Notes under the pieces: generated by a model
Databases searched by the model: none
What the model was told of the DNA's origin: nothing
Seen by the model: only the letters and a program-made list of their open reading frames with translations
Part shown: positions 1-64,000 of the stretch, piece by piece
Layout of the letters: each line of letters opens with the position of its first letter
Numbering within the stretch: position 1 is the stretch's first letter
Made by a program: the position numbers and the translations under genes
Origin: Nitrospirota bacterium
GTDB taxonomy: Bacteria > Nitrospirota > Nitrospiria > JACQBW01
DNA: 64,000 bases
Direction: 5' to 3'
Assembly: GCA_016194305.1 (NCBI GenBank)
Contig: JACQBW010000016.1
Location: 1 to 64,000, forward strand

Positions 1-293
1 ATCACTTTGGATTAAAAGTTGTTGGGGAGGTCGAACCATTGCCGGGAATTCCCCCCTCGCCATCTTCTCTGGCCAAATTGGCTGACGTTATGATAAAAGA
101 AGATGTCAAAGTCATCCTGATGGAGCCATTTTATCCGGACAATGGTCCCGAATTTATCGCCCGGAACACCGGAGCGAAGGTTGTCATTCTTCCCGCTTCT
201 GTGGGGGGAAAAGATGAAATCAAGAGTTACGCGGACCTCTTTGAATTCGATGTAAGAAAGGTGATCGAGATATTAGGTTCAGTCAGAAAATGA
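1..293 (+). CDS. Metal ABC transporter substrate-binding protein, C-terminal fragment
   Basis: This is the 3' end of a gene that begins before the window; the frame is open from base 3. The 96 visible residues resemble the C-terminal lobe of ZnuA/TroA-type periplasmic metal-binding proteins. A GEVEP..GIPPSPS stretch precedes a helix and a VKVILMEPFY segment, and the end has the family's usual DLFEFDVRKVIE helix. Family members deliver Zn, Mn or Fe to a membrane permease. The N-terminal metal ligands are outside the window, so the metal cannot be named. No permease or ATPase gene follows on this side. Confidence 0.75.
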   Translation, partial: HFGLKVVGEVEPLPGIPPSPSSLAKLADVMIKEDVKVILMEPFYPDNGPEFIARNTGAKVVILPASVGGKDEIKSYADLFEFDVRKVIEILGSVRK

Positions 294-318
294 TCTTTCG
301 ATTATATTAGAGAGCACC

Positions 319-1920
319 ATGTCTTCAAGCCATGTTCCGAAATTGATAGAATCTCTTGGGAATCCCTCTATCTATCCTCATTCGGTCGAATATATTGAAT
401 GCGTGGAGACCCATATTTCCTGGATCATCCTGACGGGTCCCTATGCCTATAAAATCAAAAAACCGGTTAATCTTGGTTTTGTCGATTTTTCCACCCTGGG
501 AAAAAGATACTTTTATTGTCAGGAAGAGCTCCGGCTTAACCGAAGATTGTGTCCGGCTCTTTATCTCGGGCTGGTTTCCATCAGAGGAAGTGAAATCGCC
601 CCGGAATTGAATGGAACAGGTCCGGCAATTGAATATGCCGTCAAAATGGTACAATTTGATCGCGCGTTTGAGTTAGACAAGGTACTCAAAAGGGGAGAAT
701 CCTTATCGCCATACCTTAAAATGCTTGCTACGGACCTGGCCAAGTTCCATCGATTGGCGGCCATTTCGTCAGAAGAGAGTTTCTTTGGCACTCCGGAAAC
801 GATAGCGATTCCGATGAAAGACAACTTTTCGAAAATCAGGGAATTTGCAAGGGATCAGAGAGAATTAGATCAAATTGACCGGTTGGAGACATGGACGTTG
901 ACGAGTTTGGAAAGGCATCGAGAATATTTTTACAGCCGGAAAAAAAGAGGTTTTATCAGAGAATGCCATGGCGATCTCCATCTTGCAAATATGGTGTTGA
1001 TCAAAGATCGGGTCATGATATTTGACGCCCTTGAGTTCAATGAAACCCTCCGGTTTATCGATACAATAAGCGACCTGGCCTTTCTCTTGATGGACCTGAA
1101 TGCTATGGGGCGCCCTCAGTACGCCAACCAGTTCTTAAATGATTACTTGAGCGAAACAGGGGACTATGAGGGCCTAGTCGGACTCCGCATTTACCAGGTC
1201 TACCGCGCTATGGTGCGAGCTAAAGTCGCGTCAATCAGGATGAATCAGACCGATATCCGGCAGGAAGAGTCCGATCCGCTCCGGGACTCCCACCGGAACT
1301 ATATTGATCTGGCGGAGAAATATATCGTTCCAGAAAAAAGTGTGATCCTGATGACCTGCGGATTGTCCGGATCGGGCAAGAGTATTTTGGCAAAGCGGAT
1401 TTCAGATGCCGAAGGGATGATCTGGATCCGGTCGGATGTGGAACGAAAAAGAATGGCAGGTCGGTCAGCCGGTCAGAATTCCGGGATGACTGTAAAGGGG
1501 GGGATATACACGGCAGAAATGACCCAGCGGACCTATGGCCGAATCAATGAGATTTCAGACCGCTTGTTAAAAGAAGGATTTTCCGTTATTCTGGATGGCA
1601 CTTTTCTCCGGACAGATCAAAGAAGAGCGGTCATTGAAACCGCCCTAAAGAATGGTACACCCTGTATTATTCTGCATTGTTCACTCTCGGAGGAAGAACT
1701 GCGCCAGAGAATCATTCTCAGAAAAAAAGAAGGAACAGATCCTTCTGAAGCGGATCTTAAAGTATTAGCGTGGCAGAAAGGGACATTTGAATCATTTTCT
1801 CCGGAAGAAGCGAGGCGAGTTTTGGAAATTAATACCGCGATACCTTTAAATATCCCGGGTATCAAGTCCGGAATCAACCGGATGATTGAGGATTATTATC
1901 GAGAACAGGAGAGAAGATGA
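319..1920 (+). CDS. Fused APH-like kinase and P-loop ATPase/kinase protein
   Basis: A 533-residue two-domain protein of the family annotated as bifunctional aminoglycoside phosphotransferase/ATP-binding protein. The N-terminal half has the APH catalytic loop HGDLHLAN (H217, D219, N224) followed by IFDALEFNE, which supplies the metal-binding Asp. The C-terminal half (about 340-533) is a small P-loop kinase with Walker A GLSGSGKS (348-355) and a VILDGTF strand. The natural substrate of this family is not established; the name does not imply antibiotic resistance. The stop overlaps the start of the ankyrin gene by four bases (ATGA), so the two are probably co-translated. Confidence 0.85.
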   Translation: MSSSHVPKLIESLGNPSIYPHSVEYIECVETHISWIILTGPYAYKIKKPVNLGFVDFSTLGKRYFYCQEELRLNRRLCPALYLGLVSIRGSEIAPELNGTGPAIEYAVKMVQFDRAFELDKVLKRGESLSPYLKMLATDLAKFHRLAAISSEESFFGTPETIAIPMKDNFSKIREFARDQRELDQIDRLETWTLTSLERHREYFYSRKKRGFIRECHGDLHLANMVLIKDRVMIFDALEFNETLRFIDTISDLAFLLMDLNAMGRPQYANQFLNDYLSETGDYEGLVGLRIYQVYRAMVRAKVASIRMNQTDIRQEESDPLRDSHRNYIDLAEKYIVPEKSVILMTCGLSGSGKSILAKRISDAEGMIWIRSDVERKRMAGRSAGQNSGMTVKGGIYTAEMTQRTYGRINEISDRLLKEGFSVILDGTFLRTDQRRAVIETALKNGTPCIILHCSLSEEELRQRIILRKKEGTDPSEADLKVLAWQKGTFESFSPEEARRVLEINTAIPLNIPGIKSGINRMIEDYYREQERR

Positions 1921-2888
1921 AAAAAGAATTCTGGGTCATGATCGTTTTGTTAGTGAGTTGCGCATTCCTGGAAATCCAGCAGGCATCTTCGGCTCCCGTT
2001 GAAAAAAAGGAGTCGGATATTCCGCTTGCAAAGGCCGCCGCAGTGGGTGACGAAAAGAAAGTGAAGGAACTGATTGAGCGTGGATCCGATGTCAATCAGA
2101 AAGACGAGGAAGGGATTACCCCGCTTCACCGGGCTGCCGGGGCAGGACATCCCGAAATCGTGAAAATTTTATTAAGTCATCATGCCGAGATCGAGGCGAA
2201 AAACAGAGAGGGGGACACACCGCTGCACTGGGCCGCGGGGGGTGGGCACCCTGAGGTGGTCTCTCTGCTTCTGGCGAATCATGCAGAGGTCAGTGTCCGG
2301 GACAATCATGGCAACACGCCGCTTCATCGTGCCGCGGGATGGGCAAAAAAAGAGGTCGTGGAGATTCTTCTCAAACACCATGCGGATTTGAATGCCCGGG
2401 ACAATGACGGGACAACGCCTCTCCATTGGGCGGCAGGAGGCGGAAATCGGGAAGTCGTGAAAATGCTGATCGCGCTGGGAGCAGATGTCAATGCACGAGA
2501 TCAGGATGGGGGGACCGCGCTTCATCGTGCCGCGGGGTGGAACGTCAAAGAGGTGGCCGAACTTCTCCTGAGTGCCAATGCCGACATTGAAGCGAGGGAC
2601 CAGGATGGGACGACGCCCCTGCATTGGGCCGCGGCCGGGGGCCACGAAGGAATGGTCTCCCTGTTATTGGCCCATGGTGCGGATGTCGACAGCCGGGATC
2701 GGGATGGAGAAACGCCGCTTCATAAAGCGGCGGGATGGTCGGATCAAAAAATCGTTCAGCTTCTTTTGAAAAATAAGGCCGATCCTCATTCCAGAAATGT
2801 GCACGGCGCGACCCCGCTCGATAAGGCTATCGAAGGCGCTAACCCGGAAGTAGTTGATGTCCTTAAAAAATTGGGAAAATCCAGGTAA
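1917..2888 (+). CDS. Secreted ankyrin-repeat protein
   Basis: 323 residues. An N-terminal signal peptide (hydrophobic core about 6-20, cleavage near SSA) is followed by eight or so 33-residue ankyrin repeats that fill the rest of the protein (about 50-320), each with TPLHxAA and a KxLL/LLLxxxAD helix. There is no other domain, so it is probably a periplasmic protein-binding scaffold. Successive repeats alternate between LHRAAGW-like and LHWAAGGG-like types, which suggests growth by duplication of two-repeat units. It overlaps the upstream kinase-like gene by four bases. The binding partner is unknown. Confidence 0.9.
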   Translation: MKKEFWVMIVLLVSCAFLEIQQASSAPVEKKESDIPLAKAAAVGDEKKVKELIERGSDVNQKDEEGITPLHRAAGAGHPEIVKILLSHHAEIEAKNREGDTPLHWAAGGGHPEVVSLLLANHAEVSVRDNHGNTPLHRAAGWAKKEVVEILLKHHADLNARDNDGTTPLHWAAGGGNREVVKMLIALGADVNARDQDGGTALHRAAGWNVKEVAELLLSANADIEARDQDGTTPLHWAAAGGHEGMVSLLLAHGADVDSRDRDGETPLHKAAGWSDQKIVQLLLKNKADPHSRNVHGATPLDKAIEGANPEVVDVLKKLGKSR

Positions 2889-2986
2889 GAGTCAATGCGT
2901 TCCCTTTCCATTGACTCCATTTGATTCCAGGAGATTCAAATTTCACCGATTTGATTATTATTTTAAAAATAGTGTAAACTGAAACC

Positions 2987-3349
2987 ATGCGACGGATGGG
3001 TTCAAATTCAAGATTTTTTCGCCTTTCGATTGGATGCATTCTCTCCCTGTATTTTTTCGTCTCCTATTCTTCTGTAATCTGTTCCTTTCATCATTTGTCC
3101 GAAGAGGGGGGCAAGAAGGGTCACCACCATGGTTCAGCAAAATCTGAACCTGATAAGAATTCGAAACATTCTTTTGATTTCTGCAAGTTTGCACAGTCCA
3201 TCTCTCCGGTTATTCATTCGGCTGCTTCCAGAAGCCCGGTTTCCTTACGTCCGGTTGCCATTGCAATATTGGACTCTCCTTCCGTTATATCGAAAGGGTC
3301 AGTAGCCGGCATCTTTCCTCGAGGTCCTCCTCTCTATTTCAATCTTTAG
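2987..3349 (+). CDS. Small His/Cys-containing exported protein, DUF2946-like
   Basis: 120 residues with a signal or membrane segment at about 12-32. A histidine-rich stretch follows (SFHHL, then GHHHG), then FCKF, then a C-terminal RGPP. Small exported proteins with spaced His/Cys residues and an RxPP tail are common in copper and other metal gene clusters and are annotated DUF2946 or similar. The neighbours (outer-membrane barrel, CopC, CopD) support a copper role. A second ATG lies nine bases downstream (2996), so the exact start is open. The family assignment rests on overall pattern and context, not on a catalytic motif. Confidence 0.65.
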   Translation: MRRMGSNSRFFRLSIGCILSLYFFVSYSSVICSFHHLSEEGGKKGHHHGSAKSEPDKNSKHSFDFCKFAQSISPVIHSAASRSPVSLRPVAIAILDSPSVISKGSVAGIFPRGPPLYFNL

Positions 3350-3421
3350 ATTTGCCAATTCCTCTATTTTAAATTAAAAACTTGTCAATCGAATAAGATT
3401 GTTCCCAGAAGGAGACTATCC

Positions 3422-4372
3422 GTGTATCGACTTTCATTAGCTTTGATTTTGTTCGTTTTATATACGTTCTCTCAACCACTTCCAACCTTGGCGCATGGAA
3501 TTGTCGGTCAGCGATTTTTCCCGGCGACCCTTGTCGTCGACGATCCCTTCGTTGCGGATGAAATGGATTTATTGGGGTACGCCTATCTCCCAAGTCCTGA
3601 ACCGGCCGATGCGACGCACACTTTAAGTCAGACCTTTAAAGTAGGTGTATCCAAACGGCTTACGAGAGACCTGGGCCTGGAATTGTCAGCCGCTTACCTC
3701 AAAGACAGTTTCGATGGTGCAGATAGCGTGGAGGGTTTCGATAACCTGGCGGTTGCGGTCAAATATATTCTTTTCAAAAGTCCTGCTCATGAGTTTATCA
3801 CGGCCTCATCGCTCGATTTTGACCTGGGAGGTACCGGGACCAGGAGCGTCAGTGATCCATTTACGACCCTCACGCCCAATTTGTTCTTTGGCTATGGGTT
3901 TGGAGATCTTCCTGATTCGATGCAATATTTTCGGCCATTCGCAATAACAGGTCAGGGGGGCCTTGCGGTTCCCATTACGGATGGAAGTTCAAACGGGGGA
4001 TCCGATTACAGTACATCGCTGAATTATGGCTTTACCGTCATGTATAATACGATGTACCTTCAGTCGTTTGTAAAGGACATCGGGCTTCCCAAACCATTTT
4101 CTCGCACGATTCCGCTTGTGGAGTTTAGCTTTACGACTCCAATCAATGGTCCAAACCAGTATCTGAGCCCGGCATCCTATGCATATCCCGGTTTTTTGTG
4201 GATTGGGAAAGTGTGGGAACTCGGAGTCGAAGCCATCGTCCCGATTAACAGCGCGACCGGAAGTCAAACGGGAGTCCAGTTTCTCGTCCATCTGTTCCTG
4301 GATGACCTGGCTCCGGATATTTTTACCCGATCACTTTCGGGTGAAATTTTGGGACCTACCCAGGCAAAATGA
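3422..4372 (+). CDS. Putative outer-membrane beta-barrel protein of the copper cluster
   Basis: 316 residues, GTG start with AAGGAG about 7 bases upstream. A signal peptide ends near LPTLAHG. The body alternates short amphipathic strands and turns rich in Gly, Ser and aromatic residues with no hydrophobic helices, as in an outer-membrane barrel. I recognise no named family. The gene sits between the His-rich small gene and copC and overlaps copC by four bases, so it probably belongs to a copper handling or export unit. Transport function is inferred from context only. Confidence 0.7.
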   Translation: MYRLSLALILFVLYTFSQPLPTLAHGIVGQRFFPATLVVDDPFVADEMDLLGYAYLPSPEPADATHTLSQTFKVGVSKRLTRDLGLELSAAYLKDSFDGADSVEGFDNLAVAVKYILFKSPAHEFITASSLDFDLGGTGTRSVSDPFTTLTPNLFFGYGFGDLPDSMQYFRPFAITGQGGLAVPITDGSSNGGSDYSTSLNYGFTVMYNTMYLQSFVKDIGLPKPFSRTIPLVEFSFTTPINGPNQYLSPASYAYPGFLWIGKVWELGVEAIVPINSATGSQTGVQFLVHLFLDDLAPDIFTRSLSGEILGPTQAK

Positions 4373-4737
4373 TTTCTAGAAGCATTTTATATGGAGGAGT
4401 CCTATTAGGACTCCTCCTCTTGACCCGCGGTTCCGGTTCGGCTCATGTTTTTCCGGATCACTCCGATCCTCGTGTGGGGTCCGAGATTAATTCCGCACCT
4501 CCGATGGTCCGCATCTGGTTTGATGGACAGATCGAGCCGATTTTTTCGACGCTCCAGGTTTTGGATGCTTCTGGAAAAGAAGTGAGTCTGAAAAATTCGC
4601 GGGTCGATGAAAAGGATCCGTCCATTTTAGAGGTTTCGATTCCGTCGCTCTCTTCCGGAAAGTATTCGGCAATCTGGAAAGTACTGGCCAGGGATGGACA
4701 CTTGACGGAAGGAAAGTTCAGCTTCACGGTTAAGTAG
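4369..4737 (+). CDS. copC: CopC-domain periplasmic copper-binding protein
   Basis: 122 residues. The signal peptide is cut after GSGSA, so the mature protein starts with Ala/His-Val as in CopC, where the N-terminal His ligates Cu(II). The CopC features are SDPRVGS, then APPMVRIWFDGQIEP, and a C-terminal DGHLTEGKFSFTVK that carries the second His ligand. The length is normal for a single CopC domain. The gene overlaps the upstream barrel gene (ATGA) and is followed by copD after a 141-base spacer holding a fragment of a second copC tail. It presumably binds copper in the periplasm and hands it to CopD. Confidence 0.9.
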   Translation: MISRSILYGGVLLGLLLLTRGSGSAHVFPDHSDPRVGSEINSAPPMVRIWFDGQIEPIFSTLQVLDASGKEVSLKNSRVDEKDPSILEVSIPSLSSGKYSAIWKVLARDGHLTEGKFSFTVK

Positions 4738-4776
4738 GATTAGATACAAGCGAGCAATGCGAGCGAGAGGGGAAAG

Positions 4777-4818
4777 CTTCATCCGGCTTGGCCGGTGAAG
4801 GGGGCGACGTGAGCCCCT
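4777..4818 (+). repeat. Two adjacent hairpins in the copC-copD spacer
   Basis: The first hairpin pairs CTTCA(T)CCGG (4777-4786) with CCGGTGAAG (4792-4800), leaving one bulged T. The second pairs GGGGC (4801-4805) with GCCCC (4813-4817). Neither has a U-tract, so they are not simple terminators. Just upstream, 4749-4768 is a GCGAGC-rich stretch. The block sits exactly between the intact copC and the copC tail fragment and may be the remains of an inserted repeat. Confidence 0.45.
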
Positions 4819-4821
4819 ATA

Positions 4822-4869
4822 ATGGATGGGCATCTGACGGAAGGCAAATTCAGCTTTACGATCAAATAG
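4822..4869 (+). pseudogene. Fragment of a second copC gene (C-terminal tail only)
   Basis: This 48-base stretch reads ATG then DGHLTEGKFSFTIK then stop, a near copy of the last 14 residues of the intact CopC just upstream. At the DNA level the two differ in eight codons, yet seven of those changes are synonymous and the eighth is Val to Ile. The fragment therefore diverged while it was still part of a functional coding sequence, and the rest of the gene was lost later. It directly precedes copD. Confidence 0.7.
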
Positions 4870-4878
4870 GGAATAATC

Positions 4879-5931
4879 ATGGCGCACGAAATGTTGCCAA
4901 GCATGGGTTCCAGCATTGATTTTCATTTGGTGTCAATGGCAACGGTCCGTGGACTCTGGCTTCTTCCATTTATCCTGATGACGGGTATCGTGGGATTCCG
5001 GCTATTTGTGTTTGACGCTATGACTGAAATGCCTGACGAAGCCCCTTGGAAAATATCAATCAGGAAAAAAATCAAGATATTTAGCCGCCGGTGGATCAAC
5101 ATCTCCCTGATTTCTTTCGTGTCGATGTGTCTGGTGGCTCTCATTCACGAAACGATGATGATTACAGGAAAGAATGTTCTGGATGTTTTCCCTTTCCTGC
5201 TCACGGTTTTGGAAAAAACGCACTGGGGAAGGGCCTGGGTCGATCGCGCGATTCTCGTGACGCTCCTGGCGATGTTCTGGGGTTCTTGTCTGAAAAAGGA
5301 AGAGTTCCCGTATCGCTGGTTCTTTGCCATTCTCGCCCTGATTTCGATTACCTTTAGTCTGATAGGACATCCCGCTGACCGGGGGGATTTTCATTGGTCA
5401 ATCCCCCTGGATGCCCTTCACCTCTTTGCTGTCTCGCTTTGGATCGGAGGCCTGTTCCCTCTTTTTCGACTCTGCCTGCTGGTCAGAGAGAGTTATCATT
5501 CAGAGATGAATCGATTCTTGACCCGGGTGATTGAACGATTTTCGCTCATGGCGATGATTTCTATTGCGTTTATTTTCTCGACCGGGTTCTATTCCGTCTG
5601 GAACTCCTGGCAAGAAATTCCTTCATGGCGCCTGCTCACCGACTCGAACTATGGGAATATTCTTGCTACGAAGATCACTTTTGTCCTGGCGACCTTGTTT
5701 TGCGGCGGACTGAGCCGGTTTATTATATTACCTGGAATTCGAAAGATCGCTTCCGGAGACGGGTCCCACCTCGTCAAGCGGTTTTTTGCCTATTTATTGA
5801 TTGAACTTATTTTTGCGTCAGGTGTCCTATTTCTCGCCTTCTTCCTGACCCAATCGACCCCTCCTGCAGTTCATTCTCATCAAGACGTTCTGGAAAATTC
5901 CCTTGACGTCAACCTCCGCTCTGGGTTTTAA
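4879..5931 (+). CDS. copD: CopD-family copper resistance membrane protein
   Basis: 350 residues with about eight or nine hydrophobic helices. It contains the CopD-type segment with HLFAVSLWIGGLFPLF (about 180-200) and a later LATKITFVLATLF helix. CopD proteins are thought to move copper across the inner membrane together with CopC. The ATG start follows GGGAATAATC, a weak ribosome site. It is the last gene of the copper unit: a hairpin at 5959-5974 and an intrinsic terminator at 5987-6024 follow. Confidence 0.85.
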   Translation: MAHEMLPSMGSSIDFHLVSMATVRGLWLLPFILMTGIVGFRLFVFDAMTEMPDEAPWKISIRKKIKIFSRRWINISLISFVSMCLVALIHETMMITGKNVLDVFPFLLTVLEKTHWGRAWVDRAILVTLLAMFWGSCLKKEEFPYRWFFAILALISITFSLIGHPADRGDFHWSIPLDALHLFAVSLWIGGLFPLFRLCLLVRESYHSEMNRFLTRVIERFSLMAMISIAFIFSTGFYSVWNSWQEIPSWRLLTDSNYGNILATKITFVLATLFCGGLSRFIILPGIRKIASGDGSHLVKRFFAYLLIELIFASGVLFLAFFLTQSTPPAVHSHQDVLENSLDVNLRSGF

Positions 5932-5986
5932 TTTTTCAGTGGGAAGTTAGCCTGGATTATCCTGACATCAGGATCGGTTGGGTGAT

Positions 5987-6024
5987 AAGCCGACTCAAGC
6001 ATTCATTTGGGCGGCTTTTTTTTT
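5987..6024 (+). terminator. Intrinsic terminator between copD and dabB
   Basis: AAGCCG (5987-5992), a bulged A and CTC pair with GGG (6009-6011) and CGGCTT (6012-6017), followed by an unbroken T run through 6024. A second perfect hairpin, ATCCTG/CAGGAT, lies at 5959-5974. The position after the copper unit and just before the dabB ribosome site argues that dabB does not start at the upstream in-frame TTG (5978), which would be inside this structure. Confidence 0.75.
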
Positions 6025-6037
6025 GCGGGAGGCTTTT

Positions 6038-8650
6038 TTGATCTTAACCTATTATCCGCTCCTTATTTTTATTGCGCCCCTGATCGCAGGGCTGGTCACC
6101 CTCTTTTTTGGGGGAGTGCTGGGCAAAAAGGTGCATCAGATTGGGGCGGCGGGGCAGGCTTTGTCCTTGGGCGTCTCGCTGCAACATTTTTACAAAGTGA
6201 TTGCGCATGGTCCTGAAAGAATCAATCTTGACCTGTTTTCATTCGCGGCGAGCGGCATTTTCCACTTTGGATTCTATTTCGACCGGCTTTCTTCATTGTT
6301 GATGGTCCATATCACCCTGATCAGCACGCTCATTTATATTTTTTCAAATCGGTATATGCAGCAGGACCGAAATTATACCTGGTTTCTTTCGCTTCTGAGT
6401 CTGACCACGTTTGTCCTCCTCTGCATGATTTCGAGTTCAAACCTCCTGATGCTTTTTTTCTTCTGGCAGCTCTTGAGCTGGTTTCTCTGTCTCCTTTCGT
6501 ATCACTACTCGCACCTTCCCACTGTTCGGGGCGCATTTAGAACCTTTGTGATGCAACGGATCGGAGACGTGGCGTTCTTAATGGGAATTCTTCTCGCATA
6601 CGAACTTTACGGAACATTTGACTTTGTCCAGCTCTTCGACCGGGCCGCCCAGATTAAAACTTCATTTTCCATCTGGCCGGCGGGAGGAATTGAAATGAGT
6701 GGAGCCACGGCCGTCACCTTCCTGATCTTTATTGGCGCAATGAGTAAATCGGCCCAGTTTCCTCTTCATATGTGGCTTCCGGACTCCCTCTATGCTCCCA
6801 CGCCGGTTCATGCTCTGCTTCACGCGGGCATTATCAATGCCGGGGGATTTCTCCTGAACCGCCTTGCTCCGCTGTACGGGCTCTCTTCCTCCACGCTTCA
6901 TTTTGTTTTCGCAACCGGAGTTCTGACGGCGCTGCTGGGCGCAGGAATGATGCTGACCCAGAACGACATTAAAAAAACACTCGGTTATTCCACCATCGGT
7001 CAGATGGGCTATATGATTATGGAGTGCGGCCTCGGAGCCTTTTCTTTGGCGATTTTCCATCTCATTGCGCATGGACTGTTTAAAGGAACGACTTTCCTCA
7101 ACTGTGGACATGTGATTCATGCGACCCGGCAGGAGCCGAGACATCCGCTTAAGGACAACTCGGCAGGAGCCATCGAATTTTCGTTTCTAACCTGGTTGAC
7201 CGGATTCATTACGACCTTGATCCTTCCTCTGATTATTCTCCTCGCCGCCCACGGCGTTCTCAGTCTGCCACTGCGAAACGCACAAGGGGTGGTCATCTTT
7301 CTCTTTTTCAGCTGGGTCACCTCTTCTCAGGCAATCATGACCCTTTACCGATTGCAGGCGGTGGCGTCGCGAAAAGTAGCGGCGCTGATGCTTTTGACGC
7401 TTCTCCTGGTTGTTCTGACCTATCTCCTGGCAGCTCAGGCATTCACCTATTTTCTCTATCCGGACCTGGGAGCCGTTGTTTCTTACTTTCAGGCCGCTGC
7501 GCTTCCCGCTTGGCTTTTTGATGTCATTGTCGAAACAACCGCGCTGGCCGTTATCCTGAACTGGGTATTCATTTATGCACGAAGCCACGGACAATCGCTT
7601 CATATGCCGGCCTGGGTCCGCGGCCTTGAGGACCGTGCCTACCTCTTTTTTATGAATCGGCTTTATCTGGACGCATTGGCCTTCAAACTCCGGACGCTGC
7701 TCTCTCGCTTTTTCATTCGACTGGACAAGACCTGGTTGTTTCCAATCGTGACGATATTCATCGCGGCCGCCTGGTTATTCATGTTCTCCGGAAAGGACTG
7801 GCTGGATCAGATAACAGGACCTGAAGCGATTCTTTTTTTGGGAACTGCTCTCATGGTTCCGCTCTTTCCCTTCCAGGGGATTTACCTCACTGTTCTGTCC
7901 CGTCTTCCGGGTTATTTCTCTCTGGTTTTTGGCCTGCTTATGCCCCTGGCGGGCATGATGAGTCTGGCAAGACTTGTTCCGCAGATGCCGCAATCTTTTC
8001 TGGACGGGGTTGAGACTCTGGCTCTTTTTGGTGTCTTCTATGGATCGATTAAAGCGTTGGCTCAGAACAGACTGAATTTATTGCTGGCTCATGCCGGAAC
8101 CGCCTTCTACGCCTTTCTTTGGTGGCACTGGGCGGTGACTGGATATCTGACACCGCAGGCAGTCGTTTATACCTGCGGGGTGACGCTGGTGATTGGCGGG
8201 CTTCTCCTCGCAGATCTGCGCCTCCGGACGCGTTACGGCAGCCTCGATCTCAATCAGTTAGGGGGCCTGATCAGACCGATGCCTCGTTTTGCGGTCTTGA
8301 CGGTGTTGCTGGTGATGGCAGGGATGGGACTTCCTCCCTTCGGACTCTTCTCGGGTTATGTGGCGATGTTGCTTGAACCGTCCGTTAAATTGGGCTGGGG
8401 ACTTGCGGCTGCTCTGATGACCTGGCTTGTTCCGGTGTGGTATTTATTCCGGTTGATACAGAGACTCCTGTTGGGTCCGCATCGTACGGATCTGGTTTAT
8501 GAGGATTTTACGCCAGCTGAATTCGTACCTCTTCTGGCTATCGTGATGGTGTTGTTGGTCCTGGGCCTGCTGCCGTACGGATTTTTCGAGTCGGATTCAC
8601 TGAAATACAGCTATCAGTCGGCCCTGGAGCTTCTGAAATGGGACAGATAG
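6038..8650 (+). CDS. dabB: DabB: NuoL-like proton-conducting subunit of inorganic carbon uptake system, with C-terminal NuoM-like extension
   Basis: About 870 residues, all membrane. The first 550 or so are NuoL/MrpA-like, with the proton-channel signature KSAQFPLHMWLPDS.YAPTPVHALLHAG and the later TLGYSTIGQMGYM and HGLFKGTTFL helices, as in DabB of DAB-type dissolved inorganic carbon transporters. The last 300 residues look like the C-terminal half of NuoM (LGGLIRPMPRFA, GLPPFGLFSGY), with the usual mid-helix His absent. DabB is normally about 550 residues, so this is an enlarged form. I chose TTG 6038, with GGGAGG five bases upstream, over TTG 5978 inside the terminator. The 3' end overlaps dabA by 13 bases. 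It should use the proton or sodium gradient to drive DabA. Confidence 0.85.
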   Translation: MILTYYPLLIFIAPLIAGLVTLFFGGVLGKKVHQIGAAGQALSLGVSLQHFYKVIAHGPERINLDLFSFAASGIFHFGFYFDRLSSLLMVHITLISTLIYIFSNRYMQQDRNYTWFLSLLSLTTFVLLCMISSSNLLMLFFFWQLLSWFLCLLSYHYSHLPTVRGAFRTFVMQRIGDVAFLMGILLAYELYGTFDFVQLFDRAAQIKTSFSIWPAGGIEMSGATAVTFLIFIGAMSKSAQFPLHMWLPDSLYAPTPVHALLHAGIINAGGFLLNRLAPLYGLSSSTLHFVFATGVLTALLGAGMMLTQNDIKKTLGYSTIGQMGYMIMECGLGAFSLAIFHLIAHGLFKGTTFLNCGHVIHATRQEPRHPLKDNSAGAIEFSFLTWLTGFITTLILPLIILLAAHGVLSLPLRNAQGVVIFLFFSWVTSSQAIMTLYRLQAVASRKVAALMLLTLLLVVLTYLLAAQAFTYFLYPDLGAVVSYFQAAALPAWLFDVIVETTALAVILNWVFIYARSHGQSLHMPAWVRGLEDRAYLFFMNRLYLDALAFKLRTLLSRFFIRLDKTWLFPIVTIFIAAAWLFMFSGKDWLDQITGPEAILFLGTALMVPLFPFQGIYLTVLSRLPGYFSLVFGLLMPLAGMMSLARLVPQMPQSFLDGVETLALFGVFYGSIKALAQNRLNLLLAHAGTAFYAFLWWHWAVTGYLTPQAVVYTCGVTLVIGGLLLADLRLRTRYGSLDLNQLGGLIRPMPRFAVLTVLLVMAGMGLPPFGLFSGYVAMLLEPSVKLGWGLAAALMTWLVPVWYLFRLIQRLLLGPHRTDLVYEDFTPAEFVPLLAIVMVLLVLGLLPYGFFESDSLKYSYQSALELLKWDR

Positions 8651-11600
8651 AAAAAGCGCCCTATAGCGAAACCCGGCGGATGCAGCTGCGAGGAATCACC
8701 CTACTCGCAAGCGAAATCATCTCTCAATACTGGCCGATGCGCACCTTTGTCCACCACAATCCCTTGCATAATCTGGAAGACCTTCATTTTGAGGAGGCGG
8801 TCAGGCGGGGAGAGGTCTTGTTGGGAGGCCGGGGTTATTTATCCAATTCGCTTTTTCGAAGTTATGTTCAAGCAGGCAGAATTCGCCTGGACGCGATCGA
8901 AAACGCGCTCAAGACGATTGTTAAGGAAAAAGCCGTGACGCTGGGCACGCGGGATATAAATCAAATAGAAGTGCTTCGTACCCATCTCCTCTGCGGAATC
9001 TCGGCCCCTGTCGACGAGATACTTGAGGCCCGGATTCAGCGCCGTCCGGATCGTCATGATATTCAGTCTCTGGCCGATCATCTCGCTTTGGGGCTCCACT
9101 TTCAGGAAGCAGAGAAAATAAGGGAGTCTCCTGGACGGGAAAAAAGAGGCCCACTTGGAATCAGGTCCACTCTTTCGGCCTGGTGCGATGATACCTTTGG
9201 AAGCCAGATCATGGATCTGATTAATCGCGAATCGGTGAAATGGTGTGAGGCCTATTTAGACGAGGGGCATGCGACCTGGCCCCTCCCTGGCCGGGAGAAG
9301 GGATTCTACGGAACCTGGCAATTTCTGGCGGAACAGGAATTCTCGCCTTGCGGAATTTTAGAAAGTGGGAAGAAAATAGCAGCCTTGCCCACTTCTCCGG
9401 AAGATGCCCTACTTGAACATCTTCTTGTGCTCGGTATCCCATTTGAACATTGGCAGGATTATCTGACGCTCCATTTAGCGGCTTTACCGGGCTGGGCAGG
9501 TTTTATCAAATGGCGGGCCGACCAGAGCGAATATGAATGGCAGCAAGTCTATCCCGTTGATCTGGTCCAGTATCTTGCGGTGCGTCTTTGGTATGAACGC
9601 GAACTGGTTCAGAAAATCAGTCCGGAAAAAAGGGGTGCCGAAGATCTTTACGCTAGAATGTTTTCCGATCATATGCAAAAGGAAAAATCCGGTCAGAATT
9701 CCCGCCTGAATGCCTCCTGGAGACTAATCGACCTTGCCCACAGGCTCGAAATGGGTACGGAATCTCTGTTAAACTCTCCGTCTGAACGCCTGGAAGTCCT
9801 TTTAGATTGGCTAGATGGTTTCCCGGAATCGGAGCATGGTTTCATCTGGCTCAGGGCATTCGAATCTGGGTACCAGGAAAAGCTCGTGACTCAACTCAGA
9901 ACCAATCTCCAAAAAGAACGGGATGGAGGAGAGGCGGGTTCTGATGAAATGCGTAAAATCAGGCCCCAGGCACAAGCGATATTCTGTATTGATGTGCGAT
10001 CAGAATCCCTAAGACGCCATTTGGAATTGGTCGGAGACTATGAGACCCTTGGATTTGCCGGTTTCTTTACTGTTTTTATCCGATTTAGAGCTCTGGGTAG
10101 CCACCATGATACTTTTCAGTTTCCGGTGATTATGAAGGCCAAGAACGCGGTACGGGAAGTTCCGCGTACCTTTCAGGGTCAGATGCTCACCCGGCACCAG
10201 TCGGGCGCCAGGTGGCTCCATGCAGGCCACGAACTCTTGCATGACCTGAAAGAGAATATGGTTACACCCTATGTGACGGTAGAATCTCTTGGTTGGTTTT
10301 ACAGCCTGCCGATGATTGGTAAGACGCTCTTTGTAGACGGATATCGCAGGCTGACATCCCGACTTCGACGGATTTTTGTGCCTCCAGTGGCCACCAGCCT
10401 GACGGTGGAGAAATTGTCACGGGAAGAGGTCAATGAGATGCTCGCTTCTGAACAGCGTGCAACCATCCGGCGCGCACTGAACGAACGTTTCGGCGATCGT
10501 GAATTGAATCTTTCATTAGAGAGACTGGAAGGTCTTCGCCTTCGTGCGCTCGATGATCCGGGAGCGGGAGAGCACACTTCGAGAAATCCTTCCCATTCGT
10601 ATGCGCTAACCCCTGACGAAGAATCGAATTTTGTCGAAACGCTTAGGAGTGAGTTCCGAATTAATCCGGGCTGGGCATTTGCCAGAATGGAGCGCATTAC
10701 CCAGACCGGTTTTACGTTGAGCGAACAAGTTTTCACGGTCGAGACCGCTCTCAAGATGATGGGGCTGACCCGGAATTTTGCGCGTCTTGTCCTCCTCTGC
10801 GGCCACAACAGTATATCCGAAAATAATCCCTTTGAAGCTGCTCTGGATTGCGGCGCCTGCGGCGGAAATGGAGGGAAACCCAATGCCCGGGTACTCGCGG
10901 CCATGGCCAATAAACCTCAAGTCCGTGAGCATCTCGGAAAAAGCGGGATCATGATACCTCAGGATACCTTTTTTATCGCGGGTCAACATGATACCGTGAC
11001 GGATGAAGTGGAATTGTTCGATCTGGAAGATCTTCCGCCCACTCATCTGAACGACCTCCTCCGTCTGATTCGGGACTTGAAGGAAGCCGGATTTCGCAAT
11101 AGCCGCGAACGGTGTGCACGGTTTCCCGAGCTAAAATCTCCATTGTCTCTTGCCAGAGCGGGGAGGGAGGTCAGAAGACGAAGTGGTGACTGGAGCCAGG
11201 TTCGCCCCGAATGGGGGCTTTCGGGCAATGCGGCTTTTATTATCGGTCGTCGCATTCTCACCCGGGGCATTGATCTGGAGGGGAGGGTTTTTCTCCATTC
11301 TTATGATTGGCGCCAGGATTCGACCGGACGCCTGCTGGAGATTTTGATGACAGCGCCCCAGGTCGTGGGACAATGGATCAATATGGAGCACTACTTTTCG
11401 ACAGTCGATAATGAGGTCTACGGGAGCGGAAGCAAGATTTATCATAATGTCGTCGGCAGAATCGGAATTATGTCAGGACCGCAGAGTGATCTGCGGACAG
11501 GACTGGCTACCCAGACAGTGATGAATGGAATGCGACCTTACCACGAACCGATGAGGTTGTTGACGCTTATTGAAGCGCCAAGGGAAAGGATTATCGGAAT

Positions 11601-11781
11601 CATTCAGCGGCATCGTCTCTTAAAGAATTATTATGACAACGGTTGGGTCCAGTTGATGGCGCTTGAACCGGAGGAGAAAAATTTCTATCTCTATCTTCCG
11701 AAACAAGGTTGGAACCCCATGAAATTGGAAACGCCCATTCCATATCCCAAATTGAAAACCAAAAAGGAGCCTTTTATATGA
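8638..11781 (+). CDS. dabA: DabA: zinc-dependent carbonic anhydrase-like subunit of DAB inorganic carbon uptake (DUF2309/UPF0753)
   Basis: 1047 residues, cytoplasmic, no membrane segments. The beta-carbonic-anhydrase-like zinc site is intact: C450 and D452 in FCIDVR, H723 in LLCGHNS, and C738 in LDCGACGG. The 2- and 15-residue spacings match the zinc ligands of characterised DabA. The protein is thought to hydrate CO2 to bicarbonate one way, energised by DabB, and so concentrates inorganic carbon for autotrophic growth. The start overlaps dabB by 13 bases and the stop overlaps the PII-like gene (ATGA), so the three are translationally coupled. Confidence 0.92.
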   Translation: MGQIEKAPYSETRRMQLRGITLLASEIISQYWPMRTFVHHNPLHNLEDLHFEEAVRRGEVLLGGRGYLSNSLFRSYVQAGRIRLDAIENALKTIVKEKAVTLGTRDINQIEVLRTHLLCGISAPVDEILEARIQRRPDRHDIQSLADHLALGLHFQEAEKIRESPGREKRGPLGIRSTLSAWCDDTFGSQIMDLINRESVKWCEAYLDEGHATWPLPGREKGFYGTWQFLAEQEFSPCGILESGKKIAALPTSPEDALLEHLLVLGIPFEHWQDYLTLHLAALPGWAGFIKWRADQSEYEWQQVYPVDLVQYLAVRLWYERELVQKISPEKRGAEDLYARMFSDHMQKEKSGQNSRLNASWRLIDLAHRLEMGTESLLNSPSERLEVLLDWLDGFPESEHGFIWLRAFESGYQEKLVTQLRTNLQKERDGGEAGSDEMRKIRPQAQAIFCIDVRSESLRRHLELVGDYETLGFAGFFTVFIRFRALGSHHDTFQFPVIMKAKNAVREVPRTFQGQMLTRHQSGARWLHAGHELLHDLKENMVTPYVTVESLGWFYSLPMIGKTLFVDGYRRLTSRLRRIFVPPVATSLTVEKLSREEVNEMLASEQRATIRRALNERFGDRELNLSLERLEGLRLRALDDPGAGEHTSRNPSHSYALTPDEESNFVETLRSEFRINPGWAFARMERITQTGFTLSEQVFTVETALKMMGLTRNFARLVLLCGHNSISENNPFEAALDCGACGGNGGKPNARVLAAMANKPQVREHLGKSGIMIPQDTFFIAGQHDTVTDEVELFDLEDLPPTHLNDLLRLIRDLKEAGFRNSRERCARFPELKSPLSLARAGREVRRRSGDWSQVRPEWGLSGNAAFIIGRRILTRGIDLEGRVFLHSYDWRQDSTGRLLEILMTAPQVVGQWINMEHYFSTVDNEVYGSGSKIYHNVVGRIGIMSGPQSDLRTGLATQTVMNGMRPYHEPMRLLTLIEAPRERIIGIIQRHRLLKNYYDNGWVQLMALEPEEKNFYLYLPKQGWNPMKLETPIPYPKLKTKKEPFI

Positions 11782-12119
11782 CAGGTCTTACGCTTTATCC
11801 CATGAAGGAAATCAGGATCATTTTTCAGGGAGAACATTTAAAATTTGTGACGGATATGCTGGACAAAGGTCAGGTCACAGGCTATACGATTATTCACAAC
11901 GTCTCGGGCAAAGGTCATCATGGGTTTCATACCGCCCATCCGATGTTCAATGAGATGGACAGCCTGGTGATGTTAATGGCGGTCGTAGTGCAGGAAAAGG
12001 TCGAACCGATTCTGGCCGGACTCATCCCGCTGTTCGATCGCTACACCGGAGTCATGTTTGTCTCGGATGTGGCGGTGAGCCGGCGCGACTATTTTTCCGC
12101 TCCTTCCGGAGGAAAGTAA
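11778..12119 (+). CDS. PII-like protein of the dab operon
   Basis: 113 residues with a ferredoxin-like beta-alpha-beta layout typical of PII-like proteins: KEIRIIFQGEHLKFVTDMLDKGQVTGYTII, then a short T-loop with GKGHHGFH, then VVVQEKVEPILAGL and a final strand VMFVSDVAV. The classical PII uridylylation Tyr motif is not visible. PII-like genes commonly accompany dabAB and other carbon transporters and are presumed to gate them by nucleotide or bicarbonate sensing. The start ATG overlaps the dabA stop, with AAGGAG 8 bases upstream. The sensed ligand is unknown. Confidence 0.8.
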   Translation: MTGLTLYPMKEIRIIFQGEHLKFVTDMLDKGQVTGYTIIHNVSGKGHHGFHTAHPMFNEMDSLVMLMAVVVQEKVEPILAGLIPLFDRYTGVMFVSDVAVSRRDYFSAPSGGK

Positions 12120-12257
12120 TCCGATAAACTGGCCAAAGCCCGGTTGGATTGCCCAATTGGATCCGTTGGATCAGCGTGGAAAAACAGCGCTTGACCTCGG
12201 GACTTTCTCCATGTTAGTTTAAAAAGATACTTTGTTGTAGAGGTGAAAGGAGTTTTT

Positions 12258-12893
12258 ATGGAAATTGAATATAAGAATTATCGGGTAGAATCCGGTCCGG
12301 AAGCCTTTCTACCTCCTGCTGCAGCCTGTGTCGGGATTACACTCCCTGACCCGGGAGAGGGCCATGTGCATGGGGTCATTGTCTCTGAAGATATTGCCCT
12401 GGAAGCCGCTGCAAAGGCCCTTTTACAAGCCAATGTCCCGACTATTTTCCCGGGACCTTTGATACTCTGGGAATGGAATGATCATGTTGCGGATAAAGCA
12501 AAGACGTTGAGACAGCTCTATGAAGAGCTCAAGGTCTATAAACCGACAGCGCTTTTGATTCCGATGCCTGACTACCGGCCCAAATATCCAAAAATCAATC
12601 CGGAAGTTGAAATTAATCCGAACCATCCTAATTTGACGATCTGGCATAACAAAATTGATGCCTGTATTTTTATAGGAGTTCATTGTCATCAGGCCAATCT
12701 TTCGCTGAAGATTATTCGAGGGGGAACAAATTGTTTCACCATCGCGCTCTGTGCTCAGGCAGGCCACGAAGATGCCATGGTCTCGGTGAGGGACAATGAT
12801 GTCCAGCAGATCAACAAACTGAGAGCAATCTTGAAAAAAGTGGCAGAGTCTCCAGAATTTGCCGGAAAATTAGGAAAAAAGGCGTCATCGTAA
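12258..12893 (+). CDS. CODH-beta/oxoacid:ferredoxin oxidoreductase accessory-like protein, first copy
   Basis: 211 residues, soluble. It starts at ATG 12258, five bases after AAAGGAG. It belongs to the group usually annotated carbon monoxide dehydrogenase beta subunit family; similar proteins are, as I recall, found with five-subunit 2-oxoacid:ferredoxin oxidoreductases of Nitrospirota and Aquificota. Motifs shared with the next gene are FPGPLI.W.W, IPMPDYRP.YPKI.PE, HPNLTI.HNKI.AC, GVHCH.AN, and GTNC.TIALCA.AGHEDAM. No CxxC iron-sulfur motif is present. No CODH or oxidoreductase catalytic subunit is in the window. The exact function is not established; I am sure of the paralogy and less sure of the family name. 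Confidence 0.65.
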   Translation: MEIEYKNYRVESGPEAFLPPAAACVGITLPDPGEGHVHGVIVSEDIALEAAAKALLQANVPTIFPGPLILWEWNDHVADKAKTLRQLYEELKVYKPTALLIPMPDYRPKYPKINPEVEINPNHPNLTIWHNKIDACIFIGVHCHQANLSLKIIRGGTNCFTIALCAQAGHEDAMVSVRDNDVQQINKLRAILKKVAESPEFAGKLGKKASS

Positions 12894-12921
12894 AAGAGGG
12901 TTTAAGAAAGGAGTTTTGAAC

Positions 12922-13659
12922 ATGCCTACCGATTTGGAACAATATCGGGTATTACCCGGACCCGAAGGAATACTTCCTCCCGCAGCCGCCTATATGGGCG
13001 TTCTTTTACCGGAAGAGGGGCAAGGATTGCTGGAAGGGGACCTTGTGAATGAAGAGAAAGCGATGGAAGCGGGTGCGATAGCGATGCTTACCCGGAAAAA
13101 TCCGACGCTTTTCCCCGGCCCGCTGATTGTCTGGGGATGGGATGCACATACGAACGAGAAAGCCAAAATTGTATTGGAAATTGCTCAGGAAATTCCCGGC
13201 GTCAGGATTATTCCGATGCCGGACTATCGTCCCATTTATCCTAAAATCGACCCGGAGGCGGTGATCAATCCCTGCCATCCTAATTTGACCATTTTGCACA
13301 ATAAAATCGAGGCGTGTGTTCTGGTCGGTGTTCATTGTCATTATGCAAACGTGACGCTCAAAATGATCCGTGCAGGGACGAACTGCTATACGATCGCACT
13401 CTGTGCCGCGGCAGGTCATGAAGATGCCATGATGTCGGTACCGAATTGTGACAGGGAAAAACTGATTAAGTTCAGAAATGCTTTAAGAAGAGTCAAAAAG
13501 AACGGCGTTAAACCGAAGTATGAAGGAAAAGGCATTATTCCTTCATCTGCCTATCAAAGCGCAAGACTCACCGGTCAGGACTTTCATCCGGTTCCTGAGG
13601 CAGAGGCGCATGGTTTGGGCCACGATCTCGAAAAAGGTCTGGACGAAAACGAAGAGTAA
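12922..13659 (+). CDS. CODH-beta/oxoacid:ferredoxin oxidoreductase accessory-like protein, second copy
   Basis: 245 residues, paralogous along its first 200 residues to the preceding gene, from which it is separated by 28 bases. The same conserved His/Cys signature is kept (GVHCHYAN, TNCYTIALCAAAGHEDAM). It differs by a C-terminal extension of about 45 residues rich in Glu, His and Lys, ending in HGLGHDLEKGLDENEE. AAGAAAGGAG (12904-12913) lies eight bases before ATG 12922, which I prefer over the upstream TTG. The pair may form a heterodimer. Placement between dab and the Ehr-type complex suggests a role in carbon or ferredoxin metabolism, but this is inference. Confidence 0.65.
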   Translation: MPTDLEQYRVLPGPEGILPPAAAYMGVLLPEEGQGLLEGDLVNEEKAMEAGAIAMLTRKNPTLFPGPLIVWGWDAHTNEKAKIVLEIAQEIPGVRIIPMPDYRPIYPKIDPEAVINPCHPNLTILHNKIEACVLVGVHCHYANVTLKMIRAGTNCYTIALCAAAGHEDAMMSVPNCDREKLIKFRNALRRVKKNGVKPKYEGKGIIPSSAYQSARLTGQDFHPVPEAEAHGLGHDLEKGLDENEE

Positions 13660-13690
13660 AATTTAAAAAAAAGTGCTTTCCGGTTCTCCT

Positions 13691-13722
13691 CCTGCAGGTA
13701 ACCTCTTTTCGGAATCTGCAGG
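13691..13722 (+). repeat. Inverted repeat between the CODH-beta-like pair and the Ehr-type genes
   Basis: CCTGCAG (13691-13697) pairs perfectly with CTGCAGG (13716-13722) around an 18-base loop. There is no T run after it, so it is at best a weak terminator or mRNA-stability hairpin. It lies in the 183-base gap (13660-13842), the largest gap in the dab-Ehr region, which otherwise holds nothing I can identify. Confidence 0.4.
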
Positions 13723-13842
13723 GGCGGAGTCCGGTGAGCTCTTTGCCCCCGATTCAAATCCGCATTCACAGTTTAGGTTCCGTTCCTTTATTCCACAATC
13801 CGGTCTGGTAAAAAGGTTTTCTTTCTGCTAAGCTCTTCTTCC

Positions 13843-15894
13843 GTGTCAAGAGATCCTTCGCAACTCACTCATACGCTGTTTCTGTGGGTCATCTTTCTTT
13901 ACGGAACTGGCGCAATTCTTCCTTTCCTTTTTCCTCGAAGACCTCATTTACAAAATATCATTGCCCATGGCGTGGCATGGGCCGGGTCAGTTGTTTCGCT
14001 GATACTGGCCGTTTTTGCACTGGGTCTCGACACACCGGCTATATTTTATTCTCCCTCTTCATTTCCTCTGGTGGAGATTCAATTCAGGCTCGATCCTCTG
14101 TCCGCATTCTTTATTCTTCTGATCTCGATGTCGGGAATGGCGGTCTCTCTTTATGCCTTTGAATATGTCCGCAACTTTGAAGGGCGATATCCTGTGGGTC
14201 TGCTCGGAGGGCTTTTTAACGCTTTTCTTCTTTCGATGACTCTGGTGGTCACCGCGGACAATGGTTTTCTTTTTCTTATTCTTTGGGAAATCATGTCGCT
14301 CGTCTCTTATTTTTTGGTGGTCACAGAGCATGAAAAGCCCGAGACGCGCCATGCCGGATTCTTTTATTTCATCATGACGCATTTCGGGACAATTTTTATT
14401 ATGATTTGTTTCGTCATGTATTATCAGCAGAGCGGCACTTTTGACTTTGAGGCCTTTCGGGCTTCCGGAACGGGCATGCCACAGGCAATTCGGACTCTGA
14501 TATTTCTAACCGCACTCGTTGGATTTGGAACCAAGGCCGGGATTGTCCCATTACATCTTTGGCTCCCTTATGCGCATCCTGCCGCCCCATCTCATATCTC
14601 TGCGCTGATGTCCGGCGTGATGATCAAGACTGCGATTTATGGACTCGTGAGGGTCTATTTTGACTTTCTCGGAAATGGTTTCCCCTGGTGGTGGGGATTT
14701 ACTATCCTGGTTATCGGAGCGATTTCAGCTCTGCTGGGGGTCATGTATGCGCTGATGGAACATGATCTGAAAAGCCTGCTCGCCTATCACAGCGTCGAAA
14801 ATATCGGAATCATCCTGATTGGCATAGGATGCAGTATGATTTTTCAATCCTACGGCCTAAAAAGCCTTGCTGCGCTGGGACTTTTGGCGGGCTTGTATCA
14901 CACCATCAATCATGCCATGTTTAAAGGCCTGCTTTTTCTGGGAGCAGGATCCGTCCTGCACAGTACCCACAGCCGGAATATGGAGGAATATGGCGGCCTG
15001 ATTCACAAAATGCCCTGGACAGCCCTCTTTTTCCTCATCGGGGCGCTCTCCATTTCAGCCCTCCCTCCGACGAACGGATTTGTCAGTGAATGGATGATTT
15101 TTCAGTCACTTTTCCTAAGTTTTGAAATTCCCGATCTCCTGATGAAAATCTTCTTGCCGATTGGCGGGGCGATGCTCGCCCTCACAGGGGTCCTGGCCAT
15201 GGTCTGCTTTGCAAAGGCGTTTGGAATCAGTTTTCTGGCAAAGGCACGAAGCGCCCGTTCAAAGCAAGCCGTCGAAGTGCCTCTTCTGATGCGAATCGGT
15301 ATGGGAATCATGGCTCTGTATTGCGTGGTTCTTGGACTCGCTCCTGCCTGGGTGGTTCCGTTACTGGATCGCGTAATTACCCCTTTCACTCAAACGCCCG
15401 TTGCAGGGAGTATGATTTCAAAAGGCGGATGGACACTGGAGCCGATGGGAGCGAAATATGCGAGTATTTCCACGCCCGCATTGACGCTGATCATGTTAGG
15501 CGTGATTCCGGCGACTCTTTTCCTCGCGGTGGCGCTCGGGGGACCTCTTCGAAAACGATTCTACCGAACCTGGGGATGCGGATTAAAACTTCATTCGGGG
15601 ATGGAGTATACGGCAAGCGGGTTTGTCCAGCCGATTCGCCAGATTTTCAGCATGATTTATCGCCCGACGGTAAAACTTGAAACGGAAATGCTGGAACAAT
15701 CCCGATATTTCGCAAAACGAAAAAGATTTGATCTGAGTTTTCAGCCGGTCTTCCAGCTGTATCTATATGATCCGGTTGTCCAGTTTTTTCTGAAGCTGGC
15801 AGACCGCTTTCGCATCATTCATGCCGGAAATCTTCATGTTTATCTGGCGTATATCTTGCTCACCCTTATCATTCTCCTTTTATGGGTGAGATAA
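13843..15894 (+). CDS. Ehr/Hyf-type NuoL/N-like proton-pumping subunit (HyfB-like)
   Basis: 683 residues, about 16 membrane helices. It is an antiporter-like subunit of group 4 hydrogenase-related complexes. Key signatures are the helix with GTKAGIVPLHLWLPYAHPAAPSHISALMSG, containing the conserved Lys and the PAAP turn, then LLAYHSVENIGII, and NHAMFKGLLFLGAG. The C-terminal 100 residues, with MEYTASGFVQPIRQIF, match the HyfB/HycC tail. It starts at GTG 13843 without a clear ribosome site. It is the first of six adjacent complex genes. It should translocate protons or sodium across the inner membrane. Confidence 0.85.
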   Translation: MSRDPSQLTHTLFLWVIFLYGTGAILPFLFPRRPHLQNIIAHGVAWAGSVVSLILAVFALGLDTPAIFYSPSSFPLVEIQFRLDPLSAFFILLISMSGMAVSLYAFEYVRNFEGRYPVGLLGGLFNAFLLSMTLVVTADNGFLFLILWEIMSLVSYFLVVTEHEKPETRHAGFFYFIMTHFGTIFIMICFVMYYQQSGTFDFEAFRASGTGMPQAIRTLIFLTALVGFGTKAGIVPLHLWLPYAHPAAPSHISALMSGVMIKTAIYGLVRVYFDFLGNGFPWWWGFTILVIGAISALLGVMYALMEHDLKSLLAYHSVENIGIILIGIGCSMIFQSYGLKSLAALGLLAGLYHTINHAMFKGLLFLGAGSVLHSTHSRNMEEYGGLIHKMPWTALFFLIGALSISALPPTNGFVSEWMIFQSLFLSFEIPDLLMKIFLPIGGAMLALTGVLAMVCFAKAFGISFLAKARSARSKQAVEVPLLMRIGMGIMALYCVVLGLAPAWVVPLLDRVITPFTQTPVAGSMISKGGWTLEPMGAKYASISTPALTLIMLGVIPATLFLAVALGGPLRKRFYRTWGCGLKLHSGMEYTASGFVQPIRQIFSMIYRPTVKLETEMLEQSRYFAKRKRFDLSFQPVFQLYLYDPVVQFFLKLADRFRIIHAGNLHVYLAYILLTLIILLLWVR

Positions 15895-15907
15895 AAGGAG
15901 CCTGTTA

Positions 15908-16864
15908 TTGAATACAGTTCAAATGACATTCCTGACGCTTTTTCAGGCCATTTTGGTGTTGGCGATATCTCCATTTGTTTCCGGCCTCATACGTAAAATC
16001 AAAGCCCGACTTCAGTGTCGCCGGGGCCCGGCTCTGATTCAACCCTATTACAATCTGGTAAAACTTTTTCGCAAGGAGATTGTCTCCTCGCACGACAGTT
16101 CGTGGATCTTCATCGCGACTCCTTACATCCTTTTTTCTTCCACCCTGACTGCGAGTCTCCTGGTTCCGATTTTTCTTTCGCAGGTGCCTTTTAACTTTGC
16201 GGGTGACATCATTACGGTCGTCTATCTTCTGGCCCTGGGAACATTTTTCCTGATGCTGGCAGGTTTGGATTCGGGTTCCCCTTTTGGAGGGATGGGGAGC
16301 AGCCGGGAGGCGATTGTGGCGGCCTTGACAGAACCCGCAATGATACTCTCTATTTTCGCAGTCGGTCTGACAGCCGGATCGACCAATCTGAGCACCATTG
16401 TCCACAAAATGACCCTTTCAGGCGGAATCATGTCCGACCCTCCTCCGCATCTCTTGGCTCTGGCGGCATTATTTATTGTGACGCTTGCAGAAACCGGCCG
16501 TGTGCCAGTCGATAATCCGGCGACCCATCTGGAACTGACGATGATTCACGAAGGGATGATTCTGGAGTATTCAGGCCGCTATCTGGCGCTCATTGAATGG
16601 GCCTCGGCAATAAAATTGCTCCTTTTCTTAACCCTGATCAGCAATATTTTTGCGCCATGGGGAATTGCGACTGAAATCAATCTTTCTGGCGTGTTCGTTG
16701 GTATCGGTGTCTGGTTGGCCAAGGTCTCCTTTCTCGGGGTTTTGATCAGTGTCATTGAGTCGATGTTTGCCAAACTCAGGCTGTTTCGAATTACGGAGTT
16801 GTTAGGTGTGGCGTTCATTCTTTCGCTCCTTTCTCTTGTTTTTTATTATATTTTGAGGGCCTGA
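15908..16864 (+). CDS. Ehr/Hyf-type NuoH-like membrane subunit (HyfC-like)
   Basis: 318 residues with eight helices. It is the NuoH/HyfC-type subunit that joins the peripheral arm to the membrane arm. The diagnostic stretch ETGRVPVDNPATHLELTMIHEGM (within 193-222) carries the conserved acidic residues of the quinone or proton channel region, and RRGPALIQPYYNLVKLFRKE is also typical. TTG 15908 has AAAGGAG six bases upstream; ATG 15923 is an alternative. It lies 13 bases after the HyfB-like gene. Confidence 0.88.
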   Translation: MNTVQMTFLTLFQAILVLAISPFVSGLIRKIKARLQCRRGPALIQPYYNLVKLFRKEIVSSHDSSWIFIATPYILFSSTLTASLLVPIFLSQVPFNFAGDIITVVYLLALGTFFLMLAGLDSGSPFGGMGSSREAIVAALTEPAMILSIFAVGLTAGSTNLSTIVHKMTLSGGIMSDPPPHLLALAALFIVTLAETGRVPVDNPATHLELTMIHEGMILEYSGRYLALIEWASAIKLLLFLTLISNIFAPWGIATEINLSGVFVGIGVWLAKVSFLGVLISVIESMFAKLRLFRITELLGVAFILSLLSLVFYYILRA

Positions 16865-16871
16865 TTCAGCG

Positions 16872-17534
16872 ATGTTTCGTCCGGACACCGGTTCCCAGTT
16901 TGTGAATATTTTTTCGATGCTTCTCCTGGTTACCACCTTTGCAATCGTTTCCCAGCGAAGACTTTCGGCTTGTGTGGATCTCTTTGCCCTTCAATCCCTC
17001 TTTTTGGGTTTGATTGCGGCTTTGGTCGCCTATTTAACAGGCATACACCACATTTACGTTGCGGCTCTTCTGACCATCGTGATCAAGGCGTTGATCATTC
17101 CACTCATTTTGAAAAAAGTGATTGAACATCTCAATGTGAAGCGCGAGCTGGTTCTCAACATCAATATTCCTGTTTCGCTCTTAATCTGCGGCGCGCTGGT
17201 CATCCTCGCTTTTTCTCTGACCCAGCCGCTCATTTCCCTCGGATTCCTGCTGACAAAAGATTCTCTGGCGGTCGCTCTGGCCATAATCTTAATTGGATTT
17301 TTTACCATGATTTCAAGAAAAAAGGCGGTTTCCCAGGTGATTGGATTTCTGGTCATCGAGAACGGCATTTTCCTGGGAGCGATCGCTGCCGCTTACGGCA
17401 TGCCGCTGATTGTGGAGCTTGGAATTCTTTTTGATGTTCTCGTGGCATCGATCATCACCGGAATTTTTACCAACCGGATACAGGACGCGTTTGATACCAT
17501 CGATGTCAGCCAATTCAAAGGAAAGAAAGAGTAG
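16872..17534 (+). CDS. Ehr/Hyf-type membrane subunit (HyfE-like)
   Basis: 220 residues, six or seven helices. It matches HyfE of hydrogenase-4, a protein with an N-terminal part unique to the group and a NuoK-like C-terminal part (VIGFLVIENGIFLGAIAAAYGMPLIVELGILFDVLV contains two conserved Glu residues). It follows the HyfC-like gene by seven bases and precedes the HyfF-like gene by four. It is an integral part of the membrane arm. Confidence 0.85.
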   Translation: MFRPDTGSQFVNIFSMLLLVTTFAIVSQRRLSACVDLFALQSLFLGLIAALVAYLTGIHHIYVAALLTIVIKALIIPLILKKVIEHLNVKRELVLNINIPVSLLICGALVILAFSLTQPLISLGFLLTKDSLAVALAIILIGFFTMISRKKAVSQVIGFLVIENGIFLGAIAAAYGMPLIVELGILFDVLVASIITGIFTNRIQDAFDTIDVSQFKGKKE

Positions 17535-17538
17535 AAAA

Positions 17539-19089
17539 ATGACGGTATCCCAAATGATTTTGATCCTGCTGATATCGCCTCTTCTTGCAGGGATTTTGAG
17601 CCTCGGATTTCGCACTCCGAAAATACTCCATGGCATTAACTTTGTGACGATTGTCATCCTGGCTGCCTTTCAGTTTCTGCTGACACGGGAGCTCCTGAAG
17701 AACGGTTCATTTTTTGTTTTTCATCGCTTTTTTGCTGTGGATGCCTTGTCTTTATTTGTGCTCCTGATTGTCACGTCAGTTGGATTTACCTCTTCCATTT
17801 ACGCATGGTCCTATCTCAACCGCCATCTTGTTCAGGGGAATATTTCGTCTAAAAGGTTAAGCCGGTATTTTTTTCTCTTTCATATGTTTATGCTCACGAT
17901 GATATTGGCGATTCTTGCCAACAACCTCGGTATTCTTTGGGTTGCCATCGAAGGGACGACTTTGGCGACGACTTTTCTCATCAATTTCTTCAAGCTCAAA
18001 TCTTCACTTGAAGCGGGTTGGAAATATCTGATTCTTTGTTCGGTCGGAATCGCCCTGGCTCTTTTTGGAACCGTTCTCATGTTTCTTTCTTCCGCCCGTG
18101 CGCTGGGCGAATCCAATGCGGCGCTTGAAATATCAGAGCTCATCCGGGTAGCCGGCCAGCTTGACTCCCATGCAATTAAACTGGCCTTTATTTTTATACT
18201 GATCGGCTATGGGTCTAAAATAGGGTGGGTGCCGATGCATACCTGGGTGCCGGAGGCTTACGCTGAGGCGCCGGCGCCTGTTTCCGCCATGCTGGCGGGG
18301 GTTTTGGAGACGGTTGCTTTTTACGCGGTGTTAAGAGTCAAGACGGTTGTTGATGCGGTTGTGCCATCCGGATTTGCCGGATATCTCCTGATTTTGTTCG
18401 GGTTTCTTTCGTTTGGTGTCGCGGCCCTATTTATCCTCGTTCAGCGGGATTATAAGAAACTCTTTGCCTATTCCAGTATCGAACACATGGGTATTTCGGC
18501 GATCGGATTCGGGATCGGCAGTTTTCTCGGAAGCTTTGGAGCCCTGTTTCATCTTTTCAATCATGCCATTTCCAAATCGCTGGCTTTCTTTGCAGCAGGT
18601 AATATTCACACGTTATTTGGAACCCGAGAGATGAATAAGGTAACGGGTCTGGCGAAAAGAGATCCCGTGACGGCGCTTGCTTTCCTGGCGGCAGGATTGT
18701 CACTGGTCGGGATGCCCCCCTTTGCGATGTTTGTCAGTGAATATTCGGTGGTCGCCGCTCTGGCCACACAGATTTATCATACCGACACCTTTCACTTTGG
18801 AAAATTCATGACCCTCATCGTTTCCAATGAAGTCCGCAGTCTTGCCCTTGTATCCTTGTTTCTCCTCGTGAGCCTGATCGTATTCGGGGGATTCATGTTC
18901 CGCGTCCTGGGCATGCTTTGGGGGAACCCTTCGATATCCCCTCCAGCGGATCGTTATTTCAAAGTCGCCAATATTCCCCTCCTGATGAGTATCGCTGTGA
19001 TTCTCTTCATGGGAATCGTACTTCCGCCGTCGTTGAAGGAAGTCATGAATCTTGCTGTGACGATTTTAGTCGGAGGAAGACATGGCTGA
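17539..19089 (+). CDS. Ehr/Hyf-type NuoN/NuoL-like subunit (HyfF-like)
   Basis: 516 residues, about 14 helices. It is a second antiporter-like subunit with SKIGWVPMHTWVPEAYAEAPAPVSAMLAG, KLFAYSSIEHMGI and HLFNHAISKSLAFFAAGN, as in HyfF. The ATG at 17539 is preceded by GAAAGAAAGAG and lies four bases after the HyfE-like stop. The last eight bases overlap the start of the large-subunit-like gene, consistent with coupled translation. With the HyfB-like protein it gives this complex two ion-pumping modules. Confidence 0.87.
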   Translation: MTVSQMILILLISPLLAGILSLGFRTPKILHGINFVTIVILAAFQFLLTRELLKNGSFFVFHRFFAVDALSLFVLLIVTSVGFTSSIYAWSYLNRHLVQGNISSKRLSRYFFLFHMFMLTMILAILANNLGILWVAIEGTTLATTFLINFFKLKSSLEAGWKYLILCSVGIALALFGTVLMFLSSARALGESNAALEISELIRVAGQLDSHAIKLAFIFILIGYGSKIGWVPMHTWVPEAYAEAPAPVSAMLAGVLETVAFYAVLRVKTVVDAVVPSGFAGYLLILFGFLSFGVAALFILVQRDYKKLFAYSSIEHMGISAIGFGIGSFLGSFGALFHLFNHAISKSLAFFAAGNIHTLFGTREMNKVTGLAKRDPVTALAFLAAGLSLVGMPPFAMFVSEYSVVAALATQIYHTDTFHFGKFMTLIVSNEVRSLALVSLFLLVSLIVFGGFMFRVLGMLWGNPSISPPADRYFKVANIPLLMSIAVILFMGIVLPPSLKEVMNLAVTILVGGRHG

Positions 19090-20674
19090 ATTCAGGGAAG
19101 CGCTTGAGGAATTTTCCAGGAGATTTAAAAACCTGATCCTTTCCCGTGAGATGGTGACTGGCATACCTGTCTATCATATCGGAAAGGAGTCGCTTCCCGA
19201 GATTGCGCTCTATTTGATTCACCACCCCAACCTGGCTGGGACCTTGTCCATGGAATGGGCGGCTGATCTGCGTCCCATGAAGGAGAGTTACCGCATTTAT
19301 ACCCTTTTTTCGTTGATGAAGAAAGGATTCTGGATGATACTCACTCTGGATATATCGGGAAAGGAGCGTCTCTACCCATCGATCACTCCCCGAATTCACG
19401 GGGCCAAATGGTATGAAAGGGAGATTCGGGATATGTTCGGTCTGATCGCGGATGGTCATCCAGATCTGAGGCGGTTGGTGCGGCATGAACATTGGCCCAA
19501 AGGGACGCATCCTTTAAAAAAGGATTTTACCTGGAACACGACGCTGGAGCAAAAGGACGGGACTTACCTTTATCGACATATTGAAGGTGAAGGGGTTTTT
19601 GAAGTGCCGGTCGGACCGATACACGCGGGAATTATCGAGCCCGGTCATTTTCGATTTTCGGTGGCCGGGGAGCCGATCATGCAGTTGGAAATCCGTCTCT
19701 TTTGGAAGCATCGGGGCATTGAAAAGCTCTTCGAAAATTTACACCTGTTGAACGGAGTCCCGCTGGCGGAAAAAGTCTCGGGGGATACGACCTACGGACA
19801 CAGTCTCTGTTATTGCCAGGCCGTAGAGTCTCTCCTTGCGCTTGACGTTCCTCTTCGTGCGCAATACCTCAGATCACTCTTTCTGGAAATGGAACGGCTC
19901 CACAATCACCTCGGCGATATTGGCGCAATCTGCAACGATGCGGCCTATGCACTCGCACTGGCTCACTGCGGCCGGATGAAGGAGCAGGTCATGCAGCTGA
20001 ATGATCGATTGGCAGGACACCGGTTCCTGCGGGGTGTGAACAGGATCGGCGGGGTCACTCTTGACCTTGAAGAAGCTCAACTCGAGGGAATCGTATCCGT
20101 GATGAGTGAAATCGAAAAAGATTTCAGGGAACTTTCAAATATCTTATTTGTCAATGCTTCTCTCACTGATCGGCTGGAGACGACCGGATTGCTGAAAGAG
20201 CGCACTGCAAGAGATCACGGGGCTGTCGGTGTTGTTGCCAGAGCCTCCAATATCGATCGCGATGTCCGTCGGGACCATCCCTTTGCCGCTTACGGCAAAC
20301 TAAACATTAAAATACCGGTTTTTCAATACGGCGATGTCAGGGCAAGAGTGCGTGTGCGAATCGAAGAGACTTTTGAATCGTTGTCCATCATTCAGAGGAT
20401 TTGCCAGGAGCTGCCCGGAGGATCTGTGACAGTCGATTCGAACAAAGAAGCAAGTCCCGGAGAATGGAGCTTGTCGGCGGTAGAAGGATGGAGGGGCGAA
20501 ATCCTTTATTTTGTGATGGCCGGAGAAAATGGGATGATTCATCGATGTAAGGTGAGGGATCCATCCTTTGTCAATTGGCCCGCGCTTCAATATGCGGTGC
20601 TCGGAAATATTGTTCCCGACTTTCCGGTGATCAATAAAAGTTTTAACCTGTCCTATTCGGGCAACGATTTATAG
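19082..20674 (+). CDS. Ehr-type large subunit: NuoC-NuoD fusion related to HyfG, NiFe ligands missing
   Basis: 530 residues. About 1-165 is NuoC-like (HGAKWYEREIRDMFGL...HP), the rest is NuoD/HyfG-like. In true hydrogenases four Cys bind NiFe (RxCGxC and DPCxxC). Here the first motif reads KVSGDT (S233, T236) and the second DPSFVN (S495, N498), so all four are lost and this cannot be a NiFe hydrogenase. The surrounding helix GHSLCYCQAVE and the tail NWPALQYAV are well kept, so the protein is not decayed. This is the hallmark of energy-converting hydrogenase-related (Ehr) complexes. The electron donor and acceptor are unknown. Confidence 0.88.
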   Translation: MAEFREALEEFSRRFKNLILSREMVTGIPVYHIGKESLPEIALYLIHHPNLAGTLSMEWAADLRPMKESYRIYTLFSLMKKGFWMILTLDISGKERLYPSITPRIHGAKWYEREIRDMFGLIADGHPDLRRLVRHEHWPKGTHPLKKDFTWNTTLEQKDGTYLYRHIEGEGVFEVPVGPIHAGIIEPGHFRFSVAGEPIMQLEIRLFWKHRGIEKLFENLHLLNGVPLAEKVSGDTTYGHSLCYCQAVESLLALDVPLRAQYLRSLFLEMERLHNHLGDIGAICNDAAYALALAHCGRMKEQVMQLNDRLAGHRFLRGVNRIGGVTLDLEEAQLEGIVSVMSEIEKDFRELSNILFVNASLTDRLETTGLLKERTARDHGAVGVVARASNIDRDVRRDHPFAAYGKLNIKIPVFQYGDVRARVRVRIEETFESLSIIQRICQELPGGSVTVDSNKEASPGEWSLSAVEGWRGEILYFVMAGENGMIHRCKVRDPSFVNWPALQYAVLGNIVPDFPVINKSFNLSYSGNDL

Positions 20675-20690
20675 GTTTTGAAGGAGACTT

Positions 20691-21197
20691 ATGTTTCGAA
20701 TTATAAAAAAGAGCTTAAGAAAGGGGATCGTTACCGGAACCTATCCGGAATCAGGAATGCCGGCTCCTGAAATTTCTGATCCCCTTAAAAAAAAGATGAA
20801 GCTATTCAAGCGTTCCCTGACGATCCGCGAGGTCGATACCGGATCGTGCAACGGGTGCGAAATGGAGATGAACGCGTTGATCAATTCAATTTACGATGCA
20901 GAGCGGTTTGGCATTCAGATTGCGGCGTCGCCCCGGCACGCCGACGCCCTGGTCGTGACCGGCCCCGTGACCGTGAACATGCAAAGCGCGTTAAAGAATG
21001 TTTACCGGATGACCCCTGATCCCAAAGTGGTCGTTGCACTGGGAGATTGCGCGATGAACTGCGGGATGTTTAAAGGATGTTATGCCGTGACCGGTCCGGT
21101 ACATAAACATATTCCGGTTGACCTTTCGATTCCCGGCTGTCCGCCCAGGCCGAGTGAAATTCTCGAGAGTCTGCGAACACTCCTGGGCCAGAAATAA
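20691..21197 (+). CDS. Ehr-type small subunit, NuoB/HyfI-like with intact [4Fe-4S] site
   Basis: 168 residues. It keeps the proximal cluster ligands in the hydrogenase arrangement: CNGC (C53, C56), GDC (C120) and GCPPRP (C150). Two more Cys (C124, C130) lie nearby. The first 40 residues are a basic extension before the fold starts at SLTIREVDTGS. AAGGAG lies about eight bases before ATG 20691. As the last gene of the cluster it is followed by a terminator. It would pass electrons to the modified active site or quinone pocket of the large subunit. No NuoI/HyfH ferredoxin-type gene accompanies it. Confidence 0.88.
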   Translation: MFRIIKKSLRKGIVTGTYPESGMPAPEISDPLKKKMKLFKRSLTIREVDTGSCNGCEMEMNALINSIYDAERFGIQIAASPRHADALVVTGPVTVNMQSALKNVYRMTPDPKVVVALGDCAMNCGMFKGCYAVTGPVHKHIPVDLSIPGCPPRPSEILESLRTLLGQK

Positions 21198-21206
21198 CAG
21201 AGCTCT

Positions 21207-21233
21207 TGCAAGATGGGCCGCACATCTTTTTTA
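21207..21233 (+). terminator. Intrinsic terminator after the Ehr-type cluster
   Basis: AAGATG (21210-21215) pairs with CATCTT (21223-21228) around a seven-base loop, followed by a run of T to 21232. It lies ten bases after the small-subunit stop codon, so it closes the dab-Ehr region. Confidence 0.7.
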
Positions 21234-21362
21234 ATGAGTAGACCTTGAGAAAATTGCCACAGACCTTGACCTGCAAGATGAATTCGTTCGAGAGCGGACA
21301 AGAATTCTGTTATACTGGGCAAAGCTTTTTAATTTTATTTCAGGTTCGGGTTTGAAAATCAA

Positions 21363-22715
21363 ATGAATATGAAAAAAATATTTGGAACCGATGGAATCCG
21401 CGGAATCGCCAATGTGGAGCCGATGACCTGCGAAACCATTACAAAATTGGGTCGGGCGGCTGCCTACATTTTCAAGATTAAGAAAGGGCGGCACCGGATC
21501 GTCATCGGAAAGGATACCCGTTTGTCCGGATACATGCTGGAAAGTGCCTTGACAGCAGGAATCTGTTCTATGGGCGTAGATGTTCTCCTGGTGGGTCCGA
21601 TGCCGACACCCGCGATTGCACTCATTACGCGAAGTCTGAGGGCGGATGCGGGAGTCGTCATCTCGGCCTCTCATAATCCCTTTGAAGATAACGGAATCAA
21701 GTTTTTCTCTCCAGAAGGTTTGAAACTGCCGGATGAAATGGAGCGGCAGATCGAAAATCTCCTCGAAAGTGGCGAGATCGACTCGATTCGTCCGACCGCG
21801 GCAGAAATCGGAAAGGCATTTCGAATCGATGATGCCCGGGGAAGATATATCGAGTTTGTCAAAAACTCGGTTCCGAAAGGGATGGATTTTCAAGGATTAA
21901 AGATCGTGATCGATTGTGCCCATGGCGCGGCTTACAAGGTGACCCCATCGGTTTTCAGGGAATTGGGTGCCGAAATCATCGTGATCGGCGACAATCCGGA
22001 TGGCACGAATATCAATAAAGAGTGCGGTTCCCTCTATCCGGACAAAATTCAAAAATTGGTTAAGGAACATGGCGCCGATATCGGCATTGCGCATGACGGC
22101 GATGCCGACAGGGTTATTTTTTCGGATCATCGGGGCGAGATCGTCGACGGCGACCAGGTTATGGCTGCCTGTGCGCTGGAGTTAAAAAAGAACGGTTTAT
22201 TGAAACAAAACACGGTTGTCGCAACAGTCATGAGCAATTTGGGGCTGGAAGTGGTTCTCAAGAAGTCGGGTATTCAATTGATCAGGACCCCGGTGGGCGA
22301 TCGCTACGTTCTGGAGAAGATGATTAAAGGGGGATATAACTTCGGGGGAGAACAGTCGGGACATATTATATTTCTTGACTACAATACGACCGGTGACGGT
22401 TTAATCACAGCGCTTCAGGTGGTGTCACTGATGAAGAAAAGCGGAAAACCACTGGCGGAGTTGGCCTCGTGTATGACGCTCTATCCGCAGGTGCTGGTGA
22501 ATGTAAAAGTTGCAGAGAGAAAGGAATTGAGCGAGATTCACGGGTTCTTGAATCATCTTTCGGTGGTAGAAGGGAAGCTGGGGGAAAGGGGCCGCGTCCT
22601 CGTCCGATACTCCGGAACCGAGCCGCTCATCCGGATCATGATAGAAGGAGAAGAAAAAAGAGCGATTGATTCGATGGCGAATGATCTTGCAGAAACGATC
22701 AGGAAAGGATTTTAG
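21363..22715 (+). CDS. glmM: Phosphoglucosamine mutase GlmM
   Basis: 450 residues, the usual GlmM length. It converts glucosamine-6-phosphate to glucosamine-1-phosphate for UDP-GlcNAc synthesis. It has FGTDGIRG at the N-terminus, the phosphoserine loop ISASHNP (S103), the metal loop DGDADR, the sugar loop GEQSGH, and the phosphate-binding RYSGTEP near the C-terminus. ATG 21369 gives the more usual MKKIFGTDG start; neither ATG has a strong ribosome site. It stands alone after the terminator at 21207-21233. Confidence 0.95.
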
Positions 22716-22779
22716 GTCGTGTCCGTGAGGGGAAACAGGCCGAATGTCGTGAGTTGGGTCACCAAACACGTGCTGCCGA

Positions 22780-23028
22780 TCAGGACGATTTATCCGAAGA
22801 ATCTCCTATATGGAGTTTTGCAATCTCATCTTTGAATTTCAGAATCCACTCTTCGAGTGGATCGGTCGATTCCACGATAATTTCATATTTTCCATTCTTC
22901 AGTTTACGGACTTTTCCGGGATGTTCCGGACCAAGCGGTATCTCAATCATTTCCCTTGAAATGCCGAGTTCATCCGTGACGGAAAAGATCTGAAATATTT
23001 CTTTCATTCCCACAATTTTTAACGCCAT
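22780..23028 (-). CDS. Small hypothetical protein (82 aa)
   Basis: 82 residues with mixed alpha/beta character and no membrane segment. I do not recognise the family. A good ribosome site (GAGGAGAA) lies six to seven bases upstream of the ATG on the minus strand, and the composition is typical of a real protein (EIIVESTDPLEEWILKFKDEIAKL). It is convergent with glmM and divergent from the patatin-like gene, so it is monocistronic. Confidence 0.6.
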   Translation of the reverse strand: MALKIVGMKEIFQIFSVTDELGISREMIEIPLGPEHPGKVRKLKNGKYEIIVESTDPLEEWILKFKDEIAKLHIGDSSDKSS

Positions 23029-23192
23029 CTATTTTCTCCTCGATCGGTTTCGTATCTCATTTTGACCAATTTACCATACCTTTTTGTCCAGAGACCACCC
23101 TCTTTATTCTTGAAAATAGATCACTTTTAACCTAATCTGATTGAAATCACTTTTTTTATGTTTATGTGAAGTGCTACTCGCGAAGGAGTTGA

Positions 23193-24122
23193 ATGAGATT
23201 TGGAATTTATTTCTGTCCACTATTAATCGGAGTTTTCTTGTCGGGATGTGTAACTGCGAAGAAACCGGCGCTTATTCAACCTGAACTCCCTTCTCCTGTT
23301 CCTAAAATTGCCCTGGTATTGGGTGGAGGGGCGGCAAGGGGATTCGCCCATGTGGGTGTCATTCGTGCCCTGGAACAGGAAAAGATCCCGATCGACATGA
23401 TTGTGGGGACCAGTGTGGGGAGTCTGATCGGATCGATCTATGCAGATACCCGAAGCAGTTTTGAGCTCGAAGTCATTGCTTTCAAACTTGAAAAGGATGA
23501 TCTTTTCGATTTTTCGGTTTTTTCCTCGACGACCGGACCGGTAAAAGGAGAGCGTCTGGAAAAATTTGTTCAAAATAAGGTGAAGAAGCAAAATATTGAG
23601 GATCTTTCAATTCCTTTTACCGCGGTCGCCACCAATCTCGCGACGGGAGAGAGGATCATGCTGGATCGCGGGTCCGTCGGACGGGCGGTCAGGGCGAGCA
23701 GTTCAATTCCGGGCGTATTCACTCCTGTCATTTATCAAAATATGACCCTTGTTGACGGGGGGGTCGTCGATAATGTGGCCGTTGATGTTGCCCGGGCAAA
23801 AGGAGCGGATATTGTTATCGCTGTCAATATCGGCAAAAACGTCATCAATAAAGATGTAACGAATATTCTCGATATTACGTTGCAGGCTGTCAACATTATG
23901 TCGTACGAGATTTCAAAATTCAAGGTTTTAGGCGCGGATATTCTGATTGAACCGGGTGTCGGAGAGGTCGGAATGATGGACTTTAGCCGCAAAGAATTTT
24001 GTATGAGAGCCGGAATCGACGCAACAGAGAAAATGATTCCGGAATTGAGAAAAAAGATCGAAGAGTGGGTTGTTCAACAGAAAACAGATCCAAAAAACAG
24101 AATTCTCATAAAGAATCCTTAG
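23193..24122 (+). CDS. Patatin-like phospholipase lipoprotein (RssA-like)
   Basis: 309 residues. The signal peptide ends in a lipobox LSGC with the lipidated Cys at 19. The patatin fold carries the oxyanion loop GGGAARG, the nucleophile GTSVGS (S74) and the catalytic Asp in VDGGVVDN (D188). This is the short bacterial RssA-type family without further domains. It presumably acts on lipids at the inner or outer membrane; its substrate is not known. The start follows GAAGGAG with good spacing. Confidence 0.9.
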   Translation: MRFGIYFCPLLIGVFLSGCVTAKKPALIQPELPSPVPKIALVLGGGAARGFAHVGVIRALEQEKIPIDMIVGTSVGSLIGSIYADTRSSFELEVIAFKLEKDDLFDFSVFSSTTGPVKGERLEKFVQNKVKKQNIEDLSIPFTAVATNLATGERIMLDRGSVGRAVRASSSIPGVFTPVIYQNMTLVDGGVVDNVAVDVARAKGADIVIAVNIGKNVINKDVTNILDITLQAVNIMSYEISKFKVLGADILIEPGVGEVGMMDFSRKEFCMRAGIDATEKMIPELRKKIEEWVVQQKTDPKNRILIKNP

Positions 24123-24154
24123 GATCGGATTGATCCGGAACAGGGTGGAGTGGA

Positions 24155-24706
24155 ATGAATCGACTCGAGTGGCTATTTGAGAATTTATTATGGAAAAGCC
24201 GGTATATCGTCTTGACAGCGGTTGTTTCGAGCCTGGTTTCCTCTTTTATTTTATTTTTCTTTGCGACAGGCGAAGTCTTTGGAATGTTGGGAAAAGTCGT
24301 TTCAAAATATGTCTTTGCCCGAAGTGAGCAGGTCGTGACGCACATGCCGGATGAATTTCACAATGACCTCGTGAGCACGGTTATCGGGGCGGTGGATGAT
24401 TATCTACTCGCGACGGTATTACTCATTTTTGCCCTGGGCTTATATGAGTTGTTTATCAGCAAGATCGATCACGCCGAGAAAGATGCGCAGTATGGTTCCA
24501 GAATCCTTTTGATCAAGAACCTGGATGATTTAAAAGATCGCCTGGCAAAAGTAATATTGATGATATTGATCGTGACTTTTTTTAAGAATGTGATTCATGC
24601 CACTTTTGAGCAGCCCCTTCATATTCTCTATTTGGGAGGAGGCATCCTGTTTGTTGCCTTGGCCCTTTATTTTACACATCGTTCTAACGTTTCGGAGAGA
24701 CCGTAG
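24155..24706 (+). CDS. YqhA/UPF0114-like inner-membrane protein
   Basis: 183 residues with four predicted helices (about 18-38, 80-105, 130-150, 158-175). The pattern LLWKSRYIVLTAVVSSLVSS followed by IGAVDDYLLATVLLIFALGLYELFISKI matches the UPF0114 (YqhA) family of unknown function. GGAG lies upstream of the ATG. It is 32 bases after the patatin-like gene and could be in the same transcript. Confidence 0.85.
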   Translation: MNRLEWLFENLLWKSRYIVLTAVVSSLVSSFILFFFATGEVFGMLGKVVSKYVFARSEQVVTHMPDEFHNDLVSTVIGAVDDYLLATVLLIFALGLYELFISKIDHAEKDAQYGSRILLIKNLDDLKDRLAKVILMILIVTFFKNVIHATFEQPLHILYLGGGILFVALALYFTHRSNVSERP

Positions 24707-24771
24707 TACGAATTTGAATTAATCTTTTTGTTTTTATTCATAAGGGGTTTCTTTCCGTTTACGGCAGATTT

Positions 24772-25206
24772 TTGGGTTTCCCGGATGAGAAAGAATCCAG
24801 TTCAACCGGCCATTCGGCGGGGTTTGAAAAACTTGACCGTTACCCCTATTTCAGATATATTTTCTCCAGAAAAGAATTCTCCTTCAATCCAGAAATGAGG
24901 TGGCGATTGCCAGTGACTGAGCAGAAACCGAAAATTATTCGCACCCGGGTGAACCATCCATTTTCAATCCGGCTATGGGAAGATCGAACGACTGCAAATG
25001 TATGGCATGTCGAATTTGATCCTCTTGTTTTAAGCAAGCTGGATGATGATTTTCAACGAACAACCATAGCGACGACTGTGGATGCAGGAAACCGTATTTT
25101 TGAATTTAAGGCGTTAGTTCCGGGAATCCATAATCTTCTATTTACAAAAAGGATGGGGGTCGTCGTAACAGAAGAACGCCGCCTCTTCCAGGTGACAGCC
25201 GACTAG
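24772..25206 (+). CDS. Possible chagasin-like (I42) protease-inhibitor-fold protein
   Basis: 144 residues from a TTG codon; ATG 24895 would give 104 residues. There is no signal peptide or strong ribosome site. The C-terminal 95 residues show the strand order of the chagasin/I42 fold: HPFSIRLWEDRTTANVWHVEF, then NRIFEFKALVPGIHNLLFTKR, then RRLFQVTAD, where a PG turn and an aromatic-plus-Arg strand are typical. The similarity is weak and by pattern only. It could instead be an unnamed small beta-sandwich protein. Confidence 0.45.
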   Translation: MGFPDEKESSSTGHSAGFEKLDRYPYFRYIFSRKEFSFNPEMRWRLPVTEQKPKIIRTRVNHPFSIRLWEDRTTANVWHVEFDPLVLSKLDDDFQRTTIATTVDAGNRIFEFKALVPGIHNLLFTKRMGVVVTEERRLFQVTAD

Positions 25207-25271
25207 ACCGTCAATATTGGATTCCAGAAAATGGGCATGCCGCAGGTCATTCCCTATCGACGATCAATGAT

Positions 25272-25901
25272 ATGATAATTAATGAAATCTTTTACAGTAT
25301 TCAGGGTGAATCTACTTATTCAGGCCTCCCCTGTGTCTTTGTCCGAACGACCGGATGTCATTTAAGATGCAGTTGGTGCGATACCGAATATGCCTTCGAA
25401 GAAGGAAAATCCATGTCGGTTGAAGAGATCATCGATCAGGTTGAAAAATATGGATGCCGGCTTGTGGAGGTGACGGGAGGAGAGCCGCTGCTTCAAAAAG
25501 AGTCGTTTGTCCTGATGAAAACCCTATTGGATCGAGATTTCAAAGTCCTCCTTGAAACCAGCGGTGCAGTCGATATCGGACCCGTCGATCCGAGAGTCCG
25601 AATTGTGATGGATGTGAAATGTCCCGGAAGCCACATGGCCGACAGGATGATCTGGAAAAACTTCTCCCGGCTTAAAAAGGAGGATGAATTAAAATTTGTC
25701 GTCGCAAATCTGGACGATTATGAATGGGCAAAGGAAGTTTTGATCAAGTGGAAGCCGGATCAGGAAGTTATTTTTTCTCCTGTTTTTGGCCAGCAAAATC
25801 CTCGGCAACTGGCTGAATGGATTCTGGCGGATCGATTGCCGGTCCGTCTTCAGCTCCAGCTTCACAAAGAGATATGGTCCCCCGAAATGCGCGGCGTCTA
25901 A
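25272..25901 (+). CDS. queE: 7-carboxy-7-deazaguanine synthase QueE
   Basis: 209 residues, radical SAM. The N-terminal NEIFYSIQGEST is diagnostic for QueE, followed by the cluster motif CHLRCSWC (C29, C33, C36) and the SAM-binding VEVTGGEPLLQ. The enzyme contracts the 6-carboxy-tetrahydropterin ring in queuosine biosynthesis. The other queuosine genes (queC, queD, queF) are not in this window. It precedes pepA by 31 bases. Confidence 0.95.
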   Translation: MIINEIFYSIQGESTYSGLPCVFVRTTGCHLRCSWCDTEYAFEEGKSMSVEEIIDQVEKYGCRLVEVTGGEPLLQKESFVLMKTLLDRDFKVLLETSGAVDIGPVDPRVRIVMDVKCPGSHMADRMIWKNFSRLKKEDELKFVVANLDDYEWAKEVLIKWKPDQEVIFSPVFGQQNPRQLAEWILADRLPVRLQLQLHKEIWSPEMRGV

Positions 25902-25932
25902 TATTGTTTTAGTCAATCAACGAAAGGTCAGA

Positions 25933-27438
25933 ATGGAAATTAAAGTCATTAAGGGGAAAATTTTTCAATCCGAAGACCCGATCGTTATCCTCCCGGTCTT
26001 TTCCGAAAAAGGTTTGGAAGGAAATGTAAAATCCGTTGATAAGCTGTTGCATGGCGCGATCTCGGAAATTTTTCGCTCTGGCGAGTTTAAAGGAAAACCA
26101 AATGAGCTCTATCTCCTTCAGACCCGGAGAGGTCTTAAATCACATCGGCTTCTGATGGTCGGTCTGGGCGCCCGGAAAAAGGCGACGCTGAATACACTCA
26201 GGGAGGCCTTTGGCAAAGGTGCTGTCTTTATGCGGAGCCGGGGTTTCAAGAAATTTTCATCTCCGATTTCATCTGATCTATTAATCAAGGAAAAAATGCG
26301 GGACTGGGTCCAGGCAATGGTTGAAGGTGTCATTCTGGGATCTTATCAGTTTAATCAGTATAAAACAGACTCCTCGGAGGATAAGTCCGAAGTTGAGGAA
26401 TGGACCCTCCTGGTAGAAGATGAGAAGAAATTGTCTGAAGTCAAGAAAGGGGTCCAGGTCGGCAAGATTCTTTCGGAAGGGGTGATGCTTGCCAGAGATC
26501 TGGGGAATCAACCTTCGAATGTGGTGACGCCCGGAAGACTTGCGGAAGAAGCGATCAAAATAGGCCGGGAACTTCCGGTGAAAATCACCATCCTGGAACG
26601 GGAAGATATGGAAGATCTTAAAATGGGCTCTTTCCTGGGAGTTTCCAAAGGAAGTGAGGAACCTCCCAAGTTTATTATCCTGGAATATTCGCCCATGGCT
26701 AAGGCGCGTCCGACCGTTCTGGTTGGAAAATCAATTACATTTGATTCCGGCGGAATTTCGCTCAAACCCGCCGAAAAGATGGAGCAGATGAAAGGGGATA
26801 TGTCAGGCGGGGCTGCGGTCCTCTCCTCGATTAAAGTGGCCGCCCAATTGAAGTTGCCGATGAATCTCGTCGGAATTCTCCCCGCGACTGAAAACCTTCC
26901 GAGCGGCACAGCGACCAAGCCGGGCGATATATTAACCTCCCTTTCCGGACAGACTATCGAAGTCATAAATACCGATGCCGAAGGACGACTCATTCTGGCG
27001 GATGCCCTGACCTATGCCCGCCGTTTTAAACCGGAAGCGCTTATCGATATGGCGACCTTAACCGGCGCGGTGGTCATCGCACTGGGAGGAGAAGCCATTG
27101 GAATGTTGGGAACGTCGGATGATCTAAAAGAGAGATTTAAGAAAGCAGGTGAGAAAACGGGAGAAAGAGTCTGGGAGCTTCCTCTTTGGGAAAAATATTA
27201 CGAACTGATCAAAAGCGATGTGGCCGATATGAAAAATACGGGGGGACGCGGGGCAGGAACCATTACCGCGGCCGCGTTCTTAAGCAAATTTGTCGAAGAG
27301 GGAACCCCGTGGATTCATCTCGATATCGCCGGGACAGCCTGGACGGAATCAGATCATCCCTATATACCGAAAGGAAATTGCGGCATCGGGGTACGATTGT
27401 TAATCCAGTTCTTGATGGATTCCGCCGCGAGAAGGTGA
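25933..27438 (+). CDS. pepA: Leucyl aminopeptidase PepA (M17)
   Basis: 501 residues from ATG 25933 (AAAGG seven bases upstream); the frame is open further upstream but overlaps queE. The C-terminal catalytic domain has GKSITFDSGGISLKP, MKGDMSGGAAV and NTDAEGRLIL, which together carry the two-zinc ligands and the catalytic Lys and Arg. The protein should remove N-terminal residues from peptides as a hexamer in the cytoplasm. nagZ starts eight bases after its stop. Confidence 0.95.
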   Translation: MEIKVIKGKIFQSEDPIVILPVFSEKGLEGNVKSVDKLLHGAISEIFRSGEFKGKPNELYLLQTRRGLKSHRLLMVGLGARKKATLNTLREAFGKGAVFMRSRGFKKFSSPISSDLLIKEKMRDWVQAMVEGVILGSYQFNQYKTDSSEDKSEVEEWTLLVEDEKKLSEVKKGVQVGKILSEGVMLARDLGNQPSNVVTPGRLAEEAIKIGRELPVKITILEREDMEDLKMGSFLGVSKGSEEPPKFIILEYSPMAKARPTVLVGKSITFDSGGISLKPAEKMEQMKGDMSGGAAVLSSIKVAAQLKLPMNLVGILPATENLPSGTATKPGDILTSLSGQTIEVINTDAEGRLILADALTYARRFKPEALIDMATLTGAVVIALGGEAIGMLGTSDDLKERFKKAGEKTGERVWELPLWEKYYELIKSDVADMKNTGGRGAGTITAAAFLSKFVEEGTPWIHLDIAGTAWTESDHPYIPKGNCGIGVRLLIQFLMDSAARR

Positions 27439-27446
27439 AAGCTAAT

Positions 27447-28577
27447 ATGGAAATCAGAGATCTCATCGGTCAATTTCTTTTTGTCGGTTTTGAAGGGAAA
27501 AAGCCATCAAAAGAGCTGATCGAGATGATCAAGAAATATAAAATCGGCGGCGTCATCTTATTTAAGAGAAATATCGAATCCCTTCCGCAGTTGGTTAAGC
27601 TGACATCAGACCTTCAAAAATTATCCGCTCCCCGGTCACTCTTTATCGGCATTGATCAGGAGGGGGGGAGAGTCTCGAGGCTTTCCAGGGAATTTACCCT
27701 GTTCCCGGCGATGGAATTCTTGGGGAAACTGGACGATATCTCTTTAACCTATCGTGTCGGTGAGGTCACCGCCAAAGAACTCAAGGGAGTCGGAATTAAT
27801 GTCAATTTTGCTCCCGTACTCGACATCCACAGCCAGAAAAAGAATCCCATTATCGGAGACCGTGCGTTCGGTGAAACGCCCGCTTTAGTGAGCAAGCATG
27901 GATTGGCCCTGATTATGGGGCATGAAGATAACGGCGTCATGCCCTGCGGAAAACATTTTCCGGGCCATGGCGATACGACAACGGATTCCCACAAAACCCT
28001 TCCCCGGATTGATCACTCGCTGGAACGGCTCCTCGATTTTGAAATGAAACCGTTTCAACATGCGGTCGCGAACCGTCTGGAAGCTGTGATGACGGCCCAC
28101 GTCCTTTATACGCAGCTTGATCCGGATCATCCCGCTTCTCTTTCGAAAAACATTATTTCAAATATTTTGCGCAATGGAATGAGATTTGACGGTCTGGTTA
28201 TCAGCGACGACCTGGAAATGATGGCGATCCGGGACCATTATTCGGTCAAAGAGGCAGCGGTCAGAGCGATATCAGCCGGCTCAGATACTTTGTTGGTCTG
28301 TAAAGAAGCAGCACTTCAGATCGAGGCCTATGAGGGAATATTGAACGCTTTTGAAAAAAATATACTTACCCAGGAACGACTCACCGAATCGTTAGACCGG
28401 ATCTTCCGTCTGAAAGAAAAGTATGCTGGTCTGATCCCCCCTGTTCCGAAATTGAAGCAGGCCCTGGCCATCGTCGGGAGCGAATCTCACCGTGCCGTAC
28501 TCTCAAAGGTTTTGGAATTTTCAAAGCGGAAAAGCCCCTCGCCCGTTAAGTCCTCCCGTCACACTGTCAACAGCTAA
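27447..28577 (+). CDS. nagZ: Beta-N-acetylhexosaminidase NagZ (GH3)
   Basis: 376 residues from ATG 27447, the normal GH3 NagZ length. It has LFIGIDQEGGRVSRL, the catalytic His loop KHFPGHGDTTTDSH and the nucleophile Asp in VISDDLEMMAI. It removes GlcNAc from recycled muropeptides in the cytoplasm. The 3' end overlaps the convergent ACT-domain gene by four bases. Confidence 0.93.
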   Translation: MEIRDLIGQFLFVGFEGKKPSKELIEMIKKYKIGGVILFKRNIESLPQLVKLTSDLQKLSAPRSLFIGIDQEGGRVSRLSREFTLFPAMEFLGKLDDISLTYRVGEVTAKELKGVGINVNFAPVLDIHSQKKNPIIGDRAFGETPALVSKHGLALIMGHEDNGVMPCGKHFPGHGDTTTDSHKTLPRIDHSLERLLDFEMKPFQHAVANRLEAVMTAHVLYTQLDPDHPASLSKNIISNILRNGMRFDGLVISDDLEMMAIRDHYSVKEAAVRAISAGSDTLLVCKEAALQIEAYEGILNAFEKNILTQERLTESLDRIFRLKEKYAGLIPPVPKLKQALAIVGSESHRAVLSKVLEFSKRKSPSPVKSSRHTVNS

Positions 28578-28987
28578 ACTGCTCCCAGGGCCTTTGCGGT
28601 TTTCGCAACATCTGCAGGTTTTACCCACAGAATCGCCCCGTATCTTCCTCCACCTGCGCAAAGAGCATCGATTGCCGTGATGTTGATTTTAGCGTCACCC
28701 AATCGGGTGACAATATCCGCAATGGCGCCCACGCGATCGTCACCCTGAAAGAAGAATCCCGATTTTCTGGCACCCACTGCCAGGCCTGCCTTTTTCGCCG
28801 CTATTTTAAATGCATTCGTATCTTCGGGAATGAAGTCCAGCTGGGCCCGACGGCCTTCCGGGAATCCGCTGAAGGCGAGTAAATTGACCCCTTCACTTTT
28901 AAGCGCTCCGAGAATTCTGGCCGCTTCACCCGGTTTATTGGGGACTTCCATCTTAAAGTAATCGACTTTTCTGATTGTATCGGCCAT
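28574..28987 (-). CDS. ACT-domain protein, tandem ACT repeats
   Basis: 137 residues with two ACT-type regulatory folds: YFKMEVPNKPGEAARILGALKSEGVNLLAF at 10-40 and GDDRVGAIADIVTRLGDAKINITAI at 82-107. It is a stand-alone ligand-binding protein with no enzyme domain; amino acids are the usual ligands. GGGAG lies upstream of the ATG. It is transcribed divergently from polA across a 205-base gap and converges on nagZ. Confidence 0.85.
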   Translation of the reverse strand: MADTIRKVDYFKMEVPNKPGEAARILGALKSEGVNLLAFSGFPEGRRAQLDFIPEDTNAFKIAAKKAGLAVGARKSGFFFQGDDRVGAIADIVTRLGDAKINITAIDALCAGGGRYGAILWVKPADVAKTAKALGAV

Positions 28988-29192
28988 CTGAGCACTCCCT
29001 TCAAATGTTCATCGCGAATTCGCACGCGACGAGTTGATTGTTTTGCCAATGGATTGACCCATTAGACCTATCACACTGAATTTTGAAAAGTCAATCAGAT
29101 TGCGAATGCCCGACCCGTCAATTCAATCCGTGTTGATGAAAAACGCTAAAGGGTAGATTGAGTGTCTCAAAAAGGTATGTTAAACTGTCGAA

Positions 29193-31808
29193 ATGCAAAA
29201 ACGCCCTCTCCTCTACCTTATTGACGGCAATTCGTACATCTATAGGGCCTTTTTTGCTGTTCCTCCTTTAAAATCGAGCTCTGGTTTTCCGACCAACGCC
29301 ATATTTGGATTTGTCAACATGCTCCGGAGTGTCTTGAAGGAGAAGAAACCGGACTATCTGGCCGTTGTGTTTGATCCCAAAGGCCCAACACACCGGACCG
29401 CTGCCTACTCCGAATACAAGTCGCACCGTCCTCCCATGCCCGACGGTCTCATTCCTCAAATTCCTTATATTCACAAGATCGTAAGGGCCTTTAATATTCC
29501 TCTTCTGATGGAAGAGGGGTTTGAAGCGGATGATTTAATCGGTACCTGCGCCAGGAAAGCGGCAGACCATCACTTCGACGCGGTCATCATCTCTGGTGAT
29601 AAAGATATGATGCAACTGGTTTCTCCCCATATTTCAATCTACGACCCGATGAAAGATAAAATGATTGACGAAGACGGGGTTGTCGGCCGTTTTGGGGTCG
29701 GTCCGGACAAAGTCATAGATGTCATGGGTTTGATGGGAGACGCAAGCGATAATATTCCGGGTGTTCCGGGAATTGGGGAGAAGACAGCCGTTAAGCTGAT
29801 CAAGGAGTACGGCTCGATTGAGCAACTGTTGAATTTATTGGCTCAGATGAAGCCATCAAAATTGAAAGAGAATCTGATTCAGCATGCCGAAACGGCGAGG
29901 CTGAGCCGAAAACTGGCGACTATTGACCTTCAGGCCCCTCTTCCGGTTGAAATCGAAGATTTGAAGGTCGTTCCTCCGAATCTTGAAAATCTCAAAATTC
30001 TATTTGTGGAATTAGAGTTTTTCTCTCTGATCAAGGCCTTCGAAGAGGTCCCGGCCCGTGATTTCGCATATACAATGATCCGGTCTTCCGATGAGGCGGA
30101 ACAGTTCCTGAACGAGGCAAAAGAGGCCGGGCAAATAATCCTGTTTCCCGTATCGAATCGATCTGAAGGAGAAGATGAAGTTCTTCAGGGTCTTGCTCTG
30201 GGAATTGGAGGGCAGGAAATCGTTCTGCCTGTCTTTCTAAATCGCCCCTTTTTTCATTCGGAAAAAATGAGACATCTCCTGGAAGATCCCGCTATTCGGA
30301 AAACAGGACATGACCTCAAGTATTGTTTCCTGTTGCTTCAGAAAGAAGGCGTGAAACTTGACGGGATTTATTTTGACACCATGCTTGCGTCCTATCTTAT
30401 TCACCCCAATCAACATCGTCATGCTCTCGATGAGATTGCCATGGAGCATCTCCAGGTGAACTGGAACGGTCCTCATGACAGGAAAAGGGCGATGGATCTG
30501 GCTCTGGCGGCACCTTCTGCATGCGAAGCGGTCTCGCTGTTAGGAAAGTTAAAAGACGTCCTCGCCTCTCAACTTGAAAAGTTTGAATTAAACCGGCTTT
30601 TTTTTGAACTGGAAATGCCGCTGGTGACTGTCCTTGCGGAAATGGAATGGACTGGTATAAAACTCGACATTTCGCTTCTGGAGACTCTTTCCAAGGAGTT
30701 GGAAATCCAGATCGAAAGACTCATTGAAAATATCTACCGCCTTTCCGGAGAGCGCTTTAACATCAATTCTCCAAAACAGCTGGCTGAAATCCTTTTTGAA
30801 CGGCTTAATCTTAAACCGGGGAAAAAAACCAAGACCGGTTACTCGACGGATGAAAAGGTTCTGACCCAACTCGCCCTTCAAAATGAACTTCCTGGAGAAA
30901 TTCTCAATTACAGACAGCTCACGAAGCTGAAATCGACTTATGTCGACGTTCTGCCCAAGCTCGTCAAGCCTTCGACCGGACGTCTCCATACGACCTTTGA
31001 TCAGGTGACCGCAGCAACGGGAAGGCTCTCCAGCAACAATCCCAATCTTCAAAACATTCCCATCCGGGGGGAATGGGGATTGAGGGTCAGGGATGCATTT
31101 ATTGCGGACCCCGGCTGGATGATGGTTTCAGCCGACTACAATCAGATCGAACTGAGAATTCTGGCCCATTTGTCCCAGGACCGCCAGTTAAGCCAATCGT
31201 TTAAAGAGGGAGAGGATATTCACCGGAGAACCGCCTCCCAGATTTTTCAGGTGGCTCCGGATGCGGTGACCCGTGAAATGCGAAGGGCCGCAAAGACGAT
31301 TAATTTCGGAATCCTGTACGGAATGGGTGCGTTTAGTCTTGCCTCGGATCTCGGCATCACCGTTGCGGAAGCCAAGAAATATATTGAAAATTATTTTAAG
31401 GCGTATCACGGGGTCAGGAACTATATTGATCAGACGATTGCGGTGGTAAAAGAAAAAGGGTATGTGACCACATTGCTAAACAGAAGGAGGTCGATTCCGG
31501 AACTTAACAGCCCTGTCGCATCTGTCCGTTCGTTCGGTGAAAGACTTGCAATTAATACGCCTATTCAGGGGAGCGCAGCAGATCTCATCAAACTTGCGAT
31601 GGTATCCATAGGAAAGAAGATCAGGGGGTCGCAAGGTAAAATAAAGATGGTTTTACAAATCCATGATGAGTTATTATTTGAGGCCGCAGAAAACGACCTC
31701 GATGAAATAAAGGGGTTTATCCGAAAAGAGATGGAAGAAATTATCAAACTGTCTGTTCCGATTACGGTGGATATCGGAGTCGGCCATAACTGGAGGGAAG
31801 CTCATTAA
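29193..31808 (+). CDS. polA: DNA polymerase I, proofreading site degenerate
   Basis: 871 residues in the standard order: 5'-3' exonuclease (1-290), exonuclease-like domain (about 310-480), polymerase (about 490-871) with SADYNQIELRILAHLS, RRAAKTINFGILYGMGAFSL and QIHDELLFE. The acidic residues needed for proofreading are gone: the DxE site reads LFPVSNR, the Asp after DLKY is Cys, and the last motif reads ACEAVSL. It should retain polymerase and flap/5' nuclease activity for Okazaki fragment processing and repair but not proofread. Confidence 0.95.
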   Translation: MQKRPLLYLIDGNSYIYRAFFAVPPLKSSSGFPTNAIFGFVNMLRSVLKEKKPDYLAVVFDPKGPTHRTAAYSEYKSHRPPMPDGLIPQIPYIHKIVRAFNIPLLMEEGFEADDLIGTCARKAADHHFDAVIISGDKDMMQLVSPHISIYDPMKDKMIDEDGVVGRFGVGPDKVIDVMGLMGDASDNIPGVPGIGEKTAVKLIKEYGSIEQLLNLLAQMKPSKLKENLIQHAETARLSRKLATIDLQAPLPVEIEDLKVVPPNLENLKILFVELEFFSLIKAFEEVPARDFAYTMIRSSDEAEQFLNEAKEAGQIILFPVSNRSEGEDEVLQGLALGIGGQEIVLPVFLNRPFFHSEKMRHLLEDPAIRKTGHDLKYCFLLLQKEGVKLDGIYFDTMLASYLIHPNQHRHALDEIAMEHLQVNWNGPHDRKRAMDLALAAPSACEAVSLLGKLKDVLASQLEKFELNRLFFELEMPLVTVLAEMEWTGIKLDISLLETLSKELEIQIERLIENIYRLSGERFNINSPKQLAEILFERLNLKPGKKTKTGYSTDEKVLTQLALQNELPGEILNYRQLTKLKSTYVDVLPKLVKPSTGRLHTTFDQVTAATGRLSSNNPNLQNIPIRGEWGLRVRDAFIADPGWMMVSADYNQIELRILAHLSQDRQLSQSFKEGEDIHRRTASQIFQVAPDAVTREMRRAAKTINFGILYGMGAFSLASDLGITVAEAKKYIENYFKAYHGVRNYIDQTIAVVKEKGYVTTLLNRRRSIPELNSPVASVRSFGERLAINTPIQGSAADLIKLAMVSIGKKIRGSQGKIKMVLQIHDELLFEAAENDLDEIKGFIRKEMEEIIKLSVPITVDIGVGHNWREAH

Positions 31809-31827
31809 GAAACGACCTGCAAAAGAA

Positions 31828-33957
31828 TTGACGCCTGAACAGAAAAGGATTATTCAGGATAAATATCGCACCCACAGTGATAAAGAATTATCCCGCCTTC
31901 TTCGATTGGATAAAGTATCTATCCGTGCCGTTCTCGAAGACCTTGGCCTGACTAGAGACGCGCTTTCGGCGCAAAAACCGGTTTCCATTCAGTTTCATCT
32001 TGTCGCGATTCTATTTGTCATTTTTTCGATTCTTATCGGCTACGGCCATACCATCCACTACGCATTTCATTTCGATGATTTGAAATCTTTTGTCGATACG
32101 CCGGGCAATCATATCAAGGAATTGACCTGGAGCAACATTTCTCCGATTCTCCATGCAAACCGGCCGGTGGCCAACTTGACTTTTGCGCTCAATTTCTATT
32201 TTGACCGCCTTGAAACACGCGGATACCATATTTTGAATATCCTGATCCATATCGGATCCACGCTGGTCATTTATTTCTTGTTCCTCCAGACGCTTTCCCT
32301 TCCGGGTTGGGGAAAAGGAGGCCCGCTTGGAGTGGAATCAGATGAAGTCGGAACTCTCCAGCCTGAAAAAATCGCGTTAATCGGCGCCCTGCTCTGGGGA
32401 GTTCACCCCGTGCAGACCCAGGCGGTGACGTATGTTGTCCAGCGCATGGCGAGCCTGGCCGCCCTCTTCTACCTGGCGGCTCTCCTTTTCTATGTTTACG
32501 GAAGGCTCACATTCGGGACGAAGGCATTATTCTGGTATGGGCTTTCTGCTCTTTCGGCGATATTGGCTTTTGGAACGAAGGAGAACAGTTTGACCCTGCC
32601 GGTCGTAATCTTTCTCTACGATCTTTTTTTTATCAGTCGGTTCAATATTCATTTTTCGCGAAAGCAGGTTTATGTTTTCATCGGTATCCTGGCCGGAGCA
32701 ATTATTGGATCCGGGTATATCATTCAAACCTATATCGGCACGAATTCCTTTGTTGGAATGCTTTTGGCGAATTACGGAACGGAAGAGATGGATTCTTTTT
32801 TAAGAGTCATGAGCGAATGGAGGGTGGTTGTTTTCTATCTTTCTCTTCTGATTCTTCCCCTTCCGTCGCGTATGAATCTCGATCCGGATTTTCCATTTTC
32901 AAATGGCCTATTTAATCCGGCCACCACTTTTTTTTCATTCTGTCTGTTATTGGCCCTCTTCGCATTTTCTATTTTAAAATCCAGAAAATACCCTTTGATT
33001 TCCTATGCGATACTCTGGTTTTTCATCAACCTGGCGATGGAGTCAACTTTTATCAAACTCGATCTGGTTTTTGAACACCGGCTCTATCTTCCTTCCGTGA
33101 TGTTATTTCTCCTGGTTCCGCTGGCAGGGTATCGTCTTGCAAACCGTTTCAGGATTCAAAAGGAAGTGGTGATCTTCTCGATTGCCGTTCTCCTGGCAGC
33201 GGTCCTGCTCTTTATGACCCATGAACGAAACAAAGTCTGGAAGACATCGGTCTCTCTCTGGTCGGATGTGGAGTCCAAATCGCCCAATAAATCCAGGGTC
33301 AAGAATAATCTTGGAAAAGCCTATCTTGAAGAAGAGCGATGGGATCAGGCGCGGGACAAATTTATCGAATCAATCAAGCTGGACCCCAAAAATCAGGAGG
33401 CCTTGAATAACCTGGGGAATGCATACCAGCGCGAAGCGAAATACGACCTGGCGATTAAGTACTATGAAGAGGTATTGAGGCTGAATAATAACAATCCCTT
33501 AGCCCATAACGACCTTGGAGTGGCCTACCAGAACACCGGAAAAAGCGATCTGGCGATTCGGGAGTTCTTGGAGGCCGTTCGACTCGATCCTTATTACACG
33601 GATGCCCGAAATAATCTCGGAAATATCTATCTGATTACCAATCAGCTCGACCTGGCCATCGTCCAGTATCAAAAAACAATTGATTTGAATCCGAAACATA
33701 TGATGGCGCATACCAATTTGGGAATTCTTTACCAGAAACAGGGCAAGATGAAGGAGTCTCTTGAGGAATTCAAAATCGGATTGAGTTTAAATCCGCATTC
33801 ATCAATCGCCCAGTTTAATTACGCCTATATGATGGATATGATGGGTCAAAAGAACGAGGCTATCGCCCATTATGAAGAGGCGATCAAATGGGCCGCGCCC
33901 CAAGATGCCGGCCAGATCGAGGTCGTGAAGAGAAGACTAAAGGAAATAAAGGGCTAA
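31828..33957 (+). CDS. TMTC-like membrane glycosyltransferase-type protein with TPR tail
   Basis: 709 residues from TTG 31828. A short N-terminal segment looks like a helix-turn-helix (KELSRLLRLDKVSIRAVLEDLG). About 60-450 is a multi-helix GT-C-like membrane region with FHFDD and HANRPVANLTFALN, as in TMTC/PMT-type proteins, and 450-709 holds six or seven TPR repeats (NNLGNAY, NDLGVAY, TNLGILY). It may glycosylate exported proteins, but no donor or target is evident. An ATT at 31804 in the same frame has GGAGGG six bases upstream and overlaps the polA stop, so translation may start there. Confidence 0.75.
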   Translation: MTPEQKRIIQDKYRTHSDKELSRLLRLDKVSIRAVLEDLGLTRDALSAQKPVSIQFHLVAILFVIFSILIGYGHTIHYAFHFDDLKSFVDTPGNHIKELTWSNISPILHANRPVANLTFALNFYFDRLETRGYHILNILIHIGSTLVIYFLFLQTLSLPGWGKGGPLGVESDEVGTLQPEKIALIGALLWGVHPVQTQAVTYVVQRMASLAALFYLAALLFYVYGRLTFGTKALFWYGLSALSAILAFGTKENSLTLPVVIFLYDLFFISRFNIHFSRKQVYVFIGILAGAIIGSGYIIQTYIGTNSFVGMLLANYGTEEMDSFLRVMSEWRVVVFYLSLLILPLPSRMNLDPDFPFSNGLFNPATTFFSFCLLLALFAFSILKSRKYPLISYAILWFFINLAMESTFIKLDLVFEHRLYLPSVMLFLLVPLAGYRLANRFRIQKEVVIFSIAVLLAAVLLFMTHERNKVWKTSVSLWSDVESKSPNKSRVKNNLGKAYLEEERWDQARDKFIESIKLDPKNQEALNNLGNAYQREAKYDLAIKYYEEVLRLNNNNPLAHNDLGVAYQNTGKSDLAIREFLEAVRLDPYYTDARNNLGNIYLITNQLDLAIVQYQKTIDLNPKHMMAHTNLGILYQKQGKMKESLEEFKIGLSLNPHSSIAQFNYAYMMDMMGQKNEAIAHYEEAIKWAAPQDAGQIEVVKRRLKEIKG

Positions 33958-35387
33958 TTCCCATTCTATACCTTCCCAATCGATACATCCTGCTCCTGGT
34001 GGGAGCAATCGCTCTCCTGTTTTTGACCCGATGTGCCCTGCCACAATTACCGGAACAGAAGCGATCCGAACCCGCTCTCCCCCCTCTCCGGTTGACCGAA
34101 GAAGTCACCCGATCCAAGAAACTGGGAAGAGAATTTCTCACTGAAGCGAGAAAACAGTTTAAGTTTGTCAAGGATCCTGATGTGGTGGACGCAGTCAACC
34201 GGATTGGCAACTCGATCCTTTTGGCCAATGGCGAAGAGCCCCAGGCCTATCATTTCCTGGTTGTTAAGGAGAATATTCCCAACGCGTTTGCGGTGCCGGG
34301 AGGTTATATCTTTGTGTTTGACGGGCTTCTGTCGAGGATGAACAGCGTCGATGAACTGGCAGGCGTCTTGTCTCATGAAATCGGACATGTCAAAAAGGAT
34401 CATTTCTTCAAAGAAGACAAGAAAGCCACTTTTGCAAGCCTGGCCGGCATTGTTGCGGCTCTTTTGACCCGGGAACCCGGAGCCGCGGTGGCAGGCGCAC
34501 TGTCCGCGGAATCGCTGGGGCTCTCTTTCAGCCGCGAACATGAACGCGAGGCGGATTCAATCGGTCTGAGGTTTCTAAATCAGGCCGGGTATAATCCCGA
34601 AGGACTTTATCACTTTTTCAAGACGCTTCAAACCTATGAGAAATACAATCCTTCTTTAGTTCCGGCTTATTTTTCGACCCATCCGGCGGTTGAAGAACGG
34701 GAGGTGACGATGCAAATGTTCATCCGTTCACTTCCTCCGCCTCCGGGAGATGCGGCTCCGGTTTCTCTTGATTGGGAACGGATCCGGGCACTGGTTGAAA
34801 TTGAAAATGATCCCAATAAACCGATTTCGGATTTCCTTCTGGATCCTTTCAAAAAAGGGGTCCCGGAGGTTAAAAAACATTATCTAGCAGGTCTCTTCTA
34901 CCAGAAGAATAATCAATTCCATGAATCCATCGCCGAATTGAAACAGGCCGTCAAAATGGATCCCGGATCATCGCTCAATCACTCCAGCCTGGCATCGGCT
35001 CTGTTTAAAGGTGATCGACTGGATGAGGCCAAAAAGGAAGCCGAAACGAGTCTGCTGCTGGATCCCGGGAATGGCGAAGGCGAGATGGTGTTGGGATTCG
35101 TCTGGGAAGGGAAAGGAAATCCTCCGGCTTCGATAGAGCATTTCGAGAAAGCCAAAATCTTGCGCGGAAAAGATCCGATGATTCATTTTAAATTGGGGAG
35201 TTTATATACGGCTTCAGGAGATCGAAAAGAAGCCTCCTGGAATCTTGCGCGGTACTACCGATTGGAAATCCAGCCCGAAAAGGCGCTCAATGAACTTGAA
35301 AAGGCGAGAGAATTATTCGCAGGAGACCGGGTTTACCGTTCCAGGGTGGAAGAGGAGATTCTGGATATTCTCAGAGAAGGGATTTAA
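33957..35387 (+). CDS. M48 family metalloprotease lipoprotein with TPR repeats (BepA-like)
   Basis: About 476 residues. It carries a hydrophobic signal with a lipobox LTRC, then the M48 zinc motif LSHEIGH (HExxH) and the downstream EREAD Glu ligand, then TPR-like repeats (about 330-470). Proteases of this layout act in the periplasm on outer-membrane proteins. The start is uncertain: an ATG at 33888 in frame lies inside the previous gene and would give an over-long N-terminus. The sequence right at the preceding stop (TAATT) offers an ATT at 33957 after AAAGGG, and CTG 33990 is another option. I used 33957. Confidence 0.85.
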   Translation: MPILYLPNRYILLLVGAIALLFLTRCALPQLPEQKRSEPALPPLRLTEEVTRSKKLGREFLTEARKQFKFVKDPDVVDAVNRIGNSILLANGEEPQAYHFLVVKENIPNAFAVPGGYIFVFDGLLSRMNSVDELAGVLSHEIGHVKKDHFFKEDKKATFASLAGIVAALLTREPGAAVAGALSAESLGLSFSREHEREADSIGLRFLNQAGYNPEGLYHFFKTLQTYEKYNPSLVPAYFSTHPAVEEREVTMQMFIRSLPPPPGDAAPVSLDWERIRALVEIENDPNKPISDFLLDPFKKGVPEVKKHYLAGLFYQKNNQFHESIAELKQAVKMDPGSSLNHSSLASALFKGDRLDEAKKEAETSLLLDPGNGEGEMVLGFVWEGKGNPPASIEHFEKAKILRGKDPMIHFKLGSLYTASGDRKEASWNLARYYRLEIQPEKALNELEKARELFAGDRVYRSRVEEEILDILREGI

Positions 35388-35393
35388 CCGTTC

Positions 35394-36215
35394 CTAGATT
35401 GTCCCTGCCTGCGGGGACGAGGATCCGTTTCCCCCGCCCGGGCGATATCCTTCCAGATCAAGCGTGACCCACTTAAAGCCCTCTTTTTTTAGCTGACTGA
35501 CAATCTCTGTTCGCAAATGACTATTCAAAAAAAGGTGCATTTCTTCTTTGGGCACCTCTATCCGGGCGATCTCGTCATGATGCCGCACCCGGACATTCTG
35601 AAATCCGGCGATGTGAAGCTGCGATTCCGCATTTTCAACCTGGAGAAGCTTTTGGTGGGTGATTTCGTGTCCCATAGGAATTCGGGAAGAGAGGCAGGCG
35701 GACGCCGGCTTGTTCCAGATTGAGAGGCCGAGCCGGCAGCTCAGCTGTCGGATCTCGCTTTTTGTCAATCCGTTCCGAAGAAGCGGTGCGGATATCGTCA
35801 TGTCATCGGCGGCACGCATTCCCGGCCGGAATTCATTCAAGTCGTCATGATTCGCCCCATAGGCGATCGTTTTAAATCCGTTTTCAACAGCCACTTTTCT
35901 GAGGTGTCCGAACAGGGTTGATTTGCAAAGATAACACCTGTTTTCACGATTGGAAGTGTAGCCGGGTATTTCGAGCTCATCATATTCGATCGTGAAATAG
36001 GGGGCCCCGATCTCGCGAACCGTTGTTTCCGCTGAAGCTCTCTCCGTCCGGGGAAACGAGGGCGAAATGGCCGTGCATCCCGCGGCCTTATTGCCGAGAA
36101 GATCGAAAGCGATCTTTAAGAGAAGTCCGCTATCAACGCCTCCTGAAAAAGCGACCAGCAGGGATTCGTATTGGGCCAGTTCACTTTTAATTCGATTCAG
36201 CTTATATTCGAGCAT
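35394..36215 (-). CDS. larE: LarE-type ATP-dependent sacrificial sulfur transferase
   Basis: 273 residues from the ATG at 36215. It has the PP-loop SGGVDS (24-29) and the sulfur-donating Cys in PASACLSSR (C174), plus a CYLC pair (C94, C97). LarE inserts sulfur into the nickel-pincer cofactor of lactate racemase and related enzymes. larB, larC and a LarA-type enzyme are not in the window, so its partner genes are elsewhere. It starts one base after the stop of the M16 gene. The four-Cys arrangement suggests it could be a cluster-bearing rather than sacrificial type. Confidence 0.88.
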   Translation of the reverse strand: MLEYKLNRIKSELAQYESLLVAFSGGVDSGLLLKIAFDLLGNKAAGCTAISPSFPRTERASAETTVREIGAPYFTIEYDELEIPGYTSNRENRCYLCKSTLFGHLRKVAVENGFKTIAYGANHDDLNEFRPGMRAADDMTISAPLLRNGLTKSEIRQLSCRLGLSIWNKPASACLSSRIPMGHEITHQKLLQVENAESQLHIAGFQNVRVRHHDEIARIEVPKEEMHLFLNSHLRTEIVSQLKKEGFKWVTLDLEGYRPGGGNGSSSPQAGTI

Positions 36216-36216
36216 A

Positions 36217-37578
36217 TCAACGTCCTGTTCCCAAACCACCATCCGTAGCAGACTGAATTTTGGCTTCAGACTGCTTTCCGACTGCAACCAGGATAAAATG
36301 ATCCGGATCGAGATATTGCCTGGCCACTCTCTGTATGTCTTCGAGCGTCACTTTCTGAATCCACACGGTATATTTGTCGAAATAATCCAGACCCAGGCCA
36401 TAAAACTCCTGGGAGATCAGGATGCCGGCGAGTTTAGAATAAGTATCCATTTTCAATGGATAACTTCCGATTAAATAATCTTTGGCTTCCTGCAGTTCAT
36501 CGGGCGAAACCCGTTCATTCTGAATCTTTCTGATTTCGCTTAAGACTTCAGAAATCGCATCATTCGCAGAACCATTTTTCGTCTGAAACATGACCCTGAA
36601 ACTTCCTGTTTCAAAATAGGGATAAAAATGGCTGTCCAGCCCATAGACCAGACCTTTATTTTCACGGATATTGGCAAGCATTCTGGACGAAAAACCGCCT
36701 CCCCCTAAAATGTAATTCATCACCTGCAAGGGATAGTAATCCGGATTATTTCGGCTGATACCGAGATGGCCCAGAATGACAGAAGTCTGGGCAAGCTCTT
36801 TATCAATTAAAATGATCTCCTTTTTCATTGATTTTTCCGGGAGGGGATGTTTGGGCGTGAAAAGTGCTTTCGGCAACCAGGAACCAAAATGTTTTTCAAT
36901 CACTTTTTTCGCTTCAGCCGGAGTCAAATCTCCGACCAGAACAAGGATTGAATTCTTCGGATTATAGAAACTCTTGTAAAACGATTTCAGATCTTCCGAA
37001 GCGATACTTTTAACGGAAATGTCATCCCCTGCCAGCGGCTGGTGGTAGGGGTGTTCCCCGAAGACCGCCTTGTCGAAGGCAAGGGAGGCGACTGTTTCGG
37101 GATCGTCTTTCTGGTCCTGAAGACGGCTCAGAAGCTCATTTTTTTCTCTTGAAAGTTCACGATCCGGAAACTGCGGATGAATAAGAATGTCGGAGAAAAG
37201 TTCCATCCCTTGTCCCAGATCTTTTTTTAGAAGTTTCGTTGAAAATGAAATGTAGTCCACGCCTGGAGAGACGCCAAAGTCGGTTCCCATTTTATCAAAC
37301 GCGTCGGCAATCTCTTTGGACGTCCGGCTTTCCGTTCCGTCCTCAAGGAGGTTGGCCGTGAGATAAGCAAGGCCGGACTTGTTTGCGGGATCGAGAATGG
37401 AGCCGGCACGAACCAGAAGATCAACCTGTAACATCGGCAAAGTATGATCCTCAAGGAGCAAGATCGTCATTCCGTTCCCCAACTCGATTTTTTGTGCGCC
37501 AATTGCCCCATAGACTGGCGGTCCCGAACCGATCAAACCAATCACAAAAAGGGCAAGAATGTGAAATTTCAAGGGCAT
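36217..37578 (-). CDS. M16 peptidase-like protein, catalytically inactive partner
   Basis: About 453 residues with a signal peptide (hydrophobic 6-22). The M16 fold is clear (IELGNGMTILLLEDHTLPMLQVDLLVRAGS at the N-terminus, YILGGGGFSSRM in the C-terminal half). The HxxEH zinc motif is replaced by YLTANLL, so this is the non-catalytic half of an M16 pair. The active half is encoded just upstream. The ATG 37578 sits directly after GAGGA; a TTG at 37593 is the alternative start. The two presumably form a periplasmic heterodimer. Confidence 0.9.
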   Translation of the reverse strand: MPLKFHILALFVIGLIGSGPPVYGAIGAQKIELGNGMTILLLEDHTLPMLQVDLLVRAGSILDPANKSGLAYLTANLLEDGTESRTSKEIADAFDKMGTDFGVSPGVDYISFSTKLLKKDLGQGMELFSDILIHPQFPDRELSREKNELLSRLQDQKDDPETVASLAFDKAVFGEHPYHQPLAGDDISVKSIASEDLKSFYKSFYNPKNSILVLVGDLTPAEAKKVIEKHFGSWLPKALFTPKHPLPEKSMKKEIILIDKELAQTSVILGHLGISRNNPDYYPLQVMNYILGGGGFSSRMLANIRENKGLVYGLDSHFYPYFETGSFRVMFQTKNGSANDAISEVLSEIRKIQNERVSPDELQEAKDYLIGSYPLKMDTYSKLAGILISQEFYGLGLDYFDKYTVWIQKVTLEDIQRVARQYLDPDHFILVAVGKQSEAKIQSATDGGLGTGR

Positions 37579-37593
37579 GGCATTCCTCGTCAA

Positions 37594-38934
37594 TTATTCG
37601 GATTTGTCATGTGCGACCGGAACCAGAGTGCCGACGGTCTTTGAATCGGGCGAAAAATATTTACGAGCGACTCTCTGAATATCAGCAGGGCTCACTTTTT
37701 TGAGAGAATCGAGATAGGTATCGAAATAGTGAGCGCCCGCTCCCACACTTGTGGCAATGCCGAGCTGCATCGCGATAAAAAAATTGGAATCCCGGTTTAA
37801 AATAAATTGTGTTTCAATCTGATTTCTGATTTTCTGAAGTTCCCCTTCCGAGATCTCTTTTGTTTTAAGCTGATCCAGTTCGGATAAGATGGCTGCCTCG
37901 ACTTCCTCGGTTTTCTTACCCTGCTGGGGCTTGGCATAAAACGTAAAGAGAGAAGGGTCAGCGGAAAGATCGCTGTAATCCGTTCCAATTTCGAGCGCAA
38001 GCTTTTTTTCATAGACCAGCTGCCGATAAAGACGGGAACTTTTTCCGGAAGAGAGCAATGTCGACAAGAGGATCAGGGGAAAATGATCCGGGTCCCGGTA
38101 GTTGGGTGTCTTGTAACCAAAGAAAAGAACGGGCATTTGGGCTTCCTTTTTGACCGTAAATCGCCTTTCCCCTTTTTGATCCGGTTCGGTGATCTCCACC
38201 GGAGACACCGGTTCTCCGACCGGAACCGGTTCAAAATACTTCTTGATTTCAGGAAGAAGCGCCCTGCCATTAAAGTCTCCGACAATGATCAGCGTTGCGT
38301 TATTGGGCACGTAATACTTTTTGTAATGATTAAAAATATCCTGACGGGTCAAATGATCCAGATCCGTCATCCATCCGATGACGGGTGAATGGTAGGGGTG
38401 GGCGACGTAGGCCTGGGCATAGAGCTGCTCTGAAAGGAAATCGGCCGGGTTGTCATCTGTCCTCATCCGCCGCTCCTCTTTGACGACATCCCGTTCAAGC
38501 TGAAATTCCTTGGGATCGATCAGGAGGTGCGCCATCCGGTCCGATTCAAGTTCCAGCGCAAGAGCGATCCGGCCGCTTGAAATATTTTCAAAATAAGCGG
38601 TATAGTCCTGAGCGGTAAAGGCATTGTCATTTCCGCCGTTTTTCTGAACATTTCGCGAAAAGGCGCCTTTCCCGAATCGGGGCGTTCCTTTGAACATCAT
38701 ATGTTCCATCAGATGGGAGAGACCTGTTTTTCCGGTTAACTCGTTTCTGGAGCCGACCCGGTACCAGACCTGGATGGTCGCCACGGGTGCTTTATGCTCC
38801 TCAACCAGAATAATCTTGAGCCCGTTTTTTAAGATAACTTCTTCGATCGGGAGATTGAGACTTTCTTTTCCCTGACAGATAGCCACGGTGAAAAGGGAAA
38901 ACACGAACATGAAGGAAAGGCAGATTCGTTTCAT
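37594..38934 (-). CDS. M16 zinc peptidase, catalytic subunit
   Basis: 446 residues with a signal peptide (1-20). It has the inverted zinc motif HLMEH (H74, E77, H78) followed about 75 residues later by the ERDVVKEERR helix that supplies the third ligand, and the second-half M16 signature LLSSGKSSRLYRQL. It is a periplasmic peptidase of the PqqL/mitochondrial processing peptidase beta type, with the inactive homologue encoded directly downstream. Its start overlaps the end of rlmN by four bases. Confidence 0.92.
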   Translation of the reverse strand: MKRICLSFMFVFSLFTVAICQGKESLNLPIEEVILKNGLKIILVEEHKAPVATIQVWYRVGSRNELTGKTGLSHLMEHMMFKGTPRFGKGAFSRNVQKNGGNDNAFTAQDYTAYFENISSGRIALALELESDRMAHLLIDPKEFQLERDVVKEERRMRTDDNPADFLSEQLYAQAYVAHPYHSPVIGWMTDLDHLTRQDIFNHYKKYYVPNNATLIIVGDFNGRALLPEIKKYFEPVPVGEPVSPVEITEPDQKGERRFTVKKEAQMPVLFFGYKTPNYRDPDHFPLILLSTLLSSGKSSRLYRQLVYEKKLALEIGTDYSDLSADPSLFTFYAKPQQGKKTEEVEAAILSELDQLKTKEISEGELQKIRNQIETQFILNRDSNFFIAMQLGIATSVGAGAHYFDTYLDSLKKVSPADIQRVARKYFSPDSKTVGTLVPVAHDKSE

Positions 38935-39992
38935 GAAGGGGTTTCGATCTGGGAAACCAGGACGTCGTTTTTCCCGGATCGAATGAGTTGGCCGCAGGCG
39001 GCGAGGACGTCATTTCCCCTGCTTTTTCGGATAAAAGTGGTGAGATGGGAATCCACGAGGATTTTCTGAAAGGCGAGAATGCGGGACTCATCCGGCCGGA
39101 TAAAGGGTGATCCGGAAAATTCATTAAACGGGATAAGATTGACCTTGGATGGGATCCCTTTTAGAAGCTTTGGAATCCTTCTGGCATCTTCCAGTGAATC
39201 GTTTACTCCTTTCAGCAGGACATATTCGAAAAAGATTCTTCTTCGGGGTGCCAGGGGATATTTTCTGCAGGCGTCGAGGAGCATTTCAATAGGGTAAGTC
39301 CGGTTGATCGGCATGATCCGGTCCCGGATCGCATTGGAGGTCGCGTTTAACGAAACGGCCAGATTGACTTTTTGAGCGTGTTCTCCGAGCTTCTGAATTC
39401 CCGGAACAAGTCCCGCCGTTGAGACTGTGATTCGGCGGGGGGAAAAGGTGCAGGCATTGGAATCCGTGAGCCGGTCAATGGCTTCAGAAACCTCCTGAAA
39501 ATTTGCAAGCGGTTCTCCCATGCCCATCATCACAATATTGCTTATCTCATATTCACTGGACACACGCAGATATTGATCGATTATTTCGTGGGCTTTCAGA
39601 TTTCTCTTAAGTCCGCCCTTCGCCGTCAGGCAGAACTGGCAATCGATGCCGCATCCGACCTGGGTTGAAATGCAAAGCGTTCGTCTCTCTTTTTCGGGGA
39701 TTAAAACGGTCTCGATCTCTTCACCATCCTCAAGTTTGAACTGGAATTTTACGGTTCCATCCCGCGAGTCCATTTTTCGGAGGATCTCGAGTTGACTAAT
39801 ATAACTGTTTTCTTCAAGAAATTGGCGCTCTCTCTTTGAAAAATCAGTGAGCTGACCAGGGTGATCGATCTTCTTGTTGTAAATCCAGTGAATAAGCTGT
39901 TTTGACCGGTAGGCGGGGAAACCCAGTTCAATAAACCATTCTTTTAATTGGGCAAATGAAGGAGCTTTTAAGTCTTTTTTGAGGCCGATCAT
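38931..39992 (-). CDS. rlmN: 23S rRNA/tRNA adenine-C2 methyltransferase RlmN
   Basis: 353 residues, radical SAM. It has the cluster motif CGIDCQFC (C114, C118, C121), the SAM-binding GMGEPLANF and the conserved C-terminal Cys in NDVLAACGQL (C333) that forms the methyl-transfer intermediate. It methylates A2503 of 23S rRNA and A37 of some tRNAs. It is the first gene of the minus-strand unit rlmN, M16 active, M16 inactive, larE. Confidence 0.95.
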   Translation of the reverse strand: MIGLKKDLKAPSFAQLKEWFIELGFPAYRSKQLIHWIYNKKIDHPGQLTDFSKRERQFLEENSYISQLEILRKMDSRDGTVKFQFKLEDGEEIETVLIPEKERRTLCISTQVGCGIDCQFCLTAKGGLKRNLKAHEIIDQYLRVSSEYEISNIVMMGMGEPLANFQEVSEAIDRLTDSNACTFSPRRITVSTAGLVPGIQKLGEHAQKVNLAVSLNATSNAIRDRIMPINRTYPIEMLLDACRKYPLAPRRRIFFEYVLLKGVNDSLEDARRIPKLLKGIPSKVNLIPFNEFSGSPFIRPDESRILAFQKILVDSHLTTFIRKSRGNDVLAACGQLIRSGKNDVLVSQIETPS

Positions 39993-40048
39993 CTGTTCAA
40001 GATAGCATACAATCCCTTTGGATTCAATTCTGTGTTATAATCCATTTG

Positions 40049-42361
40049 ATGAACCAACCCCCCTTGTATACCTCCCGTGCACTCTCTTTGGTCATGGTTC
40101 TTATTCTCTTCTCCGGATGTCAAGTATTAAAGCCGGCATCCGTTCCCCTTCCACTTCCCAGACCTGACGACTCGCCGGCGTTACAAAACGAAATTGAGAC
40201 CAAGGAGTTTTTGCAATGCGGCATGTCGGAGGAATGTTTTTACAAAGGTCGAGAAGCGGAAATGGCGGGAAAGAGAGACGATGCGAAAGGTTATCTCAAG
40301 ATCATTCTTAATCGAAACGAGGGAGATATCTGGTCGCGTCGGGCAAGTTACCTGACCGCCAGATGGGAGATTGAAGGAAAGATCCTAACCGACGAGAAGA
40401 GACTGCATGATCTTCAGAAGAACTATCCGGAAATACAGGATTATGTCGAGAAGTTGATGGCCGATGCGGCCTTTGCTCGGGGAGATTTCGAGAAAGCCGA
40501 TAAGATTGGCAACCACATCCTGCTTGTTTATCCGGATACGGTTCTTCGGCCGGCCATCCTGGCACAAAAAGGGGAGGCTCTCCGTCAATTGAAGGAATGG
40601 GATCAGGCAACAGAAATGTTTACGCTTTTTTTGAGAGAAAATCCGCGCGATGAAAAATCGGCAGAGATATTATTGAAACTATTTGAACTTAATTCTGAAA
40701 GAGAGGATTGGAGCGGGGCCGGGAATTTCTTTCGCGACCTGGAAACGAAATATCCGGATACCCCCTGGAGTCTGGATGCGGAAAAGAAAGTTTCGAAATT
40801 GTCCCTGGCGCGTCCTGACCGGAATCATTTCGATTTGTCCAATCACGAACTTTTTCATCAGGGGAAAGTGCTCTATGAAATCGGCAAATTTGAAAAGGCG
40901 CTTGATATCTGGAAAAAATTGGAACGCAAGTCTGACCGGAACGAGTTATATCTTCCGGAACTGGAATTAAAGATGGGGTTAGCCTTCCTACCATTAAAAA
41001 AATATCCGGATGCCTCCGATCATTTTAAACGTGTCATCCGGAAACATGGACACTCCGAATTTGCCCCGGAAGCCCTTCTCGGTCTCGCACGCATTGCCAT
41101 CCGGGAAGAGAATGAGAACGATCTGCTGAGCCTCCTAAGAGAAGGAGAAAAACTTTTCCCCCGGCAGGAGGGCTTATATAAGCTGATTTATCTCATCGGG
41201 AGCTATTACGAGGAACATCGACAGATCTCCGGGGCCCACAGCTATTATCAGATGATCATCAGGGATCTCCCTCAGAACTCCGTCGTGCCCGACGCATTGT
41301 GGCGAGATGGATGGATTTCATACAAGGAGGGGGATAATGTTTCCGCGGAAAAGACATTTTCAAAATTAATCGAGCAGTATCCCGCAAGCCCGCTGCATGC
41401 ACAGGGACTCTACTGGAAAGGACGAGCCATTGAAAGGGGAGGAAATCCGGAAGAGGCCCAGGCTGAATTTAAAGGACTTTGCCAGGATTTCAGCCATTCG
41501 TACTATTGTCATTTGGCCCGAAAAAGAGTCGCTCCGGAAGCCGAAGCATTGACTTCCCTTCCAGAACCGCAACCATTGGCCTCCGAGGTGGCCGGGTCCT
41601 TTCAAAAAGATGATCATTATCAGAGAGCCAGAGAGCTGATGATCCTGAATCTCAATCAGGACGCTTCGAAAGAATTTAATTTCCTGGCCGACCGCTATCA
41701 TGACAAGCCTTCTCTTCTGCAGTTGGACAAAGAGTTGATCCAGGCCGGTGATTTCTTTCATGCGCTCAAAATTCTCAGAGGACAGTTTCCTGACGTTCTG
41801 GATCGGGGCAGGAGTTTCGATTTCCCGTTGTTATGGGAGCTTGCCTATCCGAAGGAGGTCGTGGAACAGATTCAAAAGATTGCAATAGGGATCAAGATTG
41901 AACCTGAATTTGTGGCCGGAATTATGAGGGAGGAATCGGTTTTCGATGTCAGGGCCACATCCAGAAGCGGCGCAATGGGATTGATGCAACTCATGCCATT
42001 TACGGGGGAATGGGTCGCACAACAGCTGGGAGTGGCCTCCTTTGTGAGAGAAAAACTCTATGACCAGGAATTGAATACCCGGTTTGGCGCTTTTTATCTT
42101 GATCATCTAAGTCAGAAATTTCAAGGCAACCTGATCTACACCGCGGCAAGCTATAACGCGGGACCGGAGGCTGTGACCAAATGGATTGTCAATGGCAATT
42201 ATACTGATTTAGAGGAATTTGTTGAAAATATTCCCTATCAGGAAACACGCTATTATGTCAAAAGAGTCATTAAAAGTTATGAAGAATTCAAAGAAGTCCG
42301 TTCCAGGATAAACGAGAGCCCGAAATGGCCGCTTCTTGACAAGTTTATGTTAAACCGTTAG
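40049..42361 (+). CDS. slt: Soluble lytic murein transglycosylase lipoprotein
   Basis: 770 residues. The lipobox FSGC puts the lipidated Cys at about 25. A long superhelix of TPR-like repeats (about 60-600) precedes the C-terminal SLT domain with IMREESVFD (catalytic Glu), SGAMGLMQLMP and YTAASYNAGP. It cleaves peptidoglycan in the periplasm with formation of 1,6-anhydro ends. I prefer ATG 40049 to the TTG three bases earlier. It is transcribed divergently from rlmN. Confidence 0.92.
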   Translation: MNQPPLYTSRALSLVMVLILFSGCQVLKPASVPLPLPRPDDSPALQNEIETKEFLQCGMSEECFYKGREAEMAGKRDDAKGYLKIILNRNEGDIWSRRASYLTARWEIEGKILTDEKRLHDLQKNYPEIQDYVEKLMADAAFARGDFEKADKIGNHILLVYPDTVLRPAILAQKGEALRQLKEWDQATEMFTLFLRENPRDEKSAEILLKLFELNSEREDWSGAGNFFRDLETKYPDTPWSLDAEKKVSKLSLARPDRNHFDLSNHELFHQGKVLYEIGKFEKALDIWKKLERKSDRNELYLPELELKMGLAFLPLKKYPDASDHFKRVIRKHGHSEFAPEALLGLARIAIREENENDLLSLLREGEKLFPRQEGLYKLIYLIGSYYEEHRQISGAHSYYQMIIRDLPQNSVVPDALWRDGWISYKEGDNVSAEKTFSKLIEQYPASPLHAQGLYWKGRAIERGGNPEEAQAEFKGLCQDFSHSYYCHLARKRVAPEAEALTSLPEPQPLASEVAGSFQKDDHYQRARELMILNLNQDASKEFNFLADRYHDKPSLLQLDKELIQAGDFFHALKILRGQFPDVLDRGRSFDFPLLWELAYPKEVVEQIQKIAIGIKIEPEFVAGIMREESVFDVRATSRSGAMGLMQLMPFTGEWVAQQLGVASFVREKLYDQELNTRFGAFYLDHLSQKFQGNLIYTAASYNAGPEAVTKWIVNGNYTDLEEFVENIPYQETRYYVKRVIKSYEEFKEVRSRINESPKWPLLDKFMLNR

Positions 42362-42362
42362 A

Positions 42363-42920
42363 GTGTTAAACAAGGAGTTCTCAATCAATGGGACGCTTGG
42401 CTCCATGGGAAAACTAGGTCTCTCCTCTAAAATTGTCTTAATTCTCGCAAACGATCTTAATCTTTCCCTTTCCCTAAAAAATGAGCTTCAAAAAGACGCC
42501 GGTATCGTCGATATCGCCCCCAACCTTCATCAGGCAGTCATCCATACGATTCTGAAAGAGCCTGATCTCATTTTTATCGAAGTTGCACCCGACAATTATT
42601 CAGGACTTCAGCTTCTGGAGCTGTTAAAGAAACTGAAAGGGGTTAAGAAGAATCCGCGAATTTTCATGTTTGCTGATAAATCGCTGGAAGGACGATTTCG
42701 GCAAAAATCAAGAGAAATTCTTTTCTTCGATTCCCGGGGGACTTCTTCGATATCGCAGCAGGTGAGAACGGTATTGGAAGGGTCTTCATCTTTCGAGAGT
42801 GAAATTTCGGCTCCCTGGATCCACCAATATCAGGAGAGAGGGGATGCCTATCCCGCTTCTCAGAAGGAACAGGAAATTCTGGAGAAACTGGGACAGTTGG
42901 GTATTCTCAAGAGAAAATGA
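42363..42920 (+). CDS. Receiver-like regulatory protein
   Basis: 185 residues from GTG 42363; ATG 42405 is an alternative. The segment IVLILANDLNLSLSLKNELQ...PDLIFIEVAPDNYSGLQLLELLKKL has the alternating strands and helices of a CheY-like receiver, but the phospho-acceptor Asp position reads IEVAPDN, so normal phosphorylation is doubtful. A C-terminal tail of about 50 residues has no output domain. The stop overlaps the next gene (ATGA), so the two are probably one functional unit. Confidence 0.6.
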   Translation: MLNKEFSINGTLGSMGKLGLSSKIVLILANDLNLSLSLKNELQKDAGIVDIAPNLHQAVIHTILKEPDLIFIEVAPDNYSGLQLLELLKKLKGVKKNPRIFMFADKSLEGRFRQKSREILFFDSRGTSSISQQVRTVLEGSSSFESEISAPWIHQYQERGDAYPASQKEQEILEKLGQLGILKRK

Positions 42921-45319
42921 CCCAGGATCTGCAAAAATCGGTGAAAAAAAAATTAAAGGTTGCCCTGATCGGGGGAAATGAAGAGGGTTTGTTGACCCTC
43001 GCCTCGCTGACTCAGGACGTGTCCACGGAAGTGGTGATGCTGGTCGATCAGGATCAAAAAGCATTAGCTTTCCGCCTCCATGAATACGGGTTTACGTTTG
43101 AAAAGATTTTTACTTTCTCCCTCACTTCCGATATTCAGGCGCTTCGTGCAATCAGCGACCTTGATCTGATTGTGGATGCATCAGGGGATGCCCGGATGCA
43201 TCAAGCGCTCTATCGATTAAATCACCCCTCTGCGAAAGTCATGACGAGTCAGGCGGCAAGAGTTCTTTGGGAGATTAAATCTCATCCGTTGCATGAAGGA
43301 TCTCCAGACAGTTTCAATCTGGAAGGAAACGAACAGCATTTTTCAAAGCGGCAAACCGTATTGCTGGGCAAGGGTGCCACCGTTCTTCATTCGCTGGTCA
43401 GTCAATTGCCGCAAGAGGAAGTTCTTCGATTTATCCTTGAAGGTCTCCAGATTTCCCTCGAGGCCGATTGGTCGGCAGTCTATCTGGAGCAAGAAGAAAG
43501 AAGAAGACTGGTTTCCGTTTATTCCCGGTTCCAGGTTTCTTCTGACACCGAGCATTTCGATACCTGCCCGCCCCAGGGTCTCTCCGAGCTGATGGCGGCC
43601 GGAATGAAGGTGAAACGAACCGGAATTTTTCTGACGCCGCCGTTCCAGGAGTTCTGGACAGGACGGGTGATGGAAGTTTTGAAATTCCATCAGTATATTG
43701 CCGTTCCGATTTATGATAAAGACCGGTTTGTGGGATTCGTGGAACTGGGTAAATTTGAAGACAAATTTCCATGGGTGAAACGAGATGCCGAATTTGTGGA
43801 ACAGACCCTCTCACAAAATGATTTCAAACCTTTTTTGACCGCTCTCGGCGACCGCGAGAATTCACTGGAACCGCTTCTGAGGTCATTAAAAAGCATTGTG
43901 GAACAGCCCAAATCCCTTCAGGAAAATCTGGAAGCAGCCACTTCGGAAATTCACCAGTTTGTACATTCCTCTGCACTCCTTCTGTTTGTCAAGGATCCCG
44001 AAAGCGGAGATCTTGTTCTTCAGTCCCAGGTGAGCACGCCCTTTAAGATGAACGGGATGTATCGAATGAAACCGGAAGAGGGGATTGGAGGTATGGCCCT
44101 TCAGAAAGGGAGTTCGATCTATTTCAAAGAGGAAGAATGTATTTCGGGAAGAAATATTCCGATGGGGATATTCTATTTTCCTCTTATTGTTCAGAATCAG
44201 TCCGTAGGTCTTCTTATTCTGGAATTTAAAGAACTTCTGAGAGATCCGCTGAGTTGGAAAGAAGAGTTTAATCAGGTGACAGAACTCTTGGCGGTTTCAA
44301 TTTCCAGCGAAGTGGAAAGAAGGTATATGGCGCAAAAAGTCATTAAATTAACGGTGGTCAATGAAGAAGGCCTTGAATTGGTTTCGACCACGGATCGTGA
44401 CAAGGTGCTCATGATGGCTTCGGCCTCGGTGGCGATGATTGTGGAGGCTGAGGCCGTGATCTTGAGAGTCAAAGAAAAAGAGAGTTCGCGCCTTTTGGTC
44501 GGATATACCTATGGTCTTCATAATGAGCCGATGGACAAATTCCTGATTCAGTTAGACGGAGGCATTGCCGCCCGCGTTTCCGAATCGAAACAGGTTTTTT
44601 CAAGCGCTTCTTTTCAAAACGGCGAATTTTTCAAAGAGAAGCTTCCCCCGAAATTTCCCTACCATTCCGTACTCTCGATGCCGCTATTTGATCAAGGCGA
44701 ATTGATCGGAACCATTTCTGTTTATAATAAAATCATCTATAATTCATTCACGACAGGATCATTTAACGAAACCGACAGGGAATTGCTTGAAAAATATGGG
44801 AGCTATATCGGAAAAGCTCTGGTCAAAGCAAAGGAATATCAGATCCGGGAAAAACTGATCACCATCGATGAACTCACTGGTTTAAAGAATGAACGCTATC
44901 TCCATCTGAGACTCCCGGAAGAGTTAAAAAGAGCGGAGCGTTATAAAAGAAAACTTTCCCTTCTGTTCCTCGATCTGGACAAAAACAAAAAAGAATTTGC
45001 CAATCTTCCGCAGGTCATTTATGATACGATCGCTCAGAATATGGGTAAACTGATCCATGAAAGTTTTCGTCATGTCGATATTGTGGCCCGAATTAAGGGC
45101 ACCCGATTTGCCGTTCTTCTTCCTGATACCGGACGCAAAATCGGGGACACCCTGAGCAGATTGAACGACGCCATTTCCGCATTGCGAATATTCAACCAAA
45201 ATAATCAGCGTATTTCACTCAATTTGTTAACGGGTTACGCGACCTACCCGGAAGAAGCGCTGACCGGAGAAGAATTGGCCAAAAAAGCATCAGGATTGTT
45301 ACCGTTTGGGGCGAATTGA
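42917..45319 (+). CDS. GAF-domain sensor with degenerate GGDEF domain
   Basis: 800 residues. The N-terminal 120 residues look like a Rossmann-type dinucleotide fold (LKVALIGGNEEGLLTL...LDLIVDASG). Two or three GAF-like sensor domains follow (about 150-650). The C-terminal GGDEF-family domain starts at IDELTGLKNERYLHLRL, but the active-site GGDEF is GTRFA, so cyclic-di-GMP synthesis is not expected. It is soluble, with no membrane segments. It is more likely a sensor or scaffold than an enzyme, and a small ZapB-like gene follows three bases after its stop. Confidence 0.8.
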   Translation: MTQDLQKSVKKKLKVALIGGNEEGLLTLASLTQDVSTEVVMLVDQDQKALAFRLHEYGFTFEKIFTFSLTSDIQALRAISDLDLIVDASGDARMHQALYRLNHPSAKVMTSQAARVLWEIKSHPLHEGSPDSFNLEGNEQHFSKRQTVLLGKGATVLHSLVSQLPQEEVLRFILEGLQISLEADWSAVYLEQEERRRLVSVYSRFQVSSDTEHFDTCPPQGLSELMAAGMKVKRTGIFLTPPFQEFWTGRVMEVLKFHQYIAVPIYDKDRFVGFVELGKFEDKFPWVKRDAEFVEQTLSQNDFKPFLTALGDRENSLEPLLRSLKSIVEQPKSLQENLEAATSEIHQFVHSSALLLFVKDPESGDLVLQSQVSTPFKMNGMYRMKPEEGIGGMALQKGSSIYFKEEECISGRNIPMGIFYFPLIVQNQSVGLLILEFKELLRDPLSWKEEFNQVTELLAVSISSEVERRYMAQKVIKLTVVNEEGLELVSTTDRDKVLMMASASVAMIVEAEAVILRVKEKESSRLLVGYTYGLHNEPMDKFLIQLDGGIAARVSESKQVFSSASFQNGEFFKEKLPPKFPYHSVLSMPLFDQGELIGTISVYNKIIYNSFTTGSFNETDRELLEKYGSYIGKALVKAKEYQIREKLITIDELTGLKNERYLHLRLPEELKRAERYKRKLSLLFLDLDKNKKEFANLPQVIYDTIAQNMGKLIHESFRHVDIVARIKGTRFAVLLPDTGRKIGDTLSRLNDAISALRIFNQNNQRISLNLLTGYATYPEEALTGEELAKKASGLLPFGAN

Positions 45320-45322
45320 TCG

Positions 45323-45541
45323 ATGGAAAAACTGGAAATACTGGAAGTTCAGATCCGGAAAATGATGGAGATGATCAAACTATTAAGAAATGAAAAGGGG
45401 CTTCTTGAGACGGAAGTTAAAGCGATGTCCGAGAAAATCTTGAAGCTCGAAGAAGAAAACAGATTTTGGGAAAATGAAAAAAGTGAGATCCGAGTACGCA
45501 TTGAAAATATTCTGGGAGAAATGGAAGGTTTACCTCATTAA
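45323..45541 (+). CDS. zapB: ZapB-like coiled-coil cell division protein
   Basis: 72 residues forming one continuous coiled coil (LEILEVQIRKMMEMIKLLRN...) with heptad-spaced Leu, Ile and Met. Size, composition and position right before zapA fit ZapB, which bridges ZapA to the nucleoid at the Z-ring. Coiled coils this short are hard to assign by sequence alone; the context carries most of the weight. Confidence 0.7.
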   Translation: MEKLEILEVQIRKMMEMIKLLRNEKGLLETEVKAMSEKILKLEEENRFWENEKSEIRVRIENILGEMEGLPH

Positions 45542-45586
45542 AACCCGAACTTCCCTTATCCCTTCCCTGCAGGAGAGGATAAATCG

Positions 45587-45904
45587 ATGACTCATGCCCA
45601 TCGTGATAAATCCGCGAAACTTGTGGAAGTTGAGATTTACGGAAAAAAATACAAGCTAAAAGGGGAAAACGAAGAAGGCTATATCCGTGAAGTGGCTTCG
45701 TTTGTCGACAAAAAAATGAAAGAAGTCGGCAAACGGGCCAAAACCGCACAAATGTCCGAGTTGGCGATCCTGACGGCGGTGAACATTACCCATGAATATC
45801 TCCAGTCCCGGAGGGAATACAAACAGCGCGAGATGTTCCTGGACAGAAAAACCAAAGATTTGATAGAGAGTATCGAGGAAGAATTCGAAGACATGAAATT
45901 TTAA
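45587..45904 (+). CDS. zapA: Cell division protein ZapA
   Basis: 105 residues. The N-terminal globular part (VEVEIYGKKYKLKGENEEGYIREVASFVDKKM) and the following long coiled coil match ZapA, which bundles FtsZ filaments. GAGAGGA lies upstream of the ATG. It forms a unit with the ZapB-like gene 45 bases upstream. Confidence 0.9.
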   Translation: MTHAHRDKSAKLVEVEIYGKKYKLKGENEEGYIREVASFVDKKMKEVGKRAKTAQMSELAILTAVNITHEYLQSRREYKQREMFLDRKTKDLIESIEEEFEDMKF

Positions 45905-46640
45905 CAGACCGGTTTCCTTTCTCCTGTGGCCTAACGACCTGCAAATAGAGTTTCAAATGATGGCACTCCTCGGCAGGGACAACTAATAATTTTTTTGCAG
46001 TCTTTGTATTTGCTCCTACCTTGTTTTTGGTCAGAATTGCTTGGCTATCACTCTTGGGCAAACTTTTGCTTGAATTTTTTATTTGCGAGTGCTAGTCTTC
46101 GTCTTATAAGAACCCCTGCGTTGTGGGTGAGAAAGCAGGAAGTTTTGTCCCAACGTTTAAAACAATTTGGGAGTAGGGTTTGAAAATGGTGTGCATGTCC
46201 GGATTTCCGGAAAGCCTAAAGTTTTCAACGATATTCCCACCTGGGAAACCGGGTACAAATTTTCTGTTTCAACCGCAAAGGTGGGGGTTTTTTACCCTTT
46301 AGATGAAAATTTAAACAGGTTGGCTGAAAGGATACTCAGGAAGATTTGGTAAATTTTGAAAGAGTGAATCTGAAAATAGTGTTGAAAATAAGAAGAAATT
46401 ATTTTGAAGAATCAGCAAAACCTATCTTAAACGGAAAGCTAAGACCGTGTGGGGCTTTGGATTGTTCCTGACCCGCTGAAAGGTTTTCTGATATAGATTC
46501 TTTTCTTTTCACTCTTCCTTTCCTTTTCCAAACTTCCTAGAATACGTCCAAATCAGGAATGCCGTTCCTCGATACCTCTGCCAATTAAGAATCTTATATC
46601 TGATGTTATTGTCAAGACAAGTTTTGTGGGAGGTTAGGAT
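45905..46640 (+). other. 736-base stretch without a supported gene
   Basis: This is the longest gene-free stretch in the window. It is more AT-rich than its neighbours. Two short open frames (45995-46183 and 46167-46352) lack ribosome sites, and a third frame stays open only briefly, so it may hold the remains of a decayed gene. zapA is often followed by the 6S RNA gene, but I cannot fold a convincing 6S structure here. A T run (45990-45996) follows an imperfect CCTGC/GCAGG pairing. The rny ribosome site GGGAGG lies at 46629-46634. Confidence 0.5.
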
Positions 46641-48206
46641 ATGATCATGGATCCTGAAATAGGTTTAATTCTGTTGGGCTCCCTCTTGGCGGGGACGGGT
46701 CTCGGATGGTTGATCAAGAGCCGACAGATCCGCTCTCTCTTTGCGGATAAAGAGAGTTTTTTTCAACAGAAGCTTGAAGAGGCCCAGAAAGAGTCCGAAA
46801 ATAAGAAAACAGAAATTTTTTTAGAGGCGAAATCCCAGTTTCTTCGCCATCGTGAAGACCTGGAAAAGGAGATCCAGGAACGACGGCAAGATCTGACTCA
46901 ATTGGAACGGAAATTGGGACAAAAAGAAGAAAGCCTTGAAAGAAGGAGTTTCCAAATTTCCAAAAAAGAAGAAGAGAGTCAGCGTAAGGAACGGGAATTA
47001 ATCCAAAAAGAGCGGGAGAGTGAAGAAAAGAAGAAACAGCTTGAAAATGGATTCCAGGAAATCCGGTTTAAATTGGAAAATCTGTCCGGAATCACTGCGG
47101 AGGAGGCACGGCGTCAGCTGGTCTCAAACCTGGAAGACGAAGCTAAATTTGAAGCGGGCAAATCGATTTTGAGGATTGAAGAAGAGACCCGGGAAACCGC
47201 TGAGAAGAAAGCCAAGGAGATTATTACCACCGCGATACAGCGATATGCCAATGAGTATGTGGCAGAGACCACCTGTTCCGTACTGACACTTCCCGGGGAT
47301 GACATGAAGGGAAGAATCATTGGAAGAGAAGGGAGAAATATCCGGGCGCTTGAAGCGGCCACCGGAATTGATTTGATTATCGACGATACCCCCGGTGCGG
47401 TTATTATATCCGGATTCGATCCGGTGCGAAGAGAAATTGCAAAACTTTCACTGGAACGCCTGATGTCAGATGGAAGAATTCATCCATCCAGAATTGAAGA
47501 AGTTGTTGAAAAGGTCAAAAAGGATCTCGACAAAACGATGAAAGAAGATGCCGAAAAGGTTCTTTTTGAGCTGGGTGTTGCGGATGTTCATCCGGAAATT
47601 GTCAAGATACTTGGCCGCCTGAAATACCGGACCAGCTACGGCCAGAATAACCTGATGCACGCGAAAGAAGCTGCCATTATATGCAGTATGATGGCCGAGG
47701 AATTAAGGCTCGATGTGAAACTGGCAAAACGCGGAGCGCTCTTGCATGATATCGGGAAAGCCGTCAGCCACGAAGAAGAGGGGCCGCATGCGATGATCGG
47801 AGCGGATATTGCGAAGAAATACAATGAGTCGCCGCAGATCGTCAACGCGATCGCCGCTCACCATGGTGATGTCGAATGTATTTGTCCCGAATCGGCGCTT
47901 GTCGCCGCAGCAGAATCCATTTCGGCTGCCCGGCCCGGAGCCCGGCGAGAAAATCTGGAATCGTATATCAAACGCCTCGAAAAACTTGAAAAGATTGCGA
48001 CCTCTTATAAAGGGGTGGAAAAGGCCTATGCCATTCAGGCCGGAAGAGAAATCCGGATCATCGTGAAGGAGGAAGATGTCACCGATAATGAGTCGGCTCA
48101 AATCTCCCGCGATATTGCAAAAAAAATTCAGACGGAGTTGACTTATCCCGGGCAAATAAAGATAACTGTAATCCGGGAATCGCGCTTTGTTGAATACGCC
48201 AAATAA
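46641..48206 (+). CDS. rny: Ribonuclease Y
   Basis: 521 residues: one N-terminal membrane helix (6-24), a long Glu/Lys/Arg/Gln-rich coiled coil (about 30-150), a KH domain with [19 protein letters not shown], and an HD domain with LLHDIGKAV (metal-binding HD). It anchors an endoribonuclease that starts mRNA decay at the inner membrane. The order rny then ymdB is conserved in many bacteria. GGGAGG lies six bases before the ATG. Confidence 0.96.
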
Positions 48207-48274
48207 TGTTTGATGGTTAGCGCCTATCTCCTCTCTCCGGCGGCTGATCCCTATTCGTTCGGCATGGAAAAAAT

Positions 48275-49069
48275 GTGAGAATCCTCTTTATCGGAGATAT
48301 CGTCGGGGAACCGGGCCGCAAGATCCTTGAGCGGACGCTTCCCCGAATAATCCAGCAGTATAAAATTGACTGCGTCGTCGCGAACGGTGAAAACTCGGCG
48401 GCCGGATTCGGCATTACTCCCAAGATTGCCGAACAATTTTTTAAAACCGGGATCCACGCGATTACCGGAGGCAATCATATCTGGGACAAGAAAGAGATTC
48501 TTCCCTTTATTTCCGAAGAACCCCGACTTTTGCGGCCGGCCAATTATCCTCCGGAGGTTCCCGGAAAAGGGAGTGTCGTGCTGACCGTAGAGACTCCGAA
48601 TTCTGACGTTGAGAAGTTAGCAATTCTCCATCTGGCAGGAAGGATCTTTATGGCACCTTCGGATTGCCCATTCAGGTCCGCTGATCTTGAAATTGAGAAG
48701 CTGAGAAATGAAACCACAACGATTCTGGTCGACTTTCACGGAGAGGCCACATCCGAAAAACGAGCGATGGGATGGTATCTCGACGGCCGGGTCAGCGCCG
48801 TCGTCGGTACGCATACCCATGTCCAGACGGCTGATGAAGAAGTCTTGCCGGGAGGAACGGCGTATATCACCGATGTCGGCATGACCGGGCCGACCCGATC
48901 CGTCATCGGTATTGAAAAAGAGATCGCCATTAAAAAGTTTCTAACTCAAATGCCTCACCGTTTTGAAACGGCAGAGGGTCCCGCCGTTCTTTCCGGTGTC
49001 ATCATCGAAACGCTCCCGGGAGGGAGATCCCGTTCTATCCAGAGAATACAAATAACGGAACAGTTCTGA
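48275..49069 (+). CDS. ymdB: YmdB-type metallophosphoesterase (TIGR00282 family)
   Basis: 264 residues from GTG 48275. It has the metal-binding motifs GDIVGEPG, NGENSAAGFG, GGNHIWD and GTHTHVQT. YmdB-family proteins hydrolyse 2',3'-cyclic nucleotides and influence RNA turnover, which fits its position after rny. xseA starts two bases after its stop. Confidence 0.92.
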   Translation: MRILFIGDIVGEPGRKILERTLPRIIQQYKIDCVVANGENSAAGFGITPKIAEQFFKTGIHAITGGNHIWDKKEILPFISEEPRLLRPANYPPEVPGKGSVVLTVETPNSDVEKLAILHLAGRIFMAPSDCPFRSADLEIEKLRNETTTILVDFHGEATSEKRAMGWYLDGRVSAVVGTHTHVQTADEEVLPGGTAYITDVGMTGPTRSVIGIEKEIAIKKFLTQMPHRFETAEGPAVLSGVIIETLPGGRSRSIQRIQITEQF

Positions 49070-49070
49070 A

Positions 49071-50420
49071 ATGGAAGATCTTTTTTCTTTTTCTGAAAAG
49101 ACGGTTTATACCATATCCGGACTAAACGCCCTGATCAAAAATGAGCTGGAAGAGGCCTTTTCGAATCTCTGGCTCGAGGGGGAAGTCTCCAATTTGCGTA
49201 TACCTCAATCCGGGCACTGTTATTTAACGTTAAAGGATGAAAGATCCCAGGTCAAAGCAATTGTTTTCAAGTCGACTTTGAAAGGAATCAAGTTTATTCC
49301 GAAGGAGGGACAACAACTCCTCTGCTCCGGACGGATTACCGTTTATGAGCCTCGCGGTGAATATCAGATTGTTCTCGAAAGCGTCGAGCCTAAAGGCGTC
49401 GGTGCCCTTCAGCTTGCGTTTGAACAGCTTAAAGAAAAACTCCGCCTGAAAGGATGGTTTGAACAGGGTCGGAAAAGGGAGATCCCCGCTTTTCCAAGAC
49501 GCATTGGAATTGTCACATCCCCGACAGGAGCCGCAATCCGGGATATGCTCCAGATTATCGAGCGACGCCATCCAGCAGTGAATATTCTGATTTATCCGGT
49601 TCCTGTTCAGGGTGCCGAGGCGCCTTCAGCCATAGCCCATGCGATTGAAGAAATGAACCAAATTGGCGGAATCGATGTTTTGATCATCGGTCGAGGAGGC
49701 GGATCGCTGGAAGATCTATGGGCTTTTAACGAAGAGACTGTCGCTGAAGCTGTATTCAAATCGGCGATTCCGGTCATATCCGCGGTGGGACATGAAACGG
49801 ACGTGACGATCGCAGACTTTGTGGCGGATCTAAGGGCTCCGACTCCCTCCGCAGCAGCAGAACTCGTTGTGAAGAATCACCTCGACCTGATCGAGAGCAT
49901 CCGATCGGCTCAAAGTAGACTCGTGACGAGCTGTCAAAGAAATTTGGAGGGGATCAGAAAGGAATTTGAAAAAGTTCAGCTCAGGATCTTGAGTCCGCGG
50001 AAGCTCATTGAGAGTTATTCTCAAAAATGCGACGATTACCTGGAAAGACTCTCTGTCGCGGTTCTTCGCACCGTGGCGGCCCGTAGGACGGAATTTGAAT
50101 CATTCTGCGATCGACTTGATTATCAAAACCCTGCTGAAAATCTGAAACGACTGGAGGTAGAGGTGAAAGGGCTCATTGACAGATTGGTCAATCAGGCGAA
50201 ACATCGTCTTCTCTATCGAAGAAAAGAGATTGAAGCCCTTGTTTCTAACCTGGGAACCCTCGGACCCCTCGACATTCTCAGAAGAGGATACAGTATTACC
50301 CGAAAACTTCCGGAAAGGTCGATCTTAAAATCGAACCGGGAGGTTCGGAAAGAAGAATCGGTCGAAATTATCCTCGCCGAGGGGAAAGTCGAGGCCCGAA
50401 TCACAGAGACGACCTCCTAG
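49071..50420 (+). CDS. xseA: Exodeoxyribonuclease VII large subunit
   Basis: 449 residues. It has an OB-fold (about 20-105), the catalytic domain with VTSPTGAAIRDMLQII, GRGGGSLEDLWAFNEE and SAVGHETDVTIADFVADLRAPTPSAAAE, and a coiled-coil C-terminal region. The enzyme degrades single-stranded DNA with the small subunit XseB. xseB, usually the next gene, is not here: a hairpin and a new promoter follow instead. Confidence 0.95.
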   Translation: MEDLFSFSEKTVYTISGLNALIKNELEEAFSNLWLEGEVSNLRIPQSGHCYLTLKDERSQVKAIVFKSTLKGIKFIPKEGQQLLCSGRITVYEPRGEYQIVLESVEPKGVGALQLAFEQLKEKLRLKGWFEQGRKREIPAFPRRIGIVTSPTGAAIRDMLQIIERRHPAVNILIYPVPVQGAEAPSAIAHAIEEMNQIGGIDVLIIGRGGGSLEDLWAFNEETVAEAVFKSAIPVISAVGHETDVTIADFVADLRAPTPSAAAELVVKNHLDLIESIRSAQSRLVTSCQRNLEGIRKEFEKVQLRILSPRKLIESYSQKCDDYLERLSVAVLRTVAARRTEFESFCDRLDYQNPAENLKRLEVEVKGLIDRLVNQAKHRLLYRRKEIEALVSNLGTLGPLDILRRGYSITRKLPERSILKSNREVRKEESVEIILAEGKVEARITETTS

Positions 50421-50426
50421 CCCGGG

Positions 50427-50446
50427 AGGGGCGCACAGAGCCCCTT
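50427..50446 (+). terminator. Hairpin terminator after xseA
   Basis: AGGGGC (50427-50432) pairs with GCCCCT (50440-50445) around a seven-base loop. Only TTAAAT follows, so the U-tract is weak. It lies seven bases after xseA and eight bases before the gsp promoter. Confidence 0.5.
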
Positions 50447-50452
50447 AAATCC

Positions 50453-50481
50453 TTGACAAATCACAACATTTACGAAATAAT
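50453..50481 (+). promoter_or_regulatory. Sigma70-like promoter of the gsp operon
   Basis: A perfect -35 TTGACA (50453-50458), a 17-base spacer and a -10 AATAAT (50476-50481, five of six to TATAAT). It precedes gspC by about 60 bases. The TTG of the -35 box is also an in-frame TTG codon, which makes a longer gspC frame that is not a likely start. Confidence 0.75.
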
Positions 50482-50542
50482 TAATGAGGCATACTTTCTA
50501 TGCAGATTCGGCGGAAAGGCAGTCATTCTTCGGAGTATTGCG

Positions 50543-51448
50543 ATGGGTTCTATAAATAAGAATTGGTTGATCTCCTTATTCAGTGTGACGATCATTTCCT
50601 TCCTGCTGGCCGATGTGACCAATCTTCTAATAGGAAGTAAACTGGAGGCCTCAGCCTCTCTGCTTCCAAAGGGAGTTCAGGAGATGAGCCGCCCGGCTTC
50701 CACCCTTTCCGGGACCGATGAGGCGACGCTGATCGTTGAAGGAAATATCTTTAATTCAAAGTTGCGGGGTAAAAAAGAAGAGCGGGTGGCCTCGTTAGCT
50801 CCGGTCATCTCCCCTCCGATTAACTTGCAGGCCAGATTCCGGCTCGTTGGAACGTCGGAAGGAGATCCGGAAAATTCATTCGCGATTATCGAAGATCTCC
50901 AGTCCAAAGAGCAGATTTTTTATCATTTAAACGATCGTCTGATTGATCAAGTTCGAATTTCACAGATCCTGAGAAACCAGGTCCGTCTTGCTTATGCGGG
51001 CGGTGCAGAAACCCTTCGACTGCAGCTGGATGAAGAACGGTCCGCTGTTCCTCCAACCTCTCTCCCTGCAGGGCCAGCGAGCTTGAATAATTCCATCTTG
51101 GAACCGAAAGGAATCCGCCAGCTTTCCTCCAATCGATGGGCGCTCGACCGTCAGGAGGTCGAACATAACCTTGATAATTTAAACCAGCTTATGACCCAGG
51201 CAAGAGTGATTCCGAATTTTTCAGATGGAAAGCCGGACGGGTTTAGGGTATTTGCGATAGTCCCTGACAGTTTCTATGAAAAAATCGGACTCAAAAACGG
51301 GGATGTTCTGGAAAGGGTAAACGGCGTCGAGATTAAAGATCCCGAAAGTTTTTTGAAAGTCTTTCAGCATTTGAAAGATGAAAACAATATCAGTATCGAT
51401 GTCGTCAGAAACTCGCAAAAAGAAACGATGAGTTATGAAATCCGTTAG
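50543..51448 (+). CDS. gspC: Type II secretion protein GspC with PDZ domain
   Basis: 301 residues from ATG 50543, with GGAG about eight bases upstream. It has one membrane helix near the N-terminus (7-27), a homology-region domain (about 80-150, ARFRLVGTSEGDPENSFAIIED) and a C-terminal PDZ domain (about 205-300) with GFRVFAIVPDSFYEKIGLKNGDVLERVNGVEI. GspC couples the inner-membrane platform to the GspD secretin. A frame open back to the promoter TTG is rejected as the start. Confidence 0.88.
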   Translation: MGSINKNWLISLFSVTIISFLLADVTNLLIGSKLEASASLLPKGVQEMSRPASTLSGTDEATLIVEGNIFNSKLRGKKEERVASLAPVISPPINLQARFRLVGTSEGDPENSFAIIEDLQSKEQIFYHLNDRLIDQVRISQILRNQVRLAYAGGAETLRLQLDEERSAVPPTSLPAGPASLNNSILEPKGIRQLSSNRWALDRQEVEHNLDNLNQLMTQARVIPNFSDGKPDGFRVFAIVPDSFYEKIGLKNGDVLERVNGVEIKDPESFLKVFQHLKDENNISIDVVRNSQKETMSYEIR

Positions 51449-51497
51449 TACCGAGAACGATCCCTCGTCCATCATGTTGAGGTAAAGACTCCTATCA

Positions 51498-52997
51498 TTG
51501 AAACCCTTATTTTCTCTTCTCCTATTATTTGCCACATTCACTGTTCTCATTCCTTACCCCTCATATAGTCAGGAAATAAAACCGGAAGTTACCCCTCCAG
51601 CTGAAAAAAAGGTAACGCTTGATTTTAACAACGTTGATCTTCCGGTCCTGGTCAAGTTCTTCAGCGAATTGACCGGGAAGAATTTCATAATCGATGAAAA
51701 AGTCAGGGGAAAAGTGACGGTCTTTTCGCCCACTAAAATGACGATCTCAAAGGCCTATGATGTCTTTCTCAATGTTCTGGACATGAAAGGATTTACCACA
51801 GTGCAATCGGGCGAAGTCGTTCAAATTCTGCCCTCGAGCGAAGTTCCCGTCGAGCGAGCGGTTCATCTCTATTCCCTGGCGAATGCCGGAGCGGAAGAGA
51901 TGACCAAAACGCTGACGAGTTTTCTGGCTCGTCCCGCAGCCCTGGTTCAACATCCCCGAATTCGGGGAGAAGGTGATTTTGAAGGTCAGGTCCAGGTGTT
52001 CCCGGATAAAGCAACCAATTCGTTAATTGTTTACGCCTCGCCAAAAGATTTTGAAATGCTTAAAGAGATTATTCAAAAATTTGATCAGGAGAAAAAACAG
52101 GTTTACGTCGAAGCGGTGATTATGGAAGTGTCTGTTTCGAAGCTAAAGAACTTGGGTATAGAATTGGCCAACCTCAACCCGGACTCCAGAATCGGTGTGA
52201 TCGGAGGGACGAATTTCGGGGCGATCGCGGATGTCGCTACAGGAGGCCCGGCCGCCATTGCGAATTCATCCGGACTGATTGTGGGGGCCGGAACCGGGGC
52301 GATAACCAGTCCTTTTGGAACAGGGGGAACAATCCTCAATATCAAGGGACTTTTGCGGGCGCTCGAAGCGGACTCGGATGTCAATGTGTTATCGACTCCC
52401 CAGATTCTTGCGACGAATTTTCAAAAAGCAAGAATCGTGGTGGGACAAAACGTCCCTTTTCCGGTGGGGACAACCACCACGCCCGGAGGGGTTATCCAGC
52501 AGAATATTGATCGAAAAGATGTCGGGGTCAGTCTGGAATTGACTCCGGAAGTTCTTGAAGACAAGAGAGTCAAACTTGACATACGTCAGGAAATTTCTTC
52601 CGTGGTGGCAACAGCTCAGGGCGTTTCTCAAAATCTCGGACCGACCACTAACAAGCGCGAAGCGACAACCTCCGTGGTCGTGGCTGATCAACAGACCATT
52701 GTCATCGGAGGCCTGATCCGGGATGACTATGTCGTGACAGAAAACAAAGTTCCTTTTTTCGGAGATATTCCTCTTCTCGGCTGGCTGTTTAAATACCAGT
52801 CTAAAACATTGGAAAAGACCAATTTAATGATTTTTCTGACCCCTCATATTTTAAAGGATCCGTCTCAATTTACCGAACTCGAAAAAGCGAAGATGGGGAA
52901 AATGGATGAATTTAGGGAAAAAAATAAAATGGAAAGGCCGGAACTTTCGCGGCAAGATGTCACCCCTAGTCAGGTCAATCCTCCCCAGCCGGAATAA
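51498..52997 (+). CDS. gspD: Type II secretion secretin GspD, short form
   Basis: 499 residues from TTG 51498, with a signal peptide (1-24). It has an N0 domain (about 38-110), one KH-like N domain (about 115-215) and the secretin channel domain with VEAVIMEVS, VLSTPQILATNFQKARIVVGQNVPF and VPFFGDIPLLGWLFK. Usual GspD proteins are about 650 residues with N0 to N3, so one or two N domains are missing here. It forms the outer-membrane pore. No pilotin gene is seen. Confidence 0.93.
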   Translation: MKPLFSLLLLFATFTVLIPYPSYSQEIKPEVTPPAEKKVTLDFNNVDLPVLVKFFSELTGKNFIIDEKVRGKVTVFSPTKMTISKAYDVFLNVLDMKGFTTVQSGEVVQILPSSEVPVERAVHLYSLANAGAEEMTKTLTSFLARPAALVQHPRIRGEGDFEGQVQVFPDKATNSLIVYASPKDFEMLKEIIQKFDQEKKQVYVEAVIMEVSVSKLKNLGIELANLNPDSRIGVIGGTNFGAIADVATGGPAAIANSSGLIVGAGTGAITSPFGTGGTILNIKGLLRALEADSDVNVLSTPQILATNFQKARIVVGQNVPFPVGTTTTPGGVIQQNIDRKDVGVSLELTPEVLEDKRVKLDIRQEISSVVATAQGVSQNLGPTTNKREATTSVVVADQQTIVIGGLIRDDYVVTENKVPFFGDIPLLGWLFKYQSKTLEKTNLMIFLTPHILKDPSQFTELEKAKMGKMDEFREKNKMERPELSRQDVTPSQVNPPQPE

Positions 52998-53035
52998 TTC
53001 AAAATAAACTATTTTAGTGACCTCTCGGTCGATCC

Positions 53036-54739
53036 ATGGATGAAATGAAATTGGCGGAATGGATTCAAAAGAAATATCGTCTCACTGACGTTCAAATTCA
53101 TGCGGGCACCAATCTTCAGGCAGACAAAAACATTTCTCTGGGGGAGGCGCTCAGGGAATTAGGCCACCTTTCGCCCGAAGGGGAACTGGAGTCGCTTGCG
53201 ATTCAGCTTGGAATCCCTTTTCTCGCCTCTATTTCAGAAATGGAGATTGAAAAGGAATGGATTGAGAAGGTTCCGATCGGGTTCGCCAAGAAGAATGAAC
53301 TCATCCCGCTAAGAAAAGAAGGGTCCCGGATTAGAATCGCCACTGCGCTTCCCTTTAATCTGAATGCCCTGGATGACCTGAGGCTCCTTTTTGGACATGA
53401 AATTGAGGTTTCTCTGGCTACCTATCCGGTCATTCTCTCGATGATCAATCAGATGTATGAAAAGTCGCAGGAGAGTGCCAATCAGGTGATGGAGGGAATA
53501 GAGGGAAATATGATTGATTTGGATTCAGGCGAGATCCCCGGATCGGTCGACCTTCTGGAAGCCACCGACGAAGCGCCCATGATTCGGCTTGTCAATTCCC
53601 TGATCTTTCAGGCAGTCAAACAAAGAGCGAGTGATATTCATTTTGAACCCTTTGAAAGGGATTTTATCATCCGGTACCGGATCGACGGAATTCTCTATAA
53701 TATCCTGACTCCTCCGAAACGTCTTCAATCTAGCATGACGTCGAGAATTAAGATTATGGCGGCACTCGATATCGCCGAAAAGAGGCTGCCCCAGGACGGA
53801 CGATTTTCAATTCGAATTGCCGGTAAAGAGATTGATATTCGAGTTTCCGTAATCCCCACGGCCCATGGAGAGCGGCTGGTTTTAAGACTTTTGGATAAAC
53901 AACATCTCCTGTTGAATCTCGATGATCTCGGATTTTCCAAAAAGACACTCGCCGAAGTTGAGCAATTGATTAAACTTTCTCATGGGATTATCCTCGTCAC
54001 AGGACCGACCGGGAGCGGAAAGACCACCACGCTTTATTCCATTCTCAATAAAATAAATTCCCCGGACAAGAATATTATTACGATAGAAGACCCGATAGAG
54101 TACCAGTTGAAAGGAATCGGTCAGATGCAGGTGAACCCGAAGATCGACTTGACCTTTTCCAATGGACTTCGTTCGATTTTGCGCCAGGATCCCGATGTGA
54201 TTCTGGTTGGCGAAATCCGGGACAGCGAAACGGCTGAAATTGCCATTCATGCCTCCCTTACCGGGCATCTTGTTTTTTCAACGCTTCATACCAACGATTC
54301 CGCGGGGGCGATTACCCGTCTGATCGATATGGGAATCGAATCGTTTCTCGTCTCGTCATCGGTGGTTGCTATTATTGCCCAGCGATTGGTCAGAAAACTG
54401 TGCGATGTCTGCAAGATTTCTTATGCCCCTCAACCCGCGGAATTGGAAAAGCTCGGGCTATCCGCCGATTCATCGCGGCCGCCGCTATTTTACCGTGCCG
54501 GAGGCTGTACGGAATGTCTCCAGACCGGATACCGGGGCAGGATGGGAATCTATGAACTCCTGATGATCGATGATGCCGTAAGAACCGAAATATTGGGCAA
54601 AGTCGATTCCACGAGCATCAAGAATCATGCGGTAGAGAAGGGTTTGGTGACCCTGAGGGCTGATGGCATCCGGCAGATTCTCACGGGCGTGACGACGACG
54701 GATGAGGTGCTGAGAGTTACCCAGGTCGATACTGTTTGA
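53036..54739 (+). CDS. gspE: Type II secretion ATPase GspE
   Basis: 567 residues. An N-terminal GspE domain (about 1-150) precedes the ATPase core with Walker A GPTGSGKT (323-330), the Asp box ITIEDPIEYQ, Walker B ILVGEIRD and the His box STLHTND. A tetracysteine zinc motif (CDVC then CTEC, about 458-505) is intact. It powers pseudopilus assembly from the cytoplasm. Confidence 0.96.
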   Translation: MDEMKLAEWIQKKYRLTDVQIHAGTNLQADKNISLGEALRELGHLSPEGELESLAIQLGIPFLASISEMEIEKEWIEKVPIGFAKKNELIPLRKEGSRIRIATALPFNLNALDDLRLLFGHEIEVSLATYPVILSMINQMYEKSQESANQVMEGIEGNMIDLDSGEIPGSVDLLEATDEAPMIRLVNSLIFQAVKQRASDIHFEPFERDFIIRYRIDGILYNILTPPKRLQSSMTSRIKIMAALDIAEKRLPQDGRFSIRIAGKEIDIRVSVIPTAHGERLVLRLLDKQHLLLNLDDLGFSKKTLAEVEQLIKLSHGIILVTGPTGSGKTTTLYSILNKINSPDKNIITIEDPIEYQLKGIGQMQVNPKIDLTFSNGLRSILRQDPDVILVGEIRDSETAEIAIHASLTGHLVFSTLHTNDSAGAITRLIDMGIESFLVSSSVVAIIAQRLVRKLCDVCKISYAPQPAELEKLGLSADSSRPPLFYRAGGCTECLQTGYRGRMGIYELLMIDDAVRTEILGKVDSTSIKNHAVEKGLVTLRADGIRQILTGVTTTDEVLRVTQVDTV

Positions 54740-54865
54740 AAAGACTGCTGAAAAAGCCCATTTGTTTTGTTCTCGTCGTTCGGCAATACTCACGTACTGC
54801 TTCTGTACGCTCCGTTTGCCTCGCTCCTGCGGCCTCACAAATGGATCTTTTTGAGCAGCTTTTTT
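54740..54865. repeat. Palindromic repeat, copy 1 (between gspE and gspF)
   Basis: 126 bases bounded by imperfect inverted arms: the left arm (54740-54765) holds CTGCTGAAAAAG and CCATTTGT, and the right arm (54837-54865) holds the complement with CTTTTTGAGCAG. The core holds CGTAC/GTACG pairing. A shorter, inverted copy lies at 56661-56742. It carries no open frame and looks like a non-autonomous element or intergenic repeat. It fills nearly the whole gap between gspE and gspF. Confidence 0.75.
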
Positions 54866-54900
54866 AATCGATTAGATATTTGGTTTACACGAGCAACGAT

Positions 54901-56136
54901 ATGATTTATGAATATAAGGGATTGACAGCTGAAGGGCGCGAAATGAGCGGGATGATCGACGCGGAAAATCCCAAGACCGCAAGGACCAGGTTGAAGATCC
55001 AGGGTATTTTTCCGACCGAAGTGCATGAGGACACTTCGTCTTCCCGCGCTGGTGCGTCACCCGAAGGAGGGGGATCTTTCTTAAACCGGCGACTCTTCGG
55101 AGGAATATCCGCTCTGGAAATTTCGTTAATGACCCGCCAGCTTTCTACGCTTATCTCCGCGGGGCTCCCATTGATGGAAGCGCTGGAAGCCTTGGTCGAA
55201 CAGATTGAACAGCCCCAGTTGAAGAAAATGGTTTCCGGTATTCGTGAGAAAATCAGGGAGGGACATCCCCTTTCCCAGGCATTGACCGATTACACGCGTT
55301 ATTTCTCGCCCCTTTATATCCAGATGGTCCGTGCAGGGGAAGCAAGCGGAACATTGGCCCGGATGCTGGATCGGATTGCCCAGTATCTCGAACATCAAAA
55401 CCGCCTCAAGAGTAAACTCGTTTCGGCTCTGGCTTATCCGATTCTGATGGTCGGTATTTCTCTGCTTGTTCTGGCTGGGATGATTACTTTTGTGATCCCC
55501 AGGGTTGTGGTGATTTTTGAAGATATGCATCAGGCCCTCCCTCTTCCGACCAAGATCCTTATAGGATTCAGCGACCTGGTGAGGAACCAGGGATGGATTT
55601 TTCTCATGGCAGCCGGTCTGATGATCTATCTCTTCCGCCGGTATATCCATACCCCGGCGGGGAGGCTGAAGTGGGACGGCTGGATTTTGAATTTACCGGT
55701 TGCCGGATCGATGATTAAACGGCTCAGCCTCTCCCGATTTGCCAAAACGCTCGAGACTCTCCTGGCGGGAGGGGTTCCTCTTCTGACGGCCCTGGATATT
55801 GTTAAAACGCTGGTTCGCAATAAAGTTCTGGAACAGGCTATATCGAAGGCACGGGAAAACATTAAAGAGGGGGAAAGCATTGCCGGACCCCTGAAGCGGA
55901 GCGGTCTGTTTCCACCCCTCATGATTCATATGATCGGCGTGGGAGAACGATCCGGAGAGTTGGAATTGATGCTTGGAAAGGTCGCGGAGACCTACGATTA
56001 CGAGATGGAGGCGGTAATTGGAACTTTGACATCCCTTCTATCGCCGATCCTGATTCTCGGAATGGGGCTGGTGATCTTTTTCATTGTCATTTCTATTCTT
56101 CTCCCCATCTTTCAAATGAGTTCCATCGTCAGATAA
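54901..56136 (+). CDS. gspF: Type II secretion inner-membrane platform protein GspF
   Basis: 411 residues from ATG 54901 (MIYEYKGLTAEGREMSG); TTG 54880 is an in-frame alternative. It has two GspF domains (about 78-200 and 280-400), each with the family motif (LSTLISAGLPLMEALE and LETLLAGGVPLLTALD), and three membrane helices. It organises the assembly platform. Weak ribosome site; the repeat upstream may have altered its leader. Confidence 0.94.
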   Translation: MIYEYKGLTAEGREMSGMIDAENPKTARTRLKIQGIFPTEVHEDTSSSRAGASPEGGGSFLNRRLFGGISALEISLMTRQLSTLISAGLPLMEALEALVEQIEQPQLKKMVSGIREKIREGHPLSQALTDYTRYFSPLYIQMVRAGEASGTLARMLDRIAQYLEHQNRLKSKLVSALAYPILMVGISLLVLAGMITFVIPRVVVIFEDMHQALPLPTKILIGFSDLVRNQGWIFLMAAGLMIYLFRRYIHTPAGRLKWDGWILNLPVAGSMIKRLSLSRFAKTLETLLAGGVPLLTALDIVKTLVRNKVLEQAISKARENIKEGESIAGPLKRSGLFPPLMIHMIGVGERSGELELMLGKVAETYDYEMEAVIGTLTSLLSPILILGMGLVIFFIVISILLPIFQMSSIVR

Positions 56137-56179
56137 ATATAAAAAGGTAATTCTGGACTATCGATAAGGAAAGGGTTTT

Positions 56180-56614
56180 ATGAATTTAATTCGCAACAAG
56201 CATGGTTTTACGCTGATCGAGTTGATGGTGGTCATTACGATTCTCGGAATCCTGGCTGTTTTGATCCTTCCCCGAATTACCGGACAGACAGATGAAGCCA
56301 GAAGAACGGCGACAAAAGTTCAGATCAAGAATATTGAACAGGCCCTTCAGCAATATGAAATGGACAACGGTTATTATCCCTCGACTGAACAAGGTCTAGA
56401 TGCCTTGGTCAAAAAACCGACGATTGGGAGGATCCCGATAAAATATAAAGAGGGGGGCTATATGACTAAGATACCGAAAGATCCCTGGGGAACTCCCTAT
56501 AGTTATATTGCGCCGGGTGCCCATGGCGATTTTGACCTGGTCTCCTACGGAGCAGACCGGGAAAAAGGGGGAGAGGGAAAAAACGCGGATATCGAGAGCT
56601 GGAATATCGATTGA
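56180..56614 (+). CDS. gspG: Major pseudopilin GspG
   Basis: 144 residues. A short basic leader ends at G9, followed by FTLIELMVVI (prepilin peptidase cleavage after G9, with Glu at +5). It has the GspG features DNGYYPSTEQGLDALV and a C-terminal DPWGTPYSYIAPG, DLVSYGADRE calcium-site region. It forms the pseudopilus shaft. Confidence 0.96.
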   Translation: MNLIRNKHGFTLIELMVVITILGILAVLILPRITGQTDEARRTATKVQIKNIEQALQQYEMDNGYYPSTEQGLDALVKKPTIGRIPIKYKEGGYMTKIPKDPWGTPYSYIAPGAHGDFDLVSYGADREKGGEGKNADIESWNID

Positions 56615-56660
56615 TTCAACGAAGGTAACAAGATTGAATTTCTGTTCATTGAGAAGGGAT

Positions 56661-56742
56661 CAGCTGCTAGGCCGCAGGAGTGAGGCAATCGGAGCGTAAT
56701 ATGTGGGTACGTGAGAATTGCCGAACGACGAGAACGCAGCAG
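56661..56742. repeat. Palindromic repeat, copy 2 (between gspG and gspH)
   Basis: Core 56669-56735 matches copy 1 (54740-54865) in inverted orientation: AGGCCGCAGGAG, CGGAGCGTA, GTACGTGAG and ATTGCCGAACGACGAGAAC all line up. The outer CTGCT/AGCAG ends are kept but the inner arm segments are missing on both sides. It supplies the ribosome site and the first codons of gspH. Confidence 0.7.
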
Positions 56743-57249
56743 GTGAACGCTTATCAATGGAACAGGGGCTTTACCCTGATTGAGATCGTGATCGTTGTCT
56801 TGATCATCGGCTTGATTGCGCTGCTCCTGCTTCCGAGAATCGCCGGAATTTCAAAAGGGAATGCAAAAACGGCGATTCGGCACCTGACCGGAACGATCCA
56901 GTCTTTGAGAGACGAGGCCGAGATTCGACAGAAGATCTTCAGGCTGAGTTTCTACCTCTCGGAACAACGTTACGACGTCAGTTATCTCGATGAGAAAGGT
57001 GAATTTGTTCCCTATCACTCCGACTCGGTCGAAAAGGCGGCCTGGGGGAGAGAAATCGTTCTGAAGGATGTGGTCACGCTTCGGCAGGGGAAAGTGACCG
57101 AAGGAACGGCTTCCCTTTTTTTTTACCCGCAGGGCAGAGTCGAAAAGGGACTATTCCATTTTGAGGAGGGGGGCCGGCCAATGACCTTGCAGGTTCACTC
57201 TCTTTCGGGAAAAGTGAAGTGGATTGACGGTTATGTGGAAGAAAAATAG
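56701..57249 (+). CDS. gspH: Minor pseudopilin GspH-like
   Basis: 182 residues from ATG 56701 (GGAG six bases upstream); GTG 56743 is a possible alternative. Prepilin motif RGFTLIEIVIVVLIIG. The first 14 or so residues of the longer form come from the repeat at 56661-56742, so the native start may have been replaced when the repeat moved in. A leader of more than 20 residues is long for a pseudopilin. The remaining C-terminal region is GspH-like with no further motif. Confidence 0.85.
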   Translation: MWVRENCRTTRTQQVNAYQWNRGFTLIEIVIVVLIIGLIALLLLPRIAGISKGNAKTAIRHLTGTIQSLRDEAEIRQKIFRLSFYLSEQRYDVSYLDEKGEFVPYHSDSVEKAAWGREIVLKDVVTLRQGKVTEGTASLFFYPQGRVEKGLFHFEEGGRPMTLQVHSLSGKVKWIDGYVEEK

Positions 57250-57604
57250 CGGGTTTACACTTTTGGAGGTCATGATTGCGCTCACCCTGGTTGCGATTGT
57301 TTTTGTTCCTCTTCTTTCTCTCAGAAATCAGAACATCCAGGAGACCTATTCTGCCCGGCAGCTTTTAAGAGCCGATTTTCTCTCCCATGAAAAACTGACC
57401 GGGTTTCAGCTAACCGAAAAGCCGGAAGCGGGTGAGACAAAGGGAACGTTTGACGATCCGTTTTCGGGATTTCGATGGGAACAAACAGTTTCGGAGACAC
57501 CGCTTGGTGGGGTAAGAGAGGTTCGCTTTAAGGTCATCTGGAAAAAGGGGGAGCGGGATGAGGAAGCGGAATGGGTGGAATATTTTCGCAATTCTCCCGG
57601 ATAA
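57233..57604 (+). CDS. gspI: Minor pseudopilin GspI
   Basis: 123 residues from ATG 57233, overlapping gspH by 17 bases. The leader MWKKNSG is followed by FTLLEVMIALTLVAI, the GspI signature. GspI starts the pseudopilus tip with GspJ and GspK. Confidence 0.88.
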   Translation: MWKKNSGFTLLEVMIALTLVAIVFVPLLSLRNQNIQETYSARQLLRADFLSHEKLTGFQLTEKPEAGETKGTFDDPFSGFRWEQTVSETPLGGVREVRFKVIWKKGERDEEAEWVEYFRNSPG

Positions 57605-57607
57605 CCG

Positions 57608-58252
57608 ATGAGTGAGATCAGGGTGCCGCCGAAAGGTTTTACGCTCATTGAGGTTCTAATTGTTTTATCGATCATTGCTTTGATGACCCTTTTTCTATAT
57701 GAAACATTCATTGCGACTTCCCGTGTGACAGAAAAAATAAATCTGGAAAGGGAGGGGTACAGGGAAATCCGGCTGACCTTTGATCAAATGACAAGAGAGC
57801 TCCTGAGTGCTTATCAGAGTTACTCCGCTTCGACGCCCCTTCTTTTTTCGGGGGCACACGGAACAGGTCCTGAGGGTTCAAACGATTCTCTCTCTTTCTT
57901 TACGATGTCTCACCTTCACCTGATCCCGAATCTGCCTGATTCGGACCTGACAAAAGTTCAGTATGCTTTGGAAAAATTGCCCGACGATCCTTTTTACAGG
58001 CTTCAGCATGAAGAATACCCTCATTTTCTGTCGAATGGCCCGGTAGAAAAGGAAGTGATCCTTGAGAAAGTTAAAGAGCTGGATATTCAATATTACGATG
58101 GAACCCGATGGAACAGGGAATGGAATAGCGGCAAGACGTTTATCTCATCCCTTCCCCGGGCGGTCAAGGTCACTTTGGTCGTGGTCCGTCCCGATGGTAG
58201 CCAGGAGACCTGGAGCCGTCAAATTAATCTATTGCCCCTTTCAATCAAGTGA
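57608..58252 (+). CDS. gspJ: Minor pseudopilin GspJ
   Basis: 214 residues. The leader ends at PPKG, then FTLIEVLIVLSII. The length and the C-terminal LPRAVKVTLVVVRPDGS strand fit GspJ. It follows gspI by three bases. Confidence 0.88.
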   Translation: MSEIRVPPKGFTLIEVLIVLSIIALMTLFLYETFIATSRVTEKINLEREGYREIRLTFDQMTRELLSAYQSYSASTPLLFSGAHGTGPEGSNDSLSFFTMSHLHLIPNLPDSDLTKVQYALEKLPDDPFYRLQHEEYPHFLSNGPVEKEVILEKVKELDIQYYDGTRWNREWNSGKTFISSLPRAVKVTLVVVRPDGSQETWSRQINLLPLSIK

Positions 58253-58265
58253 GACCCTCGTGAAG

Positions 58266-59168
58266 ATGGAGATGACCTGGGTCTCGGACAGGAAGAGGCT
58301 GATATTGTCGATCGCCGGCCTGGTCTTATACGGGCTGGCCGTCTATCTCATTTTTCTCATTTTAAATTTTCCAAAAGAGAAGGTTCAGCGCTGGTTCTTT
58401 ATTCAATTTCAAAAAGCCATTGAGTCCGAACTGACTGTGGGCGAGACCCGTTTTGTTTTTCCGCTCGGCACCGAATGGAAACAGATCACGATCCTCCCAT
58501 ATGGAAAGAAGGAACCCCGTTTTGTCATGGATCGTTTAAACGTCGATTTCCTTGTCACCTCTCTTCTATTCAAGAAGAGCCTCGATGCCCGATTTAATCT
58601 GAAAAGTTGGGGCGGCGAGATCAGAGGAGTCGTCGCGGCAGAAAGGGGAGGTGGGGCTTCCCGCTATTCGGTGACGGCTGAAGGGGAAGAGATTGATCTC
58701 AAAAAATTTCCATGGGAGAAAGGGATCACGGTAGAAGGGAAAATCAGGTTTCAAACTGAATACCGGTGGGAAGAAAGGGATCCGGCGAAAGGAAAGGGAT
58801 TTCTTAATATTGAAGGCAACGGGATAAACGGAAAAGGGCTCTCCTTTTCAGGTTTTTCCCTTCCGGAGCTGACCATTTATAAGTTAACAGGCCATGGTGT
58901 TATTCGGGAAGGTTCACTGATGCTGGACCGCCTGAATTCGACCGGATCTCTCGCCGATCTAAACGGGTCCGGAACCGTTCTGATCGAATTTCCGCTTGAA
59001 AGAAGTCTCCTGAATATCTCAATGAAATTTACTCCGAAAGAGGCTTTAAATAAGGTGATTCCCCTTGCGTTTCTTTCTCCTCACGCCAGAACGGGTTTCC
59101 CCATGGAACTTTTTTTAAAAGGGACGCTAAAGGAGCCGGTTTTCACCCTAACAGGGACCCCTTCATGA
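58266..59168 (+). CDS. gspN: Type II secretion protein GspN
   Basis: About 300 residues. One N-terminal membrane helix (about 12-32) is followed by a beta-rich periplasmic region, as in GspN (LNFPKEKVQRWF, then repeated short strands such as GNGINGKGLSFSGFSLPELTIYKLTG). ATG 58266, ATG 58272 and GTG 58260 are all possible starts. GspN occurs in only some T2SS; its role is unknown. It overlaps gspL by four bases. Confidence 0.8.
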   Translation: MEMTWVSDRKRLILSIAGLVLYGLAVYLIFLILNFPKEKVQRWFFIQFQKAIESELTVGETRFVFPLGTEWKQITILPYGKKEPRFVMDRLNVDFLVTSLLFKKSLDARFNLKSWGGEIRGVVAAERGGGASRYSVTAEGEEIDLKKFPWEKGITVEGKIRFQTEYRWEERDPAKGKGFLNIEGNGINGKGLSFSGFSLPELTIYKLTGHGVIREGSLMLDRLNSTGSLADLNGSGTVLIEFPLERSLLNISMKFTPKEALNKVIPLAFLSPHARTGFPMELFLKGTLKEPVFTLTGTPS

Positions 59169-60586
59169 GGATTATCGGACTGGAACTGGATGGCGAGAAA
59201 ATCCGATTTTCAGAATTTGAGGTCAGCTGGAAAGGCTCGCTTCAACTTCGATCATGCGATGAGGGGGAATTAGCGGAATTCGAAAAATCCGGAAATTTGC
59301 GAAGAATAATTGCCCGGGCCGATCAGATCATCGTCTCCTATCCGGGAACGCTGGTTTCAGCACGACTCCTTTCACTTCCATTTGTTCAGCAGAAAAAAAT
59401 TGAACAGGTCCTTCCCTTTGAAATGGAGCCGCTCCTTCCATTTGAGCTTGATCGGGTCATACTCTCTTATCATCTACTTTCCCAGGAGAATGGTTCAAGC
59501 CGGATGATGGTGGCTGTGACCCTGAAGGAGCAATTTAGCGGTTTTATCAACAAACTTCACCGGTACGGCATTGATCCACATCAGCTGGAATGGGATGGGA
59601 TGGCGCTCTTTAATTTCTGCCGTGTCGCCATGAAGAGGGAGAAAGAGAGTGTTCTCCTGATAAAGATCGGCTTCGACCAGACGACTCTCTGTATCGTCAA
59701 AGAAGACGCTCCGGTCATGATTCGCGCCATTGGGATTGGACTCCAGGGACTCTCGGAGAAAGGCAGCTGGAAAAGAGACCATCCGTTGATCAATGAATTT
59801 CTGAAGACGATGCAGGTTTTTAGAAGTGAAGGAGGCGACACCTTGCAGGCTCTCTTTGTATGCGGTGAAGGAGGAGAGATTCAGGGACTTCCCGACTGGA
59901 TTTCCAGCGAACTTTCGATCCGGCTCGAAAGGAAGGTCAGTTTTGACGGCAAGGAGATTGATCCACGATTTGTTCCGGCGATAGGCCTTGCTTTGAAGGG
60001 AACGCCACTCAAAGGGACCCTGTCACAGATCAATTTTCGAAAAGAGGAGTTTTCCCATGCTACGGTTGAAAAAGGGAAAAAAGGAACTCAGCGGACTATT
60101 TTTGTGTTTTCCCTGATCATTATCCTGCTCGGATGGATCGATCTTGGGATCCATTTTTCGGTGAAGAAGAACCATTATGATACCGTGAGCCGGCTTCTCC
60201 AAAAGGAATACCGGGATCTCTTTCCAGGAAAGGGTCCGATTGTCAACGAAATGGAACAGGCACGCGGAGGATTTTCCGAACTCAAGAAAAGGGAACTGTT
60301 TTTCAATATGCCGGGGAGCACCTCGCTTGAGATATTAAGGGAAATTACCGTTCAAATTCCCAAGGAGATCAGGATCGAAGTCAATGAGATTTCCGTGGAT
60401 TCAGAAAAAGTCCGTCTTGAAGGGGAAACCGACTCTTTTGAGGCGTTGGAAAAAATTAAAGAATCGCTCGGAAAGAGTGGTTTTTTTGGTGAAAGGATCA
60501 TCACGGATTCCAAAATGAATGCGGAAGAATCAAAAGTGAAGTTTAAGCTGGAGATGAACCGGATGGCTAAAGAAGAGCCGAGGTAA
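59165..60586 (+). CDS. gspL: Type II secretion protein GspL (PilM/PilN-type)
   Basis: 473 residues. An actin-like cytoplasmic domain (1-300, with IIGLELDGEKIRFSEFE and LPFVQQKKIEQVLPFEME as in PilM/GspL), one membrane helix (about 314-334) and a ferredoxin-like periplasmic domain (about 350-470). GspL links the GspE ATPase to the platform. Confidence 0.9.
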   Translation: MRIIGLELDGEKIRFSEFEVSWKGSLQLRSCDEGELAEFEKSGNLRRIIARADQIIVSYPGTLVSARLLSLPFVQQKKIEQVLPFEMEPLLPFELDRVILSYHLLSQENGSSRMMVAVTLKEQFSGFINKLHRYGIDPHQLEWDGMALFNFCRVAMKREKESVLLIKIGFDQTTLCIVKEDAPVMIRAIGIGLQGLSEKGSWKRDHPLINEFLKTMQVFRSEGGDTLQALFVCGEGGEIQGLPDWISSELSIRLERKVSFDGKEIDPRFVPAIGLALKGTPLKGTLSQINFRKEEFSHATVEKGKKGTQRTIFVFSLIIILLGWIDLGIHFSVKKNHYDTVSRLLQKEYRDLFPGKGPIVNEMEQARGGFSELKKRELFFNMPGSTSLEILREITVQIPKEIRIEVNEISVDSEKVRLEGETDSFEALEKIKESLGKSGFFGERIITDSKMNAEESKVKFKLEMNRMAKEEPR

Positions 60587-60589
60587 AAT

Positions 60590-61147
60590 ATGGGCAGGCT
60601 GACTTTGTTTCAAGAGGGATGGAGCCGTTTGGGGAGAAGGGAAAGAAGGATTCTCGCCGGGGGTGCGGTTTTTCTGATTCTGCTGGTTTCATGGCTCCTG
60701 ATTTTTTCTCCAATCCTCGAGCGAATGTCTTGGTATGACAGACAGGCCTTGCAGAAGGAGAAAGATCTGATAGAGTTTTCGCCTCTGAAGGAGAGTTATC
60801 TGAAAATTCGGAACCATCTCGATCAAATTGAACATCGGATAGGACCTGCAAAGAATGAATTTTCATTTCCCGCCTATCTGGAAAATTTGGCAGTTCAGAT
60901 CCGCGTCAAGAATAGGATGACGACTTTACGTCCTCGTGCCACGCAGAGTTTTGATAACCTGAAATCGACGGAGATGGAGGTGAAACTGGAAGATCTGACT
61001 CTTTCTCAGGCCGTGGACTTTATCTCCAAGATTGAACATTCCCCTGAGTTTCTATACATCCGAAACCTTCACATGAGAACCCGTTATGGCGAACCCAAAA
61101 ATCTTGATTTAACGATGACGGTCTCCCATTATGAAAAAAGCCAATAG
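60590..61147 (+). CDS. gspM: Type II secretion protein GspM
   Basis: 185 residues with one N-terminal membrane helix (about 22-42), a coiled segment and a small C-terminal ferredoxin-like fold with MEVKLEDLTLSQAVDFISKIEHS. It overlaps gspK by 17 bases. It partners GspL in the platform. Confidence 0.85.
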   Translation: MGRLTLFQEGWSRLGRRERRILAGGAVFLILLVSWLLIFSPILERMSWYDRQALQKEKDLIEFSPLKESYLKIRNHLDQIEHRIGPAKNEFSFPAYLENLAVQIRVKNRMTTLRPRATQSFDNLKSTEMEVKLEDLTLSQAVDFISKIEHSPEFLYIRNLHMRTRYGEPKNLDLTMTVSHYEKSQ

Positions 61148-62132
61148 CGCTTTTTCTTCTCCATTCAAAAATCATTCTGAACAGCACGGGCCTGTCAAGA
61201 ATCAGAAGGGAATCGCCCTTTTGATGGTTTTGTTTTCGATCGTTCTCCTGGTGACCCTGGTGATTGAGTTCAATTACCAGTCGAGAATCGAAACAAAATC
61301 GACTCTGAGATACGTGAATAGCGAAAAAGCGCTTTTTCTGGCCCGCTCTGGCCTGATAGCGGGAGAGGAGATTTTGAGATCGAATCTGTCCGGGAGTTAT
61401 GACGGATTGGATCAATTTTGGGCGAAACCGCTTCCCCCCTATCCGGTAGGGGAAGGAACAGTGACCGTGAAGATTGAAGATGAAACCGGAAAGATCAATA
61501 TCAATCTGCTTCGATTGCCAAAGTCCGCAAGGAGCGCCGGAGAAGCACAGGTCAGAAAGCTCTTTTCGCTCCTTGAATTGGATGAACGCCAGGTGGATGA
61601 AATCGTCCTCTGGATGGCCTGTGAAAGCGATCTCTATTATCAGGGATTAAAACCTTCCTATACCTGTCAAAGAAATCATTCGCTGGAAACGCTTTCGGAG
61701 CTTCATCTGGTGAGGGGCATGACGGACGACATTTACGCCAAGATTTCTCCTTTCCTGACGATTTATCCGCAAAACCCGGACTCCAATAACAAGATTAATA
61801 TCAACACGGCTGACCCCGTGGTGTTGCAAACGATCACCTATAAAGATGAAAACGGAAATTATATTTTTGATATCTCGAAAGGAATGGCAGAAGATCTGGT
61901 CAAAGCGCGCCCTTTAAAAGTGCTGACCGATTTTGACAATATTCCGAGTTTCAAGTCAGCAGGTAAATTTAGACAACTTGCTGTGAACTATATCGGATAT
62001 GCGAGTGAGTATTTTACAATTTCTTCGTTGGGAGAGGTCAACGGAATCCAGAGAAAAATGGTTGAGACGATATATCGCCCCTCCCAGAATTCCAGTAGCC
62101 AAATTAGTCGTAATTTCATACGGTTAGAATAA
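61131..62132 (+). CDS. gspK: Minor pseudopilin GspK
   Basis: 333 residues with a long leader ending at G27, then IALLMVLFSIVLLV. As in other GspK proteins the +5 Glu is absent. Helical insert with ETGKININ and NKININTAD, which carries the helix-hairpin-helix-type region. It is the last gene of the gsp operon; no gspO (prepilin peptidase) is in the window. Confidence 0.9.
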   Translation: MKKANSAFSSPFKNHSEQHGPVKNQKGIALLMVLFSIVLLVTLVIEFNYQSRIETKSTLRYVNSEKALFLARSGLIAGEEILRSNLSGSYDGLDQFWAKPLPPYPVGEGTVTVKIEDETGKININLLRLPKSARSAGEAQVRKLFSLLELDERQVDEIVLWMACESDLYYQGLKPSYTCQRNHSLETLSELHLVRGMTDDIYAKISPFLTIYPQNPDSNNKININTADPVVLQTITYKDENGNYIFDISKGMAEDLVKARPLKVLTDFDNIPSFKSAGKFRQLAVNYIGYASEYFTISSLGEVNGIQRKMVETIYRPSQNSSSQISRNFIRLE

Positions 62133-62153
62133 TTCACTGGATCTGTTTTCCTC

Positions 62154-62185
62154 CTGTCCACAGGGATATCCACGGCTTATCCACT
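62154..62185 (+). promoter_or_regulatory. Three tandem DnaA-box-like sites upstream of nrdJ
   Basis: Three sites in the same orientation begin at 62154 (CTGTCCACA), 62166 (ATATCCACG) and 62177 (TTATCCACT), matching the TTATCCACA consensus at seven, seven and eight of nine positions. Their starts are 12 and 11 bases apart, about one helical turn. DnaA boxes control nrdAB in Escherichia coli; the same may apply here to nrdJ. Confidence 0.55.
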
Positions 62186-62228
62186 ACATCTAGTTGTTTT
62201 ATATTTCCGGTCATACCATATCTGGTAG
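62181..62228. promoter_or_regulatory. Pair of NrdR boxes upstream of nrdJ
   Basis: Box 1 centres on ACTACATCTAGT (62183-62194) and box 2 on ACCATATCTGGT (62215-62226). Both fit the NrdR consensus with its C..A.AT.T..G core, and their centres are 32 bases apart, the spacing typical of NrdR pairs. NrdR represses ribonucleotide reductase genes when dATP is plentiful. The boxes lie just upstream of the -35 element. No nrdR gene is in the window. Confidence 0.75.
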
Positions 62229-62236
62229 ATTTTTTC

Positions 62237-62266
62237 TTGACAAATTCTGCCACTTAAGCTTAAAGT
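62237..62266 (+). promoter_or_regulatory. Promoter of nrdJ
   Basis: TTGACA (62237-62242), an 18-base spacer and TAAAGT (62261-62266, four of six). It lies nine bases downstream of NrdR box 2. The leader to the start codon is nearly 200 bases, with GAGGCCCGTT occurring twice (about 62418 and 62447); I see no known riboswitch in it. Confidence 0.5.
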
Positions 62267-62459
62267 TATTTCCTGTTGAGAAATATTTCGTCAGTTAAAA
62301 AAGGTTTATGAAGAGTCCATTCTGTCATAAGAAGTCACAACAGCCCGGTTCATATTTCCCGTTCAAAGCGATAGCTATCCATTATCATTCATAGTAATTA
62401 TTTACGTTATTGCCGCGGAGGCCCGTTGTCCCGCAGGCGAAAAGGGGAGGCCCGTTCCA

Positions 62460-64000
62460 ATGGAAACGATCAAGAATGATTTGAATAAAAGTGAGGAAGT
62501 GTCGACCGCTTTTGATTCCTCGCAATTTCCTTTTCCTGACATTTCTCCTAATGCGCTTCGCGTCCTGGAAAAGCGCTATCTGGCGAAGAATGAAGAAGGA
62601 AAAACTGTGGAAACTCCCCAGGAACTATTCATGAGAGTCGCTAAAAACATCGCGACTGCTGAACTGAAATATCCTCTCGGAAATTTTGATAAAGCCAATG
62701 TCGAATTTTATCAACTCATGGCCAATTTGGAATTTCTGCCGAACTCACCTACATTGATGAACGCGGGAAGAGATCTTCAGCAGCTTTCAGCCTGTTTTGT
62801 CCTCCCGGTTGAAGATTCAATGGAAGGAATTTTCGAAGTGGTCAAGCAGGCGGCAATCATCCATAAGACAGGCGGCGGAACAGGTTTTTCTTTTACACGC
62901 CTGCGTCCGAAAGATGACGTCGTTAAGACCACCGGGGGAGTGGCTTCCGGTCCTGTCTCGTTTATGAAAGTATTTAACCATGCTACAGAAGCGGTTAAAC
63001 AAGGGGGCACGCGCCGGGGTGCCAATATGGGGATTCTGAGGGTTGATCATCCCGACATTCTTGATTTTATCAGTTGTAAAGATGATACCAAAGAAATTAC
63101 CAATTTCAATATCAGTGTGGCGATTACCGATAACTTTATGGAGGCGGTACGAAGGAATGAATCCTACGATTTAATCAGTCCCCGGTCTAAAAAGGCCGTT
63201 AAGCAGATGGATGCCCGAATGGTTTTTGATAAAATAGCCTCACAGGCCCATAAAAATGGTGAACCGGGACTTTTCTTTATCGATCCGACCAATCGGACAA
63301 ATCCGACCCCCCATATTTCCGAAATGGAAGCGACAAATCCCTGCGGAGAACAGCCATTACTCCCCTATGAGTCGTGTAACCTTGGAAGCATAAACCTTGA
63401 GAAACATCTGATCGAGAAAGAAGGCCAGTATGAAATCAACTGGATCCGGCTCGAAAAATCGATCCGGACTTCGGTTCATTTCCTCGACAATGTGATCGAT
63501 ATGAATAAATATCCGATTGCTGAGATTGAAAAGATAACCAAATCGAATCGTAAAATAGGTCTGGGAATCATGGGCTTTGCCCGGATCCTTTACAAGCTGG
63601 GAATCGGATACGATACAGAAGCGGGTGTGGATATGGGAAGAAAGATCATGGCCTTCTTCAAACAGGTCGGATACGATGCCTCCAGAAAACTAGCGGAAGA
63701 GAGAGGGGTTTATGCCAACTGGAAAGGCTCTCTCCACGAACAGCAGGGTCATGCAATCCGGAATTCTTATGTCACGACCGTAGCCCCGACCGGAACGATC
63801 AGCATGATTGCAGACACTTCCGGAGGGTGTGAGCCGGAGTTCTCTTTGATCTGGTACAAGAATGTGATGGGCGGTGAACATCTTCCCTATGTTCAGGACT
63901 ATTTTATCGAAGTGGCGAAACGGGAAGGATTCTGGTACGAAGGGCTCCTTGAGAAAATCATTGCCAACCATGGATCTTCCCGTGGTATCAAAGAGATCCC
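62460..64000 (+). CDS. nrdJ: Adenosylcobalamin-dependent (class II) ribonucleotide reductase, N-terminal part
   Basis: The first 513 residues of a class II enzyme; the frame is still open at the window end. GGGGAGG lies about nine bases before ATG 62460. Active-site residues are C112 (QLSACFV), N293, C295 and E297 (NPCGE) and C306 (ESCNLGS); the N-C-E and C295-C306 spacings equal those of class II enzymes. PTGTISMIADTSGGCEPEF is also typical. There is no N-terminal ATP-cone. It makes deoxyribonucleotides with or without oxygen using vitamin B12. Confidence 0.95.
   Translation, partial: METIKNDLNKSEEVSTAFDSSQFPFPDISPNALRVLEKRYLAKNEEGKTVETPQELFMRVAKNIATAELKYPLGNFDKANVEFYQLMANLEFLPNSPTLMNAGRDLQQLSACFVLPVEDSMEGIFEVVKQAAIIHKTGGGTGFSFTRLRPKDDVVKTTGGVASGPVSFMKVFNHATEAVKQGGTRRGANMGILRVDHPDILDFISCKDDTKEITNFNISVAITDNFMEAVRRNESYDLISPRSKKAVKQMDARMVFDKIASQAHKNGEPGLFFIDPTNRTNPTPHISEMEATNPCGEQPLLPYESCNLGSINLEKHLIEKEGQYEINWIRLEKSIRTSVHFLDNVIDMNKYPIAEIEKITKSNRKIGLGIMGFARILYKLGIGYDTEAGVDMGRKIMAFFKQVGYDASRKLAEERGVYANWKGSLHEQQGHAIRNSYVTTVAPTGTISMIADTSGGCEPEFSLIWYKNVMGGEHLPYVQDYFIEVAKREGFWYEGLLEKIIANHGSSRGIKEI

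Follow-up and report, generated by a model that had tools for sequence, protein, structure and literature searches.

A gene pair beside the dab operon of a Nitrospirota bacterium probably supplies the delta subunits absent from its POR and OGOR operons

Two adjacent genes, P1 and P2, are most probably the missing fifth (delta) subunits of the host's 2-oxoacid:ferredoxin oxidoreductases of the POR and OGOR types, relocated beside the dab genes; the family is a known one and its placement here is odd. Both proteins belong to the CO_dh family (PF02552), P1 to its POR-linked and P2 to its OGOR-linked subfamily, and the delta-less catalytic operons lie elsewhere in the genome. The features concerned are listed below by position in the window, that is, the whole stretch of 64,000 nucleotides that was analysed.

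5978..8650, + strand: DabB-like Proton_antipo_M membrane subunit (PF00361, 181 bits), adjoining dabA
8638..11781, + strand: DabA, inorganic carbon transporter subunit (PF10070, 892 bits)
11778..12119, + strand: PII-like protein of the dab operon (PF00543 P-II, 82 bits)
12258..12893, + strand: P1, probable short-type delta subunit (PorD-like) of a five-subunit POR (PF02552, 134.5 bits; POR-linked short-delta clade)
12922..13659, + strand: P2, probable long-type delta subunit (ForD-like) of a five-subunit OGOR (PF02552, 136.5 bits; OGOR-linked long-delta clade)
13525..13659, + strand: C-terminal extension of P2 ending HDLEKGLDENEE (by alignment, the same ending occurs in OGOR-linked deltas)
13843..21197, + strand: operon of a Hyf/Ehr-type membrane complex (HyfB, C, E, F, G and I-like; NCBIfam hydrogenase-4 subunit matches)

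Both reading frames are intact, P1 running from an ATG at 12258 to a stop at 12893 (211 aa) and P2 from an ATG at 12922 to a stop at 13659 (245 aa), with an AGGAG-like ribosome site ahead of each and 28 bases between them. The dabB, dabA and PII-like genes precede the pair on the same strand and the hyf operon follows it. Promoter and terminator scans gave results near chance. With a profile score above the gathering cut-off of 21 bits taken as membership, P1 (E 4e-39, 134.5 bits) and P2 (E 1e-39, 136.5 bits) both fall into PF02552, which bears out an earlier assignment, made in a preliminary description of this DNA, to a CO dehydrogenase beta family tied to 2-oxoacid:ferredoxin oxidoreductases; no NCBIfam model matched either protein in a profile search. 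Over 207 aligned positions the two show 52% identity, and they share, as had been described, a His/Cys signature. None of its residues (H-C-H, C and C; H142, C143, H144, C159 and C165 of P1) varies across an alignment of 51 relatives that span several phyla, so the signature is a family-wide trait and nothing peculiar to the pair. The charged tail of 45 residues attributed to P2 is likewise a real extension, but an ordinary one, because its acidic end, LDENEE, is found in many OGOR-type deltas of the lineage; in the alignment, the ending HDLEKGLDENEE recurs in the OGOR-linked deltas of G036, G020, G007, G012, G026 and other genomes.

Sequence searches of the PDB found no related chain for P1 or for the alignment A1. 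An AlphaFold model of P2 was middling (pLDDT 74), and that of P1, built from a deeper alignment, was better (pLDDT 87). The best Foldseek matches were epsilon chains of CODH/ACS (e.g. 9c0s_C and 3cf4_G), with a probability of 0.99-1.00, an E value of only ~1e-3 and a TM score of ~0.4-0.5; the delta is probably a non-catalytic, Rossmann-like protein with a fold similar to that of the CODH/ACS epsilon subunit. Together with the name of the family, these matches could suggest that P1 and P2 are themselves subunits of a CO dehydrogenase/acetyl-CoA synthase. The epsilon subunit of Methanosarcina (CdhB) does have its Pfam family and the best fold match in common with them, but identity is only ~11-18% at the same TM scores, and the host genome lacks CODH/ACS: a family search of this 95% complete genome returned neither CdhC nor any Prismane/CODH match. 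The absence of the CODH and ACS catalytic genes contradicts such membership and leaves this reading with virtually no probability.

By its named relatives in the whole-genome collection, the host belongs to Nitrospirota, class Nitrospiria, close to Ca. Troglogloeales and Manganitrophaceae. Genes for the reverse TCA cycle are present in most members of the order Ca. Troglogloeales (PMC9040806). In the draft assembly of 37 contigs, which is 95% complete, there are exactly four PF02552 genes, namely P1 and P2 on contig C16 and a second pair on contig C7. The preliminary description had the pair standing without catalytic partners. That holds for the window, where no oxidoreductase subunit is encoded, but not for the genome, in which two alpha-beta-gamma-ferredoxin operons of five-subunit 2-oxoacid:ferredoxin oxidoreductases are present, one of POR type on C19 and one of OGOR type on C33, to which all PF01558 matches are confined. 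The genome thereby encodes, for both enzymes, the matching alpha, beta and gamma subunits and a ferredoxin-like epsilon subunit. Neither operon contains a delta gene, the flanks of both are assembled, and apart from P1 and P2 the assembly has no POR- or OGOR-type delta. Intact por/for clusters relying on other delta copies had been named as a finding that would tell against the preliminary reading; such a finding was made in altered form, in that two operons do exist and lack exactly these deltas. P1 and P2 also depart from placement inside a por or for operon, which is typical of POR/OGOR deltas though not strictly defining, since they lie on C16 and the operons on C19 and C33. Behind the POR operon of G000, G001 and G002 lies the gene of an 86-aa protein with no Pfam match (L048:8204-8464); similar proteins adjoin POR-type operons in other relatives.

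In most genomes of class relatives the delta gene directly adjoins that of alpha in the same operon. The deltas of the class are of two kinds, a short one of ~200-220 aa paired with an alpha of ~400 aa and a long one of ~245-280 aa paired with an alpha of ~415-450 aa; in an alpha tree, C19 groups with the short-delta operons and C33 with the long-delta ones. The long kind can be equated with OGOR because the subunit masses of a cluster in an Aquifex aeolicus MAG (L136; 27.0, 42.9, 32.6, 25.3 and 9.0 kDa) match those published for OGOR (27.6, 42.7, 32.6, 25.5 and 9.0; PMC10052474), and the short kind fits POR, for which the same mass table gives a delta of 21.3 kDa. Two delta trees were built, one of 60 deltas and one of 51 deltas from more phyla. 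P1 was placed in the POR-linked short-delta clade (support 100/98 and 99/95, respectively) and P2 in the OGOR-linked long-delta clade (99/93 and 96/93); by this placement in both trees, the window holds one delta of each type, the very two that the catalytic operons lack. A sister relationship of P1 and P2, as expected of a recent tandem duplication, was rejected (AU p=1.7e-12). The branch leading to P1 is long (0.65-0.88), and P1 may therefore have drifted in function.

The hyf operon begins 183 bases after P2, in the same orientation, hyfB coming directly behind the pair. Its large subunit (window 19082-20674) matches the 49 kDa and 30 kDa families of complex I, but NiFe hydrogenase only weakly, which makes it improbable that the complex is a hydrogenase. 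Elsewhere in the window, a 323-aa protein consisting almost wholly of ankyrin repeats (1917-2888) adjoins an AAA_33/APH-like kinase protein. Delta-like pairs adjoin an orthologous hyf operon in seven relatives (G001, G002, G007, G012, G019, G022 and G025), often with KorA-like and KorB-like genes. These Hyf-linked deltas form clades of their own, and their orthologues in the host are the C7 pair. That pair (L005:8941-10903, G000) lies behind NtrB/NtrC-like genes and encloses a gene for a 145-aa protein that matches PFOR_II only, a remnant of the KorA-like protein. Full KorA and KorB accompany two deltas beside hyf in G007, G012, G022 and G025, in G030 and G037 there is a form of 477-501 aa that lacks the TPP-binding POR_N domain, and PFOR_II stands alone in G000 and G002; the series is one of stepwise loss of catalytic domains with the delta pair kept. 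As the window hyf operon is the orthologue of the one adjoining the other delta pair in G001 and G002, hyf has in the present genome become parted from the genes that usually accompany it, and the closeness of P1 and P2 to it is therefore probably secondary, hyf being probably a genomic neighbour rather than part of the delta pair.

On the other side of the pair, linkage to dab recurs in two phyla. In Aquificota, a delta gene lies within 12 kb of dabA in 16 of 24 dab-bearing genomes (~0.7 expected), and in Nitrospiria in 5 of 28. The counts take no account of kinship, but the arrangements vary from lineage to lineage. Both the OGOR and the POR delta are near dab in four of the Aquificota genomes, and some Hydrogenothermaceae have OGOR-dab-POR islands (L188). 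Of the five in Nitrospiria, one is the present genome; the other four are Manganitrophaceae-like, and in them dab is divergent to the OGOR operon. The loci concerned are window 5978-12119, L092, L095, L112, L114, L152, L153 and L188. In Aquificota and Manganitrophaceae, dab adjoins whole oxidoreductase operons, not lone deltas. It is plausible that dab and the por/for operons were once neighbours and that only the delta genes stayed here.

Three further readings of the pair start from these neighbourhoods. Judged by its position directly before hyfB and by the seven relatives with delta-like pairs and Kor-like genes at that operon, it could work with the Hyf/Ehr complex as an oxidoreductase-Hyf module for electron transfer between ferredoxin and quinone or protons. 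We consider this very unlikely: the host's members of the Hyf-linked clades are on C7, P1 is rejected from the Hyf-linked short deltas (AU p=0.008), P2 has a well-supported place in another clade, though its grouping with the Hyf-linked long deltas is not firmly rejected (AU p=0.067), and a gap separates P2 from hyfB. The trees thus ruled out the Hyf-linked (Kor-type) subfamily, which had been considered on account of the neighbouring hyf genes, with that one reservation for P2. The preliminary description had instead drawn from the missing partners and the gene position a new role for the pair, such as an adaptor between carbon supply and electron supply, here taken as an adaptor or regulatory role between the dab pump and the electron-supply complex. 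The position between dab-PII and hyf, the fast evolution of P1 and the neighbourhood of dab and delta genes far above chance in two phyla are in keeping with such a role, but it is very unlikely to be the right one. P1 and P2 are the POR- and OGOR-type orthologues expected of the C19 and C33 operons, which lack exactly such deltas, so an adaptor is not needed; they retain all family-invariant residues; and comparisons of sequence, trees and neighbourhood gave no sign of a direct adaptor function. Because dab adjoins whole oxidoreductase operons elsewhere, co-regulation of the carboxylases with the carbon pump explains where the pair lies. The proposed tie to carbon supply therefore survives in the linkage of dab to these operons in other lineages, though in a form other than an adaptor. 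That the genes are decaying, unused leftovers of an ancestral dab-POR-OGOR island, of the kind seen in Hydrogenothermaceae, is highly improbable: the long P1 branch and the lack of one or both orthologues in G002 and G001 point that way, but both frames are open with ribosome sites, the invariant residues are kept and so is the conserved C-terminal end of P2.

Detached deltas occur in other genomes as well. The POR delta lies apart from its operon in G007 and G012, and the OGOR delta in G002. Each Nitrospinota genome searched has an OGOR-type operon without a delta and one unlinked long delta (L104, L145, L166, L193, L204-L230), much like the present genome, but only the OGOR delta is detached there and the POR delta remains in its operon, whereas here both are detached. 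In Nitrospina LS_NOB, the orphan long delta adjoins Mrp-like genes and dabA. N. gracilis has been described as lacking the OGOR delta (PMC3578206); the Nitrospinota orphan may be that missing subunit, although in the 51-delta tree these orphans lean towards the Hyf-linked group. Leptospirillum ferriphilum, for which unlinked forD genes were reported in 2008, has two non-identical PF02552 deltas (forD1 and forD2) away from its for operon, as P1 and P2 are, but unlike the present genome it also has a porD within the por cluster (PMC2607301). The PorD/ForD proteins of Aquifex aeolicus and Hydrogenobacter thermophilus resemble P1 and P2 in belonging to PF02552, in their invariant motifs and in forming a short and a long paralogue for POR and OGOR; they are encoded inside the por or for operon, in contrast to the separate locus by dab and hyf described here. 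A search of open papers, a set outside which the main DAB paper (PMC10184468) falls, found no report of linkage between dab and POR/OGOR genes; the pairing of a POR and an OGOR delta at a dab locus appears to be new, and the recurrent linkage of dab to oxidoreductase genes may be new as well. In Aquificota, a fusion protein of 730-790 aa combines lipoate-protein ligase, DUF116 and a C-terminal CO_dh domain (L191:4736-6931, L192:916-3153).

We propose that P1 and P2 would be the deltas of POR and OGOR as enzymes of the reverse TCA cycle, and that their genes would have left the por and for operons to form a two-gene unit behind the dab genes. Acting in trans, their products would combine with the alpha-beta-gamma-epsilon cores in a structural or assembly role and would be needed for the oxygen-tolerant holoenzyme to assemble or remain stable; the siting of the genes would let the deltas of the carboxylases be co-produced with the carbon pump. 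A delta of the PF02552 family was found in the enzyme bands of Aquifex and is a real subunit of the purified enzymes (PMC10052474); according to a passage of PMC3578206 that cites Ikeda 2006, expression of the H. thermophilus enzyme in E. coli depended on the delta, which carries no known cofactor motif. Among relatives, G002, a member of the same family, has an OGOR-type delta and no POR-type one, and in G001 (82% complete) neither was seen, so cells may be able to do without the delta or to replace it. The same POR and OGOR enzymes could also be served by the C7 pair.

The delta, which is peculiar to oxygen-tolerant POR and OGOR, is their enigmatic subunit, and its separation from the enzymes opens its role to in-trans reconstitution. 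Repeated linkage of dab to oxidoreductase genes in both Aquificota and Nitrospirota suggests a role for DAB pumps in serving the carboxylases of the reverse TCA cycle. It is possible, though unlikely, that the delta pair on the dab side marks a physical or regulatory coupling of DAB with POR/OGOR, in which the deltas dock the carboxylases near the pump or set their assembly by carbon supply; if so, the reverse TCA cycle would have in it a simple means of concentrating CO2.
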